Shown: piece after piece, positions 1 to 41,493 of the stretch
Layout of the letters: every line of letters begins with the position of its first letter
How positions within the stretch are numbered: position 1 is the first letter of the stretch
Source of the DNA: Candidatus Gastranaerophilales bacterium
GTDB taxonomy: Bacteria; Cyanobacteriota; Vampirovibrionia; Gastranaerophilales; Gastranaerophilaceae
NCBI GenBank assembly: GCA_944323705.1
Contig: CALUTM010000012.1
Span: forward strand, 1 to 41,493
DNA: 41,493 nt
Direction of reading: 5' to 3'
The notes under the pieces: model-generated
Seen by the model: the letters and a program-made list of their open reading frames with translations, nothing else
Databases searched by the model: none
What the model was told of the DNA's origin: nothing
Position numbers and translations under genes: made by a program

Positions 1-1
1 A

Positions 2-523
2 AAAAAAGTAGAACCCGGAAGTTTTGTTATATGTGACCAATTCGTAGACTGGACAGACGGAAGAAAAACAACATTTTTTGAAGGTCCGATTGTAACACAC
101 CCGTCAGCAGCAGAGACATATTGTCCGGAATTAAGACAGTTAGCAGTTGATACTGCTAAAGAACTCGGTATAAAGGTTCATGAGACAGGAACGGTTGTTG
201 TAATTAACGGACCGAGATTTTCCACAAAAGCCGAATCAAAGTTCTTCACTTCTCAGGGTTGGGAAGTTATTAACATGACTGCTTTCCCGGAAGCTTATCT
301 TGTTAAGGAAATGGACATGTGTCCTCTTAATATTTCACTAATTACCGACTATGATGCAGGGCTTGTCGGAGATGTACCGCCTGTTTCTCATCACGAAGTA
401 ATACAGGTGTTTAATAACAATCTTGATAATTTGAAAAAACTTTTATTTAATATGATAGAAAAAATACCCGCAGAAAATAATAACTGTGATTGTGCAAATA
501 CCAGAAAAAAATCACAAGGGTAA
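2..523 (+). CDS. S-methyl-5'-thioadenosine phosphorylase (MTAP/PNP family), 3' part
   Basis: The reading frame is open from the first bases of the window, so the gene is cut at its 5' end and about 173 C-terminal residues are visible. The family phosphorolyses 5'-methylthioadenosine (or another purine nucleoside) to adenine and a sugar 1-phosphate in purine and methionine salvage. Visible family motifs are EGPIVTHPSAAE, the phosphate/ribose region NGPRFSTKAES, NMTAFPEAYLVKEMDM, and the base-site stretch ITDYDAG. The order and spacing fit MTAP rather than a generic DeoD-type enzyme. The C-terminus, rich in N, C and K, looks variable. Whether it acts on MTA or on inosine/guanosine cannot be settled without the N-terminus. 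It is followed by 98 noncoding bases with a hairpin repeat and then yggT on the same strand. Confidence 0.85.
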   Translation, partial: KKVEPGSFVICDQFVDWTDGRKTTFFEGPIVTHPSAAETYCPELRQLAVDTAKELGIKVHETGTVVVINGPRFSTKAESKFFTSQGWEVINMTAFPEAYLVKEMDMCPLNISLITDYDAGLVGDVPPVSHHEVIQVFNNNLDNLKKLLFNMIEKIPAENNNCDCANTRKKSQG

Positions 524-565
524 GGAGGAAATATATAGAGGGGAAATGCCCTTGAAGTTGGGGTT

Positions 566-605
566 AACACCTCACCCTAACCCTCTCCTTGTAGGAGAGG
601 GAACA
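566..605. repeat. Palindromic dispersed-type repeat (CTCACCCTAACCCTCTCC...GGAGAGGG)
   Basis: A perfect 8-bp stem, ccctctcc (581-588) and ggagaggg (594-601), encloses the 5-base loop ttgta. It is preceded by ctcaccctaa. Elements with a CTCACCC(T/C)AACCC head and a short inverted repeat are widespread in bacterial genomes and produce spurious peptides containing TPHPNPLL. There is no T-run, so it is not a classical terminator. Only one copy lies in this window. Confidence 0.6.
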
Positions 606-621
606 GTTAAAAGGAGAAAAG

Positions 622-885
622 ATGATATCAAGAGCGGTCAGTACATTATTTTATTTTTATTACTTGCTAATAATTATAAGAATATTCTTAAGTTGGATTC
701 CGTCAATTGATTGGCTTAGTCAACCGTTCGCGGGCATTCGTTCCGTTACGGATCCTTTTTTAAATATTTTCAGAGGGGTTATACCGCCAATAGGAATGCT
801 TGATATATCACCGATTGTGGCGATTATTCTTCTGCAAATTCTGCAAGGTATTATTGTCGGATTTTTATCCGGGTTGGGATTATGA
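622..885 (+). CDS. YggT/YlmG family integral membrane protein
   Basis: An 87-residue protein with two hydrophobic segments (about residues 4-24 and 62-84) around a conserved centre with PFLNIFRGVIPPIG, the hallmark of the YggT family. These small inner-membrane proteins are known in bacteria, cyanobacteria and plastids (YlmG), where they are linked to cell division, nucleoid or thylakoid organisation and osmotic tolerance; the biochemical role is not settled. The length is normal for a one-repeat YggT. The ATG is preceded by a good Shine-Dalgarno sequence (aaggag). Its stop overlaps the start of the next gene (ATGA, 882-885), so the two are translationally coupled. Confidence 0.8.
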   Translation: MISRAVSTLFYFYYLLIIIRIFLSWIPSIDWLSQPFAGIRSVTDPFLNIFRGVIPPIGMLDISPIVAIILLQILQGIIVGFLSGLGL

Positions 886-2468
886 TTGATATCAAAATTA
901 TAAATAAAGCCATTTTGCTCACCAAATACGGACGTTTTGATGAGGCAGAGGCTATATATACGGATTTGATGAAGAATAATCCAGATGATTTTAACTTGCT
1001 TTCCGTTGCAGGTTTGTTTTATGTGGATATCGGAAATTTTGACAAGGCAAGCGAACTTCTGCAAAAGGCGTGCAGCATTAAAGAAACCCTTGGGACACTA
1101 TCCTCTCTTGGGTTTGCCGAATTTGAAAGAAAAGATTATTTAAAAGCGGCCGAATATTTGGAAAAATCTCTTAATTACGGGAAAAATGCAGACATTTATA
1201 ATAAGCTTATTCTCAGTTTGTTTGAAATTACGAATTATAAATCGGCAATCGAATATTCACAAAAAATGTATGAACTGTATCCCGACGATGTCAGGTCAAG
1301 TACCAATATGGTAAAATCTCTAACGCAAGAAGGAAAAATGCTTGAAGCACAAACCTTTTGCATAGAAGCTCTAAAAAAACATCCCGAATCCGCATCCCTC
1401 TGGTTTCATTTGGGGTACTTAAAAGAACTCATATATTGTGATGATTTACAAGCAAGAGAATGCTATAAGGCGGCGTCCGATTTGGGAAACAAATCTGCGG
1501 ATTACAATATTGCAGTAACATACCAAAAACTCGGCGAACCCGAACAAGCTGAAAAATATTACAAAAGAATGCTTGAAAATTTCCCGAATGAAACAGAAAC
1601 CATTACATCACTCGGAATGTGCTATCTTTCACAGAAAAAATTTAAAGAAGGGTATGATTTATTTTACAAAAGGGAGTTGGCTCCGGCTGTCAAACGTACT
1701 GAAAACCTTTGGAAACCGGGAGACAGTTTGGAGAATGAAATTGTGATAATTTGTGAGCAAGGACTCGGAGACCATATTCAGTTCATACGTTATTTACCTT
1801 TCTTTAAAGGTCGGAAAGTTAAAGTTGCCTCGCAAGAGTGCCTAAAAGACTTATTTCAAAAAAATTATCCCGAATTTGAATTTATAGATTATAAAGACAT
1901 CAACCCCAAAACTCAAGCTCTGAGAATTACGGATTTGGCATATATTTTAAACATGGATTTTGAGCATATACCTTTTGCCGAAGGATATTTAAGCTCGGAT
2001 ACGGCAGATATACAAAATTCAAAATTAAAAGTCGGACTCTGTTGGGAAGCAGGAAGTGCGGCAATCAGGACAATGATAAACCGTACAATACACATAAAAT
2101 GCTTTGAGCCGCTTTTAAATTTAACCAATATTCAGGTCTATTCATTTCAAGTAACTGACACACTCGGCGGAAACGAAAAATATCCGCAAATGATAAACCT
2201 TGCAAAAGACTTTAAAAACTTCACGGATACGGCAATGGCTCTAAAATCAATGGATGTTCTTGTAACCGTTGATACGTCTGTTGCACACCTCGCCGGAGCC
2301 CTGGGCGTTAAAACGTACTTACTTTTACCTTATGCTACGGATTGGAGATGGTTTTCGGACACAAAAACGACCCCATGGTACAAAAGCATTGAAATCTTTA
2401 AACAAACAGACCATATCTCCTGGGAAGAACCGATTGATAAAATTATAGAATTGATTAAAAAGTCTTAA
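882..2468 (+). CDS. TPR protein with C-terminal glycosyltransferase family 9-like domain
   Basis: This 528-residue cytoplasmic protein has tetratricopeptide-type helical repeats over about residues 1-260 (for example YGRFDEAEAIYTDLMKNNPD and LGEPEQAEKYYKRMLENFPN). A GT-B-like half follows over about 280-525. That half contains EQGLGDHIQFIRYLP, the N-terminal dinucleotide-binding-like loop seen in heptosyltransferase-type (GT9) proteins, and VTVDTSVAHLAGALGVKTYLLLP, the typical GT9 donor-site region. TPR-GT9 fusions occur in cyanobacteria and proteobacteria and are thought to glycosylate proteins or surface polymers. Donor and acceptor cannot be told from the sequence. It is coupled to yggT through a 4-base overlap. 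Confidence 0.75.
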   Translation: MIDIKIINKAILLTKYGRFDEAEAIYTDLMKNNPDDFNLLSVAGLFYVDIGNFDKASELLQKACSIKETLGTLSSLGFAEFERKDYLKAAEYLEKSLNYGKNADIYNKLILSLFEITNYKSAIEYSQKMYELYPDDVRSSTNMVKSLTQEGKMLEAQTFCIEALKKHPESASLWFHLGYLKELIYCDDLQARECYKAASDLGNKSADYNIAVTYQKLGEPEQAEKYYKRMLENFPNETETITSLGMCYLSQKKFKEGYDLFYKRELAPAVKRTENLWKPGDSLENEIVIICEQGLGDHIQFIRYLPFFKGRKVKVASQECLKDLFQKNYPEFEFIDYKDINPKTQALRITDLAYILNMDFEHIPFAEGYLSSDTADIQNSKLKVGLCWEAGSAAIRTMINRTIHIKCFEPLLNLTNIQVYSFQVTDTLGGNEKYPQMINLAKDFKNFTDTAMALKSMDVLVTVDTSVAHLAGALGVKTYLLLPYATDWRWFSDTKTTPWYKSIEIFKQTDHISWEEPIDKIIELIKKS

Positions 2469-2503
2469 CATGCAAAATTTATTTTTATAAGGTTTATTAC
2501 AGT

Positions 2504-3229
2504 ATGCTTATAAAACCTACAATTACTACAAGCTTTATAGATAACCGGAAATTATGCTCTTTTGATATCCGGCATAGGGCACTAGGTTTGCTGAATATCA
2601 ACAGTAAAATGGTTTATAACCAGGGTTTTAAGCGTTTATTCATAGAATTAACGGACAATAAAGAACTTTTGGGCAAAGAGGAATTATCTCTTAATGACGA
2701 CAACGGTAAAATGATTGGACTTGGTATTTCCGTAATGAATAAGTATAGAGATAATGGAGAAAAACCCGGCTATCGGCTGGGAGAAATTTTACGTTTAGCA
2801 AGCATTATAGAAATGCGGGAAAATAAAAAAAATCATTTTAAAATATATTCAAAAAATTCTGCCGTATATTTTCATTCTAAATATAAATTCAGTCCAAACA
2901 TTACAAGTTTTGATGAAAGAGATGCGGCTCTTAGCTCAATAATAGCTAACGACACAACAAGTACCTCTGACTTAACAGAACTGGCTGTTGATATAAAAAA
3001 AAGACTTCATAAAAACAACTCACAGGATGCACAAATCGAAATTAATAAAATAACTAACGTACTTGTTAAAACCTATATAGACAGAGTCCTGTCATTAGGG
3101 AAAGATGTATTCAAATTACATCCTTTCAGTAAAGGATTTGACATGATACTTACACGAAAAATACTTACGCAAAACAGAGATTTTTATAATAATTTATTTA
3201 AAAAGCATGGAATAGACTATATAGTTTAG
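2504..3229 (+). CDS. GNAT-like N-acetyltransferase domain protein, function unknown
   Basis: A soluble 241-residue protein without signal peptide. Residues about 55-135 resemble a GNAT fold: a strand-rich segment, then GYRLGEILRLASIIEMRENK, where the acetyl-CoA pyrophosphate loop and helix would lie, then a strand and AVYFHSKYKFSP, like the YxxxGF element of GNAT enzymes. The usual R/Q-x-x-G-x-G/A signature is degenerate (YRLGEIL), so it may be inactive or bind another ligand. The remaining C-terminal 100 residues are helical and lysine-rich, with no family I recognise. It follows the TPR-GT9 gene by 35 bases, with only a weak ribosome-binding site (aagg, 12 bases upstream). It ends next to a convergent acyltransferase gene. 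Confidence 0.45.
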   Translation: MLIKPTITTSFIDNRKLCSFDIRHRALGLLNINSKMVYNQGFKRLFIELTDNKELLGKEELSLNDDNGKMIGLGISVMNKYRDNGEKPGYRLGEILRLASIIEMRENKKNHFKIYSKNSAVYFHSKYKFSPNITSFDERDAALSSIIANDTTSTSDLTELAVDIKKRLHKNNSQDAQIEINKITNVLVKTYIDRVLSLGKDVFKLHPFSKGFDMILTRKILTQNRDFYNNLFKKHGIDYIV

Positions 3230-3234
3230 TCTAT
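3212..3234. terminator. Possible weak bidirectional terminator between convergent genes
   Basis: An 8-bp inverted repeat, atagacta (3212-3219) and tagtctat (3227-3234), encloses a 7-base loop and is followed by gtttta. It overlaps the stop codon of the plus-strand gene. The stem is AT-rich, so its strength is doubtful, but its position between two convergent genes is right. Confidence 0.35.
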
Positions 3235-3237
3235 GTT

Positions 3238-4056
3238 TTATACCCCCGAGCCTTTGACTTCAATTTTTTTCAAACGCTGCTCAATTCTTCGGTACCACTT
3301 CAACTTACGTTGGAATAATGTATCATAACCTTTAAAATTACCCTCGCTTATATCATGGAATTGTTTATCACACAAACTCTGTAAGGTATGGGCAAGATAT
3401 TCGGTATATTCTTTTCTATTTGGCTTATCGCTGTTCAGTTCAATGATTTCACCCATCTCAACGATAACCTCAGGGCGATTATCACGCAAAAACATATAAT
3501 TTACCGCTATCGGCATTAAAGCAACTTTTCCGTACTTTTTGGCAGCCTTTTCCGCAACATAGGTTAAGCCCGTCTGAAACTCTATCGGACGGTGATTCGG
3601 CGGTTTTATAATTCCTTGAGGAAATAAATAGAGTATATTATTAGTATCACCCAAAATCTCTACCGAGTACTTCAGTGCTTCCATAGAAGCCTGTGCGGAT
3701 TTTTTATTCACATTAAAAGCCCCGCCGCGTCTCAAGAGCGGAAAGCGGTTAAGCTCTTCTACCATCAAACGAATTTCTTTTTTGAAGATTCTGTTACATA
3801 TATTATACCCGACAATTCCGTCCCACCAGTTGCTATGCGGTGCAAACATAATTATCGGAGTATCCGGGGATTTTTTATAAAAATTCTCGGCACCCTTGTA
3901 GCGGAATGCGTAAAACCTGTTCTCCAACATACCGTAAAAAAACCTGTCCGCTACCCATAGCCAAAAAGGCGAAGTCTGTGCCGGACGAAATTTTTCATTA
4001 ATATTTCTCAACTTTGTCGGCGGGACTTCCGAATATAAATGCTCTAAATCTATCAT
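3238..4056 (-). CDS. Lysophospholipid acyltransferase family protein (PlsC-like)
   Basis: A 272-residue acyltransferase of the PlsC/LPLAT family, which moves an acyl chain onto a lysophospholipid or related acceptor at the inner membrane. The HX4D catalytic motif is APHSNWWDG, followed by a conserved WWDG, and the acceptor/phosphate motif is LFPQGIIKPP, in place of FPEGTR. These variants resemble the subgroup annotated 1-acyl-glycerol-3-phosphate acyltransferase-like rather than canonical PlsC. A GTG lies 15 bases upstream (4071) in frame. I prefer the ATG at 4056 because the bases between the two form a -10 box (tattat, 4063-4068) exactly 7 bases before that ATG, with ttcaca 17 bases further up. 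It is divergent from the exported protein gene. Confidence 0.8.
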   Translation of the reverse strand: MIDLEHLYSEVPPTKLRNINEKFRPAQTSPFWLWVADRFFYGMLENRFYAFRYKGAENFYKKSPDTPIIMFAPHSNWWDGIVGYNICNRIFKKEIRLMVEELNRFPLLRRGGAFNVNKKSAQASMEALKYSVEILGDTNNILYLFPQGIIKPPNHRPIEFQTGLTYVAEKAAKKYGKVALMPIAVNYMFLRDNRPEVIVEMGEIIELNSDKPNRKEYTEYLAHTLQSLCDKQFHDISEGNFKGYDTLFQRKLKWYRRIEQRLKKIEVKGSGV

Positions 4057-4062
4057 ATAACT

Positions 4063-4091
4063 ATAATACACGCTTTTTAAAAGTTTGTGAA
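4063..4091 (-). promoter_or_regulatory. Promoter of the acyltransferase gene (leaderless geometry)
   Basis: On the minus strand: -35 TTCACA (4091-4086), 17-base spacer, -10 TATTAT (4068-4063). The predicted start of transcription falls on the ATG at 4056. There is no Shine-Dalgarno sequence. It lies back to back with the promoter of the divergent gene. Confidence 0.55.
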
Positions 4092-4098
4092 CACAAGA

Positions 4099-4126
4099 TT
4101 GACTAAATTTAATTAAAGTTTACAAT
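4099..4126 (+). promoter_or_regulatory. Promoter of the exported unknown protein
   Basis: TTGACT (4099-4104), 16-base spacer, TACAAT (4121-4126). The predicted +1 falls on or next to the ATG at 4133. Its -35 lies 7 bases from the -35 of the divergent acyltransferase promoter. Confidence 0.6.
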
Positions 4127-4132
4127 TATTTT

Positions 4133-5848
4133 ATGGGGGGAGTAATGAAAAAGTTTTTAGCTCTTTTTTGTATTTTATTGATATGCACTATTGTACTGGT
4201 CGAACGACACTCACTAAACTTTATATATCTTAATCCTTATACGAACACATCTTCTTTTAAATACATAGGAAAAGTAATTAAAGAGTTGGATAAGGCATTC
4301 GACTACGCAAAATATTCGGCAAATCAAGATGGGTTGAACATAAAGTATCTGTTTTGGAATGCATACGGTTCGGGATTTATAAAAAACAACAATATACCGA
4401 ACGATCTTGATTTTGCAATAGGAATAGACCTTGGGGAATACAAGTATGACGGCAAAAATTCGGAAGAGATAGCCAAGTCGATAGTCGATAAAATGAATGC
4501 TTTTCAAACTTCATTTAACTTTTACATAAACAGCTCTCAAAATTCCCATACTGATATAACCAAAACACCTTTTGAGCTTCAGGAGCTTTTGAGTCAAGAA
4601 TATACAAATAATGTAAAAAATATTGCCGAAAATCTGAGTAATGCTCTCAGTGATAAAGCTTACGTAAATTATACCAAAAAGCAACTTGAGAATTTTGCTA
4701 TTGATGTTCCGTACATCATGAAATCTCACGAAATATTGGTTGAAAATAGGGAGCCGCTTATGTTGTACAGTGATTTGGTGGAGTACAATCCCTACATGCC
4801 GCACTATAAGCGTGAGATTTCCATTATCCCTGAATTTTTTGTTAATATTGATTATAACGGCAAAAAGAATCTTATCGAAATCGTCCCGGAATCCTTTCTC
4901 GGAGAGAGATTGCAACTATCAAGACGCTTTTTTGCATCAACTGTTTTTGTACACTGTTTATCCGTTCCTTTCTTGCAAGAACAGCCTTGTATAAAAAATG
5001 ACGAGCAATATTTGTTTTACAGAATGCTCTCTTTTAAAAGACATTTACAAGAAATTAACAACATTCTTGTAATGCAGGACAGGCCGGTAAAATTAATAAA
5101 ACGCCTGATGCAAACTGCGGATATGATTTCACCGATTCTATCACCTGAAATGTACAAAGAAATTACGGATTTTACAACAAAAACTCTCAATAACAAAGAT
5201 ATTCAACTATTAAATGAATATGCTAATATTTGCGGGAATGTACTGAACCTTATGGAGCATCCAAAACTGTTCAACAGACTAAAAAAAGACGGCAGCATAG
5301 AAATAATGTATAGGACGCTCGACTGGACGACAAAAGCATTGGAAAATCGGGCAAATATTGATAAGGAAACAATAGAAGTCCTTAAAAATTTTGAAGAGAA
5401 AGAGATTAAAAATCCAAATCGTGATAAGGTTTTGGAAGCATACGAAAAAGTCAACGAGGTCATTGTTGCATCTACATTTAAGCAAATGCATGGAACAAAA
5501 GAGATAGAAAAATATATCTCCATATTTAACCAAATATACATTGATGCCGGGTATCACAAAGTTTCGCTTTATTGGCTCGATAATAATACAATTGGAATTT
5601 TAGAAGACGAGTTTACAAAAAGTATAAAGGATTTTAAAGACTTTGCCGGAGAAAATGACCTTGTGGATATTAATTATAAGCTAATTAAACAAAATGAAGT
5701 ACCGAACTTGAGCATGAGGTATGATATTTTAGCAAGATACAATTCAACACAAGAAGAAAATACTGAGTTTGAAAAATTCAAACAAAAATTGCTTAGTGAC
5801 AGAAAAAACTTTAAAATCAAGATAAAACCCACACTTATTGTTAAGTAA
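4133..5848 (+). CDS. Exported or membrane-anchored protein of unknown function with an NTase-like signature
   Basis: I do not recognise the family. The 571-residue protein begins with a signal or anchor segment (KKFLALFCILLICTIVLV) and continues as a long, mostly helical, presumably periplasmic chain without further membrane spans. At about residues 85-105 the stretch YGSGFIKNNNIPNDLDFAIG fits the DNA-polymerase-beta-like nucleotidyltransferase pattern hG[GS]-x(10)-Dh[DE]h. A possible third acidic strand is FVNIDYNG, around residue 240. This would be unusual outside the cytoplasm and may be chance. The start is ambiguous: ATG 4133 sits at the predicted transcription start, and ATG 4145 follows a G-rich stretch (gggggag) only 2 bases away. 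I kept 4133. The 3' end overlaps the convergent flippase gene by 8 bases. Confidence 0.6.
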   Translation: MGGVMKKFLALFCILLICTIVLVERHSLNFIYLNPYTNTSSFKYIGKVIKELDKAFDYAKYSANQDGLNIKYLFWNAYGSGFIKNNNIPNDLDFAIGIDLGEYKYDGKNSEEIAKSIVDKMNAFQTSFNFYINSSQNSHTDITKTPFELQELLSQEYTNNVKNIAENLSNALSDKAYVNYTKKQLENFAIDVPYIMKSHEILVENREPLMLYSDLVEYNPYMPHYKREISIIPEFFVNIDYNGKKNLIEIVPESFLGERLQLSRRFFASTVFVHCLSVPFLQEQPCIKNDEQYLFYRMLSFKRHLQEINNILVMQDRPVKLIKRLMQTADMISPILSPEMYKEITDFTTKTLNNKDIQLLNEYANICGNVLNLMEHPKLFNRLKKDGSIEIMYRTLDWTTKALENRANIDKETIEVLKNFEEKEIKNPNRDKVLEAYEKVNEVIVASTFKQMHGTKEIEKYISIFNQIYIDAGYHKVSLYWLDNNTIGILEDEFTKSIKDFKDFAGENDLVDINYKLIKQNEVPNLSMRYDILARYNSTQEENTEFEKFKQKLLSDRKNFKIKIKPTLIVK

Positions 5849-7274
5849 GTATTTTTTTCCTTAAGAGATAATAAACTGCGTAATTCATAAGCAGGAAAAC
5901 TATGAGTTTAAGGAGATTTACGCTCACACCATCGTATACGAATATTGACTTTGAAAACAGATAACATACAAAAGTTACTAAAAAAACAATTCCAAAAGTC
6001 TTGAGTATTGCAAAATGATTTATATAATCGGTATCCCTAAATTTTATAAACATATTAACAACAATAAGACAGAACTCGGTTAACAGCATTACCGCAGCAG
6101 CTCCCGTTATTGAATATTTTGGAATCATAAAAACATTCAGGAAAGATGTCAAAAATACAATAAGAATACTGAAAGACATTTCTATATAAGTTTTTATTTT
6201 CAGGTGATACTTTATATTAATAAGCTTCATAAGTTCATGCAAAAATATTGTAATAGCAAAAAACGGCAGTAAAATCGCAACTGCACCATAACTTTTTGGT
6301 AAAATCATTTGGGTAATATCTTTAGAGAAGAAACAAAATACCCCTATTATAGGGAACAACAGATATAAATAAAACTGGATTACATTTGTAAAATAAGTTT
6401 TTATATACTTACGTCGTTCAAAATTCTTTATTATAACCGGGAAATTAACAAACATAAATAATCCCGCTATCGGAGTAATGGTATTGGATGCCAAAGACCA
6501 GGCAACCCCCATTACAGACGTATTCAAATATTGGTTTAAGAATTGAAAAATTAACCTTGCAGAATGAAACACAAACCAATAACAGACATTTGTAATTATT
6601 AGCGGTAAAGAATATTTAAAAATTTCTATTATAATATCTTTATCAACTACAAAACTTATCGGAAAAGCAAAGCGAATAGAATACATCACAACCAAATCTA
6701 TGCAAAAAACCGCAAAAGACATTGCCAAAATTATGGAAGTCGCATTCGGTAAAATATTTACGATTCCGAGAAATGCCGCAATAAATATGAATTGGTAGAG
6801 TATAATACTTAAAGTATACAGCCCGTAATGATTTTTAATCCTGAGAATGGAATACAATATTTGCCTTAATCCGCAAGGTATCACAAGTAAAACTGTCAGA
6901 AAAAATACGGAATCCGTTACGGAAAACTTTGTTAACAACACCCCTTTGCACATCAAGTACAGAGCGGACACAAAAATATAAACAAATACAGAAATCCAAA
7001 ATACCGTTGAGAAAAAGATTTCCGATTTATTTTGCAGGTTGTATTTTTCGTAAAATCTTAGTACGGATTTTGCAATCCAATCAAAAGAGCAGGTACATAT
7101 AAGGTTCAATATTTGCAGAGCAACCAAATATATACTTACTTCTTTTGCATTAAGTATATGCGTAAATAACGGTATTATTAAAAAAGAATTTAGTATAATT
7201 ATTCCTCTAGAAGGCAAATACTGCACCAGATTCTTTAATATGAGCGAATAATTATAAAAAATTCTTTTTTCCAC
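5841..7274 (-). CDS. Oligosaccharide flippase family (MOP/Wzx-like) membrane protein
   Basis: A 477-residue polytopic protein with about 12-14 hydrophobic segments spread evenly along its length. It starts YSLILKNLVQYLPSRGIIIL, the type of N-terminus seen in polysaccharide biosynthesis and lipid-linked oligosaccharide flippases of the MOP superfamily. Such proteins move undecaprenyl-linked glycans across the inner membrane for O-antigen, capsule or related polymers. No Wzy or ligase gene is adjacent, so the substrate is unknown. The gene lies 5 bases downstream of the pseudopilin gene on the same strand and is probably cotranscribed. The ATG lacks a strong Shine-Dalgarno sequence. It overlaps the convergent exported-protein gene at its 3' end. 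Confidence 0.75.
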   Translation of the reverse strand: MEKRIFYNYSLILKNLVQYLPSRGIIILNSFLIIPLFTHILNAKEVSIYLVALQILNLICTCSFDWIAKSVLRFYEKYNLQNKSEIFFSTVFWISVFVYIFVSALYLMCKGVLLTKFSVTDSVFFLTVLLVIPCGLRQILYSILRIKNHYGLYTLSIILYQFIFIAAFLGIVNILPNATSIILAMSFAVFCIDLVVMYSIRFAFPISFVVDKDIIIEIFKYSLPLIITNVCYWFVFHSARLIFQFLNQYLNTSVMGVAWSLASNTITPIAGLFMFVNFPVIIKNFERRKYIKTYFTNVIQFYLYLLFPIIGVFCFFSKDITQMILPKSYGAVAILLPFFAITIFLHELMKLINIKYHLKIKTYIEMSFSILIVFLTSFLNVFMIPKYSITGAAAVMLLTEFCLIVVNMFIKFRDTDYINHFAILKTFGIVFLVTFVCYLFSKSIFVYDGVSVNLLKLIVFLLMNYAVYYLLRKKILT

Positions 7275-7279
7275 TGTTA

Positions 7280-7939
7280 TTAATAATCAAACTTGAAATT
7301 ATTACGCATGAAGTGTCCGAAGCAGCCGCCGTAACCGCCCTCTTTACAGTATGAAAAACGATTATCAATTCCTTCTAACACATTGTAACCATATTCTCTA
7401 ACTTCAGGCGTAATACTTGATTCATCAATACTGCCATCATAATATACATTAAAATGCCAGAAATCATACCCGACTTTATTGGGTCCTTTTTTACCGTTCA
7501 CATCAAAATATACGCCCATAGGTACACTCTCATCACTATCGTAATCTATGCTGAATACAGTACCGTCTGCTAACACGTATATACCATCATTATTAAAAAA
7601 ATTGTTTACATTATCCATACTTGTATCTTTACCATTCCAAGAGGTATACTTATCAGGATAACATTTATCATCCGCATTACATTTTTGAGCCAGATTAAAA
7701 TATTTACTTGCAAATGTATCAGGTTTAAAATCATTACCCGTTATTCTATCCACCCCTTCTTCAGCTTTATATAAATCTATTGCTTTCTTAAATTGAGTAT
7801 AAAACTTTAATGTTTGCTTTTCCATTGCCTGATTATTTACATTGGCATTTATAGACGGCAAAGTAACAGCTGCTACAACACCTAAGATAGCCAATGATAT
7901 TAAAATTTCCGCAAGAGTAAAACCCGTCTTCTTAAACAT
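7280..7939 (-). CDS. Type II secretion/type IV pilus-like pseudopilin
   Basis: The N-terminus MFKKTGFTLAEILISLAILG is a textbook class III prepilin signal: a short basic leader, cleavage after Gly by a PilD-type peptidase, N-methylated Phe, Glu at +5 and a hydrophobic helix. The mature part (about 200 residues) is globular with four cysteines and ends FDY. Pseudopilins of this kind are numerous in gut cyanobacterial relatives and may serve a secretion or DNA-uptake machine; comM lies directly upstream. An in-frame ATG 27 bases further upstream (7966) exists, but it is only 5 bases from the -10 box. ATG 7939 has gagg 9 bases ahead and gives the normal leader length. Confidence 0.8.
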   Translation of the reverse strand: MFKKTGFTLAEILISLAILGVVAAVTLPSINANVNNQAMEKQTLKFYTQFKKAIDLYKAEEGVDRITGNDFKPDTFASKYFNLAQKCNADDKCYPDKYTSWNGKDTSMDNVNNFFNNDGIYVLADGTVFSIDYDSDESVPMGVYFDVNGKKGPNKVGYDFWHFNVYYDGSIDESSITPEVREYGYNVLEGIDNRFSYCKEGGYGGCFGHFMRNNFKFDY

Positions 7940-7970
7940 AAACAAAATCCTCATCTTAATTAACATAGAT

Positions 7971-7999
7971 ATTTTATCAAAATTACATCATTATATCAA
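7971..7999 (-). promoter_or_regulatory. Promoter of the pseudopilin-flippase unit, overlapping the end of comM
   Basis: On the minus strand: TTGATA (7999-7994), 17-base spacer, TAAAAT (7976-7971). The -35 lies inside the last codons of the comM/yifB gene. The predicted +1 near 7964 leaves a leader of about 25 bases containing the gagg site used by ATG 7939. Confidence 0.5.
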
Positions 8000-9509
8000 G
8001 CCTGTATTGCAATGCATTTGTTAAATGCTCCAGTGAGATATTTATATCACCGCTTAAGTCAGCGATGGTACGGGCAAGCTTTAAAACCCGACCATATTTT
8101 CTCCCCGACAACTGATATTTTTCTGCAGCAGTTTTCATAAAAACGGAAGATTCTTTATCCAATGTACAATATTCTTTTATTTGTTTATTATTAAGCTCGG
8201 AATTTGTAAAAATCCCTTCATCCCTGTAGCGTTCCGCCTGAATTTTACGAGCTTTTATAACTCTCTCCCTTATTTTTGCGGAAGATTCAGCCTCCGAATT
8301 TATACCTGCAAGTTCCGACGGAGACAACCTTGGAACATTTATGGTTAAATCAATTCTGTCCAAAAGAGGACCTGACAACCTTGAGCGGTATTTTTGAATC
8401 TGATATTCAGTACAGGTACACTGCTTTTCTCTATCTCCTAAAAAACCGCAAGGACAAGGGTTCATCGCTCCAACCAACATGAATTTGGCAGGATATTTAA
8501 TTGAGCTTTTTGCCCTTGATATAACGACCTCTCCATCTTCCAAAGGCTGCCTCAAGACCTCCAGTACTTGTCTCGGAAATTCTGCCATCTCATCAAGAAA
8601 CAAAACTCCTCTATGAGCAAGAGTAATTTCCCCCGGTTTCGGTGTAGTCCCTCCGCCAATAATACCATTTTGAGATGCGGTATGATGCACCGTTCTGTAT
8701 GGTCTTTGGGTAACCAACGGCTCATTAGGTGACAAAAGTCCGCAAATGCTGTATATTTTGGTAAGCTCCAGAGCTTCCTCCAATTCTAATGGCGGCAGGA
8801 TAGAGGCAAGACACTTTGCCATTAATGTTTTACCGGACCCGGGAGGACCGGACATTAAGACATTATGTCCGCCTGCGGCAGCAATTTCCAAAGCCCTCTT
8901 TGCCTTTTGTTGCCCTTTCACGTCCTTAAAATCAAAAGTGAAATCCGTGTTTATATTATCAATAAAATATTCATCAATATTGATGGAAGTTTTATTAACC
9001 GGAGTATCAGTAAAATGATTAACAACATCACCTAAATGTTGCACTCCATAGACATCTATACCTTGAACCAAAGCCGCTTCTTTTGCGTTTTCGACTGGAA
9101 CAAATACAGATTTAACTCCCGCCTCCTTCAGCCCGCATACAAGAGGGAGCACACCCGCAACTTTTCGCAAAGACCCATCTAAAGAGAGTTCGCCTAAAAA
9201 ACCGATACTGCTATCTTCAGGGATTGCTACCCCCTGCTCTTTTAGAATGCCAACCGCTATAGGTAAATCGAAATTTGTTCCCTCTTTTCGTAAATCAGCA
9301 GGTGCAAGATTAACAATCACTCGCCCTGTCGGAAATGAAAAGCCGGAATTTTTAATAGCCGAACGAACTCTTTCTCTAGCTTCATTTACTGCACTGTCAG
9401 GCAAACCGACGATACTTATATTAGGCAGAGAATTTACGACATCAACCTCTACCTCTATCTTTCGGGAATTAATCCCTATTGTCGCCGCTGTTATTGATTT
9501 TGTAACCAT
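7983..9509 (-). CDS. comM: YifB/ComM family magnesium-chelatase-like AAA+ ATPase
   Basis: A 508-residue protein with the full YifB/ComM layout. An N-terminal ribosomal-S5-like/Lon-protease-like domain (about 1-165, VEVDVVNSLPNISIVGLPDSAVNE) is followed by an AAA+ module with Walker A GPPGSGKT, Walker B VLFLDEMAEF and sensor-2 region RYRSRLSGPLLDRIDL. The Mg-chelatase C-terminal domain contains a cysteine cluster (NPCPCGF...KQCTC). ComM is a hexameric branch-migration helicase needed for integration of DNA during natural transformation, which fits the pseudopilin next door. The length is usual (about 500). It is separated by 2 bases from the upstream small gene, with no Shine-Dalgarno sequence of its own, so it is translated by coupling. 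Confidence 0.9.
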   Translation of the reverse strand: MVTKSITAATIGINSRKIEVEVDVVNSLPNISIVGLPDSAVNEARERVRSAIKNSGFSFPTGRVIVNLAPADLRKEGTNFDLPIAVGILKEQGVAIPEDSSIGFLGELSLDGSLRKVAGVLPLVCGLKEAGVKSVFVPVENAKEAALVQGIDVYGVQHLGDVVNHFTDTPVNKTSINIDEYFIDNINTDFTFDFKDVKGQQKAKRALEIAAAGGHNVLMSGPPGSGKTLMAKCLASILPPLELEEALELTKIYSICGLLSPNEPLVTQRPYRTVHHTASQNGIIGGGTTPKPGEITLAHRGVLFLDEMAEFPRQVLEVLRQPLEDGEVVISRAKSSIKYPAKFMLVGAMNPCPCGFLGDREKQCTCTEYQIQKYRSRLSGPLLDRIDLTINVPRLSPSELAGINSEAESSAKIRERVIKARKIQAERYRDEGIFTNSELNNKQIKEYCTLDKESSVFMKTAAEKYQLSGRKYGRVLKLARTIADLSGDINISLEHLTNALQYRLDIMM

Positions 9510-9511
9510 AA

Positions 9512-9763
9512 TTATGAATCCGGCAGCATTGAAGATATTTCCGCAACAATTCTTGCAATATCAGGTCCGCCAAAAATTGCCTCTAAAATTAAAGAAGAAT
9601 TAATAACAACAGTCTCTCTGTATTCCATTGTATCAACGTCAATTATATTAAACTCAACATAATCTTCACCAACATACGTAATTTTGCCGTATTCAGCTCC
9701 CGTTGCCCATCTTAAAAATACATACTTCTGTTCAAATACCTTAAGCCTGTTTATTAATCTCAT
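9512..9763 (-). CDS. Conserved small protein, function unknown
   Basis: An 83-residue soluble protein that I do not recognise. The middle (YGKITYVGEDYVEFNIIDVDTMEYRETVVI) reads as a run of four or five beta strands, like an SH3-barrel or LSm-type small domain. A short hydrophobic C-terminal helix (ILEAIFGGPDIARIVAEI) follows. The gene has a good ribosome site (gaagg, 7 bases before ATG) and is joined to comM by a 2-base gap, so it is the first gene of that operon. A link to competence or DNA handling is suggested only by position. Confidence 0.6.
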   Translation of the reverse strand: MRLINRLKVFEQKYVFLRWATGAEYGKITYVGEDYVEFNIIDVDTMEYRETVVINSSLILEAIFGGPDIARIVAEISSMLPDS

Positions 9764-9782
9764 TCAAACACCTTCGTATATA

Positions 9783-9813
9783 ATATTATTAGTTTTATTT
9801 TTCTTAAAGTCAA
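9783..9813 (-). promoter_or_regulatory. Likely promoter of the small gene-comM operon
   Basis: On the minus strand: TTGACT (9813-9808), then AATAAT after 17 bases or TAATAT after 19 bases. The leader is short and includes the gaagg site at 9775-9771. The exact -10 is uncertain because the region is a run of A and T. Confidence 0.4.
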
Positions 9814-9814
9814 G

Positions 9815-10462
9815 CTAGTTTAATCTTATTAAAAATGTTTTTAGGATATCTTCATCATCATAAGAAACATTCATAAATCTGTAAATGTAAAAAGTCTCAC
9901 CAAAGTGTCCTTCTACATCCTCCTTTTCCCTCACCAGTTTGGTCTCAACAGTCATAGCACCATGCGGGAAATTGAATAAAGTATCATCCGGCAATTTCAA
10001 AGTTAAAATTCCCGTAATCTTTTTATAAATACTTGTAATCGGAGGTTTATAGAAAAAAGACACACCACTTAACGACAAGTCGTACGAAGTGGCATTAATT
10101 TCAAATCCGTCATTGAACTTTATGTTAACAGGAAGCTCTACTTGTTTTCTGGTACTGTTCCTTAACTGTATAAAATTCCAACTCTTAGGTAACGAAACTT
10201 CGTACATAACTTCACGCATAGAAACATTTGAGTCAATAAGCGAAACATTTGTCTTATAGACTCCGTCAGTCGTGAATACATGCAACTCTGCGGGAGTTTT
10301 TTTCTTTGGTTTATTAAAATTAGACGACACTGGAGCAGCAAAATAACACTCTCTATTGTCCATAAACCTCAATTTTACATTTTCCCGCTTTTTGGAACCG
10401 TTAATTATATATATTAAATAAATTTTTGTAATATTTGAATCTTGTAATATATTCTGCTGCAT
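9815..10462 (-). CDS. PilZ domain protein, probable c-di-GMP receptor
   Basis: A 215-residue cytoplasmic protein. The N-terminal part (about 1-105) is a beta-rich YcgR-N-like module. The C-terminal part is a PilZ domain with both c-di-GMP motifs: RNSTR (RxxxR) around residue 110 and DLSLSG (D/NxSxxG) around residue 137. Proteins of this layout act as brakes or effectors of flagella, pili or exopolysaccharide in response to cyclic di-GMP. This fits the fliW-csrA pair and the pseudopilin elsewhere in the window. The start is supported by ggag about 11 bases before the ATG and by a clear promoter. It is transcribed away from the glutamate synthase genes. Confidence 0.8.
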   Translation of the reverse strand: MQQNILQDSNITKIYLIYIINGSKKRENVKLRFMDNRECYFAAPVSSNFNKPKKKTPAELHVFTTDGVYKTNVSLIDSNVSMREVMYEVSLPKSWNFIQLRNSTRKQVELPVNIKFNDGFEINATSYDLSLSGVSFFYKPPITSIYKKITGILTLKLPDDTLFNFPHGAMTVETKLVREKEDVEGHFGETFYIYRFMNVSYDDEDILKTFLIRLN

Positions 10463-10482
10463 TAGTTCAACTCTCCATTAGC

Positions 10483-10511
10483 ATAATACCATGATTACTA
10501 AAAAATTACAA
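10483..10511 (-). promoter_or_regulatory. Promoter of the PilZ gene
   Basis: On the minus strand: TTGTAA (10511-10506), 17-base spacer, TATTAT (10488-10483). This gives a leader of roughly 14-20 bases carrying ggag. It is back to back with the glutamate synthase promoter (5 bases between the -35 boxes). Confidence 0.55.
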
Positions 10512-10516
10512 TAAAC

Positions 10517-10545
10517 TTGACGCAACTCGATAAACACTGTAAAAT
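10517..10545 (+). promoter_or_regulatory. Promoter of the glutamate synthase operon (leaderless geometry)
   Basis: TTGACG (10517-10522), 17-base spacer, TAAAAT (10540-10545). The ATG of the first gene is 8 bases after the -10 box, and no Shine-Dalgarno sequence precedes it, so the mRNA should begin at or within a base of the start codon. Confidence 0.6.
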
Positions 10546-10552
10546 CTAACTT

Positions 10553-11659
10553 ATGTGCAGAATAGGAGCTATAAAATCAAAGAATAAGTTGCACCCTTCA
10601 ATTGCATTAAAACTGATGCGAAGCCAGCAAGAGGGACACGACGATTCGGGATTTGCTTTTGTCATGCAGGATTTAGGCGGTATATTTGAATCCTACAAGG
10701 ATTTGCCTCTTCTTTCTATGGCGGCAACAGTTGAAGGGACCAGACTTGCAGAAGATATTCTAAGAGAATCAGGTTTTTCGCGAGTAATGCAATGGACTCC
10801 TAATATTAATAACGAAAAAGGGCTTAAAATAGACGCGATGCCAAATTATATATTTGAAGTTCTTCAATACCCCAAAAGTTATAAGCATGCCACAGAAGAA
10901 GAAAAAGAAGAACTTTTAATTAATACATCCATAGAATTAAGAAATGCCCTTGAAAAAACAAATTCAGGTTACATATACTCTTTTTGGCCTGATACACTCA
11001 CGCTTAAAGAAATAGGAAGTCCAAAGGACATAGGGACATATTTTGATTTGTGGAATGAAAATAAAGACCTCGCCTCTGGTATTATAACAGCACAATGCAG
11101 GCAAAATACTAATTATGATATTGTAAGATACGCAGCCCATCCGTTTTTTCTGGAGGGTTACACCGTTCTGGTTAACGGAGAAAACACGTTTTACGAAAAA
11201 AACAAATACTATCAGCAAAAATTATACAAAGGATATCTCGGTTTTGAATCAGATTCACAATGCCTTTTATACACACTGCATTATGTTCATAAAATACTAA
11301 AATGGCCTTTGCAATATTTCAAGCATACAATAACACCTTTGGAGTATGATGATATTATAAAGAGAGACAACAGGGAAATTTTATTAAGGATAAAAGCTTC
11401 TCTTTCGCACCTTGAAGTAAACGGTCCGAATACAATGCTTGCAGTAACACCTGATAAAGAATTGTTATGTGTTTGCGATTCAAAAAAATTACGTCCTGTT
11501 GTAGTTGGCAGGAATAAAGACATGGTAATTATGACATCGGAAGTTGCCGGACTAAATGATTTAATGCCCGACAGGGACTTTCGTCAGGATATTTATCCTA
11601 CAGAAAGAGAGACAATTGTTGTGAAGAAGGATTTAACGGTAGAAAGATGGCAGCAGTAA
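10553..11659 (+). CDS. Glutamate synthase, amidotransferase subunit (archaeal-type split GOGAT, part 1)
   Basis: A 368-residue class II glutamine amidotransferase (Ntn hydrolase). The catalytic Cys is residue 2 (MCRIGA) and becomes the N-terminal nucleophile after Met removal. QQEGHDDSGFAF is the conserved substrate-site segment. It releases ammonia from glutamine for channelling to the synthase subunit. In the usual bacterial GOGAT this domain is the N-terminus of a 1500-residue chain; here it is a separate protein, as in archaea and some anaerobes. It overlaps the next gene by 13 bases, and its start has leaderless geometry. Confidence 0.85.
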   Translation: MCRIGAIKSKNKLHPSIALKLMRSQQEGHDDSGFAFVMQDLGGIFESYKDLPLLSMAATVEGTRLAEDILRESGFSRVMQWTPNINNEKGLKIDAMPNYIFEVLQYPKSYKHATEEEKEELLINTSIELRNALEKTNSGYIYSFWPDTLTLKEIGSPKDIGTYFDLWNENKDLASGIITAQCRQNTNYDIVRYAAHPFFLEGYTVLVNGENTFYEKNKYYQQKLYKGYLGFESDSQCLLYTLHYVHKILKWPLQYFKHTITPLEYDDIIKRDNREILLRIKASLSHLEVNGPNTMLAVTPDKELLCVCDSKKLRPVVVGRNKDMVIMTSEVAGLNDLMPDRDFRQDIYPTERETIVVKKDLTVERWQQ

Positions 11660-13272
11660 AAGTGAATGAATTACGAAAAAGCGACTTACCTTGGATTATA
11701 GAATATGATGAATCCAAGTGTATCCAATGCGGGAAATGTACAGCCGCCTGTTCTTTTAATGCCATAATGCCATGCGTTGAAGAAAGAAAGTCAAACTCAA
11801 TAACAGCACCGCGTAAGACAGAAAAAGTCCTTGTTATAAAGCAAAATATTTCTCTGGATAACTATTGCAGAGGCTGCGGTATGTGTTCAAATGTGTGCCC
11901 GAACGGAGCTATAAAAGCAGTTCGAAACAAAGATGACAAGTATTCGGTTGTATATAGGGCAGAAAAAGCAGATTCTTTCAAAAAAGGCGGACGCTCTAAT
12001 CTGAACACGGAAGGTCGGACTTTAGACAAAATAAAAATCGGTCGAATTTCCCAGATGACCGACCCTTCACTTGATGCTCAGCGGCATACGTTTGAATTAA
12101 GAACCCCTTTGGGCAGAGTTTTAAAGGCCGACAAACTGAACTTCGGGCATAACGGAGAAGCTCTTTATGAGACAACACCCTTGCCACCCAATCGATGGAT
12201 ATATCCGATAATATTTGGGGATATGTCAATAGGAGCCGTGTCCTGGAGAATGTGGGAAGCGATGGCGATTGCAACTGCATATCTTAATGAAGTTATGGGT
12301 ATACCTCTCCGAATGTGCACCGGAGAGGGGGGAATCCCGACAAAACTTCTTAAATCCAGATATGTAAAGTACATGATTTTACAAATAGCCTCAGGGCATT
12401 TCGGTTGGAACAGGATTATAAAAGCCATGCCGGATATGACGGAAGATCCTGCGGGTATACTTATTAAAATAGGTCAAGGGGCTAAGCCCGGTGACGGAGG
12501 ACTCCTACAGGCAAGCAAAGTTGCAAGATACGTGCAAGAAATAAGAGGAGTACCAAAAGCGGACTTACTGTCACCGCCAACTCACCAGGGCTTGTACTCT
12601 ATTGAAGAAAGCGTTCAAAAAATGTTTCTTTCCATGAATGCGGCATTTAACTTTAGAGTGCCTGTTGCCATAAAAGTTGCCGCCTCGGTTACAAGCGTAT
12701 CCGTATATAATAATTTGCTGAGAGATCCGTATAATATCGTTGGCGGATTTTTCCTGGACGGACTTGCCGCAGGTACAGGGGCAGCACACGAAATTTCGCT
12801 TAACCATACGGGACACCCTATTACATCCAAGCTGAGAGACTGTTATCTTGCAGCCGTCCACCAGGGCAGACAGGGAGAAATTCCTTTATTTGCAGGCGGC
12901 GGACTCGGACAAACAGGCAGTTTCGCAGCAGACGCATTTAAACTTATATGCCTTGGAGCAAACGGCGTGTTTACGGGAAGTACACTTCTTGAAGTTGCAG
13001 GCTGCGTAGGAAGCGATACGGGGAAATGCAACGCTTGCAATACAGGTTTTTGTCCTGCCGGGATTGCCGCACAGGATGACAGACTCGTGAAAAGGCTTGA
13101 TGTTGATAAAGTTGCTCAAAATCTTGTAAATTACATCCTCGCAACAGATATTGAACTCAAGAAATTAATGGCACCAATAGGTTGCTCTTCTCTGCCTGTA
13201 GGACGGTCCGACGCATTAATTACCGTTGATAAGCATATCTCTGACAGGTTAGATATCCAATACGGCTGTTAA
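11647..13272 (+). CDS. Glutamate synthase, FMN synthase subunit with N-terminal ferredoxin domain (part 2)
   Basis: The 541-residue chain begins with two 4Fe-4S ferredoxin motifs, CxxCxxCxxxC at about Cys25-35 and Cys74-84. The FMN-binding (beta/alpha)8 glutamate synthase domain follows. Family landmarks are TGEGGIPTKLL, KIGQGAKPGDGGLL, a Lys-rich active-site strand (VPVAIKVAAS), GGGLGQTGSFAADAFKL and the 3Fe-4S ligands in GKCNACNTGFCPAGI. It makes glutamate from 2-oxoglutarate and ammonia, with electrons probably delivered by ferredoxin or a separate NAD(P)H subunit; no gltD-type small subunit is in the window. The start overlaps the end of part 1 by 13 bases. Confidence 0.9.
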   Translation: MAAVKVNELRKSDLPWIIEYDESKCIQCGKCTAACSFNAIMPCVEERKSNSITAPRKTEKVLVIKQNISLDNYCRGCGMCSNVCPNGAIKAVRNKDDKYSVVYRAEKADSFKKGGRSNLNTEGRTLDKIKIGRISQMTDPSLDAQRHTFELRTPLGRVLKADKLNFGHNGEALYETTPLPPNRWIYPIIFGDMSIGAVSWRMWEAMAIATAYLNEVMGIPLRMCTGEGGIPTKLLKSRYVKYMILQIASGHFGWNRIIKAMPDMTEDPAGILIKIGQGAKPGDGGLLQASKVARYVQEIRGVPKADLLSPPTHQGLYSIEESVQKMFLSMNAAFNFRVPVAIKVAASVTSVSVYNNLLRDPYNIVGGFFLDGLAAGTGAAHEISLNHTGHPITSKLRDCYLAAVHQGRQGEIPLFAGGGLGQTGSFAADAFKLICLGANGVFTGSTLLEVAGCVGSDTGKCNACNTGFCPAGIAAQDDRLVKRLDVDKVAQNLVNYILATDIELKKLMAPIGCSSLPVGRSDALITVDKHISDRLDIQYGC

Positions 13273-13308
13273 GAAACAGGACACAAATTCAGATTAAGAA
13301 GGTAAAAT

Positions 13309-14346
13309 ATGACTGCTTGTAAAATTAAAACATTGAACAATAATACCAGAATGTCGACCCAAGAGCTTCTTCAAACTATTAACAAAAAGATTGAAGAAGG
13401 GATTACGGAATTTGAAATTGAAGCCTGCGGTCAGCACGATATCGGTGGTTCGGTTTGGTCCAAAAGCGGCAAAAATATAACTTTTAAGATTACAAATCCG
13501 GGGCAAAGAGTCGGAGCCATGGCTATGGACGGGACAAAAATCATTGTAGAAGGCTCTGCTCCAGCAGATGTAGGTTGGTTAAATTCCGGGGCCGAAATTA
13601 TTGTAAAAGGTGACGGCGGAGATACAACGGCTCATTGTGCCGCGGGGGGTAAAATCTACATTGGCGGAAGAACAGGTACCCGCTCGGGAGCTCTTATGAA
13701 GCATGACCCAAGATTTGAAGCACCAGAATTTTGGGTCCTAAAGAATACCGGCTCTTTCAGCTTTGAGTTTATGGGAGGCGGGATAGCTGTTATATGCGGC
13801 TATGAATGCGATGATATCCCGTCTATTCTCGGGAATCGCTCTTGCGTGGGAATGGTCGGTGGGACTGTTTATGTAAGAGGAAACGTTGACGGTTTGGCAG
13901 AGTGTGTTCAAAAAGTTAAGCTCGATAAATTTGATAAAGATTTCCTTAAATCGGGGCTGGACAATTTTCTTAAAGAAATCGGAAGAGAAGAACTCAAAGA
14001 AACACTGTCGGATTTTACGAATTGGATGAAAATTATTCCGTTACCCAAAGCTTTAAAAGAAAAAAATATAACCGTAAAAGAATTCAAAGATACGCAATGG
14101 TTTACCGACGGGTTATTTGGAGATTTGGTAGAGGATAACGGTGAGGTATTTGCCCTGTCTCAAGCGGGAGATGCTCGGCTCAGAAAACCAGTATGGGATA
14201 AAGCAAAATGTATCCGCTGCAACCTGTGTGTAAAGAACTGTCCGCAAAATGCAATAAATGAAGATTACAATGTTACGGATAATCGGTGTATAGGATGCGG
14301 CATCTGTTCTGCAGTATGTCCTAAATCAGCTTGGACTATGGTTTAA
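13309..14346 (+). CDS. Glutamate synthase GXGXG domain fused to a C-terminal ferredoxin domain (part 3)
   Basis: A 345-residue chain. Residues about 20-210 form the right-handed beta-helix of glutamate synthase alpha C-terminal (GXGXG) domains (GAMAMDGTKIIVEG, GGDTTAHCAAGGKIYIGG, GMVGGTVYVRG). A helical linker follows, and the last 50 residues hold two 4Fe-4S motifs (CIRCNLCVKNCP and CIGCGICSAVCP). The helix domain is structural, holding amidotransferase and synthase domains in the holoenzyme. The extra ferredoxin tail suggests this subunit also carries electrons to the synthase. The start has aagg about 8 bases upstream. The 3' end overlaps the convergent ykgJ-like gene by 11 bases. Confidence 0.85.
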   Translation: MTACKIKTLNNNTRMSTQELLQTINKKIEEGITEFEIEACGQHDIGGSVWSKSGKNITFKITNPGQRVGAMAMDGTKIIVEGSAPADVGWLNSGAEIIVKGDGGDTTAHCAAGGKIYIGGRTGTRSGALMKHDPRFEAPEFWVLKNTGSFSFEFMGGGIAVICGYECDDIPSILGNRSCVGMVGGTVYVRGNVDGLAECVQKVKLDKFDKDFLKSGLDNFLKEIGREELKETLSDFTNWMKIIPLPKALKEKNITVKEFKDTQWFTDGLFGDLVEDNGEVFALSQAGDARLRKPVWDKAKCIRCNLCVKNCPQNAINEDYNVTDNRCIGCGICSAVCPKSAWTMV

Positions 14347-14845
14347 GCCAATCATACAGATTTCTTATTTCTCCATAATCAAAATTCTTTAACAAAGACG
14401 GCGTGTCAAGATTATCTTTGACGGGATTTATAAAAACTTCCCTGTCTTTATATACGGAGGAATAATTTTTTCCCTCATTCGCACAGTATGGCAATTTCAC
14501 CGTATCATTGCCGCATATATACGCAAGACCGTGCACCCTGCATATAATAGGTCTGTAATCATAAACGGAACATAAATTTTCTATTAAAAAAGGACAAGCC
14601 TCTCCTCTTTGCATAGTCTTAATATTCTTTTGCACAATGAGCTTTTTTTCACTGTCCAATTCAATAAAGCCCTGCATCAAATATTTCAATTCCAATTCCG
14701 ATACGGGATAATCCCCCTTTTCACAGCAGGAAGAACAGCCCGCTCTGCAACAAATATACGCCTTATGTGCCTGAAAATACCCTTCAAGAAGCGAGTCTAA
14801 TTTTTCAAAAAAAGCTCTTATTTTCCCCTCCAAAACCTTGCCCAA
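14336..14845 (-). CDS. YkgJ family cysteine cluster protein
   Basis: A soluble protein of up to 169 residues with the zinc/iron-chelating CxxxCxxCC pattern (CCRAGCSSCCEKG) near residue 32. The second half of the motif is CPFLIENLCSVYDYRPIICRVHG, typical of the YkgJ/CxxCxxCC family (UPF0153). The family binds a metal or Fe-S cluster; its role is mostly unknown. The start is a problem: there is no in-frame ATG or GTG before the motif. The frame opens only at TTG (14845 or 14833), inside the upstream gene and without a good Shine-Dalgarno sequence. A ggagggg lies just 3 bases before an in-frame ATA. Translation is therefore probably coupled to the upstream gene. Confidence 0.7.
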   Translation of the reverse strand: MGKVLEGKIRAFFEKLDSLLEGYFQAHKAYICCRAGCSSCCEKGDYPVSELELKYLMQGFIELDSEKKLIVQKNIKTMQRGEACPFLIENLCSVYDYRPIICRVHGLAYICGNDTVKLPYCANEGKNYSSVYKDREVFINPVKDNLDTPSLLKNFDYGEIRNLYDWLKP

Positions 14846-15432
14846 AAATGTTTTGAAGCATGACTTTCCAATTGCTCAATTCTCTGAGACAACTCCCTAT
14901 TATGTTCCAACAGCTCTTTTACCTGCTTTGCAAGAATCTCGTTATCTCTCTTATAACCGCCCGCTTCAATCAAACGGGTTGCCATATCGGAATTGGTAAT
15001 ATCGTCACTAATCTTTTTTGCAACAGCTTCTGCCAACATCTGAAGCGTCTGACTTGAAACATCCAAAGTGAAACTTTTCCCCGAAGAGGGCTCTTCTTGA
15101 GGAACAACTTCCGTACTTTCTTCCTCTTCATTCATCAATTCGCTTACCATTAAAGGTTGCACGGGCTGAGCAACTTCTTCACTGCTTTTTTCAACCTTAG
15201 CTTCCATCCTTGAAAGCTTGGTAACTATTTGTTCATCACTATATCCCTGAGCCTTTAAAGAAATACCCTTCTTTATTTTTTCTAATGCCAAGTCATCATA
15301 AAATTCAAGTCCGTCCTCATCTTCATATATGGACTCAATTTTCCAGTCCTCAAGAAACAAATCCAGCGAATGCTTATCAATATAATAATTCTCCGCATTT
15401 AAACTTTTTAAAATACTTTCTCTGTTAAACAT
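14818..15432 (-). CDS. Coiled-coil protein with MerR-like N-terminal helix-turn-helix, function unknown
   Basis: A 204-residue soluble protein. Residues 1-75 (NAENYYIDKHSLDLFLEDWK through LKAQGYSDEQIV) resemble a winged-helix MerR-type recognition unit, with a helix that ends in the common GYSxEQI motif. A linker rich in E, P, S and Q follows, then a C-terminal coiled coil (about 150-195, KQVKELLEHNRELSQRIEQL). The last residues are HFWARFWRGK. The plan (DNA-binding head, acidic linker, coiled coil) resembles plasmid- or chromosome-associated adaptor proteins, but I cannot name a family. It has a g-rich ribosome site before its ATG and overlaps the start of the ykgJ-like gene. Confidence 0.6.
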   Translation of the reverse strand: MFNRESILKSLNAENYYIDKHSLDLFLEDWKIESIYEDEDGLEFYDDLALEKIKKGISLKAQGYSDEQIVTKLSRMEAKVEKSSEEVAQPVQPLMVSELMNEEEESTEVVPQEEPSSGKSFTLDVSSQTLQMLAEAVAKKISDDITNSDMATRLIEAGGYKRDNEILAKQVKELLEHNRELSQRIEQLESHASKHFWARFWRGK

Positions 15433-15472
15433 CCGCCTACCCCCATTTCCGATTTTCGGAAAATAAACTTTC

Positions 15473-15922
15473 CTATCCTCTTTTTGTTAATCTGGCAATA
15501 TCTCTTTCCTGTGTTTTTCTTGTAATAGCTTCCCGTTTATCGTACAGTTTCTTACCCTTTGCAAGTCCTATCTCTATCTTAGCAAAACCATGAGACAAAA
15601 ACAATTCTAAAGGAATAATTGTTACACCGTCTTTTTTTACCTTATCTTGAATTTTTAAAATTTCACGTTTTTGAAGCAACAGCTTCCTTACCCTGTCAGG
15701 TTTGTGGTTATATCGATTTCCCTGCTCATAGGGAGAAATATGCATTCCATATAAAAAAATTTCATTATCTTCAACTTTTGCAAAAGCGTCTTTAAGATTG
15801 ACAGTACCGCGTCTTACTGACTTAATTTCCGTCCCCGTCAAAACAATCCCTGCGACAAATTTATCAAAAATCAAAAAATCATGAAAAGCTTTTCTGTTTG
15901 TGGATATTACTTTCTTGTCCAT
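15473..15922 (-). CDS. smpB: SsrA-binding protein SmpB
   Basis: A 149-residue SmpB with the canonical beginning (STNRKAFHDFLIFDKFVAGI), GTEIKSVRRG, YNHKPDRVRKLLL and the basic C-terminal tail KLYDKREAITRKTQERD. The tail enters the empty mRNA channel when tmRNA rescues stalled ribosomes. The length fits the family (about 150-160). An upstream TTG would add six residues. I chose ATG 15922 because it gives the usual N-terminus and lies 7 bases after a TATAAT box (15934-15929) with TTGGCA 17 bases further. No tmRNA gene was found in the window. Confidence 0.92.
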   Translation of the reverse strand: MDKKVISTNRKAFHDFLIFDKFVAGIVLTGTEIKSVRRGTVNLKDAFAKVEDNEIFLYGMHISPYEQGNRYNHKPDRVRKLLLQKREILKIQDKVKKDGVTIIPLELFLSHGFAKIEIGLAKGKKLYDKREAITRKTQERDIARLTKRG

Positions 15923-15928
15923 ATATGT

Positions 15929-15957
15929 ATTATAATTCAAATTTTATTCCTTGCCAA
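15929..15957 (-). promoter_or_regulatory. Promoter of smpB inside the end of the radical SAM gene (leaderless geometry)
   Basis: On the minus strand: TTGGCA (15957-15952), 17-base spacer, TATAAT (15934-15929). It overlaps the final codons and stop of the upstream gene. The ATG at 15922 is at the predicted transcription start, and no Shine-Dalgarno sequence is present. Confidence 0.6.
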
Positions 15958-16856
15958 GAATCCCTTCTTGCAAACTCTCTGTCGATTTTATTCAGACAAT
16001 CTAATTTTTTGCCAATCCACCGGGGTGCAATCAGTTCTGTTCTTAAGCCGTTTCCCGCCAAACGATGAATTGTTGTTGAAGGCGGCAAATATTCCAAAAA
16101 ATCACAAACAGTACTGACGTATTCATCCTCGGTCATAAATTCTATTTCACCGTTTTTATACATTTCTGCAAGCCTTGTTCCCTCCAAAGCACATAACATG
16201 TGGATTTTCACTCCCTCAGGTTCAAGCTTTGCAATAGTCTTTGCGGTTTCCATCATCTCTTCATAGGTTTCAAACAGGTTTAAAATAACATGCAAACAGA
16301 CATTTATTCCCGCATTTTTTGTTTTCTTATAAGCTTCCAGAAAGCATTTATAATCATGTCCGCGGTTTATTTTTGCCAAAGTTTTATCATGAACGGACTG
16401 AAGCCCGTATTCTATCCACGTATAATAGTCCGGCACAAACGATGATATGAGTTTAAGTTTTTCGGAATCAATGCAATCAGGTCTGGTACCTATTGAGATT
16501 CCGACGACATCAGGGTGAGTCAGTGATGCTTTGTAAATTCTTTCAAGTTCACAAATCGGTTTATATGTATTTGAGAATGCCTGAAAATATGACATGAATT
16601 TTTCTGCTTTAAATCTTTTCTTTAAAGTTTCCGCCCCTACATTAACCTGTTCCTCAACATCAAGCTTGTTAGAATGTGCTTGTGAAAAACTACCGCCGTC
16701 ATCGCAGAAAATGCACCCTTTGTTTGAAATGGTACCATCCCGGTTTGGGCAGGAAAAACCGGCGTCTATAGTTATTTTATAGACCTTTGCCCCGAATTTA
16801 TTCTTTAAAAATGCACTGTATTGATTATATCTTTTATCAGTTCCGTTAAATTCCAT
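15930..16856 (-). CDS. Radical SAM protein of the TIGR01212/YhcC family
   Basis: A 308-residue radical SAM enzyme. The cluster-binding stretch CPNRDGTISNKGCIFCDDGG gives an expanded Cys pattern (C...GCxFC) typical of YhcC/TIGR01212 rather than the plain CxxxCxxC. Other family blocks are YFQAFSNTYKP, VGISIGTRPDC, WIEYGLQSVHDKTL, INRGHD and VCLHVILNLFETYEEM. YhcC proteins are widely conserved; an Elp3-like or tRNA-related role has been proposed, but the substrate is not established. The start ATG is 7 bases after a weak -10-like TACACT, without a Shine-Dalgarno sequence. It is transcribed divergently from the GH13 gene and directly upstream of smpB. Confidence 0.85.
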   Translation of the reverse strand: MEFNGTDKRYNQYSAFLKNKFGAKVYKITIDAGFSCPNRDGTISNKGCIFCDDGGSFSQAHSNKLDVEEQVNVGAETLKKRFKAEKFMSYFQAFSNTYKPICELERIYKASLTHPDVVGISIGTRPDCIDSEKLKLISSFVPDYYTWIEYGLQSVHDKTLAKINRGHDYKCFLEAYKKTKNAGINVCLHVILNLFETYEEMMETAKTIAKLEPEGVKIHMLCALEGTRLAEMYKNGEIEFMTEDEYVSTVCDFLEYLPPSTTIHRLAGNGLRTELIAPRWIGKKLDCLNKIDREFARRDSWQGIKFEL

Positions 16857-16875
16857 ACTACAAGTGTAACATTAA

Positions 16876-16904
16876 TATACATAAAAATATTTATCTGGTA
16901 AAAT
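16876..16904 (+). promoter_or_regulatory. Promoter of the GH13-trpS operon (leaderless geometry)
   Basis: TATACA (16876-16881, weak -35), 17-base spacer, TAAAAT (16899-16904). The ATG at 16912 is 8 bases after the -10 box and has no Shine-Dalgarno sequence. Confidence 0.45.
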
Positions 16905-16911
16905 CAATAAT

Positions 16912-18432
16912 ATGAAGAAGGGTATATTAACAATACTTATACTGACTTTTATCGGCTCTTGTGCGATTGCCGATGAGAATAACGACTTAAGAACTCTGTT
17001 TTTAAATAATAAAGCCAATATTTGCTGCATAAATATAAGAACATTTAATGCAAAAGATACTAATGGCAACGAAATTATTGATGAAGAGGAGGAAAGCGGG
17101 AATTTTTTAAATGCAATCGACAGACTTGACGAAATAAAATCGCTTGGAATAAATACATTGCATGTATTACCAATAACCCCTGTGGGGAGACTTAAAGCAC
17201 TGGGTACGGCAGGTTCTGTTTATGCTATAGCTGACTTTTGGAGTATAAATCCGCAATTAGTCGACAAAAACTCCGACTTGAATGACATTGAGCAAGCTAA
17301 GAAATTTGTAGATGAATGTCACAAAAGAGGGATTCGAGTCATTATAGATTTACCGAGCTGCGGAGCCTATGATTTATTTCTTACGCACCCGGAATTATTT
17401 ATAAAAGATGCCGGACAATGTTCCATAGTTCCAACGGACTGGACAGATGTAAGATTATTGGATGTCGGGAGTAATTCTAAGCTGAATCAGGACGTTATGG
17501 ATGCTCATAAAAAATTTGTCGATATGATTATGGATATCGGTGCTGACGGTATAAGAGCAGACGTCGCGACCATAAAACCTGCAGCCTTCTGGAAAGAATT
17601 GATTAAATATTCAAGAAGCAAAGATGCAGAGTTTATGTTTCTTGCGGAAGCTTCAGATTCCTGGAGGGAGCCTCCAAGCCAATACGCTCCGTTCACACCG
17701 TACAATAAACTACTACAAGCCGGATTTGACGGTTATTACGGGAGTTTTTTCAACCTTAAGGAATGGAGAGCGGAACAGTTCTTAGAACATATAAAATTTA
17801 ACCAAAAACTGCTTAACTCATACAAAGAGCCCAAAAGTGTCATAATGAGTTTTTCCACGCACGATGAAGTCAGTCCCGTTGTATTGCACGGCGAAAATTT
17901 CTCAATTATGATTATATGGCTCAATGCAATGCTGCCTTACAATCCCTATTGTATTGACGGTTTCTTTACGGGTGACACATACCTTTATCCGTGGGCTAAC
18001 ACTAAAGCCGACAGAACAGAAACCGATGATGATTTTTATTTTGTACACAGAGGAAAGATGGATCTGTTCAACTTCTCAAGAAAACCCGGCGGGAATAATA
18101 AGAATATTTTAAATAACTTTAAGGAAGCGTATAATTTTAGAACAAACAATGAAAATATAATAACCAAGGGTGCTTTTACACCTTTTAAAACAGAAAATGA
18201 AAAAGTCTTTGCTTTCGCCCGTTCATATAACAAGGAGCAAATTATAGTCATAGGGAATTTGGACTTTAAACATCCTCAGAACAAAATTACAATCAAAATA
18301 CCTGAAATAAGACGGAATACGAAGATAGAAATCATAACCGGAAACAGCAACATAAAACAAGATTATAAAAAAATATTCACGGATTTAGATTCCGGCGAAA
18401 TTAAAGTTTTTAAGTTTAGTGAAAGGAAGTAG
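16912..18432 (+). CDS. Exported alpha-amylase-family (GH13-like) glycoside hydrolase
   Basis: A 506-residue protein with a signal peptide (MKKGILTILILTFIGSCAIA, likely cut after Ala20) and an alpha-amylase-type barrel. The three catalytic carboxylates are visible: nucleophile Asp217 in DGIRADVAT, acid/base Glu246 in FMFLAEASDSW, and Asp318 in SFSTHDEVSP. Region I, normally DxVxNH, is degenerate (DLPSCGAYDLF), and region IV reads THDE instead of NHD, so specificity is probably not a classical amylase. A calcium-loop-like NGNEIIDEEEESG occurs near residue 51. A C-terminal beta domain (about 430-506) is present. It probably works in the periplasm or outside the cell on an alpha-glucan or sugar nucleotide product. 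trpS follows after 6 bases. Confidence 0.8.
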   Translation: MKKGILTILILTFIGSCAIADENNDLRTLFLNNKANICCINIRTFNAKDTNGNEIIDEEEESGNFLNAIDRLDEIKSLGINTLHVLPITPVGRLKALGTAGSVYAIADFWSINPQLVDKNSDLNDIEQAKKFVDECHKRGIRVIIDLPSCGAYDLFLTHPELFIKDAGQCSIVPTDWTDVRLLDVGSNSKLNQDVMDAHKKFVDMIMDIGADGIRADVATIKPAAFWKELIKYSRSKDAEFMFLAEASDSWREPPSQYAPFTPYNKLLQAGFDGYYGSFFNLKEWRAEQFLEHIKFNQKLLNSYKEPKSVIMSFSTHDEVSPVVLHGENFSIMIIWLNAMLPYNPYCIDGFFTGDTYLYPWANTKADRTETDDDFYFVHRGKMDLFNFSRKPGGNNKNILNNFKEAYNFRTNNENIITKGAFTPFKTENEKVFAFARSYNKEQIIVIGNLDFKHPQNKITIKIPEIRRNTKIEIITGNSNIKQDYKKIFTDLDSGEIKVFKFSERK

Positions 18433-18438
18433 TAATAT

Positions 18439-19443
18439 ATGCAAAATAAAATAGTATTTACAGGGATGCGTCCGACAGGAAAACTTCATTTAGGACACTA
18501 TTTAGGAGTAATTGAAAATATGGTCAGACTCCAGGATGAATACAAGTGCTACTATTTTATCGCAGACTGGCATGCATTAACGACAAAATATGATAAAACG
18601 GAAGCTTTAAGGCAGGATATTATTGATGTGGCGACGGATTGGCTCGCAAGCGGAATTGACCCGCAGAAAGCCACGATATACGTACAATCACTTATACCGG
18701 AAACAGCTGAACTGCATGTTTATCTGAGCATGATAACTCCGCAAAATTGGGTTGAAAGAGATCCCAACCTCAAAGATATGGCAAAAATTTTACGCTCTAA
18801 AGAAGGCTTTGCATCGCAAATAAATTACGGTTTAATGGGCTACCCGGTTCTTATGACTGCGGACATTCTGTCTTTTAATGCGGATTTCGTTCCTGTAGGA
18901 ATTGACCAGGTCGCACACGTTGAACTTACCAGAGATATTGCAAGAAGGTTTAATAATATATACAAAACAGACTTCTTTAAAGAGACTCAGCCCCTTCTGA
19001 ACAACTGTTCTCTAATTTGCGGGTTGGACGGTAACAAAATGGGAAAATCTTTTAATAATGATATTAAAATTTCCGACTCGGAGGAAGTAACCGCAAAAAA
19101 AGTTATGTCAGCCATAACCGACAGAAGCAGAATGAGAAAAGATGATATCGGTCACCCGGACGAATGCGAAGTCGCTTTCAAATATTGGCAAATATTCGGC
19201 TCAGAAGACGAAATTAAAACAGTAAGATGCGAATGCGAAAAAGGGCAGAGAGGATGTGCAGACTGTAAAAGACAATTGGGCTGCAAAATAAACGAAAAAT
19301 TCCGAGCAATAAGAGAAAAACGAAAATATTATGAAGAACATCCTGAAGTTGTAGAAAAAATTCTCAGAGAGGGTTCCGAAAAAGCAAGAATTGAAGCTAA
19401 AAAAGTGCTTGCAGAAGTTCGAAAACTCGTAAGAATGTTTTAA
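18439..19443 (+). CDS. trpS: Tryptophanyl-tRNA synthetase
   Basis: A 334-residue class I synthetase charging tRNA-Trp. The HIGH motif is KLHLGHYLG (His17-His20), the KMSKS motif is GNKMGKSFNN near residue 200, and FTGMRPTGKLHLGH and YPVLMTADIL are standard for bacterial TrpRS. The length is normal. A cysteine-rich stretch near residues 256-280 (VRCECEKGQRGCADCKRQLGC) is unusual but in frame; some TrpRS proteins bind a metal or Fe-S cluster in this region. The ribosome site is aggaag, about 10 bases before the ATG. It is cotranscribed with the GH13 gene. Confidence 0.95.
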   Translation: MQNKIVFTGMRPTGKLHLGHYLGVIENMVRLQDEYKCYYFIADWHALTTKYDKTEALRQDIIDVATDWLASGIDPQKATIYVQSLIPETAELHVYLSMITPQNWVERDPNLKDMAKILRSKEGFASQINYGLMGYPVLMTADILSFNADFVPVGIDQVAHVELTRDIARRFNNIYKTDFFKETQPLLNNCSLICGLDGNKMGKSFNNDIKISDSEEVTAKKVMSAITDRSRMRKDDIGHPDECEVAFKYWQIFGSEDEIKTVRCECEKGQRGCADCKRQLGCKINEKFRAIREKRKYYEEHPEVVEKILREGSEKARIEAKKVLAEVRKLVRMF

Positions 19444-19477
19444 CGGCAAAAATTTTTTTTAGAGACTTTAAAATAAT

Positions 19478-20083
19478 ATGAAAATATCAGGTTACTTACC
19501 CAAAGTGAGTTTAATATGCACGGCATTATCAATACCGCTGGCTGCAAGGTCTGTTACAACAATTATGCCTGCCCGACAGGATACTTTTACTAAAACGCAA
19601 GTTCCTGCAAAAGGAACGGAAGATAAGAGTGTACTATTTGGGGCACCGTCTGCCAAACTAAACATTATGGGAGAAGAAAAATTTGCTAAAATAGTTGTTG
19701 ATACGGAAACCAATGTTCTATATAAATATGACGAAAAGGGAAATGCACAAATTGCATACCTTGTTGCAAGCGGAAAGAAAAATACCCCGACTGATAAAGG
19801 CGTAAGAATTGTAACACACACGGAATCCTACCCGTACGCAAGTGCACCGGAGAAAACCCGCCGCAGAAATCATCCCAAGGACTATGGTCCCAGAATTATT
19901 TGCCTAAACAAGCTAAACACTGAAACAGGAGAACAGAGCCCGATAGGAGAATTTATTCACGGAAACAACAACCCTTCTTCCATTGGAAAATACGTTTCTT
20001 TAGGATGTATAAGGATGGACAACGAAGTCATAAAAGAATTGGCAAATGAAGTCAAAAAGGGAGATATTGTAATAATTAAGTAG
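19478..20083 (+). CDS. L,D-transpeptidase (YkuD domain), exported
   Basis: A 201-residue protein with an N-terminal hydrophobic segment (VSLICTALSIPLAA) and a YkuD catalytic domain over residues 65-200. The signature HGNNNPSSIGKYVSLGCIRM contains His161 and the nucleophile Cys177. Such enzymes make 3-3 peptidoglycan cross-links or attach proteins to the wall in the periplasm. The signal is atypical because the charged residues are sparse, but a membrane anchor or export signal is the likely reading. The gene has only a weak ribosome site; taaaat lies 4 bases before the ATG. It ends 1 base before the convergent der gene. Confidence 0.85.
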   Translation: MKISGYLPKVSLICTALSIPLAARSVTTIMPARQDTFTKTQVPAKGTEDKSVLFGAPSAKLNIMGEEKFAKIVVDTETNVLYKYDEKGNAQIAYLVASGKKNTPTDKGVRIVTHTESYPYASAPEKTRRRNHPKDYGPRIICLNKLNTETGEQSPIGEFIHGNNNPSSIGKYVSLGCIRMDNEVIKELANEVKKGDIVIIK

Positions 20084-20084
20084 T

Positions 20085-21425
20085 TTATTTCTTCTTCTCG
20101 CCTCTTGTTCTTACAGAAATTCTTATCGGAGTACCAACAAAACCAAACGCTTCTCTGAGTTTATTTTCCATATAACGTTTGTAATGATCTTTCATCAAGT
20201 CTTCGTTATTAGCAAACAAAATAAACGTCGGCGGTTTAACGGCTGCCTGAGTAGAATACATTATCTTCAAACGTTTATTTCGTATCGTTTGAGGCGGATT
20301 TAAGGCATAAGCCTCATTTACGACCTTGTTCAACAGCCCTGTTGCAACCCTCTTTGAGCATTCCTGCCATACCTCAACCACTTTTGTAAATATTTGATTT
20401 AGGCGTTGGTGTGTTACCGCACTTATATATATTTTAGGTACATAGTCCAAAAAAGGGATTTCCTTCACTATTTTTTGCTCAAATTTATTAATCGTATTAG
20501 ATTTTTTATCCTCAATCAAATCCCATTTATTAATTGCAATAACCATTCCTTTACCCGCATCGGTTATGATTGAGGCAATTTTCTTATCCTGATCGGAGAT
20601 TCCGTTCGCAGCTTCTTGGGCATCAATTACCAACAAAGCAACGTCACATTCTCTTATTGAACGAATTGCTCTATCGACGGCAAACTTTTCCACTCCATAA
20701 TCTACCTTTGATTTTTTTCTGATACCCGCCGTATCAATTATCACAAATTCCCGGTTATCATAACTGAACCTTGAATCAATACTGTCTCTTGTCGTACCTG
20801 ATACATCAGAAACAATAACCCTGTTTTCTCCCAATAAAGCATTGACTATAGAGGATTTACCCGCATTAGGACGTCCGACAATTGCTATTTTTATAACTTC
20901 ATTATCACTATCATCATCAAATTCTTCAAAATCTGCCGTAATATCTTCCAAAAGATCTCCGACACCGCCCGAGCCGTGCAAAGCGGAAATTGCAACAGGC
21001 TCTCCTATCGCAAGAGAATAAAAATCGCTAAGCATTGTAATTTGATTATGAGAATCAACTTTATTCACAGCCAAATAAATCGGCTTCTTTGATTTTCTCA
21101 AAATATTGGCTATATCAGAATCAACAGGAGTAACGCCTTCTATACCGTCTACCAAAAATATAATCTTATCAGCCTCTTCGCAAGCTATATTAGCCTGATC
21201 ATATATAGAAACCATAATATCATCGTCATCACCCGGAACAATACCTCCGGTATCAATAACAGTAAATTGTTTATTTTGCCACTCAACATCAAAATAAATC
21301 CTGTCCCGAGTTACACCCGGACGGTCATCCACAATCGATTGACGTTTGCCTACCAATCTGTTTACGAAGGTAGACTTTCCGACATTCGGTCTTCCAACTA
21401 CTGCAATAATCGGTTTTCTTTTCAT
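20085..21425 (-). CDS. der: Ribosome-assembly GTPase Der (EngA)
   Basis: A 446-residue tandem GTPase that acts in maturation of the 50S subunit. The first G domain has GRPNVGKST, DTGG and NKVD. The second has GRPNAGKSS, DTAGIRKKSKVDYGVEKF and NKWD. A C-terminal KH-like domain (about 350-446, with RNKRLKIMYSTQ and ANNEDLMKDHYKRYMENKLRE) closes the protein. A TTG three codons upstream (21434) is possible. I chose ATG 21425 because MKRKPIIAVVGRPNVGKST is the family-like N-terminus. No Shine-Dalgarno sequence precedes either. It lies downstream of a probable terminator, so it should have its own promoter, which I could not define. Confidence 0.93.
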   Translation of the reverse strand: MKRKPIIAVVGRPNVGKSTFVNRLVGKRQSIVDDRPGVTRDRIYFDVEWQNKQFTVIDTGGIVPGDDDDIMVSIYDQANIACEEADKIIFLVDGIEGVTPVDSDIANILRKSKKPIYLAVNKVDSHNQITMLSDFYSLAIGEPVAISALHGSGGVGDLLEDITADFEEFDDDSDNEVIKIAIVGRPNAGKSSIVNALLGENRVIVSDVSGTTRDSIDSRFSYDNREFVIIDTAGIRKKSKVDYGVEKFAVDRAIRSIRECDVALLVIDAQEAANGISDQDKKIASIITDAGKGMVIAINKWDLIEDKKSNTINKFEQKIVKEIPFLDYVPKIYISAVTHQRLNQIFTKVVEVWQECSKRVATGLLNKVVNEAYALNPPQTIRNKRLKIMYSTQAAVKPPTFILFANNEDLMKDHYKRYMENKLREAFGFVGTPIRISVRTRGEKKK

Positions 21426-21490
21426 AACAGACAAAGTCTAACACAAAAAGAAGCAAAAGTATAGACTATAAGGTTTTAAAAACGTCGCAG

Positions 21491-21519
21491 AAAAAGGAGG
21501 ATAGAAGCCCTCACCTTTT
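21491..21519 (-). terminator. Probable intrinsic terminator of the coiled-coil gene upstream of der
   Basis: On the minus strand an AAAGG(T)GAGG arm pairs with CCTCCTTT across the loop gcttctat, with one bulge, and the transcript then runs into a T-tract (ttttt). It sits just after the 3' end of the gene at 21529-22185. Confidence 0.45.
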
Positions 21520-21528
21520 CCATAACTC

Positions 21529-22185
21529 CTACTTCAAAGACCTGGATATTTCCGCCTGTATACTGTTTGCACGAACTATATATTTTGAAAGTCTTTCATA
21601 CTTATCATACGATTCACCGTAAGGAGTATTGAGTTTAACCAATTCGTTCACATTTTTATTAATAATCTCAAGCTTCGACAAAGATTTTTTTAATTCCAGT
21701 GCTGATGAAAACGGAGCGGGGAGCCTTGATATAACACGTTCGACAAATGCATAAAGTCCGCGTCTTATAAAATTAAACTTATTTTTGATACTGTTTGTTA
21801 AACCGCCCGTTATCTTTGCCGATAAACTCGTATCGTTGTATATATCCAACAAATCCTGTAACTCTTCTTGCAGCCTTTTTCTTGCAGTACAAAGAAGTTC
21901 AACCTTATTGAAATCGTGAATATCCTTAGAAGCCTGAATTCTGGCATCCAACTGCTTTATCTCGTTTTCGATTTTTGCCATTTTGTATTCTAACTTAAAA
22001 ACCTCGTCCTTTACATCTTTGTAAGCTTCTTCTTTCAATATATTATAATCATAATCATTCAAACGACGAGACAATTCACCCGAATGATGCGATGAAATAT
22101 TTTCAGGTTGTAAAAAAAAATTATTCACAGACTCGCCGGAAAACGGATTATCTTCATTATTATTTATAAAAGCATCACTTTTCAT
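21529..22185 (-). CDS. Coiled-coil protein of unknown function
   Basis: A 218-residue soluble protein that I do not recognise. The middle (about 50-125) is a heptad-rich coiled coil (EEAYKDVKDEVFKLEYKMAK, then EIKQLDARIQ, then ARKRLQEELQDLLDI). A basic segment with some hydrophobic character (FNFIRRGLYAFVERVISRL) and a second helical hairpin follow. The N-terminus is polar and asparagine-rich. It lies downstream of the fliW-csrA operon but has its own strong promoter, so its link to that operon is only positional. A structural or scaffold role is possible but not shown. Confidence 0.55.
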   Translation of the reverse strand: MKSDAFINNNEDNPFSGESVNNFFLQPENISSHHSGELSRRLNDYDYNILKEEAYKDVKDEVFKLEYKMAKIENEIKQLDARIQASKDIHDFNKVELLCTARKRLQEELQDLLDIYNDTSLSAKITGGLTNSIKNKFNFIRRGLYAFVERVISRLPAPFSSALELKKSLSKLEIINKNVNELVKLNTPYGESYDKYERLSKYIVRANSIQAEISRSLK

Positions 22186-22191
22186 AAGAAA

Positions 22192-22220
22192 ATTATACTA
22201 TTAAATGCAGGTTTCTTCAA
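22192..22220 (-). promoter_or_regulatory. Promoter of the coiled-coil gene (leaderless geometry)
   Basis: On the minus strand: TTGAAG (22220-22215), 17-base spacer, TATAAT (22197-22192). The ATG at 22185 is 7 bases after the -10 box, with no Shine-Dalgarno sequence. Most of the promoter lies in the final codons of the upstream TPR gene. Confidence 0.6.
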
Positions 22221-22782
22221 TTCTTTGCTTCAAGACCTTAGCAGGATAATAATCCGGGATAAGGCATAAACACTCTTCTACAGCAGCATAAGCCTTTATA
22301 TAGTCATGCACTCCCAAATAATATTTTGCAAACATAAAATGCAGTTCCGCATCCGTATAATTAATTGCCCGGGATTTTTCCATATAACTCAAAGCCGCAG
22401 CATAAAGCTTATTAGCATACATAACACGTGCCACAAACTTATATGTCTCATAATTTATTTTGATAAAAATGTCTAATGCACCCAACAATTGCTCCGTATA
22501 ATCTATTTTTTCATTCTTTATCAAAAAATCCAAATCTATTTCCAAAAAATTTCTTATCTGAAAATATGTAGGATAGACATCCAAATACCCCTTTAACACA
22601 GATACCAATACCTTACCCCACTTTGCACGAGGAGAATCAATTCTCCCAAAAATCTCTTTTGCACTCACCAAATCATCATTTAAAACCGCCAAATATGCAT
22701 GCTCTACTGAATCAGGTAAAATCTTTATCTTAGAGCAGTCCTCTTCAAAAAAGAAAAAATTTTCTAAATTAAGACTCGGCAT
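22201..22782 (-). CDS. TPR-like protein downstream of csrA
   Basis: A 193-residue soluble helical protein. The C-terminal part has two TPR-like helix pairs (LYAAALSYMEKSRAINYTDA and YIKAYAAVEECLCLIPDYYP); the N-terminal half is helical with less clear repeats. I do not recognise a specific family. It overlaps the end of csrA by 14 bases and so is translated by coupling as the last gene of the TPR-fliW-csrA-TPR operon. That position suggests a role in flagellar or surface-structure assembly or its regulation; this is inference. Confidence 0.55.
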   Translation of the reverse strand: MPSLNLENFFFFEEDCSKIKILPDSVEHAYLAVLNDDLVSAKEIFGRIDSPRAKWGKVLVSVLKGYLDVYPTYFQIRNFLEIDLDFLIKNEKIDYTEQLLGALDIFIKINYETYKFVARVMYANKLYAAALSYMEKSRAINYTDAELHFMFAKYYLGVHDYIKAYAAVEECLCLIPDYYPAKVLKQRIEETCI

Positions 22783-23104
22783 TTTTTTTGTTAATTCTCA
22801 TGGAAGACTTGTTTTCTTCAACAACAACTTCATCTTCAACCACAGGTGCTGCTTCAAATTTCTTATTCAATGCATTTTTGTCTTTTAACATGTCAGAAAC
22901 CGAATCAACAGCAGAAACATTCGTATTTTTCCCGATTAAATTCGCTAACTTGATTTGCAAATAAATCTCTTCTCTGTATATTTTTACATCCTTATCCGCC
23001 TTTATGGCGACCTTACACACACCATTTTTAGCTTCGACAATAGTTATTTCTATATTGTCGTTAATCATTATTTTTTGACCATTTTTTCTAGTTATTACAA
23101 GCAT
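22769..23104 (-). CDS. csrA: Carbon storage regulator CsrA with C-terminal extension
   Basis: A dimeric RNA-binding translational regulator that masks ribosome sites of target mRNAs. The first 60 residues are canonical: MLVITRKNGQKIMINDNIEI, VKIYREEIYLQI with the RNA-binding R/E region, and the IYREE motif. Typical CsrA is 60-75 residues; this one is 111, with about 45 extra residues that are charged and probably disordered (PVVEDEVVVEENKSSMRINK). It follows fliW by 8 bases, the arrangement in which FliW binds and inhibits CsrA and flagellin releases FliW. The ribosome site is aagga before the ATG. Confidence 0.9.
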   Translation of the reverse strand: MLVITRKNGQKIMINDNIEITIVEAKNGVCKVAIKADKDVKIYREEIYLQIKLANLIGKNTNVSAVDSVSDMLKDKNALNKKFEAAPVVEDEVVVEENKSSMRINKKNAES

Positions 23105-23112
23105 TTCAATCC

Positions 23113-23544
23113 TTAAACTTTCTTAAACATAGGATAACTTATGTCATATCCTGAACCGGACAGAACTACCTGTCCTGCTTTTTGGTTATCAATATTAAAT
23201 ATTAAAGGAGCCAATAAATTGATAGTAGTACCTTTTGGATCATTCTGCGGTATGGACGTAATATTCATAACCAAAACACTTTCCACACTTTTAATATCAA
23301 GGGCTTCAATTACGTTATCGGCAATATCGATAGTGTAATCGTACTCCAGTGCGGAAACAGATATTATGGGGAATGCCAAGGTTGCATCTTCTACCGACTG
23401 AAGCCATTTAAAAAGACTGTCTTTATTCGGATCCAAAATAACAAACTTTTTAAGTTTATCAAACCCGATAATAGGCAGCACAAAATCAAATATACGGGTT
23501 TCTTCTACATCAATTTCACCAAATCTAACTGTATCTATTTTCAT
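23113..23544 (-). CDS. fliW: Flagellar assembly factor FliW
   Basis: A 143-residue beta-rich protein matching FliW in length and pattern: KIDTVRFGEIDVEETRIFDF at the start, then GFDKLKKFVIL, FKWLQSVEDATLAFPII, and a later VLVMNITSIPQNDPKGTTINLLAPLIFN. FliW is a non-competitive antagonist of CsrA and a binder of flagellin, coupling flagellin supply to its translation. It sits directly upstream of csrA and 5 bases after an exported TPR gene. No flagellin or flagellar structural genes are in this window, so whether the cell is motile is not shown here. Confidence 0.85.
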   Translation of the reverse strand: MKIDTVRFGEIDVEETRIFDFVLPIIGFDKLKKFVILDPNKDSLFKWLQSVEDATLAFPIISVSALEYDYTIDIADNVIEALDIKSVESVLVMNITSIPQNDPKGTTINLLAPLIFNIDNQKAGQVVLSGSGYDISYPMFKKV

Positions 23545-23549
23545 CTTTC

Positions 23550-24287
23550 TTAAAATCCTAATTGGTTTGTCAATAAAGACTGTATCACCTGCGGGTTTAG
23601 AGATGAGTTGCCGTTCCCCATAAGCAAATTTAGCATTGCAGCATTATTATTGCTATTATTACCTGTTATAAGTGATAAGTCAGAAGTACTACCTCCTAAC
23701 ATATTACCAAGCCCCGCTCTTTGGAGAACTCTCAGAGCTGCAACAATCTCATCATTTGTAGGAACTTCGCTTGAAAAATCCTTATATTCTTTAAATTTTT
23801 GAGGTGTAATATCATCTTTTCTATTCATTTCACGCATTAAATTTTCAATTTTTTGTTTTTCATACTCACTGCGTGCTTCTTCCGAGAATCCGCTTCCGAA
23901 TTTACCTTGAATAAAAGCATCCAGTGCCGACGTTTCCGACTCTTCGTGACATTTATCCGGCATAGTTATACAAGTCTTACCCTTTTCGGCATAACGTCCT
24001 ACTTGAGAACTTGGAGACAAAGTGATAACCTTTTCATAATTTGAAATAGCTTCATCTCTTTTACCTATCTGAGCGGATGTCATAGCTAAATAATAATATG
24101 CAACTGCATTTGAAGGATCATTCTTTACTATATCCGATAATGCAATATAGCATTGGGAATAGTTACCCGCCTTATACATCTTTATTGCAGAAGCTAATGA
24201 TTTATTAGAAGTCGTCTTTGCCGCAGCAAAATTAATTGTAGAAAAACATACCATTATTGTAAGTAAAGTCAAAATATACTTTTTCAT
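23550..24287 (-). CDS. Exported TPR protein, first gene of the fliW-csrA operon
   Basis: A 245-residue protein with a signal peptide (MKKYILTLLTIMVCFSTINFAAA, likely cut after Ala). Two TPR units follow (SAIKMYKAGNYSQCYIALSD and AVAYYYLAMTSAQIGKRDEA), then a low-complexity C-terminal region rich in N, L, S and G (SLITGNNSNNNAAMLNLLMG). It is likely a periplasmic or outer-membrane-associated assembly or binding protein. A good ribosome site (gaagga) precedes the ATG. The gene is 5 bases from fliW, so the three are cotranscribed; the functional link is inferred. Confidence 0.65.
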   Translation of the reverse strand: MKKYILTLLTIMVCFSTINFAAAKTTSNKSLASAIKMYKAGNYSQCYIALSDIVKNDPSNAVAYYYLAMTSAQIGKRDEAISNYEKVITLSPSSQVGRYAEKGKTCITMPDKCHEESETSALDAFIQGKFGSGFSEEARSEYEKQKIENLMREMNRKDDITPQKFKEYKDFSSEVPTNDEIVAALRVLQRAGLGNMLGGSTSDLSLITGNNSNNNAAMLNLLMGNGNSSLNPQVIQSLLTNQLGF

Positions 24288-24355
24288 AATATTCCTTCTT
24301 CTTATTTAATCTCTAACTAAAGTATACACCGAAGTTTAAATCTTGATATACACCA

Positions 24356-24370
24356 TATAATTGAATTATA
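24356..24370. repeat. AT-rich perfect palindrome in the gap after gshB
   Basis: TATAATT and AATTATA around a central G form a 7+1+7 inverted repeat. It lies 9 bases past the 3' end of gshB and about 70 bases upstream of the exported TPR gene. It could be an operator or a weak transcript end. The rest of the 91-base gap is AT-rich and holds the sequence ggtgtata twice on the minus strand. Confidence 0.3.
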
Positions 24371-24378
24371 CTATATCT

Positions 24379-25329
24379 TTATAATGATAACAAGCTCTCA
24401 GTCAACAAAAAATCACAGATTTCTTTTTCTAAGTTTACATTGTAATAATTATTAATCTCTTTTATAAAATAGCAAGGACTTGTCACATTAACTTCTATTA
24501 TCTTTCCATCAATGACGTCCAAGCCTGCCATCGGAATTCCCAAAGAATTAAGTTTTTTTGCAACAGGAGTAAAGTCCTCACGCTCTTGGGACGTTAATTC
24601 TTCGCCGGAAATAAAATTATCGTTATGAGTATTAAACTTAAAATCGTCATTTGAAGGTAATTTTTTAACACAATATTTGAGAACTTTATCTCCCAATGTC
24701 AGGACACGTTTATCTCCACGTTTAACCCCGGAAATAAAACTTTGAACCATTATCAGAGTTGTTTCGTTATTAGTCATTGTATTAATAATCGTTCTGGTAT
24801 TAGGATCCCCTTCGTAGAGGTACATAACTCCCGAGCCAAAACATCTGTTTAGAGGTTTCAGTACTATTTGTTTGTGCAAAGCCAAGAAAGCCTCTATATC
24901 CTTTAAAGAAGATGTCACCATATTATCCGACATAAGGTCTTTAAAATAAACACTGTGCAACTTTTCATTAAAATCCCTTATTGCTCTCGGCGAATTTACG
25001 ACTTTTGTAGAAACAAAATCAAAAATATAAGTAGCATTTATATAATCTATATCAACAGGAGGGTCGGGTCTAAACATAACCAAATCAAAATCGTTGATTG
25101 CCGTTTCAATTTTCACGTCTTTATAAAAAATATTACCCTTATCTGCAAAAGTTTCATAGCATTTTGTATATGCCGTATCTCCTCTTAGCAGCAGATTCGG
25201 GATTGTTGTAATATAGACTTCGTTTCTGTTTTCCAAAAACTCCTTGATTAACCAAAAATTGGTTACCAGATTATTAAATTCAAAATATTTCAGTTCTATT
25301 TTATCGATTACAAATAAGATTTTTTTCAT
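24379..25329 (-). CDS. gshB: Glutathione synthetase (prokaryotic ATP-grasp type)
   Basis: A 316-residue ATP-grasp ligase, exactly the length of Escherichia coli GshB, joining gamma-glutamylcysteine and glycine. Family blocks are FRPDPPVDIDYINATYI, KVVNSPRAIRDFNEKL, IVLKPLNRCFGSGV (ATP-binding lysine and glycine loop), the RGDKRVLTLG strand, and GLDVIDGKIIEVNVTSP with the metal-binding E and N. In-frame starts at 25359 (ATG) and 25365 (TTG) exist. MKKILFVID at 25329 matches the family start and lies 8 bases after a TAAATT box. No gshA partner gene is in the window. Confidence 0.88.
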   Translation of the reverse strand: MKKILFVIDKIELKYFEFNNLVTNFWLIKEFLENRNEVYITTIPNLLLRGDTAYTKCYETFADKGNIFYKDVKIETAINDFDLVMFRPDPPVDIDYINATYIFDFVSTKVVNSPRAIRDFNEKLHSVYFKDLMSDNMVTSSLKDIEAFLALHKQIVLKPLNRCFGSGVMYLYEGDPNTRTIINTMTNNETTLIMVQSFISGVKRGDKRVLTLGDKVLKYCVKKLPSNDDFKFNTHNDNFISGEELTSQEREDFTPVAKKLNSLGIPMAGLDVIDGKIIEVNVTSPCYFIKEINNYYNVNLEKEICDFLLTESLLSL

Positions 25330-25336
25330 AACATTC

Positions 25337-25365
25337 AATTTACCACCAACCAAATCCATATACAA
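25337..25365 (-). promoter_or_regulatory. Probable promoter of gshB
   Basis: On the minus strand: TTGTAT (25365-25360), 17-base spacer, TAAATT (25342-25337), 8 bases before the ATG. It is back to back with the promoter of the divergent metallophosphoesterase gene. The -10 is weak. Confidence 0.4.
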
Positions 25366-25366
25366 G

Positions 25367-25401
25367 TTGACTTGTTTACTAAAAATGAATTATTATAAAA
25401 T
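25367..25401 (+). promoter_or_regulatory. Promoter of the metallophosphoesterase operon
   Basis: TTGACT at 25367-25372 with TATTAT 18 bases later (25391-25396). The overlapping TAAAAT (25396-25401) is 8 bases before the ATG at 25409, with a weak TTGTTT 18 bases upstream of it. A small aagg also precedes the ATG, so the start may be leadered or leaderless. Confidence 0.45.
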
Positions 25402-25408
25402 ACAAGGT

Positions 25409-26389
25409 ATGAAACGTTACAGGAAAGAGAAAAAGGAATCTTTTTTTTCAAAAATTGTTAATTTTATATTGACAATCATAATAGCCTGTGCAATCGGCTC
25501 ACAAGTATGTACGGCAGCCAATAACAACCTGAGAATAGCCCAGGTAAGTGATGCACATTTTTCTTCCTTTGAAGATAACACCTCGTATAAATTTTTAAAA
25601 AAATCGGGTGATTTATTAAACGACGTGATATTTCAAATTAACACCTCAGGGCCTTACGATTTTGTAATATTCACCGGAGACTTAATTAATGTCCCAAAAG
25701 TCAGTGAGCTTGAAATATTCACATCTCACGTACAGAATTTAATTTATCCCTGGTATGCAATCGACGGAAACCACGACATCTCAATTGACGGCCCGCTAAC
25801 TAAAAGAAAGTTTTTGGATGTCTTGTCAAACGTCAATGACAATATGAATCAAAAAAATATTTACTATGCCTTTACCCCCAAGAAAGGATTCAGAGTAATT
25901 TGCCTTGATTCTATAATTGACTATAAACTCACTGCCAACGGAGAAATCTCCAATGAACAGTTTTTATGGCTCCAGGAGGAACTCACCAAATACGAAAACG
26001 ATATAGTAATTGTTTGTACTCATGTCCCGATTATTGAGCCGTATTCAAGTTCCAGTCACAAAATGCTTAATGAATATGAGGTAAGAAAGCTTCTTAAAAC
26101 CCACAAGAATCCTATTATAGTGCTTCAAGGACATTATCATACGACAAAAATAAAGCAGGATGATAATATGCTGGTAATTTCCTGCCCTTCACTGGTAACA
26201 TATCCTAATGCATTTAGAGTAATTAATATACATTCAAACAAAAACAGAACCTTAGTTGATGTATACTTAAAAGAGACGAACCTTAAGGATATACAGGCAC
26301 GTTCAAAAATGCGTCTTATGGGGTCTGAAAGACTATACGGAGATGAAAACGACAGAAATGCAAGCTTTAAATTAGGAAGGAAAGAGTAA
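25409..26389 (+). CDS. Exported or anchored calcineurin-like metallophosphoesterase
   Basis: A 326-residue protein. A basic N-terminus is followed by a membrane segment (IVNFILTIIIACAIGSQVCTA), then a metallophosphoesterase fold with the metal ligands in order: QVSDAHF, FTGDLIN, DGNHDIS, VCTHVPI and QGHYHTT. The class hydrolyses phosphodiesters or monoesters (cyclic nucleotides, nucleotide sugars, phospholipids); the substrate cannot be told from the sequence. The frame is open 55 codons further upstream, but that part is antisense to gshB and not coding-like. MKRYRKEKK at 25409 is preceded by a promoter and aagg. It is coupled to the next gene by TAATG. Confidence 0.8.
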   Translation: MKRYRKEKKESFFSKIVNFILTIIIACAIGSQVCTAANNNLRIAQVSDAHFSSFEDNTSYKFLKKSGDLLNDVIFQINTSGPYDFVIFTGDLINVPKVSELEIFTSHVQNLIYPWYAIDGNHDISIDGPLTKRKFLDVLSNVNDNMNQKNIYYAFTPKKGFRVICLDSIIDYKLTANGEISNEQFLWLQEELTKYENDIVIVCTHVPIIEPYSSSSHKMLNEYEVRKLLKTHKNPIIVLQGHYHTTKIKQDDNMLVISCPSLVTYPNAFRVINIHSNKNRTLVDVYLKETNLKDIQARSKMRLMGSERLYGDENDRNASFKLGRKE

Positions 26390-27318
26390 TGGATGAATTT
26401 AAAATCAAATTCAGAGGTGTAAGAGGAAGTTACCCGGTTGCGGACAAAGATTTTTTGAAGTACGGAGGTAATACCTCATGTGTTGAGGTTCGCGTCGGAG
26501 GACATTTAATAATTCTTGATGCGGGTACGGGTTTAATAAGTCTCGGGAATGAATTGATGCAAAAATACATTGAATCAGGAACAACCATTAGTGACAGAAC
26601 TCCTGTAAGATGCACTATCTTATTAAGTCATATCCATCTTGACCATATTCAGGGCTTTCCGTTCTTCAGACCTTGTCATTTGGCTTCTACGAGAATGTGT
26701 ATGATGGGCGGAGTAAATTACAACGAAACTCTTGAGCAGGAGCTTGCCAAACTTCTTTTTACAAAATCGTTCCCGCTTGATTTGGGTGACATTGCGGCTG
26801 ACTTAAGAATAATGGATTTGAATGAAACAAACTATATAATATTCAAAAAAGGCGAGGAAATACCGAATGTCATCAGAGTTAATGATTTAAAAGAGGGAGA
26901 TTATAACGATGAAGACGTTGTAATTACCTGCTACAAATCATACGCCCACCCGCAGAACGGAGTATTTATATATAGGATTGCTTACAAAGGCAAAACACTT
27001 GTATACGCTACCGACAAAGAAAGTTACCCCGGAGGCGACAAAAAGCTTGTTAAATTTGCCAAAGAATGTGATTTAATTATACACGACGCTCAATATTCAA
27101 CAGAGGACTACTTGAGTATTTATGTTCCCAAACAAGGGTTTGGACATTCGACTTTTGAAATGGCACTTGAATGCAAGCAGCAAGTTGGAGCTAAAAAAAT
27201 GGTATTCTTCCATTATGATCCCGGATACAATGACGAAAAATTGGATGCTTTGGCGGAAGAATACGCTTCTGAAGATGCTATTTTTGCATACGAAGGCTTA
27301 GAAATAGATTTACTATGA
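26389..27318 (+). CDS. MBL-fold metallo-hydrolase
   Basis: A 309-residue metallo-beta-lactamase-fold enzyme. It starts with FRGVRGSYPV and a KYGGNTSCVEV block, followed by LDAGTGL and the metal motif SHIHLDHIQG (HxHxDH). Later ligand strands include SYAHPQNGVFIYRI, YATDKESY, HDAQYSTEDY and FGHSTFEMA. The block order with NTSC and HxHxDH is that of PhnP/RNase Z-like and class II cyclic-nucleotide phosphodiesterase-like hydrolases. It is cytoplasmic. The substrate could be a cyclic nucleotide or phosphodiester. It is translated by coupling to the metallophosphoesterase gene and followed by a TPR gene overlapping by 4 bases. Confidence 0.8.
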   Translation: MDEFKIKFRGVRGSYPVADKDFLKYGGNTSCVEVRVGGHLIILDAGTGLISLGNELMQKYIESGTTISDRTPVRCTILLSHIHLDHIQGFPFFRPCHLASTRMCMMGGVNYNETLEQELAKLLFTKSFPLDLGDIAADLRIMDLNETNYIIFKKGEEIPNVIRVNDLKEGDYNDEDVVITCYKSYAHPQNGVFIYRIAYKGKTLVYATDKESYPGGDKKLVKFAKECDLIIHDAQYSTEDYLSIYVPKQGFGHSTFEMALECKQQVGAKKMVFFHYDPGYNDEKLDALAEEYASEDAIFAYEGLEIDLL

Positions 27319-27866
27319 AAAAAATAATTTGCTTGCTTTTATTTTTAACACTTATCATTTGTTCGGGCTACAAAAAGCCGTACAAGTATACTATTGATGC
27401 GGGTAAAGATGCTTTTTATCATAATAATGTAGGCTTGAATTACCTGAAAGACAGAATTTATTATGCGGCAATTCAGGAATTCAAAATTGCCATTCAACTA
27501 AGCCCAAATAGTCAGGCAACTGCGATTTTTAAGAATAATCTCGGAGAAACATACAATTTTATAGGATATCCCGATATGGCAAGAGTTTGCTTTGAAGATG
27601 CCATAAAATTGTACGGATTGAATTTTAAATACTATCAAAATCTTGTAGAATGCTACCAAACTCTCGGCATAACACAGAGTAAAATAAGGGAATACAAGGA
27701 TAGCAAAAACCCTTATGAAAGAATACAATTGGGGCTTTTATACATTCAAAGCGGAGAGACCAGAAAAGGAGTAAATACGCTCGACGAACTTTGTATGGAA
27801 GAGCCGGACCTGCTGATTACACCTGCGATTCGACAATACCTCAAGGAAGTAACCTCTAAGCTTTAA
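27315..27866 (+). CDS. Exported TPR protein, possible lipoprotein
   Basis: A 183-residue protein with a short signal (MKKIICLLLFLTLIICSG). The cysteine after LII is placed like a lipobox cysteine, but Ile before it makes lipidation uncertain. Three TPR-like repeats follow (DRIYYAAIQEFKIAIQLSPN, NLGETYNFIGYPDMARVCFE and VECYQTLGITQSKI). It is the third gene of the metallophosphoesterase operon, with an ATGA overlap. It is likely periplasmic or membrane-attached and a binding or assembly helper. Its 3' end lies 10 bases from a convergent gene. Confidence 0.65.
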   Translation: MKKIICLLLFLTLIICSGYKKPYKYTIDAGKDAFYHNNVGLNYLKDRIYYAAIQEFKIAIQLSPNSQATAIFKNNLGETYNFIGYPDMARVCFEDAIKLYGLNFKYYQNLVECYQTLGITQSKIREYKDSKNPYERIQLGLLYIQSGETRKGVNTLDELCMEEPDLLITPAIRQYLKEVTSKL

Positions 27867-27876
27867 CTTTAAAGTA

Positions 27877-28404
27877 TCACTTTAAATATTGCCTCATTAT
27901 AGCGGCAATTCCTCTGTTAAAAAAGGCTCCAACCTCTTTGAAATTACGATTTAATACTGCGTGCGGGGCAATTTTAGTAGCAACCATTTGATTACTTACT
28001 TCTGCAAGCGTTTTAACAATTTTTTGAAAAACTTTCACGTAATCTGTGTCTTTTATAAATGTATCGCTATTCGCCATTTGTCTTGTTATACTCGCAAGCA
28101 AAGTATAAGCTTTTACTGCAAGTTTTTCTTCTTTCGGAGAGTTTAAATTCCTTAATTCATCTCCAAAAAACATTGATTTGTCGTCCAAATACAAATAATC
28201 TGCCCTGTGTGTTCGGTTGTGCATAAGCATAATCGTATCTTGAACATCATCAATTCCCATTTCTTTTTGCAACTGCTTCCATTTTGTAAGATCAGGACTT
28301 CCCTCATCCGTCAACTGGACTGCCACATAAGCAATCCCCGTACCGTCACCGTACGAAAATTTTTCTACTATAGGATTTTTATAACCTCTAAAACTTATAT
28401 TCAT
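27877..28404 (-). CDS. Hypothetical protein with N-terminal NISFRG motif
   Basis: A 175-residue protein that I do not recognise. It begins MNISFRGYKN, a short beta-type opening that I associate with many lineage-specific proteins of gut cyanobacterial relatives. A compact domain (VAVQLTDEGSPDLTKWKQL, then HNRTHRADYLYLDDKSMFFG) and a long helical C-terminus (about 90-175) follow. There is no signal peptide or membrane segment. It is transcribed divergently from the MEMO1-AMMECR1 gene. TTTAAT lies 7 bases before the ATG, and aggtgg is too far away (about 15 bases) to be a normal ribosome site. Confidence 0.5.
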   Translation of the reverse strand: MNISFRGYKNPIVEKFSYGDGTGIAYVAVQLTDEGSPDLTKWKQLQKEMGIDDVQDTIMLMHNRTHRADYLYLDDKSMFFGDELRNLNSPKEEKLAVKAYTLLASITRQMANSDTFIKDTDYVKVFQKIVKTLAEVSNQMVATKIAPHAVLNRNFKEVGAFFNRGIAAIMRQYLK

Positions 28405-28433
28405 ACCATCATTAAACCACCTAAAAATAAATT

Positions 28434-28462
28434 TTGCTATTAAATAAAAATTATTATAGAAT
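28434..28462 (+). promoter_or_regulatory. Promoter of the MEMO1-AMMECR1 fusion gene (leaderless geometry)
   Basis: TTGCTA (28434-28439), 17-base spacer, TAGAAT (28457-28462). The ATG at 28469 is 7 bases after the -10 box, and there is no Shine-Dalgarno sequence. Confidence 0.5.
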
Positions 28463-28468
28463 ATTTTT

Positions 28469-29842
28469 ATGAATAAGAAGGCTGTTTATGCAGGAAGTTT
28501 TTATCCGCAAGATCCCGAAGAATTAAATAAGTTATTAGATTCCTACAAAGAGGACAGGCTGGTTGAGTACCGTTCAAAAGCCATAATAGTACCACATGCA
28601 GGATATATGTATTCTGGTCATGCTGCAATGGCAGGATTTCAGTATTTGGAGCCGGGAGAAAATATATTCATAATAGCCCCATCACACCACGAGAGCTTTA
28701 ATAATATAGCCATGCCGGAATACACATTTTTCGAGACACCTCTGGGGAATTTGGAAGTCAACAATCGCCTGATTGCCGAAATTGCAGAAAATTTTCCCTG
28801 TATAATTGCAGATGAAGTCTTTGATAAAGAACATGCAATCGAAGTTCAGCTTCCTTTTCTTCAGAACCTTTTTTACCCGCACAGACAGAGTGCAGCCGAT
28901 TTTGTAAAAAATCTGAAAAAAATAGGGAGAAAAATCAGAATTGTCCCTATCCTTACAGGAAATTGCGATTACCGTCTTATATCAGACTTAATCTCAACTT
29001 ACTGGGAGAATTCTTCTTTTGTAATATCCTCCGACCTGAGCCATTATTATACCCTTCAACAGTGCAGACAAATAGATACGTATACGGCTACCATAATTGA
29101 GACAGGCAGAATTGAGTTTTTACAGCAGCCGCAGGCTTGCGGATTAATCGGCATTAAAGGACTGGTGGATTTTGCCAATAATAACGACTGCACAATGATT
29201 AGGGCAGAAATGTATAATTCCGGCGATATAAGCCCGGAGAAAGATAAAGTAGTCGGTTACGGTTCCTGGTTTTTGTATCCCGGCTCAAGAAATGATTTTA
29301 TAGAAAAAAACTATTCCAAATACGTTTTGGAAACTGCAAAAAAAAGTATAATATCGGAAATGAACGGAGAAGAGTACATTCCTCGTCAAATTCCTTCGGT
29401 GCTGACAGAATACGGAGCGTCTTTCGTTACCTTAAAACTTAACGGGGAATTAAGAGGTTGTATCGGCTCTATTTATCCGACAAAACCGCTTATTTTAGAC
29501 ATTATAGATAATGCAGCCAATGCTGCCTTCAGGGATTCCCGATTTGCCCCTTTGGGAGAAGAAGAACTCGACAGACTGGAGCTTTCGGTCTCAATACTGT
29601 CTGCCATTGAACGGATTAATTTTAAAGACGAACGAGACTTGCTCTCTAAAATTTATCCGCATGGGGTAATTATTGCGGAAAAAGATAAAAGAGCCGTGTA
29701 CCTGCCTGTTGTATGGGAACAGCTTCCTGATAGAGAAATTTTTCTTAACTCCCTAAAAGAGAAAGCCGGGCTTCCGCCGAATTATTTCTCTAAAACAATT
29801 GAAGCATACAAGTTCAGTGCCACAAGTATCAGTGCTTATTAG
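28469..29842 (+). CDS. MEMO1-AMMECR1 fusion (AmmeMemoRadiSam system proteins B and A)
   Basis: A 457-residue two-domain protein. Residues about 1-265 are a MEMO1-type fold with the metal-site histidines (VPHAGYMYSG near His43, APSHHESF near His73, SSDLSHYY). Residues about 285-457 are an AMMECR1 domain with the signature LKLNGELRGCIGS and the FRDSRFAPL block. In bacteria and archaea these domains occur with a radical SAM partner (AmrS), forming a predicted but poorly understood modification system. Here B and A are one polypeptide and no AmrS gene is adjacent; the radical SAM gene 12 kb away is of the YhcC type. The 3' end overlaps the convergent galE by 14 bases. Confidence 0.9.
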   Translation: MNKKAVYAGSFYPQDPEELNKLLDSYKEDRLVEYRSKAIIVPHAGYMYSGHAAMAGFQYLEPGENIFIIAPSHHESFNNIAMPEYTFFETPLGNLEVNNRLIAEIAENFPCIIADEVFDKEHAIEVQLPFLQNLFYPHRQSAADFVKNLKKIGRKIRIVPILTGNCDYRLISDLISTYWENSSFVISSDLSHYYTLQQCRQIDTYTATIIETGRIEFLQQPQACGLIGIKGLVDFANNNDCTMIRAEMYNSGDISPEKDKVVGYGSWFLYPGSRNDFIEKNYSKYVLETAKKSIISEMNGEEYIPRQIPSVLTEYGASFVTLKLNGELRGCIGSIYPTKPLILDIIDNAANAAFRDSRFAPLGEEELDRLELSVSILSAIERINFKDERDLLSKIYPHGVIIAEKDKRAVYLPVVWEQLPDREIFLNSLKEKAGLPPNYFSKTIEAYKFSATSISAY

Positions 29843-30809
29843 ATATTGTATAATTGTATGCCGTTTTTACACTGTATTCCAAATCCTTCTCAGGCTGCCA
29901 ATTTAAAATACGTTTTGCCTTCTTATTTTCGGCAAGGAGTACAGCAGGGTCTCCGGCTCTTGCAGGAAAAACCTCTAGCGGGATTGTCACGCCTTTTACC
30001 TTTTCACAAATATTAAAGACTTCTTTAACACTGTTTCCCTCTGATGTTCCCAAATTAAAACAATCGGTTTGACCACCGTTATTCAAATATTCCAGTGCCC
30101 GTATATGTGCAAGAGCCAAGTCCTCGACATTTATGTAATCCCTTACACAGGTTCCGTCTTTTGTATCGTAATCCGTTCCAAACATTTTAAAAGTTTTTTC
30201 CGAATCCGCATTTAATATATTGGGGATAAGATGTGTCTCAGGCTCGTGCCATTCCCCGATTTCCGCATCCGAATCCGCACCGACTGCATTAAAATATCTC
30301 AGGCTTACGGACTTAAAACCGTAGGCTTTGTCATAATCTTTGAGTATCCTCTCTATCATTAACTTTGTATTTCCGTAAGGATTAATCGGATTTTGCGGAT
30401 GATTTTCGTCTATCGGAATGTACTCCGGCTCACCATATACTGCGGCAGTTGACGAAAATACCATCTTTTTTACATCAAACTCTAACATTGCATTTAAAAG
30501 ATTTAAAGTGCCATAAATGTTGTTATAATAATATTTTTGAGGATTACTTACACTTTCTGCGACCTGAGAAAACGCAGCAAAATGCACAACAGCATCAATT
30601 TTGTTTACAAGAAAAGCACCTCTTATCTCATCCAAATTCTTTAAATTTCCTTGAACAAACTTTAGTTTGCCGTATTTCTTTAAAATTTCCACGGTTTCTG
30701 TGTGACCTGTCTCAAGGCTGTCAAATATAACAACCTCTTTTCCTTTCTTCAAAAGGAGTTTAACCAAATGACTCCCTATATAACCGGCTCCGCCCGTCAC
30801 TAAAATCAT
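29829..30809 (-). CDS. galE: UDP-glucose 4-epimerase
   Basis: A 326-residue extended short-chain dehydrogenase that interconverts UDP-glucose and UDP-galactose (or the GlcNAc pair). It has the NAD motif VTGGAGYIGSHLVKLL, the catalytic Ser and YxxxK in FSSTAAVYGEP and INPYGNTKLMIE, the SLRYFNAVGA block, and the late GDPAVLLAEN region. All are GalE-typical, and the length is normal. It supplies sugars for surface glycans. Its start overlaps the end of recF by 4 bases (ATGA), so it is the third gene of the helicase-recF-galE operon. Confidence 0.92.
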   Translation of the reverse strand: MILVTGGAGYIGSHLVKLLLKKGKEVVIFDSLETGHTETVEILKKYGKLKFVQGNLKNLDEIRGAFLVNKIDAVVHFAAFSQVAESVSNPQKYYYNNIYGTLNLLNAMLEFDVKKMVFSSTAAVYGEPEYIPIDENHPQNPINPYGNTKLMIERILKDYDKAYGFKSVSLRYFNAVGADSDAEIGEWHEPETHLIPNILNADSEKTFKMFGTDYDTKDGTCVRDYINVEDLALAHIRALEYLNNGGQTDCFNLGTSEGNSVKEVFNICEKVKGVTIPLEVFPARAGDPAVLLAENKKAKRILNWQPEKDLEYSVKTAYNYTISNKH

Positions 30810-31885
30810 ACAACTTTCCCTCCGCCAACCTTATATATTATAACATCTTTTAAAAATTCTTCCTCAAATAATAAGGTATCAACAGACGTTATAATTGTTT
30901 GAGTATCATTATCTATCGATTTAAGAAGATAGTTTTGCCTTGCTTCGTCTAGTTCCGCAAGAACGTCATCAAGAAGAAGTATTGGAGAAAAACCCGTTTT
31001 TTCCTTTATAATTGCAAGTTCAGAAAGCTTAAGAGCAAGTACTAAAGTTCTCTGTTGACCCTGAGAAGCAAATTTCGTCGCGTCAGCATCATTTATATAA
31101 AATTCTATATCATCCCTGTGCGGTCCGACACATGCCTGACGTCTTGCAAATTCTTCTCTTCGATGTTCAGCCAACTTTGTCCGCAGGTATTCACAAATTG
31201 CTTCAATATCCGTTTCGGGACAGGTATAATTAATTGACAATTTTTCGGAATCGCTTATTATATGGTGCCTTTCAAAAGCGATTAATTCCAACTCCTTAAG
31301 GAATTTTTTTCGCAAAAATATAATATTTGCCCCCGTGATAACCAGTTGTTCATTATAAATATCCAAAAGAGCTTCATCTACATATTCATTTTTTAAAAGA
31401 TTATTTTTTTGAATCCTTATTTTATCATATTTTGAAAGCCTTTCATCATAGGCGGGATAGATTTGCGAAATTGCTCTATCGAGCCATTCCCTCCTGTCTT
31501 GAGGAGAACCTCGCAAAAGCAGCAAATCCCTGGTCGAAAAAAGCACTGTCTTAACAACCTGTTTAAAATCCCGCGGTGAAGATTTCACCTTATTTATTCT
31601 TGCTTCGCGTTTCTTCTCCGTATCGTAAGTATAATCAAGCTCTATATCGGTATGATTTTTTTCAATACCCGCATTTATCTCAAAGCGTTCCGCACCGAAT
31701 TTGATTAAATCCGACATTACCGATGTCCTTGGACTCTTTAGTGCCGATAAAAAATATATGCTCTCAAGAATATTTGTCTTACCCTGGGCATTCTTCCCGA
31801 TAATAAGAATTTTCCGGCTCTCGAGATTCAAATTAATACTTTCGAGGTTTCTATAATTCTTAAGCCCCAATCTTACAATTCTCAT
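30806..31885 (-). CDS. recF: DNA replication and repair protein RecF
   Basis: A 359-residue SMC-like ATPase that loads RecA at gaps with RecO and RecR. It starts MRIVRLGLKNYRNLESINLN. Walker A is GKNAQGKTN (about 31-39), the RecF block LSALKSPRTSVMSDLIKFGA follows, the signature is FASQGQQRTLVLALKL, and Walker B is ILLLDDVLAELDEARQ. The length and order are standard. It is not next to dnaA/dnaN/gyrB here. Its ATG lies 7 bases after a TATACT box, so it may also be transcribed separately from the upstream helicase, 12 bases away. Confidence 0.93.
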   Translation of the reverse strand: MRIVRLGLKNYRNLESINLNLESRKILIIGKNAQGKTNILESIYFLSALKSPRTSVMSDLIKFGAERFEINAGIEKNHTDIELDYTYDTEKKREARINKVKSSPRDFKQVVKTVLFSTRDLLLLRGSPQDRREWLDRAISQIYPAYDERLSKYDKIRIQKNNLLKNEYVDEALLDIYNEQLVITGANIIFLRKKFLKELELIAFERHHIISDSEKLSINYTCPETDIEAICEYLRTKLAEHRREEFARRQACVGPHRDDIEFYINDADATKFASQGQQRTLVLALKLSELAIIKEKTGFSPILLLDDVLAELDEARQNYLLKSIDNDTQTIITSVDTLLFEEEFLKDVIIYKVGGGKVV

Positions 31886-31891
31886 AGCTTA

Positions 31892-31897
31892 AGTATA
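31892..31897 (-). promoter_or_regulatory. Possible internal -10 box for recF-galE
   Basis: TATACT on the minus strand, 7 bases before the recF ATG and just after the helicase stop. No good -35 is visible (CTGTTG at 17 bases). It matches the -10 spacing of other genes in the window. Confidence 0.35.
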
Positions 31898-34210
31898 TCA
31901 TAAATGTTCAATATCAACAGGTTCTCTTTGGAGCAGAGATATAGCCTCCAACAAAGCTTGCCTCAAATTGTCATAATACTCTGAATCATTTGAATAAAAA
32001 CGACCGTAATCACAGATGGTACACATTTGCTTCATTAAATCAACAGTCATTGCAATTTCTTTAAACAAGCTCCCCTCATCTTTTATTGAATCCTTAAATT
32101 TGCCTGTGCATAATTTATGCCAATTTTGGCGGCTGTTTTCGGAGAGATTATTCAACTTTGCCCACCCATATACGTGATTAACCGTATCTGCACTTATCCC
32201 CATTTCCAAATGAGAAGATATACCCTTCATATCCTTGTGATAATTAGCTATATCACGGGCAATCTTTTGTGTAAGCTTAACGAGATTTACGCTTTCATTC
32301 TCTATTTCATACGGTTTTAAAGGATACTTTTCCGAATCATTATAAACTATATTTGCAAGAGCCGAAACCGCACCCGCCAACTCTATGGGAGACAGATTTT
32401 TTAAGTCTTTGTCGGCGATTACCTTTATAATCGGAATTTGCTCATATCCGTTCACATGTTTCAACAGTTCGCCCTTCAGGGTCATTTTTCCGTCCTTAAC
32501 AAACCCCTTTGTCTCCAAAATATCCTTCATAACTGCGTACTGCTCATATAACTCCTCTCTCATATACTTATTTGTAAAACCGTACAGAGTACGGGAGATT
32601 ATTTCCTTAATTTTTGCATCATCCGAATAGTTGGAGAGGTAATTGGCAATGAACGAAAAATCAAATTTAAAATTGCTTATCAAATCATTTGAACTTGATT
32701 CTTTCAAGCTTTCAAATATTTTATTCTGTGCGGTATTACAACTTAACGGCAAGCAAAACCCTTTTACATCTATTCCGCGTCTGCCTGCCCTTCCCGCCAT
32801 TTGATGAAACTCATTCGGAGTAAGATTTCTTTTTCCGTCCTCACTGCCGTCAGGAGATGAAGCAGGTTTTCTGGGTGAAGATATAACAGTCGTTCTGGCA
32901 GGCATATTTATACCGGCTGATAGTGTCTCCGTCGCGATTGCAACCTTTACCAGTTTCTTTTGAAACAATTCTTCCACAAGTTCTTTTTGGGTCGGAAGCA
33001 GTCCTGCATTGTGCAGAGCAAATCCTTTATACAATGCATCCGTATCCAGATTAACCCCTAAATATTTATTTTCGCGAGCATATTTTTGTATAATTTCACC
33101 AATCTCTTTCCGCTCTTCTTTAGTTGTAAGAGTAATTTCCGAGGAAAGGTGTTTTAACAAATTCCGACTGTCCTTTTTGCTAAATACAAAATATATCGCA
33201 GGCAGCTTATCTTCGTTAAACAATTTCATTGTTAGCTTAGAATACGCATCGTCAGAGGGTTTTGCATATATTGTTTTAGATTTTTTTAATGCAGCTTTTT
33301 GAGCCTCTTTCTTTTTATAAGAATGTTGAGAATTTGATTTTTTCATCTCCGGTGCAGTATTTTCAATTGATATCTCAAGAGGAACATGGCGATTTTCTGC
33401 CGGAACATCCACCCACACAGCATGTTTATATGCCTCTGCCGATTTATACGAACCGTCACATACCGCCTTTTCTGACGGAATACTCCTTATTTTTGCCATC
33501 CAATCGTTAATAGTTCCCGCATTTTTTGCCGTAGCAGATAAAGAAAGCATCTGCACCTTTTTGGGGGTAAACATAATTGACTGTTCCCAAATACCGCCTC
33601 TATCTATATCTCCAAGATATTGCAGCTCATCAAATATAACGGTTTTCAAATCCTCCGGCAAAGGGGAGTCTTTGTCAAACATCGTAGACAAAAGCATATT
33701 CCTGTACACCTCGGTTGTCATAATAACAATCGGAGCATCAATATTAACTTTCATATCCCCGGTTAAAAGTCCTACGTTTTCTGCCCCATATACCCTTGAA
33801 AAATCTCTGAATTTTTCATTACTCAATGCTTTAAGCGGCGTTGTATAAAAAGTCCTTTTCCCGTCCTTCAAATTTTTGGTCATTACATATTCGGCAATAG
33901 CGGTTTTTCCTGTACCCGTCGGAGCCGTCACAACAACATCATCATTGTTGTACAGGTAATTAGCACTTGTCGTTTGAAAAACATCGGGTTTAAACGGTTT
34001 ACCTGTATTTTCATCAATCTTTAGCTGAAAATAGTTTTCCTCGTCTATTGAACGGCTAAAATCCCTGTACTGTGTCGAAAATATCAACGGACAAGTAGCA
34101 GCAGGGAGTATAGCAGCCTTATAGGGTATTTTTACGGGAGTCGATTTTGCAAGAGGAGCCCCCTTTATCAGCGATACAAATTCTTTTCCTATCGGATTAA
34201 TTTTCACCAT
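31898..34210 (-). CDS. SKI2-like DEAD/DEAH-box helicase
   Basis: A 770-residue superfamily 2 helicase. Walker A is TAPTGTGKTAIAEY (about 95-108), motif II is FDELQYLGD (DELQ at 194-197, in place of DEVH), motif III is LSLSATAKN (about 222-230), motif V is TETLSAGINMPA, and motif VI is FHQMAGRAGRRGID (468-481). This set matches Ski2/Mtr4/HelY-type helicases rather than RecQ or UvrB. The N-terminal 65 residues form a lineage-type extension, and a basic linker (about 285-320) separates the two RecA domains. The helical C-terminus resembles the DSHCT area. RNA unwinding or degradation is likely. The ribosome site is aagga, about 10 bases before the ATG. It leads the recF-galE operon. Confidence 0.85.
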   Translation of the reverse strand: MVKINPIGKEFVSLIKGAPLAKSTPVKIPYKAAILPAATCPLIFSTQYRDFSRSIDEENYFQLKIDENTGKPFKPDVFQTTSANYLYNNDDVVVTAPTGTGKTAIAEYVMTKNLKDGKRTFYTTPLKALSNEKFRDFSRVYGAENVGLLTGDMKVNIDAPIVIMTTEVYRNMLLSTMFDKDSPLPEDLKTVIFDELQYLGDIDRGGIWEQSIMFTPKKVQMLSLSATAKNAGTINDWMAKIRSIPSEKAVCDGSYKSAEAYKHAVWVDVPAENRHVPLEISIENTAPEMKKSNSQHSYKKKEAQKAALKKSKTIYAKPSDDAYSKLTMKLFNEDKLPAIYFVFSKKDSRNLLKHLSSEITLTTKEERKEIGEIIQKYARENKYLGVNLDTDALYKGFALHNAGLLPTQKELVEELFQKKLVKVAIATETLSAGINMPARTTVISSPRKPASSPDGSEDGKRNLTPNEFHQMAGRAGRRGIDVKGFCLPLSCNTAQNKIFESLKESSSNDLISNFKFDFSFIANYLSNYSDDAKIKEIISRTLYGFTNKYMREELYEQYAVMKDILETKGFVKDGKMTLKGELLKHVNGYEQIPIIKVIADKDLKNLSPIELAGAVSALANIVYNDSEKYPLKPYEIENESVNLVKLTQKIARDIANYHKDMKGISSHLEMGISADTVNHVYGWAKLNNLSENSRQNWHKLCTGKFKDSIKDEGSLFKEIAMTVDLMKQMCTICDYGRFYSNDSEYYDNLRQALLEAISLLQREPVDIEHL

Positions 34211-34381
34211 TTTTAAATTCCTTTATTCCATATATAAAAAACCGTCAAAATATTATTTGCTAGTTTGTTGCTTATTATTTTACATAATATAGAAATCATC
34301 TTATCGGCTAACGGACGTAGGGTTATGAAAAATTTTACAATCCATTATCTTATAGTTAACAAAATAAGAGAGGTAATCAAT

Positions 34382-34948
34382 ATGAAACAAATAATTCCCG
34401 AAAAGAGTTCCGAAAAGGTTGCCAAGTTTCTTAAAAAAAATTCACTACACAAACGTGATTTTGCGGAAATGATTGGCGTCACGTTATCTTACGTTTATAA
34501 CCTTATAGACGAAACAGTTCCGTTTTCAACCAGAGGTACAACTATAGAAAGAATAGCAACCGTAATGAATATTGCACCAGAAGATTTTGCAGAATATAGA
34601 ATTCCGCAAGAACCGATTTTAATAGACGAATCCGTTGAAACTTTAAAAGACTATATTAAGGATAACAATTTGTCGGTCGTCTCATTTTTAAAATCCTTCC
34701 CGCGAAAAAAGCGAATTGAAATAGTCGATATTTTAAGGGGTGCTCTTCCAATACCTGTTGACTACAAAGAATTGAAACTGATTGGTAAAACACTGAACAT
34801 GCCTGAAGAAGAGATATACTCTCTTTGGGAGACAAGAGTCAAACAGGTTATGGAATCCGCAGGTATGAACATTTACGCAAATTCAGGGCTTATAACATCA
34901 ATGTTTGAATGTGCAAAAAAATATTTAGAAACAAATCTTAATAAATAA
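34382..34948 (+). CDS. Helix-turn-helix (Cro/CI-type) regulator with C-terminal domain
   Basis: A 188-residue cytoplasmic protein. Residues about 8-65 form an XRE/Cro-type helix-turn-helix: KVAKFLKKNSLHKRDFAEMI, GVTLSYVYNLIDE as recognition helix, TTIERIATVMNI and APEDFAEYR. The C-terminal half contains a second small helical unit (LPIPVDYKELKLIGKTLNMP then EEEIYSLWETRV) that may be another HTH or a dimer domain. The frame is open 39 codons upstream, but agagagg 8 bases before ATG 34382 and the domain start both support that codon. It may control a nearby gene; no operator could be assigned. Confidence 0.75.
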   Translation: MKQIIPEKSSEKVAKFLKKNSLHKRDFAEMIGVTLSYVYNLIDETVPFSTRGTTIERIATVMNIAPEDFAEYRIPQEPILIDESVETLKDYIKDNNLSVVSFLKSFPRKKRIEIVDILRGALPIPVDYKELKLIGKTLNMPEEEIYSLWETRVKQVMESAGMNIYANSGLITSMFECAKKYLETNLNK

Positions 34949-35016
34949 AGCAAATTTTCAATACAAAAAAACTTTATTAATATATAAGGTTAATAAGGTT
35001 AGGTTGTAGAAATTTT

Positions 35017-35044
35017 AAAAGCCGATTTTATCAAATCGGCTTTT
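35017..35044. terminator. Bidirectional intrinsic terminator at the lpxB 3' end
   Basis: A 12-bp stem, AAAAGCCGATTT (35017-35028) and AAATCGGCTTTT (35033-35044), encloses the loop tatc and is followed by T on the plus strand and preceded by A for the minus strand. The hairpin includes the last codons and stop of lpxB, and serves both the HTH gene and the lpxI-lpxB operon. Confidence 0.8.
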
Positions 35045-36164
35045 TTCTTAATTCTTCTTCTATACAAAGAGCAACTTCTCTTGCAGAGTATTTATCGGAC
35101 AATTTTTCCTTAACATGCCCGAGTGATTCAATTATAAATTCTCTGTATTTTTTATCATACAACAATCTCTCTGACTCATAGCAGATATTATCGACATTGA
35201 ACTTTAACTGTATAAGCTCCGGGACAATATCTTCATCCGTAATTATATTCGGAAGCGAAACCTTTTTAATACACCTAAAAATCAAATATGCAAGATACAA
35301 AATCCACGGTCCGCCATATCCTATAACCATCGGTACCTGATACAGTGCAGCCTCCAAAGCAACGGTACCTGATGCCAAAATCAGCGTATCCGATACACTC
35401 AAGAGTGCTTGATTCTCACCCTTTATAATTTTAAAATCAGTATCTTTGATATATTTATCAAACGTACCATCAGACAAATTCGGGGCATGAGAGATACAAA
35501 ACTGCAACTCGGGATGCTGCTTCTGCAATTTTTTTGCAGCCTTAATAAAAGTTTTGGCAAGAAAATGCAATTCAATAGGTCTTGACCCCGGAAAAACCGA
35601 CACCAACGGTCTTGAAATATCAAGCCCGTGTTTTTCGAAAAAAGCCTTTTTATCCGCAGGAGGAGGCAACTGTTTTATGAGAGGGTGCCCGCAATAATGA
35701 ACATCAATTCCCGCTTTTTTATACATTTCCACCTCAAACGGAAATATACAAAGTACCTTATCTACGTATTTTTTCAAACCTTTAATCCGCCATTTTCTGC
35801 TTGCCCACACCTGTGGCGGAATATAATGAAAGACCTTAATACCACTGTTTTTCAAGCGTTTTGCAACTCTCAAATTAAAAGTTCCGTAGTCAATAAGCAA
35901 AACCAAATCGGGCTTATAAGAATTCAAGAGATAGTCCGCAACCCTTTTTTCCAAAATAAGATGATCAATTATCATTTTTAAATTCAGCCCGAAGCCCGAC
36001 ATCTTGGAATGATCACAAAAGATTTTTGCACCTGCATTCTTGAGATTTTCCCCGCCAATCCCTTCTGCCTCAAGCTCGGGATCCATCTGTTTTAAAATCT
36101 CTAATACCTTAGCTCCGTGAATATCGCCGGAATACTCCCCCGTAATAATAAAGATTTTACTCAT
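35031..36164 (-). CDS. lpxB: Lipid-A-disaccharide synthase
   Basis: A 377-residue GT19 enzyme that joins UDP-2,3-diacylglucosamine and lipid X in lipid A synthesis at the inner-membrane face. Visible are TGEYSGDIHGAKVLE (the N-terminal GExSGD), EGIGGENLKNAG, LIDYGTFNLRVAK, HYIPPQVWASRKWRIKGLKK, CGHPLI and SVFPGSRPIELH. The donor region is ILASGTVALEAALYQVPMVIGY, followed by NIITDEDIVPELIQ. All are family blocks at normal spacing, so it looks active. It begins 1 base after the lpxI stop, an operon of two consecutive lipid A steps. Its presence implies a lipid-A-bearing outer membrane. Confidence 0.95.
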   Translation of the reverse strand: MSKIFIITGEYSGDIHGAKVLEILKQMDPELEAEGIGGENLKNAGAKIFCDHSKMSGFGLNLKMIIDHLILEKRVADYLLNSYKPDLVLLIDYGTFNLRVAKRLKNSGIKVFHYIPPQVWASRKWRIKGLKKYVDKVLCIFPFEVEMYKKAGIDVHYCGHPLIKQLPPPADKKAFFEKHGLDISRPLVSVFPGSRPIELHFLAKTFIKAAKKLQKQHPELQFCISHAPNLSDGTFDKYIKDTDFKIIKGENQALLSVSDTLILASGTVALEAALYQVPMVIGYGGPWILYLAYLIFRCIKKVSLPNIITDEDIVPELIQLKFNVDNICYESERLLYDKKYREFIIESLGHVKEKLSDKYSAREVALCIEEELRKKPI

Positions 36165-36165
36165 A

Positions 36166-36981
36166 TTAAACAGCCATCACCACTATATTATGTTTATTTG
36201 CATACTTTATGACATCTTCTCTGTCTACAATTATGGTTTCGCCCGCTTCGACTGCAATTAAGTCAGCCTTATACCTTTTCATCGTCTTAAGGGTTTTAAG
36301 CCCTATTGCGGGGATATCAAAACGTTTGTCCTGAGTCGGTTTTGCGACCTTGATAACTCTGGAATGGTTCTTTGCGATTTTACATCCGCGTTTGATACAA
36401 TTGTCGGTACCCTCAATTGCTTCAACAGCCATAATCATCTTATCTTTAATAACGACAGATTGTCCCACATCCAGTTTCCCGGTCTCTTTGGCAAGCCAAT
36501 AACCGTAATTGACATCCTCGATTTGCTCCTGTGTCGGCTGAACCTTCCCAAGGATACCCGACGGAATCATCAGGTTCTTTATAAACAAAGTCTGATCCAA
36601 AATGGTTATACCGATTTTTTCAAGCTCCTCAATTATCATAAGCATAACTTTGTCATCATTTAATCTGATTGCTTTTTTTATAAATTCCAAGGCTCTTGAA
36701 TCAAACTTCGGACGCTTAATAAGTATTGTCTTGCTGACTTTTCCCAAAAAAGTGATTTGCTTAATATTTTCAGCCTTTAAAATATCCTCTATTTTTTGCA
36801 CCTCACCGGGGCAAAACGAATATACTTTTGAACAATACTTTTTCAGCTGCGAATAATTGTCATTTGACAAAGATATCGCTACCACGTCAAATCCGTTTTC
36901 TTTAGCATATTGAGCCATTTTTACGGGTAAAAGCCCGTCTCCTGCAATCAGCCCTTGCTTCTGTTCCAATGCTACCGACAA
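36166..36981 (-). CDS. lpxI: UDP-2,3-diacylglucosamine pyrophosphatase LpxI
   Basis: A 271-residue LpxI, the non-orthologous replacement of LpxH in several phyla; it makes lipid X, the acceptor substrate of LpxB. Family blocks are GLIAGDGLLPVKMAQYAKEN, ITFLGKVSKT, GITILDQTLFI, WLAKETGKLDVGQSVVIKD, AVEAIEGTDNCIKRG, KPTQDKRFDIPAIGLKTL and AVEAGETIIVDRE. The frame is open to 37035, but the start is most likely the TTG at 36981. A strong ggagg lies 7 bases ahead of it, and the family begins just before LIAGDG. A tattat box lies upstream on the minus strand. lpxB follows after 1 base. Confidence 0.92.
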   Translation of the reverse strand: MSVALEQKQGLIAGDGLLPVKMAQYAKENGFDVVAISLSNDNYSQLKKYCSKVYSFCPGEVQKIEDILKAENIKQITFLGKVSKTILIKRPKFDSRALEFIKKAIRLNDDKVMLMIIEELEKIGITILDQTLFIKNLMIPSGILGKVQPTQEQIEDVNYGYWLAKETGKLDVGQSVVIKDKMIMAVEAIEGTDNCIKRGCKIAKNHSRVIKVAKPTQDKRFDIPAIGLKTLKTMKRYKADLIAVEAGETIIVDREDVIKYANKHNIVVMAV

Positions 36982-37095
36982 AATATTACCTCCAACTTTT
37001 ATGATAATAATACTATAAACATATTTTTGTAACAAAATTTATTTTACAATTTTACTTCAAATAAAAATTTAACATTAATTTACAATTGTTTATTA

Positions 37096-37101
37096 TAAAA
37101 T
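37096..37101 (+). promoter_or_regulatory. -10 box of the alanine:cation symporter gene
   Basis: TAAAAT (within tattataaaat), 7 bases before the ATG at 37108, with no Shine-Dalgarno sequence. The -35 is not clear (CATTAA at 17 bases). Confidence 0.4.
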
Positions 37102-37107
37102 AACCCT

Positions 37108-38637
37108 ATGAATTTAGATGCCGTAATAGATAGCTTACTTTCACCCGTCGCGGACAAAGTCTCAGGCTTTATCTTTTCTTACGTTACAATAGGAGGGGTT
37201 AAGGTCGAACTTCTCGTGGCTCTTTTGATTTCAGCAGCAGTATATTTTACACTGAGAACGGGCTTCATCGGATTTTGGGGATTTAAACATGCAATAAAAT
37301 TGATTACCAATAATTATAAACACAATAACCCGAGCGGTTATCAGCGTAAAAAGAGGGGAGAATTATCCTCATTTCAAGCCTTAAGTGCGACAATTTCGGC
37401 ATCAGCCGGAATTGGTAATGTTGCAGGCTCAGCCGCTGCAGTATCCATTGGCGGACCGGGCGTTATATTTTGGATGATTATTGCAGGGCTTTTTTCCATG
37501 GCATTAAAATTTTCGGAAGTATTACTCGGGGTAAAATTCAGGAAAACAAACCCTGACGGTACAGTTGCCGGAGGTCCGATGTACTACATTCCCGCCGCTT
37601 TCGGGGGTAAATATGGGGGAAAATCCGAGAGTAAATGTAGGGGAAAATATGAGAGTAAATTAGATAATTTAAGCATTGTTTTTGGCAAAGCTCTGGCAAA
37701 AATTTATGCGATATGCTGCATTTTTGCAATGATTGGGGGTTGGAATTTATTCCAAATTAATGCGATGACAGCTCAGTTTACGGAAGTAACGGGCGGAAAT
37801 AACAGTATTTTTGCAAATAACGGTTGGATATTGGGCTCAATTGTCGCGGTTATAACCTGGTTTACGATAATAGGCGGTATTAAGGCTATAGGCAAATTTA
37901 CCTCTAAAGTTACACCTATAATGTGTTCATTATATGTATTGAGTGCTTTTTTAGTCTGCATTTTTAATATTCATCATCTGCCGGAAACAATTGTACTTAT
38001 CATAAAAGAGGCTTTTTCACCCCGAGCCGTAACAGGGGGAGCTTTTGCCTGCCTGCTCTGGGGGTTCAGACGTGCCATGTTTGCTAATGAGTCCGGACTC
38101 GGTACTGCCCCGATAGCTTTTTCCGCAGTTAATACCAACAAACCCGTTGCACAAGCATTTGTATCACTGCTTCAACCTTTCGTTGACACGGTAATAGTCG
38201 GGGTTGCAACCGCTTTTGTAATAGTTGTATCCAAAGTATATCTCAATGTTGACGGTATTGCGGGAATTGAATTAACATCCAAAGCTTTTGCTACGATTTG
38301 CCCCGCATATCCCATACTCCTAACGGTTATGGCAAGCTGCTTTGTTTTATCTACAATGCTTTGCGGTTCTTACTACGGACTGAAAGCGTGGAATTTCCTC
38401 TTTGGGGATTCAAAGTTTAAAACGAGATTATTTCAAGCAATTTATTGTATTTGTATTATTGCGGGCTCAGCAATGAATTTTCAAAGTATAATTAATCTTT
38501 CCGATGCCGTAACTCTTTTTCTTGCAGTACCCAATTTGATTGCGGTTTTTGCCCTCTCTAACGTAGTAATGAAGGAGCTTAAGCGGTATTGTGAACGCTA
38601 CAACGTCGGCGGTAAAATAGTAAAATACTTGCGTTAA
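37108..38637 (+). CDS. Alanine or glycine:cation symporter (AGCS family)
   Basis: A 509-residue inner-membrane sodium (or proton)-coupled amino acid carrier with about 11 membrane segments. AGCS landmarks are TLRTGFIGFWGFKHAIKLI, the helix ATISASAGIGNVAGSAAAVS, GGPGVIFWMIIAG, TVAGGPMYYI, WGFRRAMFANESGLGTAPIA and QPFVDTVIVG. A 16-residue insert, coded by an in-frame 24-base duplication (37609-37656: KYGGKSES then KCRGKYES), lies in the loop right after GGPMYYIPAAFGG, where other members are short. The substrate is probably alanine or glycine. The ATG has leaderless geometry. Confidence 0.9.
   Translation: MNLDAVIDSLLSPVADKVSGFIFSYVTIGGVKVELLVALLISAAVYFTLRTGFIGFWGFKHAIKLITNNYKHNNPSGYQRKKRGELSSFQALSATISASAGIGNVAGSAAAVSIGGPGVIFWMIIAGLFSMALKFSEVLLGVKFRKTNPDGTVAGGPMYYIPAAFGGKYGGKSESKCRGKYESKLDNLSIVFGKALAKIYAICCIFAMIGGWNLFQINAMTAQFTEVTGGNNSIFANNGWILGSIVAVITWFTIIGGIKAIGKFTSKVTPIMCSLYVLSAFLVCIFNIHHLPETIVLIIKEAFSPRAVTGGAFACLLWGFRRAMFANESGLGTAPIAFSAVNTNKPVAQAFVSLLQPFVDTVIVGVATAFVIVVSKVYLNVDGIAGIELTSKAFATICPAYPILLTVMASCFVLSTMLCGSYYGLKAWNFLFGDSKFKTRLFQAIYCICIIAGSAMNFQSIINLSDAVTLFLAVPNLIAVFALSNVVMKELKRYCERYNVGGKIVKYLR
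37609..37656 (+). repeat. In-frame 24-base tandem duplication inside the symporter gene
   Basis: Units 37609-37632 and 37633-37656 agree at 20 of 24 positions (aaatatgggggaaaatccga versus aaatgtaggggaaaatatga, both ending gagt). Each unit codes eight residues (K-x-x-G-K-x-E-S), so the frame is kept. It is unlike the rest of the gene in being free of hydrophobic codons. Confidence 0.75.
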
Positions 38638-38649
38638 TATAATCTTTAC

Positions 38650-38678
38650 TTGCGGGGGAAATACAAATATTGTAAAAT
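38650..38678 (+). promoter_or_regulatory. Promoter of the homocitrate-synthase-like gene
   Basis: TTGCGG (38650-38655), 17-base spacer, TAAAAT (38673-38678). The predicted +1 near 38685 gives a leader of about 14 bases, nearly all of it the Shine-Dalgarno stretch aaggaggggg (38688-38697). Confidence 0.45.
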
Positions 38679-38698
38679 AAATGAGCAAGGAGGGGGTT

Positions 38699-40003
38699 AT
38701 GGCAAAAATTTATTTCGTAGATGTAACGAACAGAGACGGAGTACAGACTTCAAGATTAGGTCTGGCTAAACTCCAAAAAACTATTATAAATCTTATGCTC
38801 GACGATATGGGAATAACCCAATCCGAATTCGGTTTCCCGACAACAATGCACGAAATAAACTATCTGAACGCAAACCTTGAACTTGTTAAAAGAGGGGTGA
38901 TAAGAAGGACGAGACTCTCAGGTTGGATGAGGGCTATTGCACAGGATGTGGAGAAATCATTTACCAATTGTCCTCTGCTTGAAAACTGTAACCTTTCGCA
39001 ATCTACATCTGACCAAATGATTCAGGGAAAATATCTCGGCAAAAAAACAAGAGAAGATATATTAAAGATGACCTGCGAAGCGGTAGAGTGTGCCGTCTCC
39101 AAGGGGGCTAAAATCATTGGCGTAAACGCGGAGGATGCTTCAAGAAGCGATTTGGATTTTCTGATAAAACTGGCAAATGAAGCTAAGCTTCGGGGTGCTC
39201 ACAGATTCAGATATTGTGATACCCTTGGCTACGAAGACCCGAGCACCGCTTATAAAAGGATTTACCGACTGGCACGGGAAACTCAAATGCCTATAGAGCT
39301 GCATTACCACAATGATTTGGGCATGGCAGTCGCCTGCTCCGTAGAAGGTGCCCGAGCTGCGGTTGACGCTGGTGTTGACGCCTACATTAATACCGCAATA
39401 AACGGAATGGGGGAAAGAGCCGGGAATGCGGATTTAGTATCATGCCTGCTTGCAGTACTCAAGTCCGCTGGATTCAAGGGGATTTACAAAATTGACGGTA
39501 ATATTGATTTAAGCAAGTCCTGGAAGCTTGCCAAATATACAGCCTATGCGTTTGGACTTCCTATCCCCATTAACCAACCTGCGGTTGGCGACAACGCATT
39601 TGCACACGAGTCAGGAATTCACGCCGATGGAGCTCTGAAAGACAGAAGAAACTATGAACTGTATGATTTTGAAGAATTGGGACGAGGAGAGCCCGAAATT
39701 ATTGAAACAGGACGAATGATTACCACCGGAGAATACGGAGGAATTAAGGGGTTCAGAAATGTTTACGACAAACTTGAGATTGAATTTAAAGACGAAAATG
39801 AGGCAAGAAACATTTTGGAATTGGCTCGTTATGCAAACGTACATACACAAAAACCGCTTACGGAAAGTGAATTAAAGTTTATCTATCATTATCCCGATAT
39901 TGCAGCAAGGATTATGACGGTATCTCCATTCTACGAGCCGTCAGGAGAACTGCAAAAACGTTTGGAAAGCGGAGCTCTTGCAATGCCTCAGCACATTATA
40001 TAA
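38699..40003 (+). CDS. Homocitrate synthase-like (LeuA/NifV superfamily) enzyme
   Basis: A 434-residue HMGL-like TIM-barrel acyltransferase. The family start DVTNRDGVQTSRLG replaces the DTTLRDGEQ of LeuA/NifV. EFGFPTTMHE, the metal/base blocks GVNAEDASR, RYCDTLGYEDP and ELHYHNDLGMAVA, then NTAINGMGERAGNADL and FAHESGIHADGALKD, follow in order. This subgroup is often annotated homocitrate synthase in anaerobes. There is no LeuA-type allosteric domain; the C-terminal 70 residues are helical. It condenses acetyl-CoA with a 2-oxo acid, 2-oxoglutarate if the annotation holds. No nif or leu genes adjoin it. An ATG six codons upstream (38681) is less likely, as the strong aaggagg points to 38699. 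Confidence 0.8.
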   Translation: MAKIYFVDVTNRDGVQTSRLGLAKLQKTIINLMLDDMGITQSEFGFPTTMHEINYLNANLELVKRGVIRRTRLSGWMRAIAQDVEKSFTNCPLLENCNLSQSTSDQMIQGKYLGKKTREDILKMTCEAVECAVSKGAKIIGVNAEDASRSDLDFLIKLANEAKLRGAHRFRYCDTLGYEDPSTAYKRIYRLARETQMPIELHYHNDLGMAVACSVEGARAAVDAGVDAYINTAINGMGERAGNADLVSCLLAVLKSAGFKGIYKIDGNIDLSKSWKLAKYTAYAFGLPIPINQPAVGDNAFAHESGIHADGALKDRRNYELYDFEELGRGEPEIIETGRMITTGEYGGIKGFRNVYDKLEIEFKDENEARNILELARYANVHTQKPLTESELKFIYHYPDIAARIMTVSPFYEPSGELQKRLESGALAMPQHII

Positions 40004-40011
40004 TTATAGCA

Positions 40012-40043
40012 GTGGCGGATTTTGATAAATCAAAATCCGCCAC
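40012..40043. terminator. Strong hairpin terminator between convergent genes
   Basis: A 14-bp perfect stem, gtggcggattttga (40012-40025) and tcaaaatccgccac (40030-40043), encloses the loop taaa. It lies just after the homocitrate-synthase-like gene and before the end of the opposing envelope gene. The T-run is poor on both strands, so it may act as an mRNA 3' end or a bidirectional stop. Confidence 0.6.
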
Positions 40044-40061
40044 CATTAAATATTTTACCTG

Positions 40062-40775
40062 TTATTTATTACAAATACTAAATTCATCTATCAACAAGGC
40101 ATATACCGTTTCGCCTTTTTTAGCTTTGTAGTGGCAACCCGGAGTAATCAAACCGACAACAAAACCGACACCGCAACCTATCGGAATACCGATAGCTAAA
40201 CCTGTACCGATTTTTGCGGGGTTAGGAATAAATGCAAAACCGACACCTGCACCCGCACCCACAATACCAAGGGTTAAGGTTGACAACGTCAATTTACCCG
40301 CTGTAGTCCAAGGACCTTCTTTGAGTTTGCAATCCTTTGTGAAAGGACGAGCCTTTATATCTATACAAGTATTGTCAGGAAAAACTATTTTTCTGAATAT
40401 AAGGCTTACGCGTGCATTCTTATTAAACCATTTCGGTTTTTCTACATTGGTAACCTCTGCAACAATTTTCGTTCCGCAGGGTAAAAGCAGAGTTCCTTCA
40501 CAGGTATACAATGCCTGGGGTACTACGAAATGCACAATATCACCCGCTTTAGAACATTTTGAAAAATACTTTTCGTCAAAAGCAAATTGTAATACGTTTC
40601 CTTTTTCAACCGTTTTACGCAGATTAGTTATTGTAACAACGTTGCAAGGAGCATCTTTATGTACGTCAAGGTGCTCTATAGCCGTAGTTTTTTCACACGC
40701 TTCTGCAAGTACGGGAACCGTATTCAAGCTAAGAATTGAAAAGGTAAATAATAGTGATAAAACTTTCTTTAGCAT
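40062..40775 (-). CDS. Exported envelope protein of unknown function
   Basis: A 237-residue protein with a clear signal peptide (KKVLSLLFTFSILSLNTVPVLAEA, cut after Ala). A beta-rich domain (about 45-165, with EACEKTTAIEHL and strands such as VVTITNLRKTVEKGNVLQFAF) is followed by a glycine-rich hydrophobic stretch (about 180-220, GIVGAGAGVGFAFIP and GLAIGIPIGCGVGFVVGLI) that could form one or two membrane-inserting hairpins. It ends with a short soluble tail. I do not recognise the family; it may be an outer-membrane or wall-linked protein. The ribosome site taggag is 9 bases from the ATG, and the promoter is clear. Confidence 0.65.
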   Translation of the reverse strand: MLKKVLSLLFTFSILSLNTVPVLAEACEKTTAIEHLDVHKDAPCNVVTITNLRKTVEKGNVLQFAFDEKYFSKCSKAGDIVHFVVPQALYTCEGTLLLPCGTKIVAEVTNVEKPKWFNKNARVSLIFRKIVFPDNTCIDIKARPFTKDCKLKEGPWTTAGKLTLSTLTLGIVGAGAGVGFAFIPNPAKIGTGLAIGIPIGCGVGFVVGLITPGCHYKAKKGETVYALLIDEFSICNK

Positions 40776-40816
40776 ATTTAATACTCCTATGAATTTAACT
40801 TCATAATTTCATTCTC

Positions 40817-40845
40817 AGTATAACCAAGTTTTATATAAAATTCAA
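40817..40845 (-). promoter_or_regulatory. Promoter of the envelope protein gene
   Basis: On the minus strand: TTGAAT (40845-40840), 17-base spacer, TATACT (40822-40817). This gives a leader of about 35 bases with taggag before the ATG, a normally leadered gene. Confidence 0.55.
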
Positions 40846-40869
40846 GAGATTTATAGAGAATTTTTCGCC

Positions 40870-41022
40870 TTATATTCTACTTACATCTTCGACATCTTCA
40901 TTCTTTGCCTTTTTGTTTTCGGCTTTTTTGTCGTCCTCTTTTTCCTTGTCGTCGTCAGCTTCATTGCGTGCTTTTAGAGCTTCAATAAGCGATTCAAACA
41001 AGCCTTTTGTTTCCTTGTCCAT
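40870..41022 (-). CDS. Small highly charged protein (50 residues)
   Basis: A 50-residue product starting MDKETKGLFESLIEALKARN, an amphipathic helix, followed by 30 residues that are almost all D, E, K, N and A, likely disordered. The ATG at 41022 has a near-perfect Shine-Dalgarno sequence (aaaggagg, 5-6 bases ahead). The frame stays open upstream to an ATG at 41247, so a 125-residue form is possible. I chose the short form because the ribosome site is so good and the upstream part lacks one. No family is recognised. Abundant small acidic/basic proteins of this type may be stress or RNA-associated factors. Confidence 0.5.
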   Translation of the reverse strand: MDKETKGLFESLIEALKARNEADDDKEKEDDKKAENKKAKNEDVEDVSRI

Positions 41023-41247
41023 AGTTCCTCCTTTAAAATTGCGTATCCAATCGAATACAGGTTGATATTTATTTATTGCTTTTATTGTTGCATTGGGGTT
41101 GAAATCTGTTTGATTATCGGTTATACTGTCTTTAGACGGGTTCAAAGTCTCCGTAGCAAGTGAAGCTACGATGCTGTTTGAAGCCGTCTTTTTACGTCTA
41201 TACAAAAGTAAGACTGAAAATTTGTAGGTCGTGGCATTGCCCGACAT
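41023..41247 (-). other. Open stretch in frame with the small protein, coding status unclear
   Basis: 225 bases open in the same frame as the 50-residue gene. The first 20 residues (SGNATTYKFSVLLLYRRKKT) are coded by a palindrome and look like read-through of a repeat. The following part (TETLNPSKDSITDNQ, then NKYQPVFDWIRNFKGG) has plausible coding composition. It may be an N-terminal extension of the small protein, a decayed gene or noncoding. Confidence 0.3.
41228..41245. repeat. Imperfect palindrome gtcgtggcattgcccgac
   Basis: gtcg and cgac arms with ggca/tgcc inner pairs and one bulged t. It is adjacent to the hairpin cluster downstream on the plus strand and resembles the GTCGGGC...GCCCGAC inverted-repeat elements of several bacterial genomes. 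Confidence 0.45.
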
Positions 41248-41257
41248 TAACTTTTAA

Positions 41258-41358
41258 AGGCGAACGTGCAGCGAAGCTGCAATAGTGAGCCTAAGTGTGC
41301 GGGTTTACCCGCCTGGTATGAATGCCCGAAGGGCATAGAAAACGATTGCGTGTTTTCT
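41258..41358. repeat. Cluster of four consecutive short hairpins
   Basis: Four inverted repeats within about 100 bases: TGCAGC-gaa-GCTGCA (41267-41281), GCGGGT-tt-ACCCGC (41299-41312), ATGCCC-gaa-GGGCAT (41322-41336) and AGAAAAC...GTTTTCT (41337-41358). Two share a GAA triloop. GC content is far higher than around it. No protein-like frame is convincing on either strand. It could be a structured RNA, a repeat element or the remnant of a mobile element. Confidence 0.55.
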
Positions 41359-41416
41359 CTTTCTTTTCGTTATTGTAGCTTTTTTATTTTTAATTACCGT
41401 GTCCTACTCCTATTAA
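41359..41416. other. AT-rich noncoding stretch, nothing recognised
   Basis: Between the hairpin cluster and the direct repeats. It contains ttttttattttt on the plus strand and no clear gene, promoter or RNA motif. A nine-codon frame on the minus strand (MLIGVGHGN) begins just after the first direct repeat. Confidence 0.3.
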
Positions 41417-41493
41417 CATTTACCCCCTTTTTCTATCATGCGGACCAGTTGGGCATAAAATCCACAAACTTCATTTACCCCCTTTTTCTATCA
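41417..41493 (-). repeat. Two identical 22-base direct repeats, 33 bases apart, at the window edge
   Basis: catttaccccctttttctat plus ca occurs at 41417-41438 and 41472-41493; the second copy runs to the last base, so the true repeat could be longer. On the minus strand each copy reads tgatag, then aaaaaggggg, then taaatg: stop codons, a ribosome-site-like G run and an ATG. Between them is a 12-codon frame (MKFVDFMPNWSA). The 55-base period would also fit the last units of an array outside the window. Confidence 0.6.

Follow-up and report, generated by a model that had tools for sequence, protein, structure and literature searches.

A dispersed repeat of about 54 bp that forms tandem arrays and lies in frame within conserved genes of one Gastranaerophilales genus

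The window considered here, a stretch of 41,493 nucleotides corresponding to the complete contig C12 of a Gastranaerophilales genome (1.93 Mb, 87 contigs), carries a short run of direct repeats at its end. We consider it probable (roughly 0.7) that this run represents one array of a non-palindromic ~54-bp repeat dispersed in the genomes of one Gastranaerophilales genus, namely a selfish or neutral sequence that is prone to tandem growth, is compatible with coding and settles at GGGGTAAAT-like sites.

At the end of the window, CATTTACCCCCTTTTTCTATCA is found twice (41417-41438 and 41472-41493), the copies being 100% identical, 55 nt apart and separated by 33 nt. No longer exact direct repeat exists within the final 1000 nt of the window, and a length of 22 nt is far beyond chance, given that 500 Markov-resampled sequences yielded a maximum of 17 nt and a mean of 10.2 nt. 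Direct comparison, together with this resampling, thus confirmed the two identical copies and the 55-base period described in an initial annotation made from the sequence alone. Read on the minus strand, each copy gives TGATAGAAAAAGGGGGTAAATG, comprising the stop codons, G-run and ATG that had likewise been pointed out. The final 77 nt of the window correspond to positions 12-88 of contig C32, while the start of contig C9, where three units are present, falls within the same array. As these sister contigs begin inside the same array, the window edge is most likely an assembly break within a tandem array that the assembler could presumably not pass. The earlier suggestion that this is the edge of an array is, therefore, borne out, with further units being found on C32 and C9 as well as at numerous loci elsewhere in the genome. 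Reading beyond position 41493, partly possible from the sister contigs, revealed more units as anticipated, although not the varied spacers expected of such a continuation, since the 33-nt stretch is the rest of the unit. The features assigned at the end of the window are listed in Table 1.

Table 1. Repeat features at the end of the window.
Feature	Positions	Strand	Basis
Complete repeat unit GGGGGTAAATGAAGTTTGTGGATTTTATGCCCAACTGGTCCGCATGATAGAAAA	41429..41482	-	nhmmer E 1.3e-16; sequence-only covariance-model E 1.2e-15
Right-hand array end, a further GGGGGTAAATG running into non-repeat sequence	41417..41428	-	sequence; post-array flank GGGGGTAAATGTTAATAGGAG
Beginning of the next unit, truncated by the contig end	41483..41493	-	identity with the next unit on C32
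Larger dispersed intergenic repeat (~200 nt) enclosing the array of the window	41294..41493	.	four near copies

Near copies of the ~200-nt repeat that surrounds the array of the window were detected on C34 (98%), C53 (92%), C14 (89%) and C52 (96%), over 131-194 nt. Comparison of the window with Rfam yielded no match. Moreover, no unit was found at 80 loci around the homocitrate-synthase gene of the window in named relatives; as such, and insofar as synteny extends to the array position, the insertion in the window is not common to these relatives. Two predicted proteins adjoin the array on the minus strand (40062-40775 and 40870-41247), neither of which has a Pfam or NCBIfam match.

The unit spans ~54 nt, reads GGGGGTAAATGAAGTTTGTGGATTTTATGCCCAACTGGTCCGCATGATAGAAAAA on the minus strand, and comprises a variable middle between a conserved GGGGTAAAT and a conserved end that runs from ACTNSTCCGCNTG to AAAAA. 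In an alignment of 50 units, GGGGTAAAT was conserved, the ~25-nt middle varied between arrays, and the conserved ACTNSTCCGCNTG was followed by an A-rich end. Between the 22-mers, the sequence is conserved within an array and drifts between arrays. Every unit boundary repeats AAAA-GGGGTAAAT, corresponding on the plus strand to TTTAC|CCCC. Array sizes were determined in 100 fetched stretches, a sample from the best matches listed (95 of which hold units), to which the window was added. The 117 arrays so defined contain one (83), two (20), three (10) or four (4) units. Among 50 periods, 54 nt was seen in 17 cases and 55 nt in 18 (together 35/50), with 45/50 falling within 52-57 nt. At one locus shared by the sister genomes G074 and G007 (L226 and L227), three units are present in G074 and four in G007, with the flanks being 90 and 98% identical; judged by these sequences, unit number here changed recently. 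Although single units may appear palindromic to the eye, neither the alignment fold nor shuffle controls supported a hairpin unit: RNAalifold of the 50 units returned -0.32 kcal/mol and three pairs, none covarying, and hence no consensus hairpin, while single-unit DNA mostly folded no better than shuffles, with one of nine (L030) reaching a z of -2.35.

The genome from which the window comes holds 43 unit matches at E<=0.01 (sequence-only model). At E<=0.001, 37 of the 65 genomes examined in the genus contain at least one match, the highest number in any one genome being 49; across the order, matches were detected in 10 of 146 sampled genomes and four of 40 genera, almost all in the genus of the window. 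Many single units sit within other hairpin repeats and travel along with them, such that copy number partly reflects hitch-hiking; several adjoin AGTTCAGGATGACA.

Although the majority of units are intergenic, some were found in frame within genes recognised by Pfam as encoding a glycosyl hydrolase 3 protein (presumably NagZ or NagZ-like), a DUF34/NIF3 protein, peptidase M3, a Cys/Met metabolism enzyme (which we take to be MetY), a protein with a DnaB C-terminal domain, at the end of which the unit lies, and Omp85. A Mu-like prophage I protein also carries an in-frame array, its Pfam match being weak and below the curated cut-off. In-frame arrays occur in NIF3 of G000 and G030 and in the M3 peptidase of G075 and G076. 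The unit is read on the same strand in the GVN.. frame in NagZ, NIF3, M3 and DnaB, on the same strand in the GGK/RGK.. frame in MetY and the Mu-like protein, and on the opposite strand in Omp85. Orthologs without an insert exist for NagZ, NIF3, M3 and Omp85, the genes to which this comparison was directed, MetY, DnaB, the Mu-like protein, a terminase-like gene and L203 being left out. Specifically, a 48-residue insert is present in one of 29 aligned NagZ orthologs, with the other 28 of 28 being without it; if translated, the insert would yield peptides such as GVNETGGFDAQQVR. The M3 genes of G002 and G085 read through without an insert, with readable rows having been obtained by text pattern for seven of 30 fetched M3 loci and the remainder having been judged from broken tblastn alignments alone. 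In an alignment of 30 NIF3 proteins, nine carry long inserts at one loop, among which a clear unit pair is seen only in L248 and a decayed pair in L249; the unit-bearing NIF3 of G030 was read separately from this alignment. In that same loop, other members of the alignment (A2; L250, L251, L252, L265, L266, L269 and L275) carry inserts that differ by species, some being SPRPAGERP..GVRG-like and resembling a further dispersed repeat. Two contigs of G022, C20 and C57 (L205 and L206), both end within a unit array in a MetY-like gene, so that this gene seems to have been split by assembly.

The unit insert is predicted to form a disordered loop in both NIF3 (residues 36-76 at pLDDT <50; overall mean 79.3) and NagZ (residues 254-300 at pLDDT <50; overall 79.1), bearing in mind that low pLDDT can also reflect missing homologous rows. 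In the NagZ model, one other low-pLDDT stretch (166-177) lies outside the insert. Genic arrays present a period of 54 nt in 7/7 cases, as compared to 14/43 other periods that are divisible by three (p = 0.0012), a difference that is partly selected for because genic arrays were recognised through open ORFs. Among 120 non-genic units, the GVN frame was open in 41%, the GGK frame in 5% and the third same-strand frame in none, while opposite-strand frames were open in 40-49%. The element is, therefore, not open in all frames, and the copies found in genes represent a filtered subset. Translational bypass, which occurs in yeast mitochondria, need not be invoked, given that each genic insert is free of stops in the frame in which it is read.

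Sites that are unfilled in relatives offer a view of where units settle. The M3 site in the unfilled genomes G002 and G085 already reads GAAAAAGGGGTAAAT, identical to the unit junction, and several relatives read TGGGGGGTAAAT at the NIF3 site. At the NagZ site, unfilled relatives instead read GGTGTGAAA or GGAGTTAAA, not GGGGTAAAT. In M3 of G076, GGGGTAAATGAAATTTTAGAGGCTCAA is followed by a 27-nt core and then by GGGGTGAATAAAATTTTGGAGGCTCAA, such that the core is flanked on either side by a copy of the sequence after GGGGTAAAT. In M3 of G075, the duplication covers ~21 nt and the unit is present twice. Across 21 independent arrays, obtained from 24 pairs by dropping near-identical flanks, the post-array flank is similar, over positions 9-26, to the beginning of the first unit (0.442 versus 0.335 for mispaired flanks, sd 0.026; 0/2000 reaching the observed value). 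The duplicated sequence clearly belongs to the host only in M3; in Omp85, a host origin of the flank could not be established, as the region differs in the nearest relative. Finally, NIF3 of G009 and G083 contains short GVN duplications without any core, and hence the GGGGTAAAT motif seems duplication-prone by itself.

Based on these observations, we propose that the unit, which we infer to be selfish, settles where a GGGGTAAAT-like sequence is already present and that, once settled, it may expand or shrink in tandem because AAAA-GGGGTAAAT recurs at every unit boundary. As 54 nt amount to 18 codons, open in a minority of frames, a unit could persist in a gene when landing in an open frame, with the extra 18-residue blocks then forming a disordered loop. 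Movement of copies would probably involve template switching or short-homology recombination at GGGGTAAAT, and not a dedicated transposase. Copying through short homology at GGGGTAAAT is favored by the presence of the motif at unfilled sites, the flank duplications, the core-less GVN duplications and the change in unit number between G074 and G007. No insertion event of the unit was observed among the genomes compared, and no enzyme mobilising it was found.

Of the alternatives, an integrase of unknown type that inserts a ~27-nt core and duplicates a ~27-nt target beginning with GGGGTAAAT, thereby creating the 54-nt period, is unlikely, even if it accounts for the 27-nt target copies that flank the 27-nt core in M3 of G076 and for flank similarity extending past the 9-mer in the 21 arrays. 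A fixed 27-nt target duplication was rejected, being exact in that one M3 gene and of only ~21 nt in the M3 gene of G075. In addition, outside M3 the similarity fades between positions 8 and 27, with the average profile decaying gradually, which lends no support to a target duplication of fixed length; nor was a candidate enzyme apparent. It is similarly doubtful that the unit represents a new class of micro-element in which a hairpin-less 27-nt core is integrated by some enzyme at GGGGTAAAT and copies ~27 nt of target, with each insertion adding a frame-preserving 54-nt tandem unit. Were this so, the chemistry of such a micro-element would be like that of spacer acquisition, except that repeat and spacer would trade places.

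The position of units relative to genes bears on whether the unit is a functional DNA or RNA signal, such as a translation start region, a terminator or a protein-binding array, multiplied by selection. In a crude ORF test of the 117 arrays, nine lie inside an ORF of >=100 residues, 67 fall between a pair of ORFs, with all arrangements represented, and 41 lack an ORF of >=100 residues within 800 nt on one side. Between co-oriented genes, the unit is on the gene strand in 25 of 36 cases, a bias that a signal could explain, as it could the resemblance of AAAAAGGGGGTAAATG to a ribosome site and the fact that units precede start codons in several places. We nonetheless deem a signal improbable, since 28 of the 65 genomes of the genus have no match, units occur in every gene arrangement and inside genes, and no structure was detected. 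The idea that the repeat is a duplicated gene junction holds at most in part; units are often intergenic and GGGGGTAAATG looks like a ribosome site, yet no gene is duplicated here.

That the unit is a non-autonomous element moved by a Y1 transposase of the IS200/IS605 or RAYT type, akin to REP/BIME sequences, is more doubtful still. The TTTAC at each boundary recalls TTAC, the target of IS608-type elements, and a Y1 protein is encoded in 36 of 65 genomes of the genus. However, the presence of the unit and that of Y1 are unrelated across these 65 genomes (22/15/14/14, p = 0.46; Spearman 0.02), no Y1 match was found in G030, which holds 49 units, or in G077, G015, G026 and G087, and the consensus hairpin is missing. 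A row of very small genes, as had also been raised on the basis of the stop, G-run and ATG at each minus-strand copy, or one of leader peptides, is highly improbable. The tiny frames reported at the end of the window, of 12 (MKFVDFMPNWSA) and nine (MKFVDFMPN) codons, do exist, but neither is conserved; overall, an AAATG start is present in only 67 of 160 units, 22 of these 67 run straight into a stop codon, and the peptides of the others vary. A CRISPR array, suggested by identical 22-nt repeats at 33-nt spacing, has a negligible probability, as the inter-repeat stretch is uniform along the array with no different spacers, and arrays occur inside genes.

Among known systems, Rickettsia palindromic elements are dispersed in intergenic regions and also, in frame, in conserved genes that are unrelated to one another, where the protein tolerates them (PMC10969869; PMC2229807). 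The unit shares with them its in-frame presence in unrelated conserved genes (NagZ, NIF3, M3, MetY, DnaB and Omp85). It differs in size (54 nt as compared to ~105-150) and in having no consensus palindrome, as opposed to a palindrome or long stem-loop, as well as in its tandem arrays, GGGGTAAAT-like landing sites and Gastranaerophilales host. As such, the unit works like a Rickettsia palindromic element but, in terms of palindrome and size, is not one. PARCELs (palindromic amphipathic repeat coding elements) are tandem repeats of coding sequences that are thought to be mobile (PMC2996958); they encode 25-residue amphipathic repeats in ORFs without assigned function, with dyad symmetry. By contrast, the present unit provides 18-residue blocks inside known enzymes, is non-coding in most copies and has no consensus hairpin. 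REP/BIME sequences are short, high-copy and intergenic, and sometimes stand in rows; the unit does not share their hairpin, nor does it correlate with Y1 as expected of REP/RAYT. Bacterial MITEs, such as ERIC, Correia and RUP, are small, non-autonomous repeats, some of which are read in frame (PMC2229807). These are of ~100-200 bp and mostly have terminal inverted repeats, as compared to the unit of ~54 nt. Open-licence papers on repeats or mobile elements of Gastranaerophilales/Melainabacteria, and on in-frame or palindromic repeats, provided no description of the unit.

Rickettsia provides the best-known example of repeats inserted in frame into conserved genes of bacteria (PMC10969869). The present element would represent another such case, phylogenetically distant from Rickettsia; its unit is much smaller and grows in tandem, such that stepwise gain or loss of 18-residue loops by proteins could result. 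Given how one NIF3 loop presents several different inserts according to species, loop acquisition is directly comparable across the 65 genomes. Arrays of the unit also explain contig breaks in these assemblies.

In a Mu-like prophage region (L184; G087:C7:53500-69500), units lie at gene junctions, some providing a stop codon, and a second repeat of ~70 nt, sharing the ends GGGGTAAATCAGG and GTGTAAAA, is present. A single such region is insufficient to name phages as the vehicle of the unit. Searches of viral contigs for a phage origin returned no hits for two exact patterns and one for a third, by eye a chance match in an unrelated GC-rich contig.

Elsewhere in the window, an amino-acid carrier gene (37108-38637) contains ~19 extra in-frame residues (GGKYGGKSESKCRGKYESK..) that start at GGGGTAAAT (37604-37660, plus strand). 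This insert consists of 24-nt repeats, with the region spanning 54 residues here versus 34-41 in 40 aligned orthologs. As it is without the TCCGC core, it is a motif-anchored duplication and not a unit.
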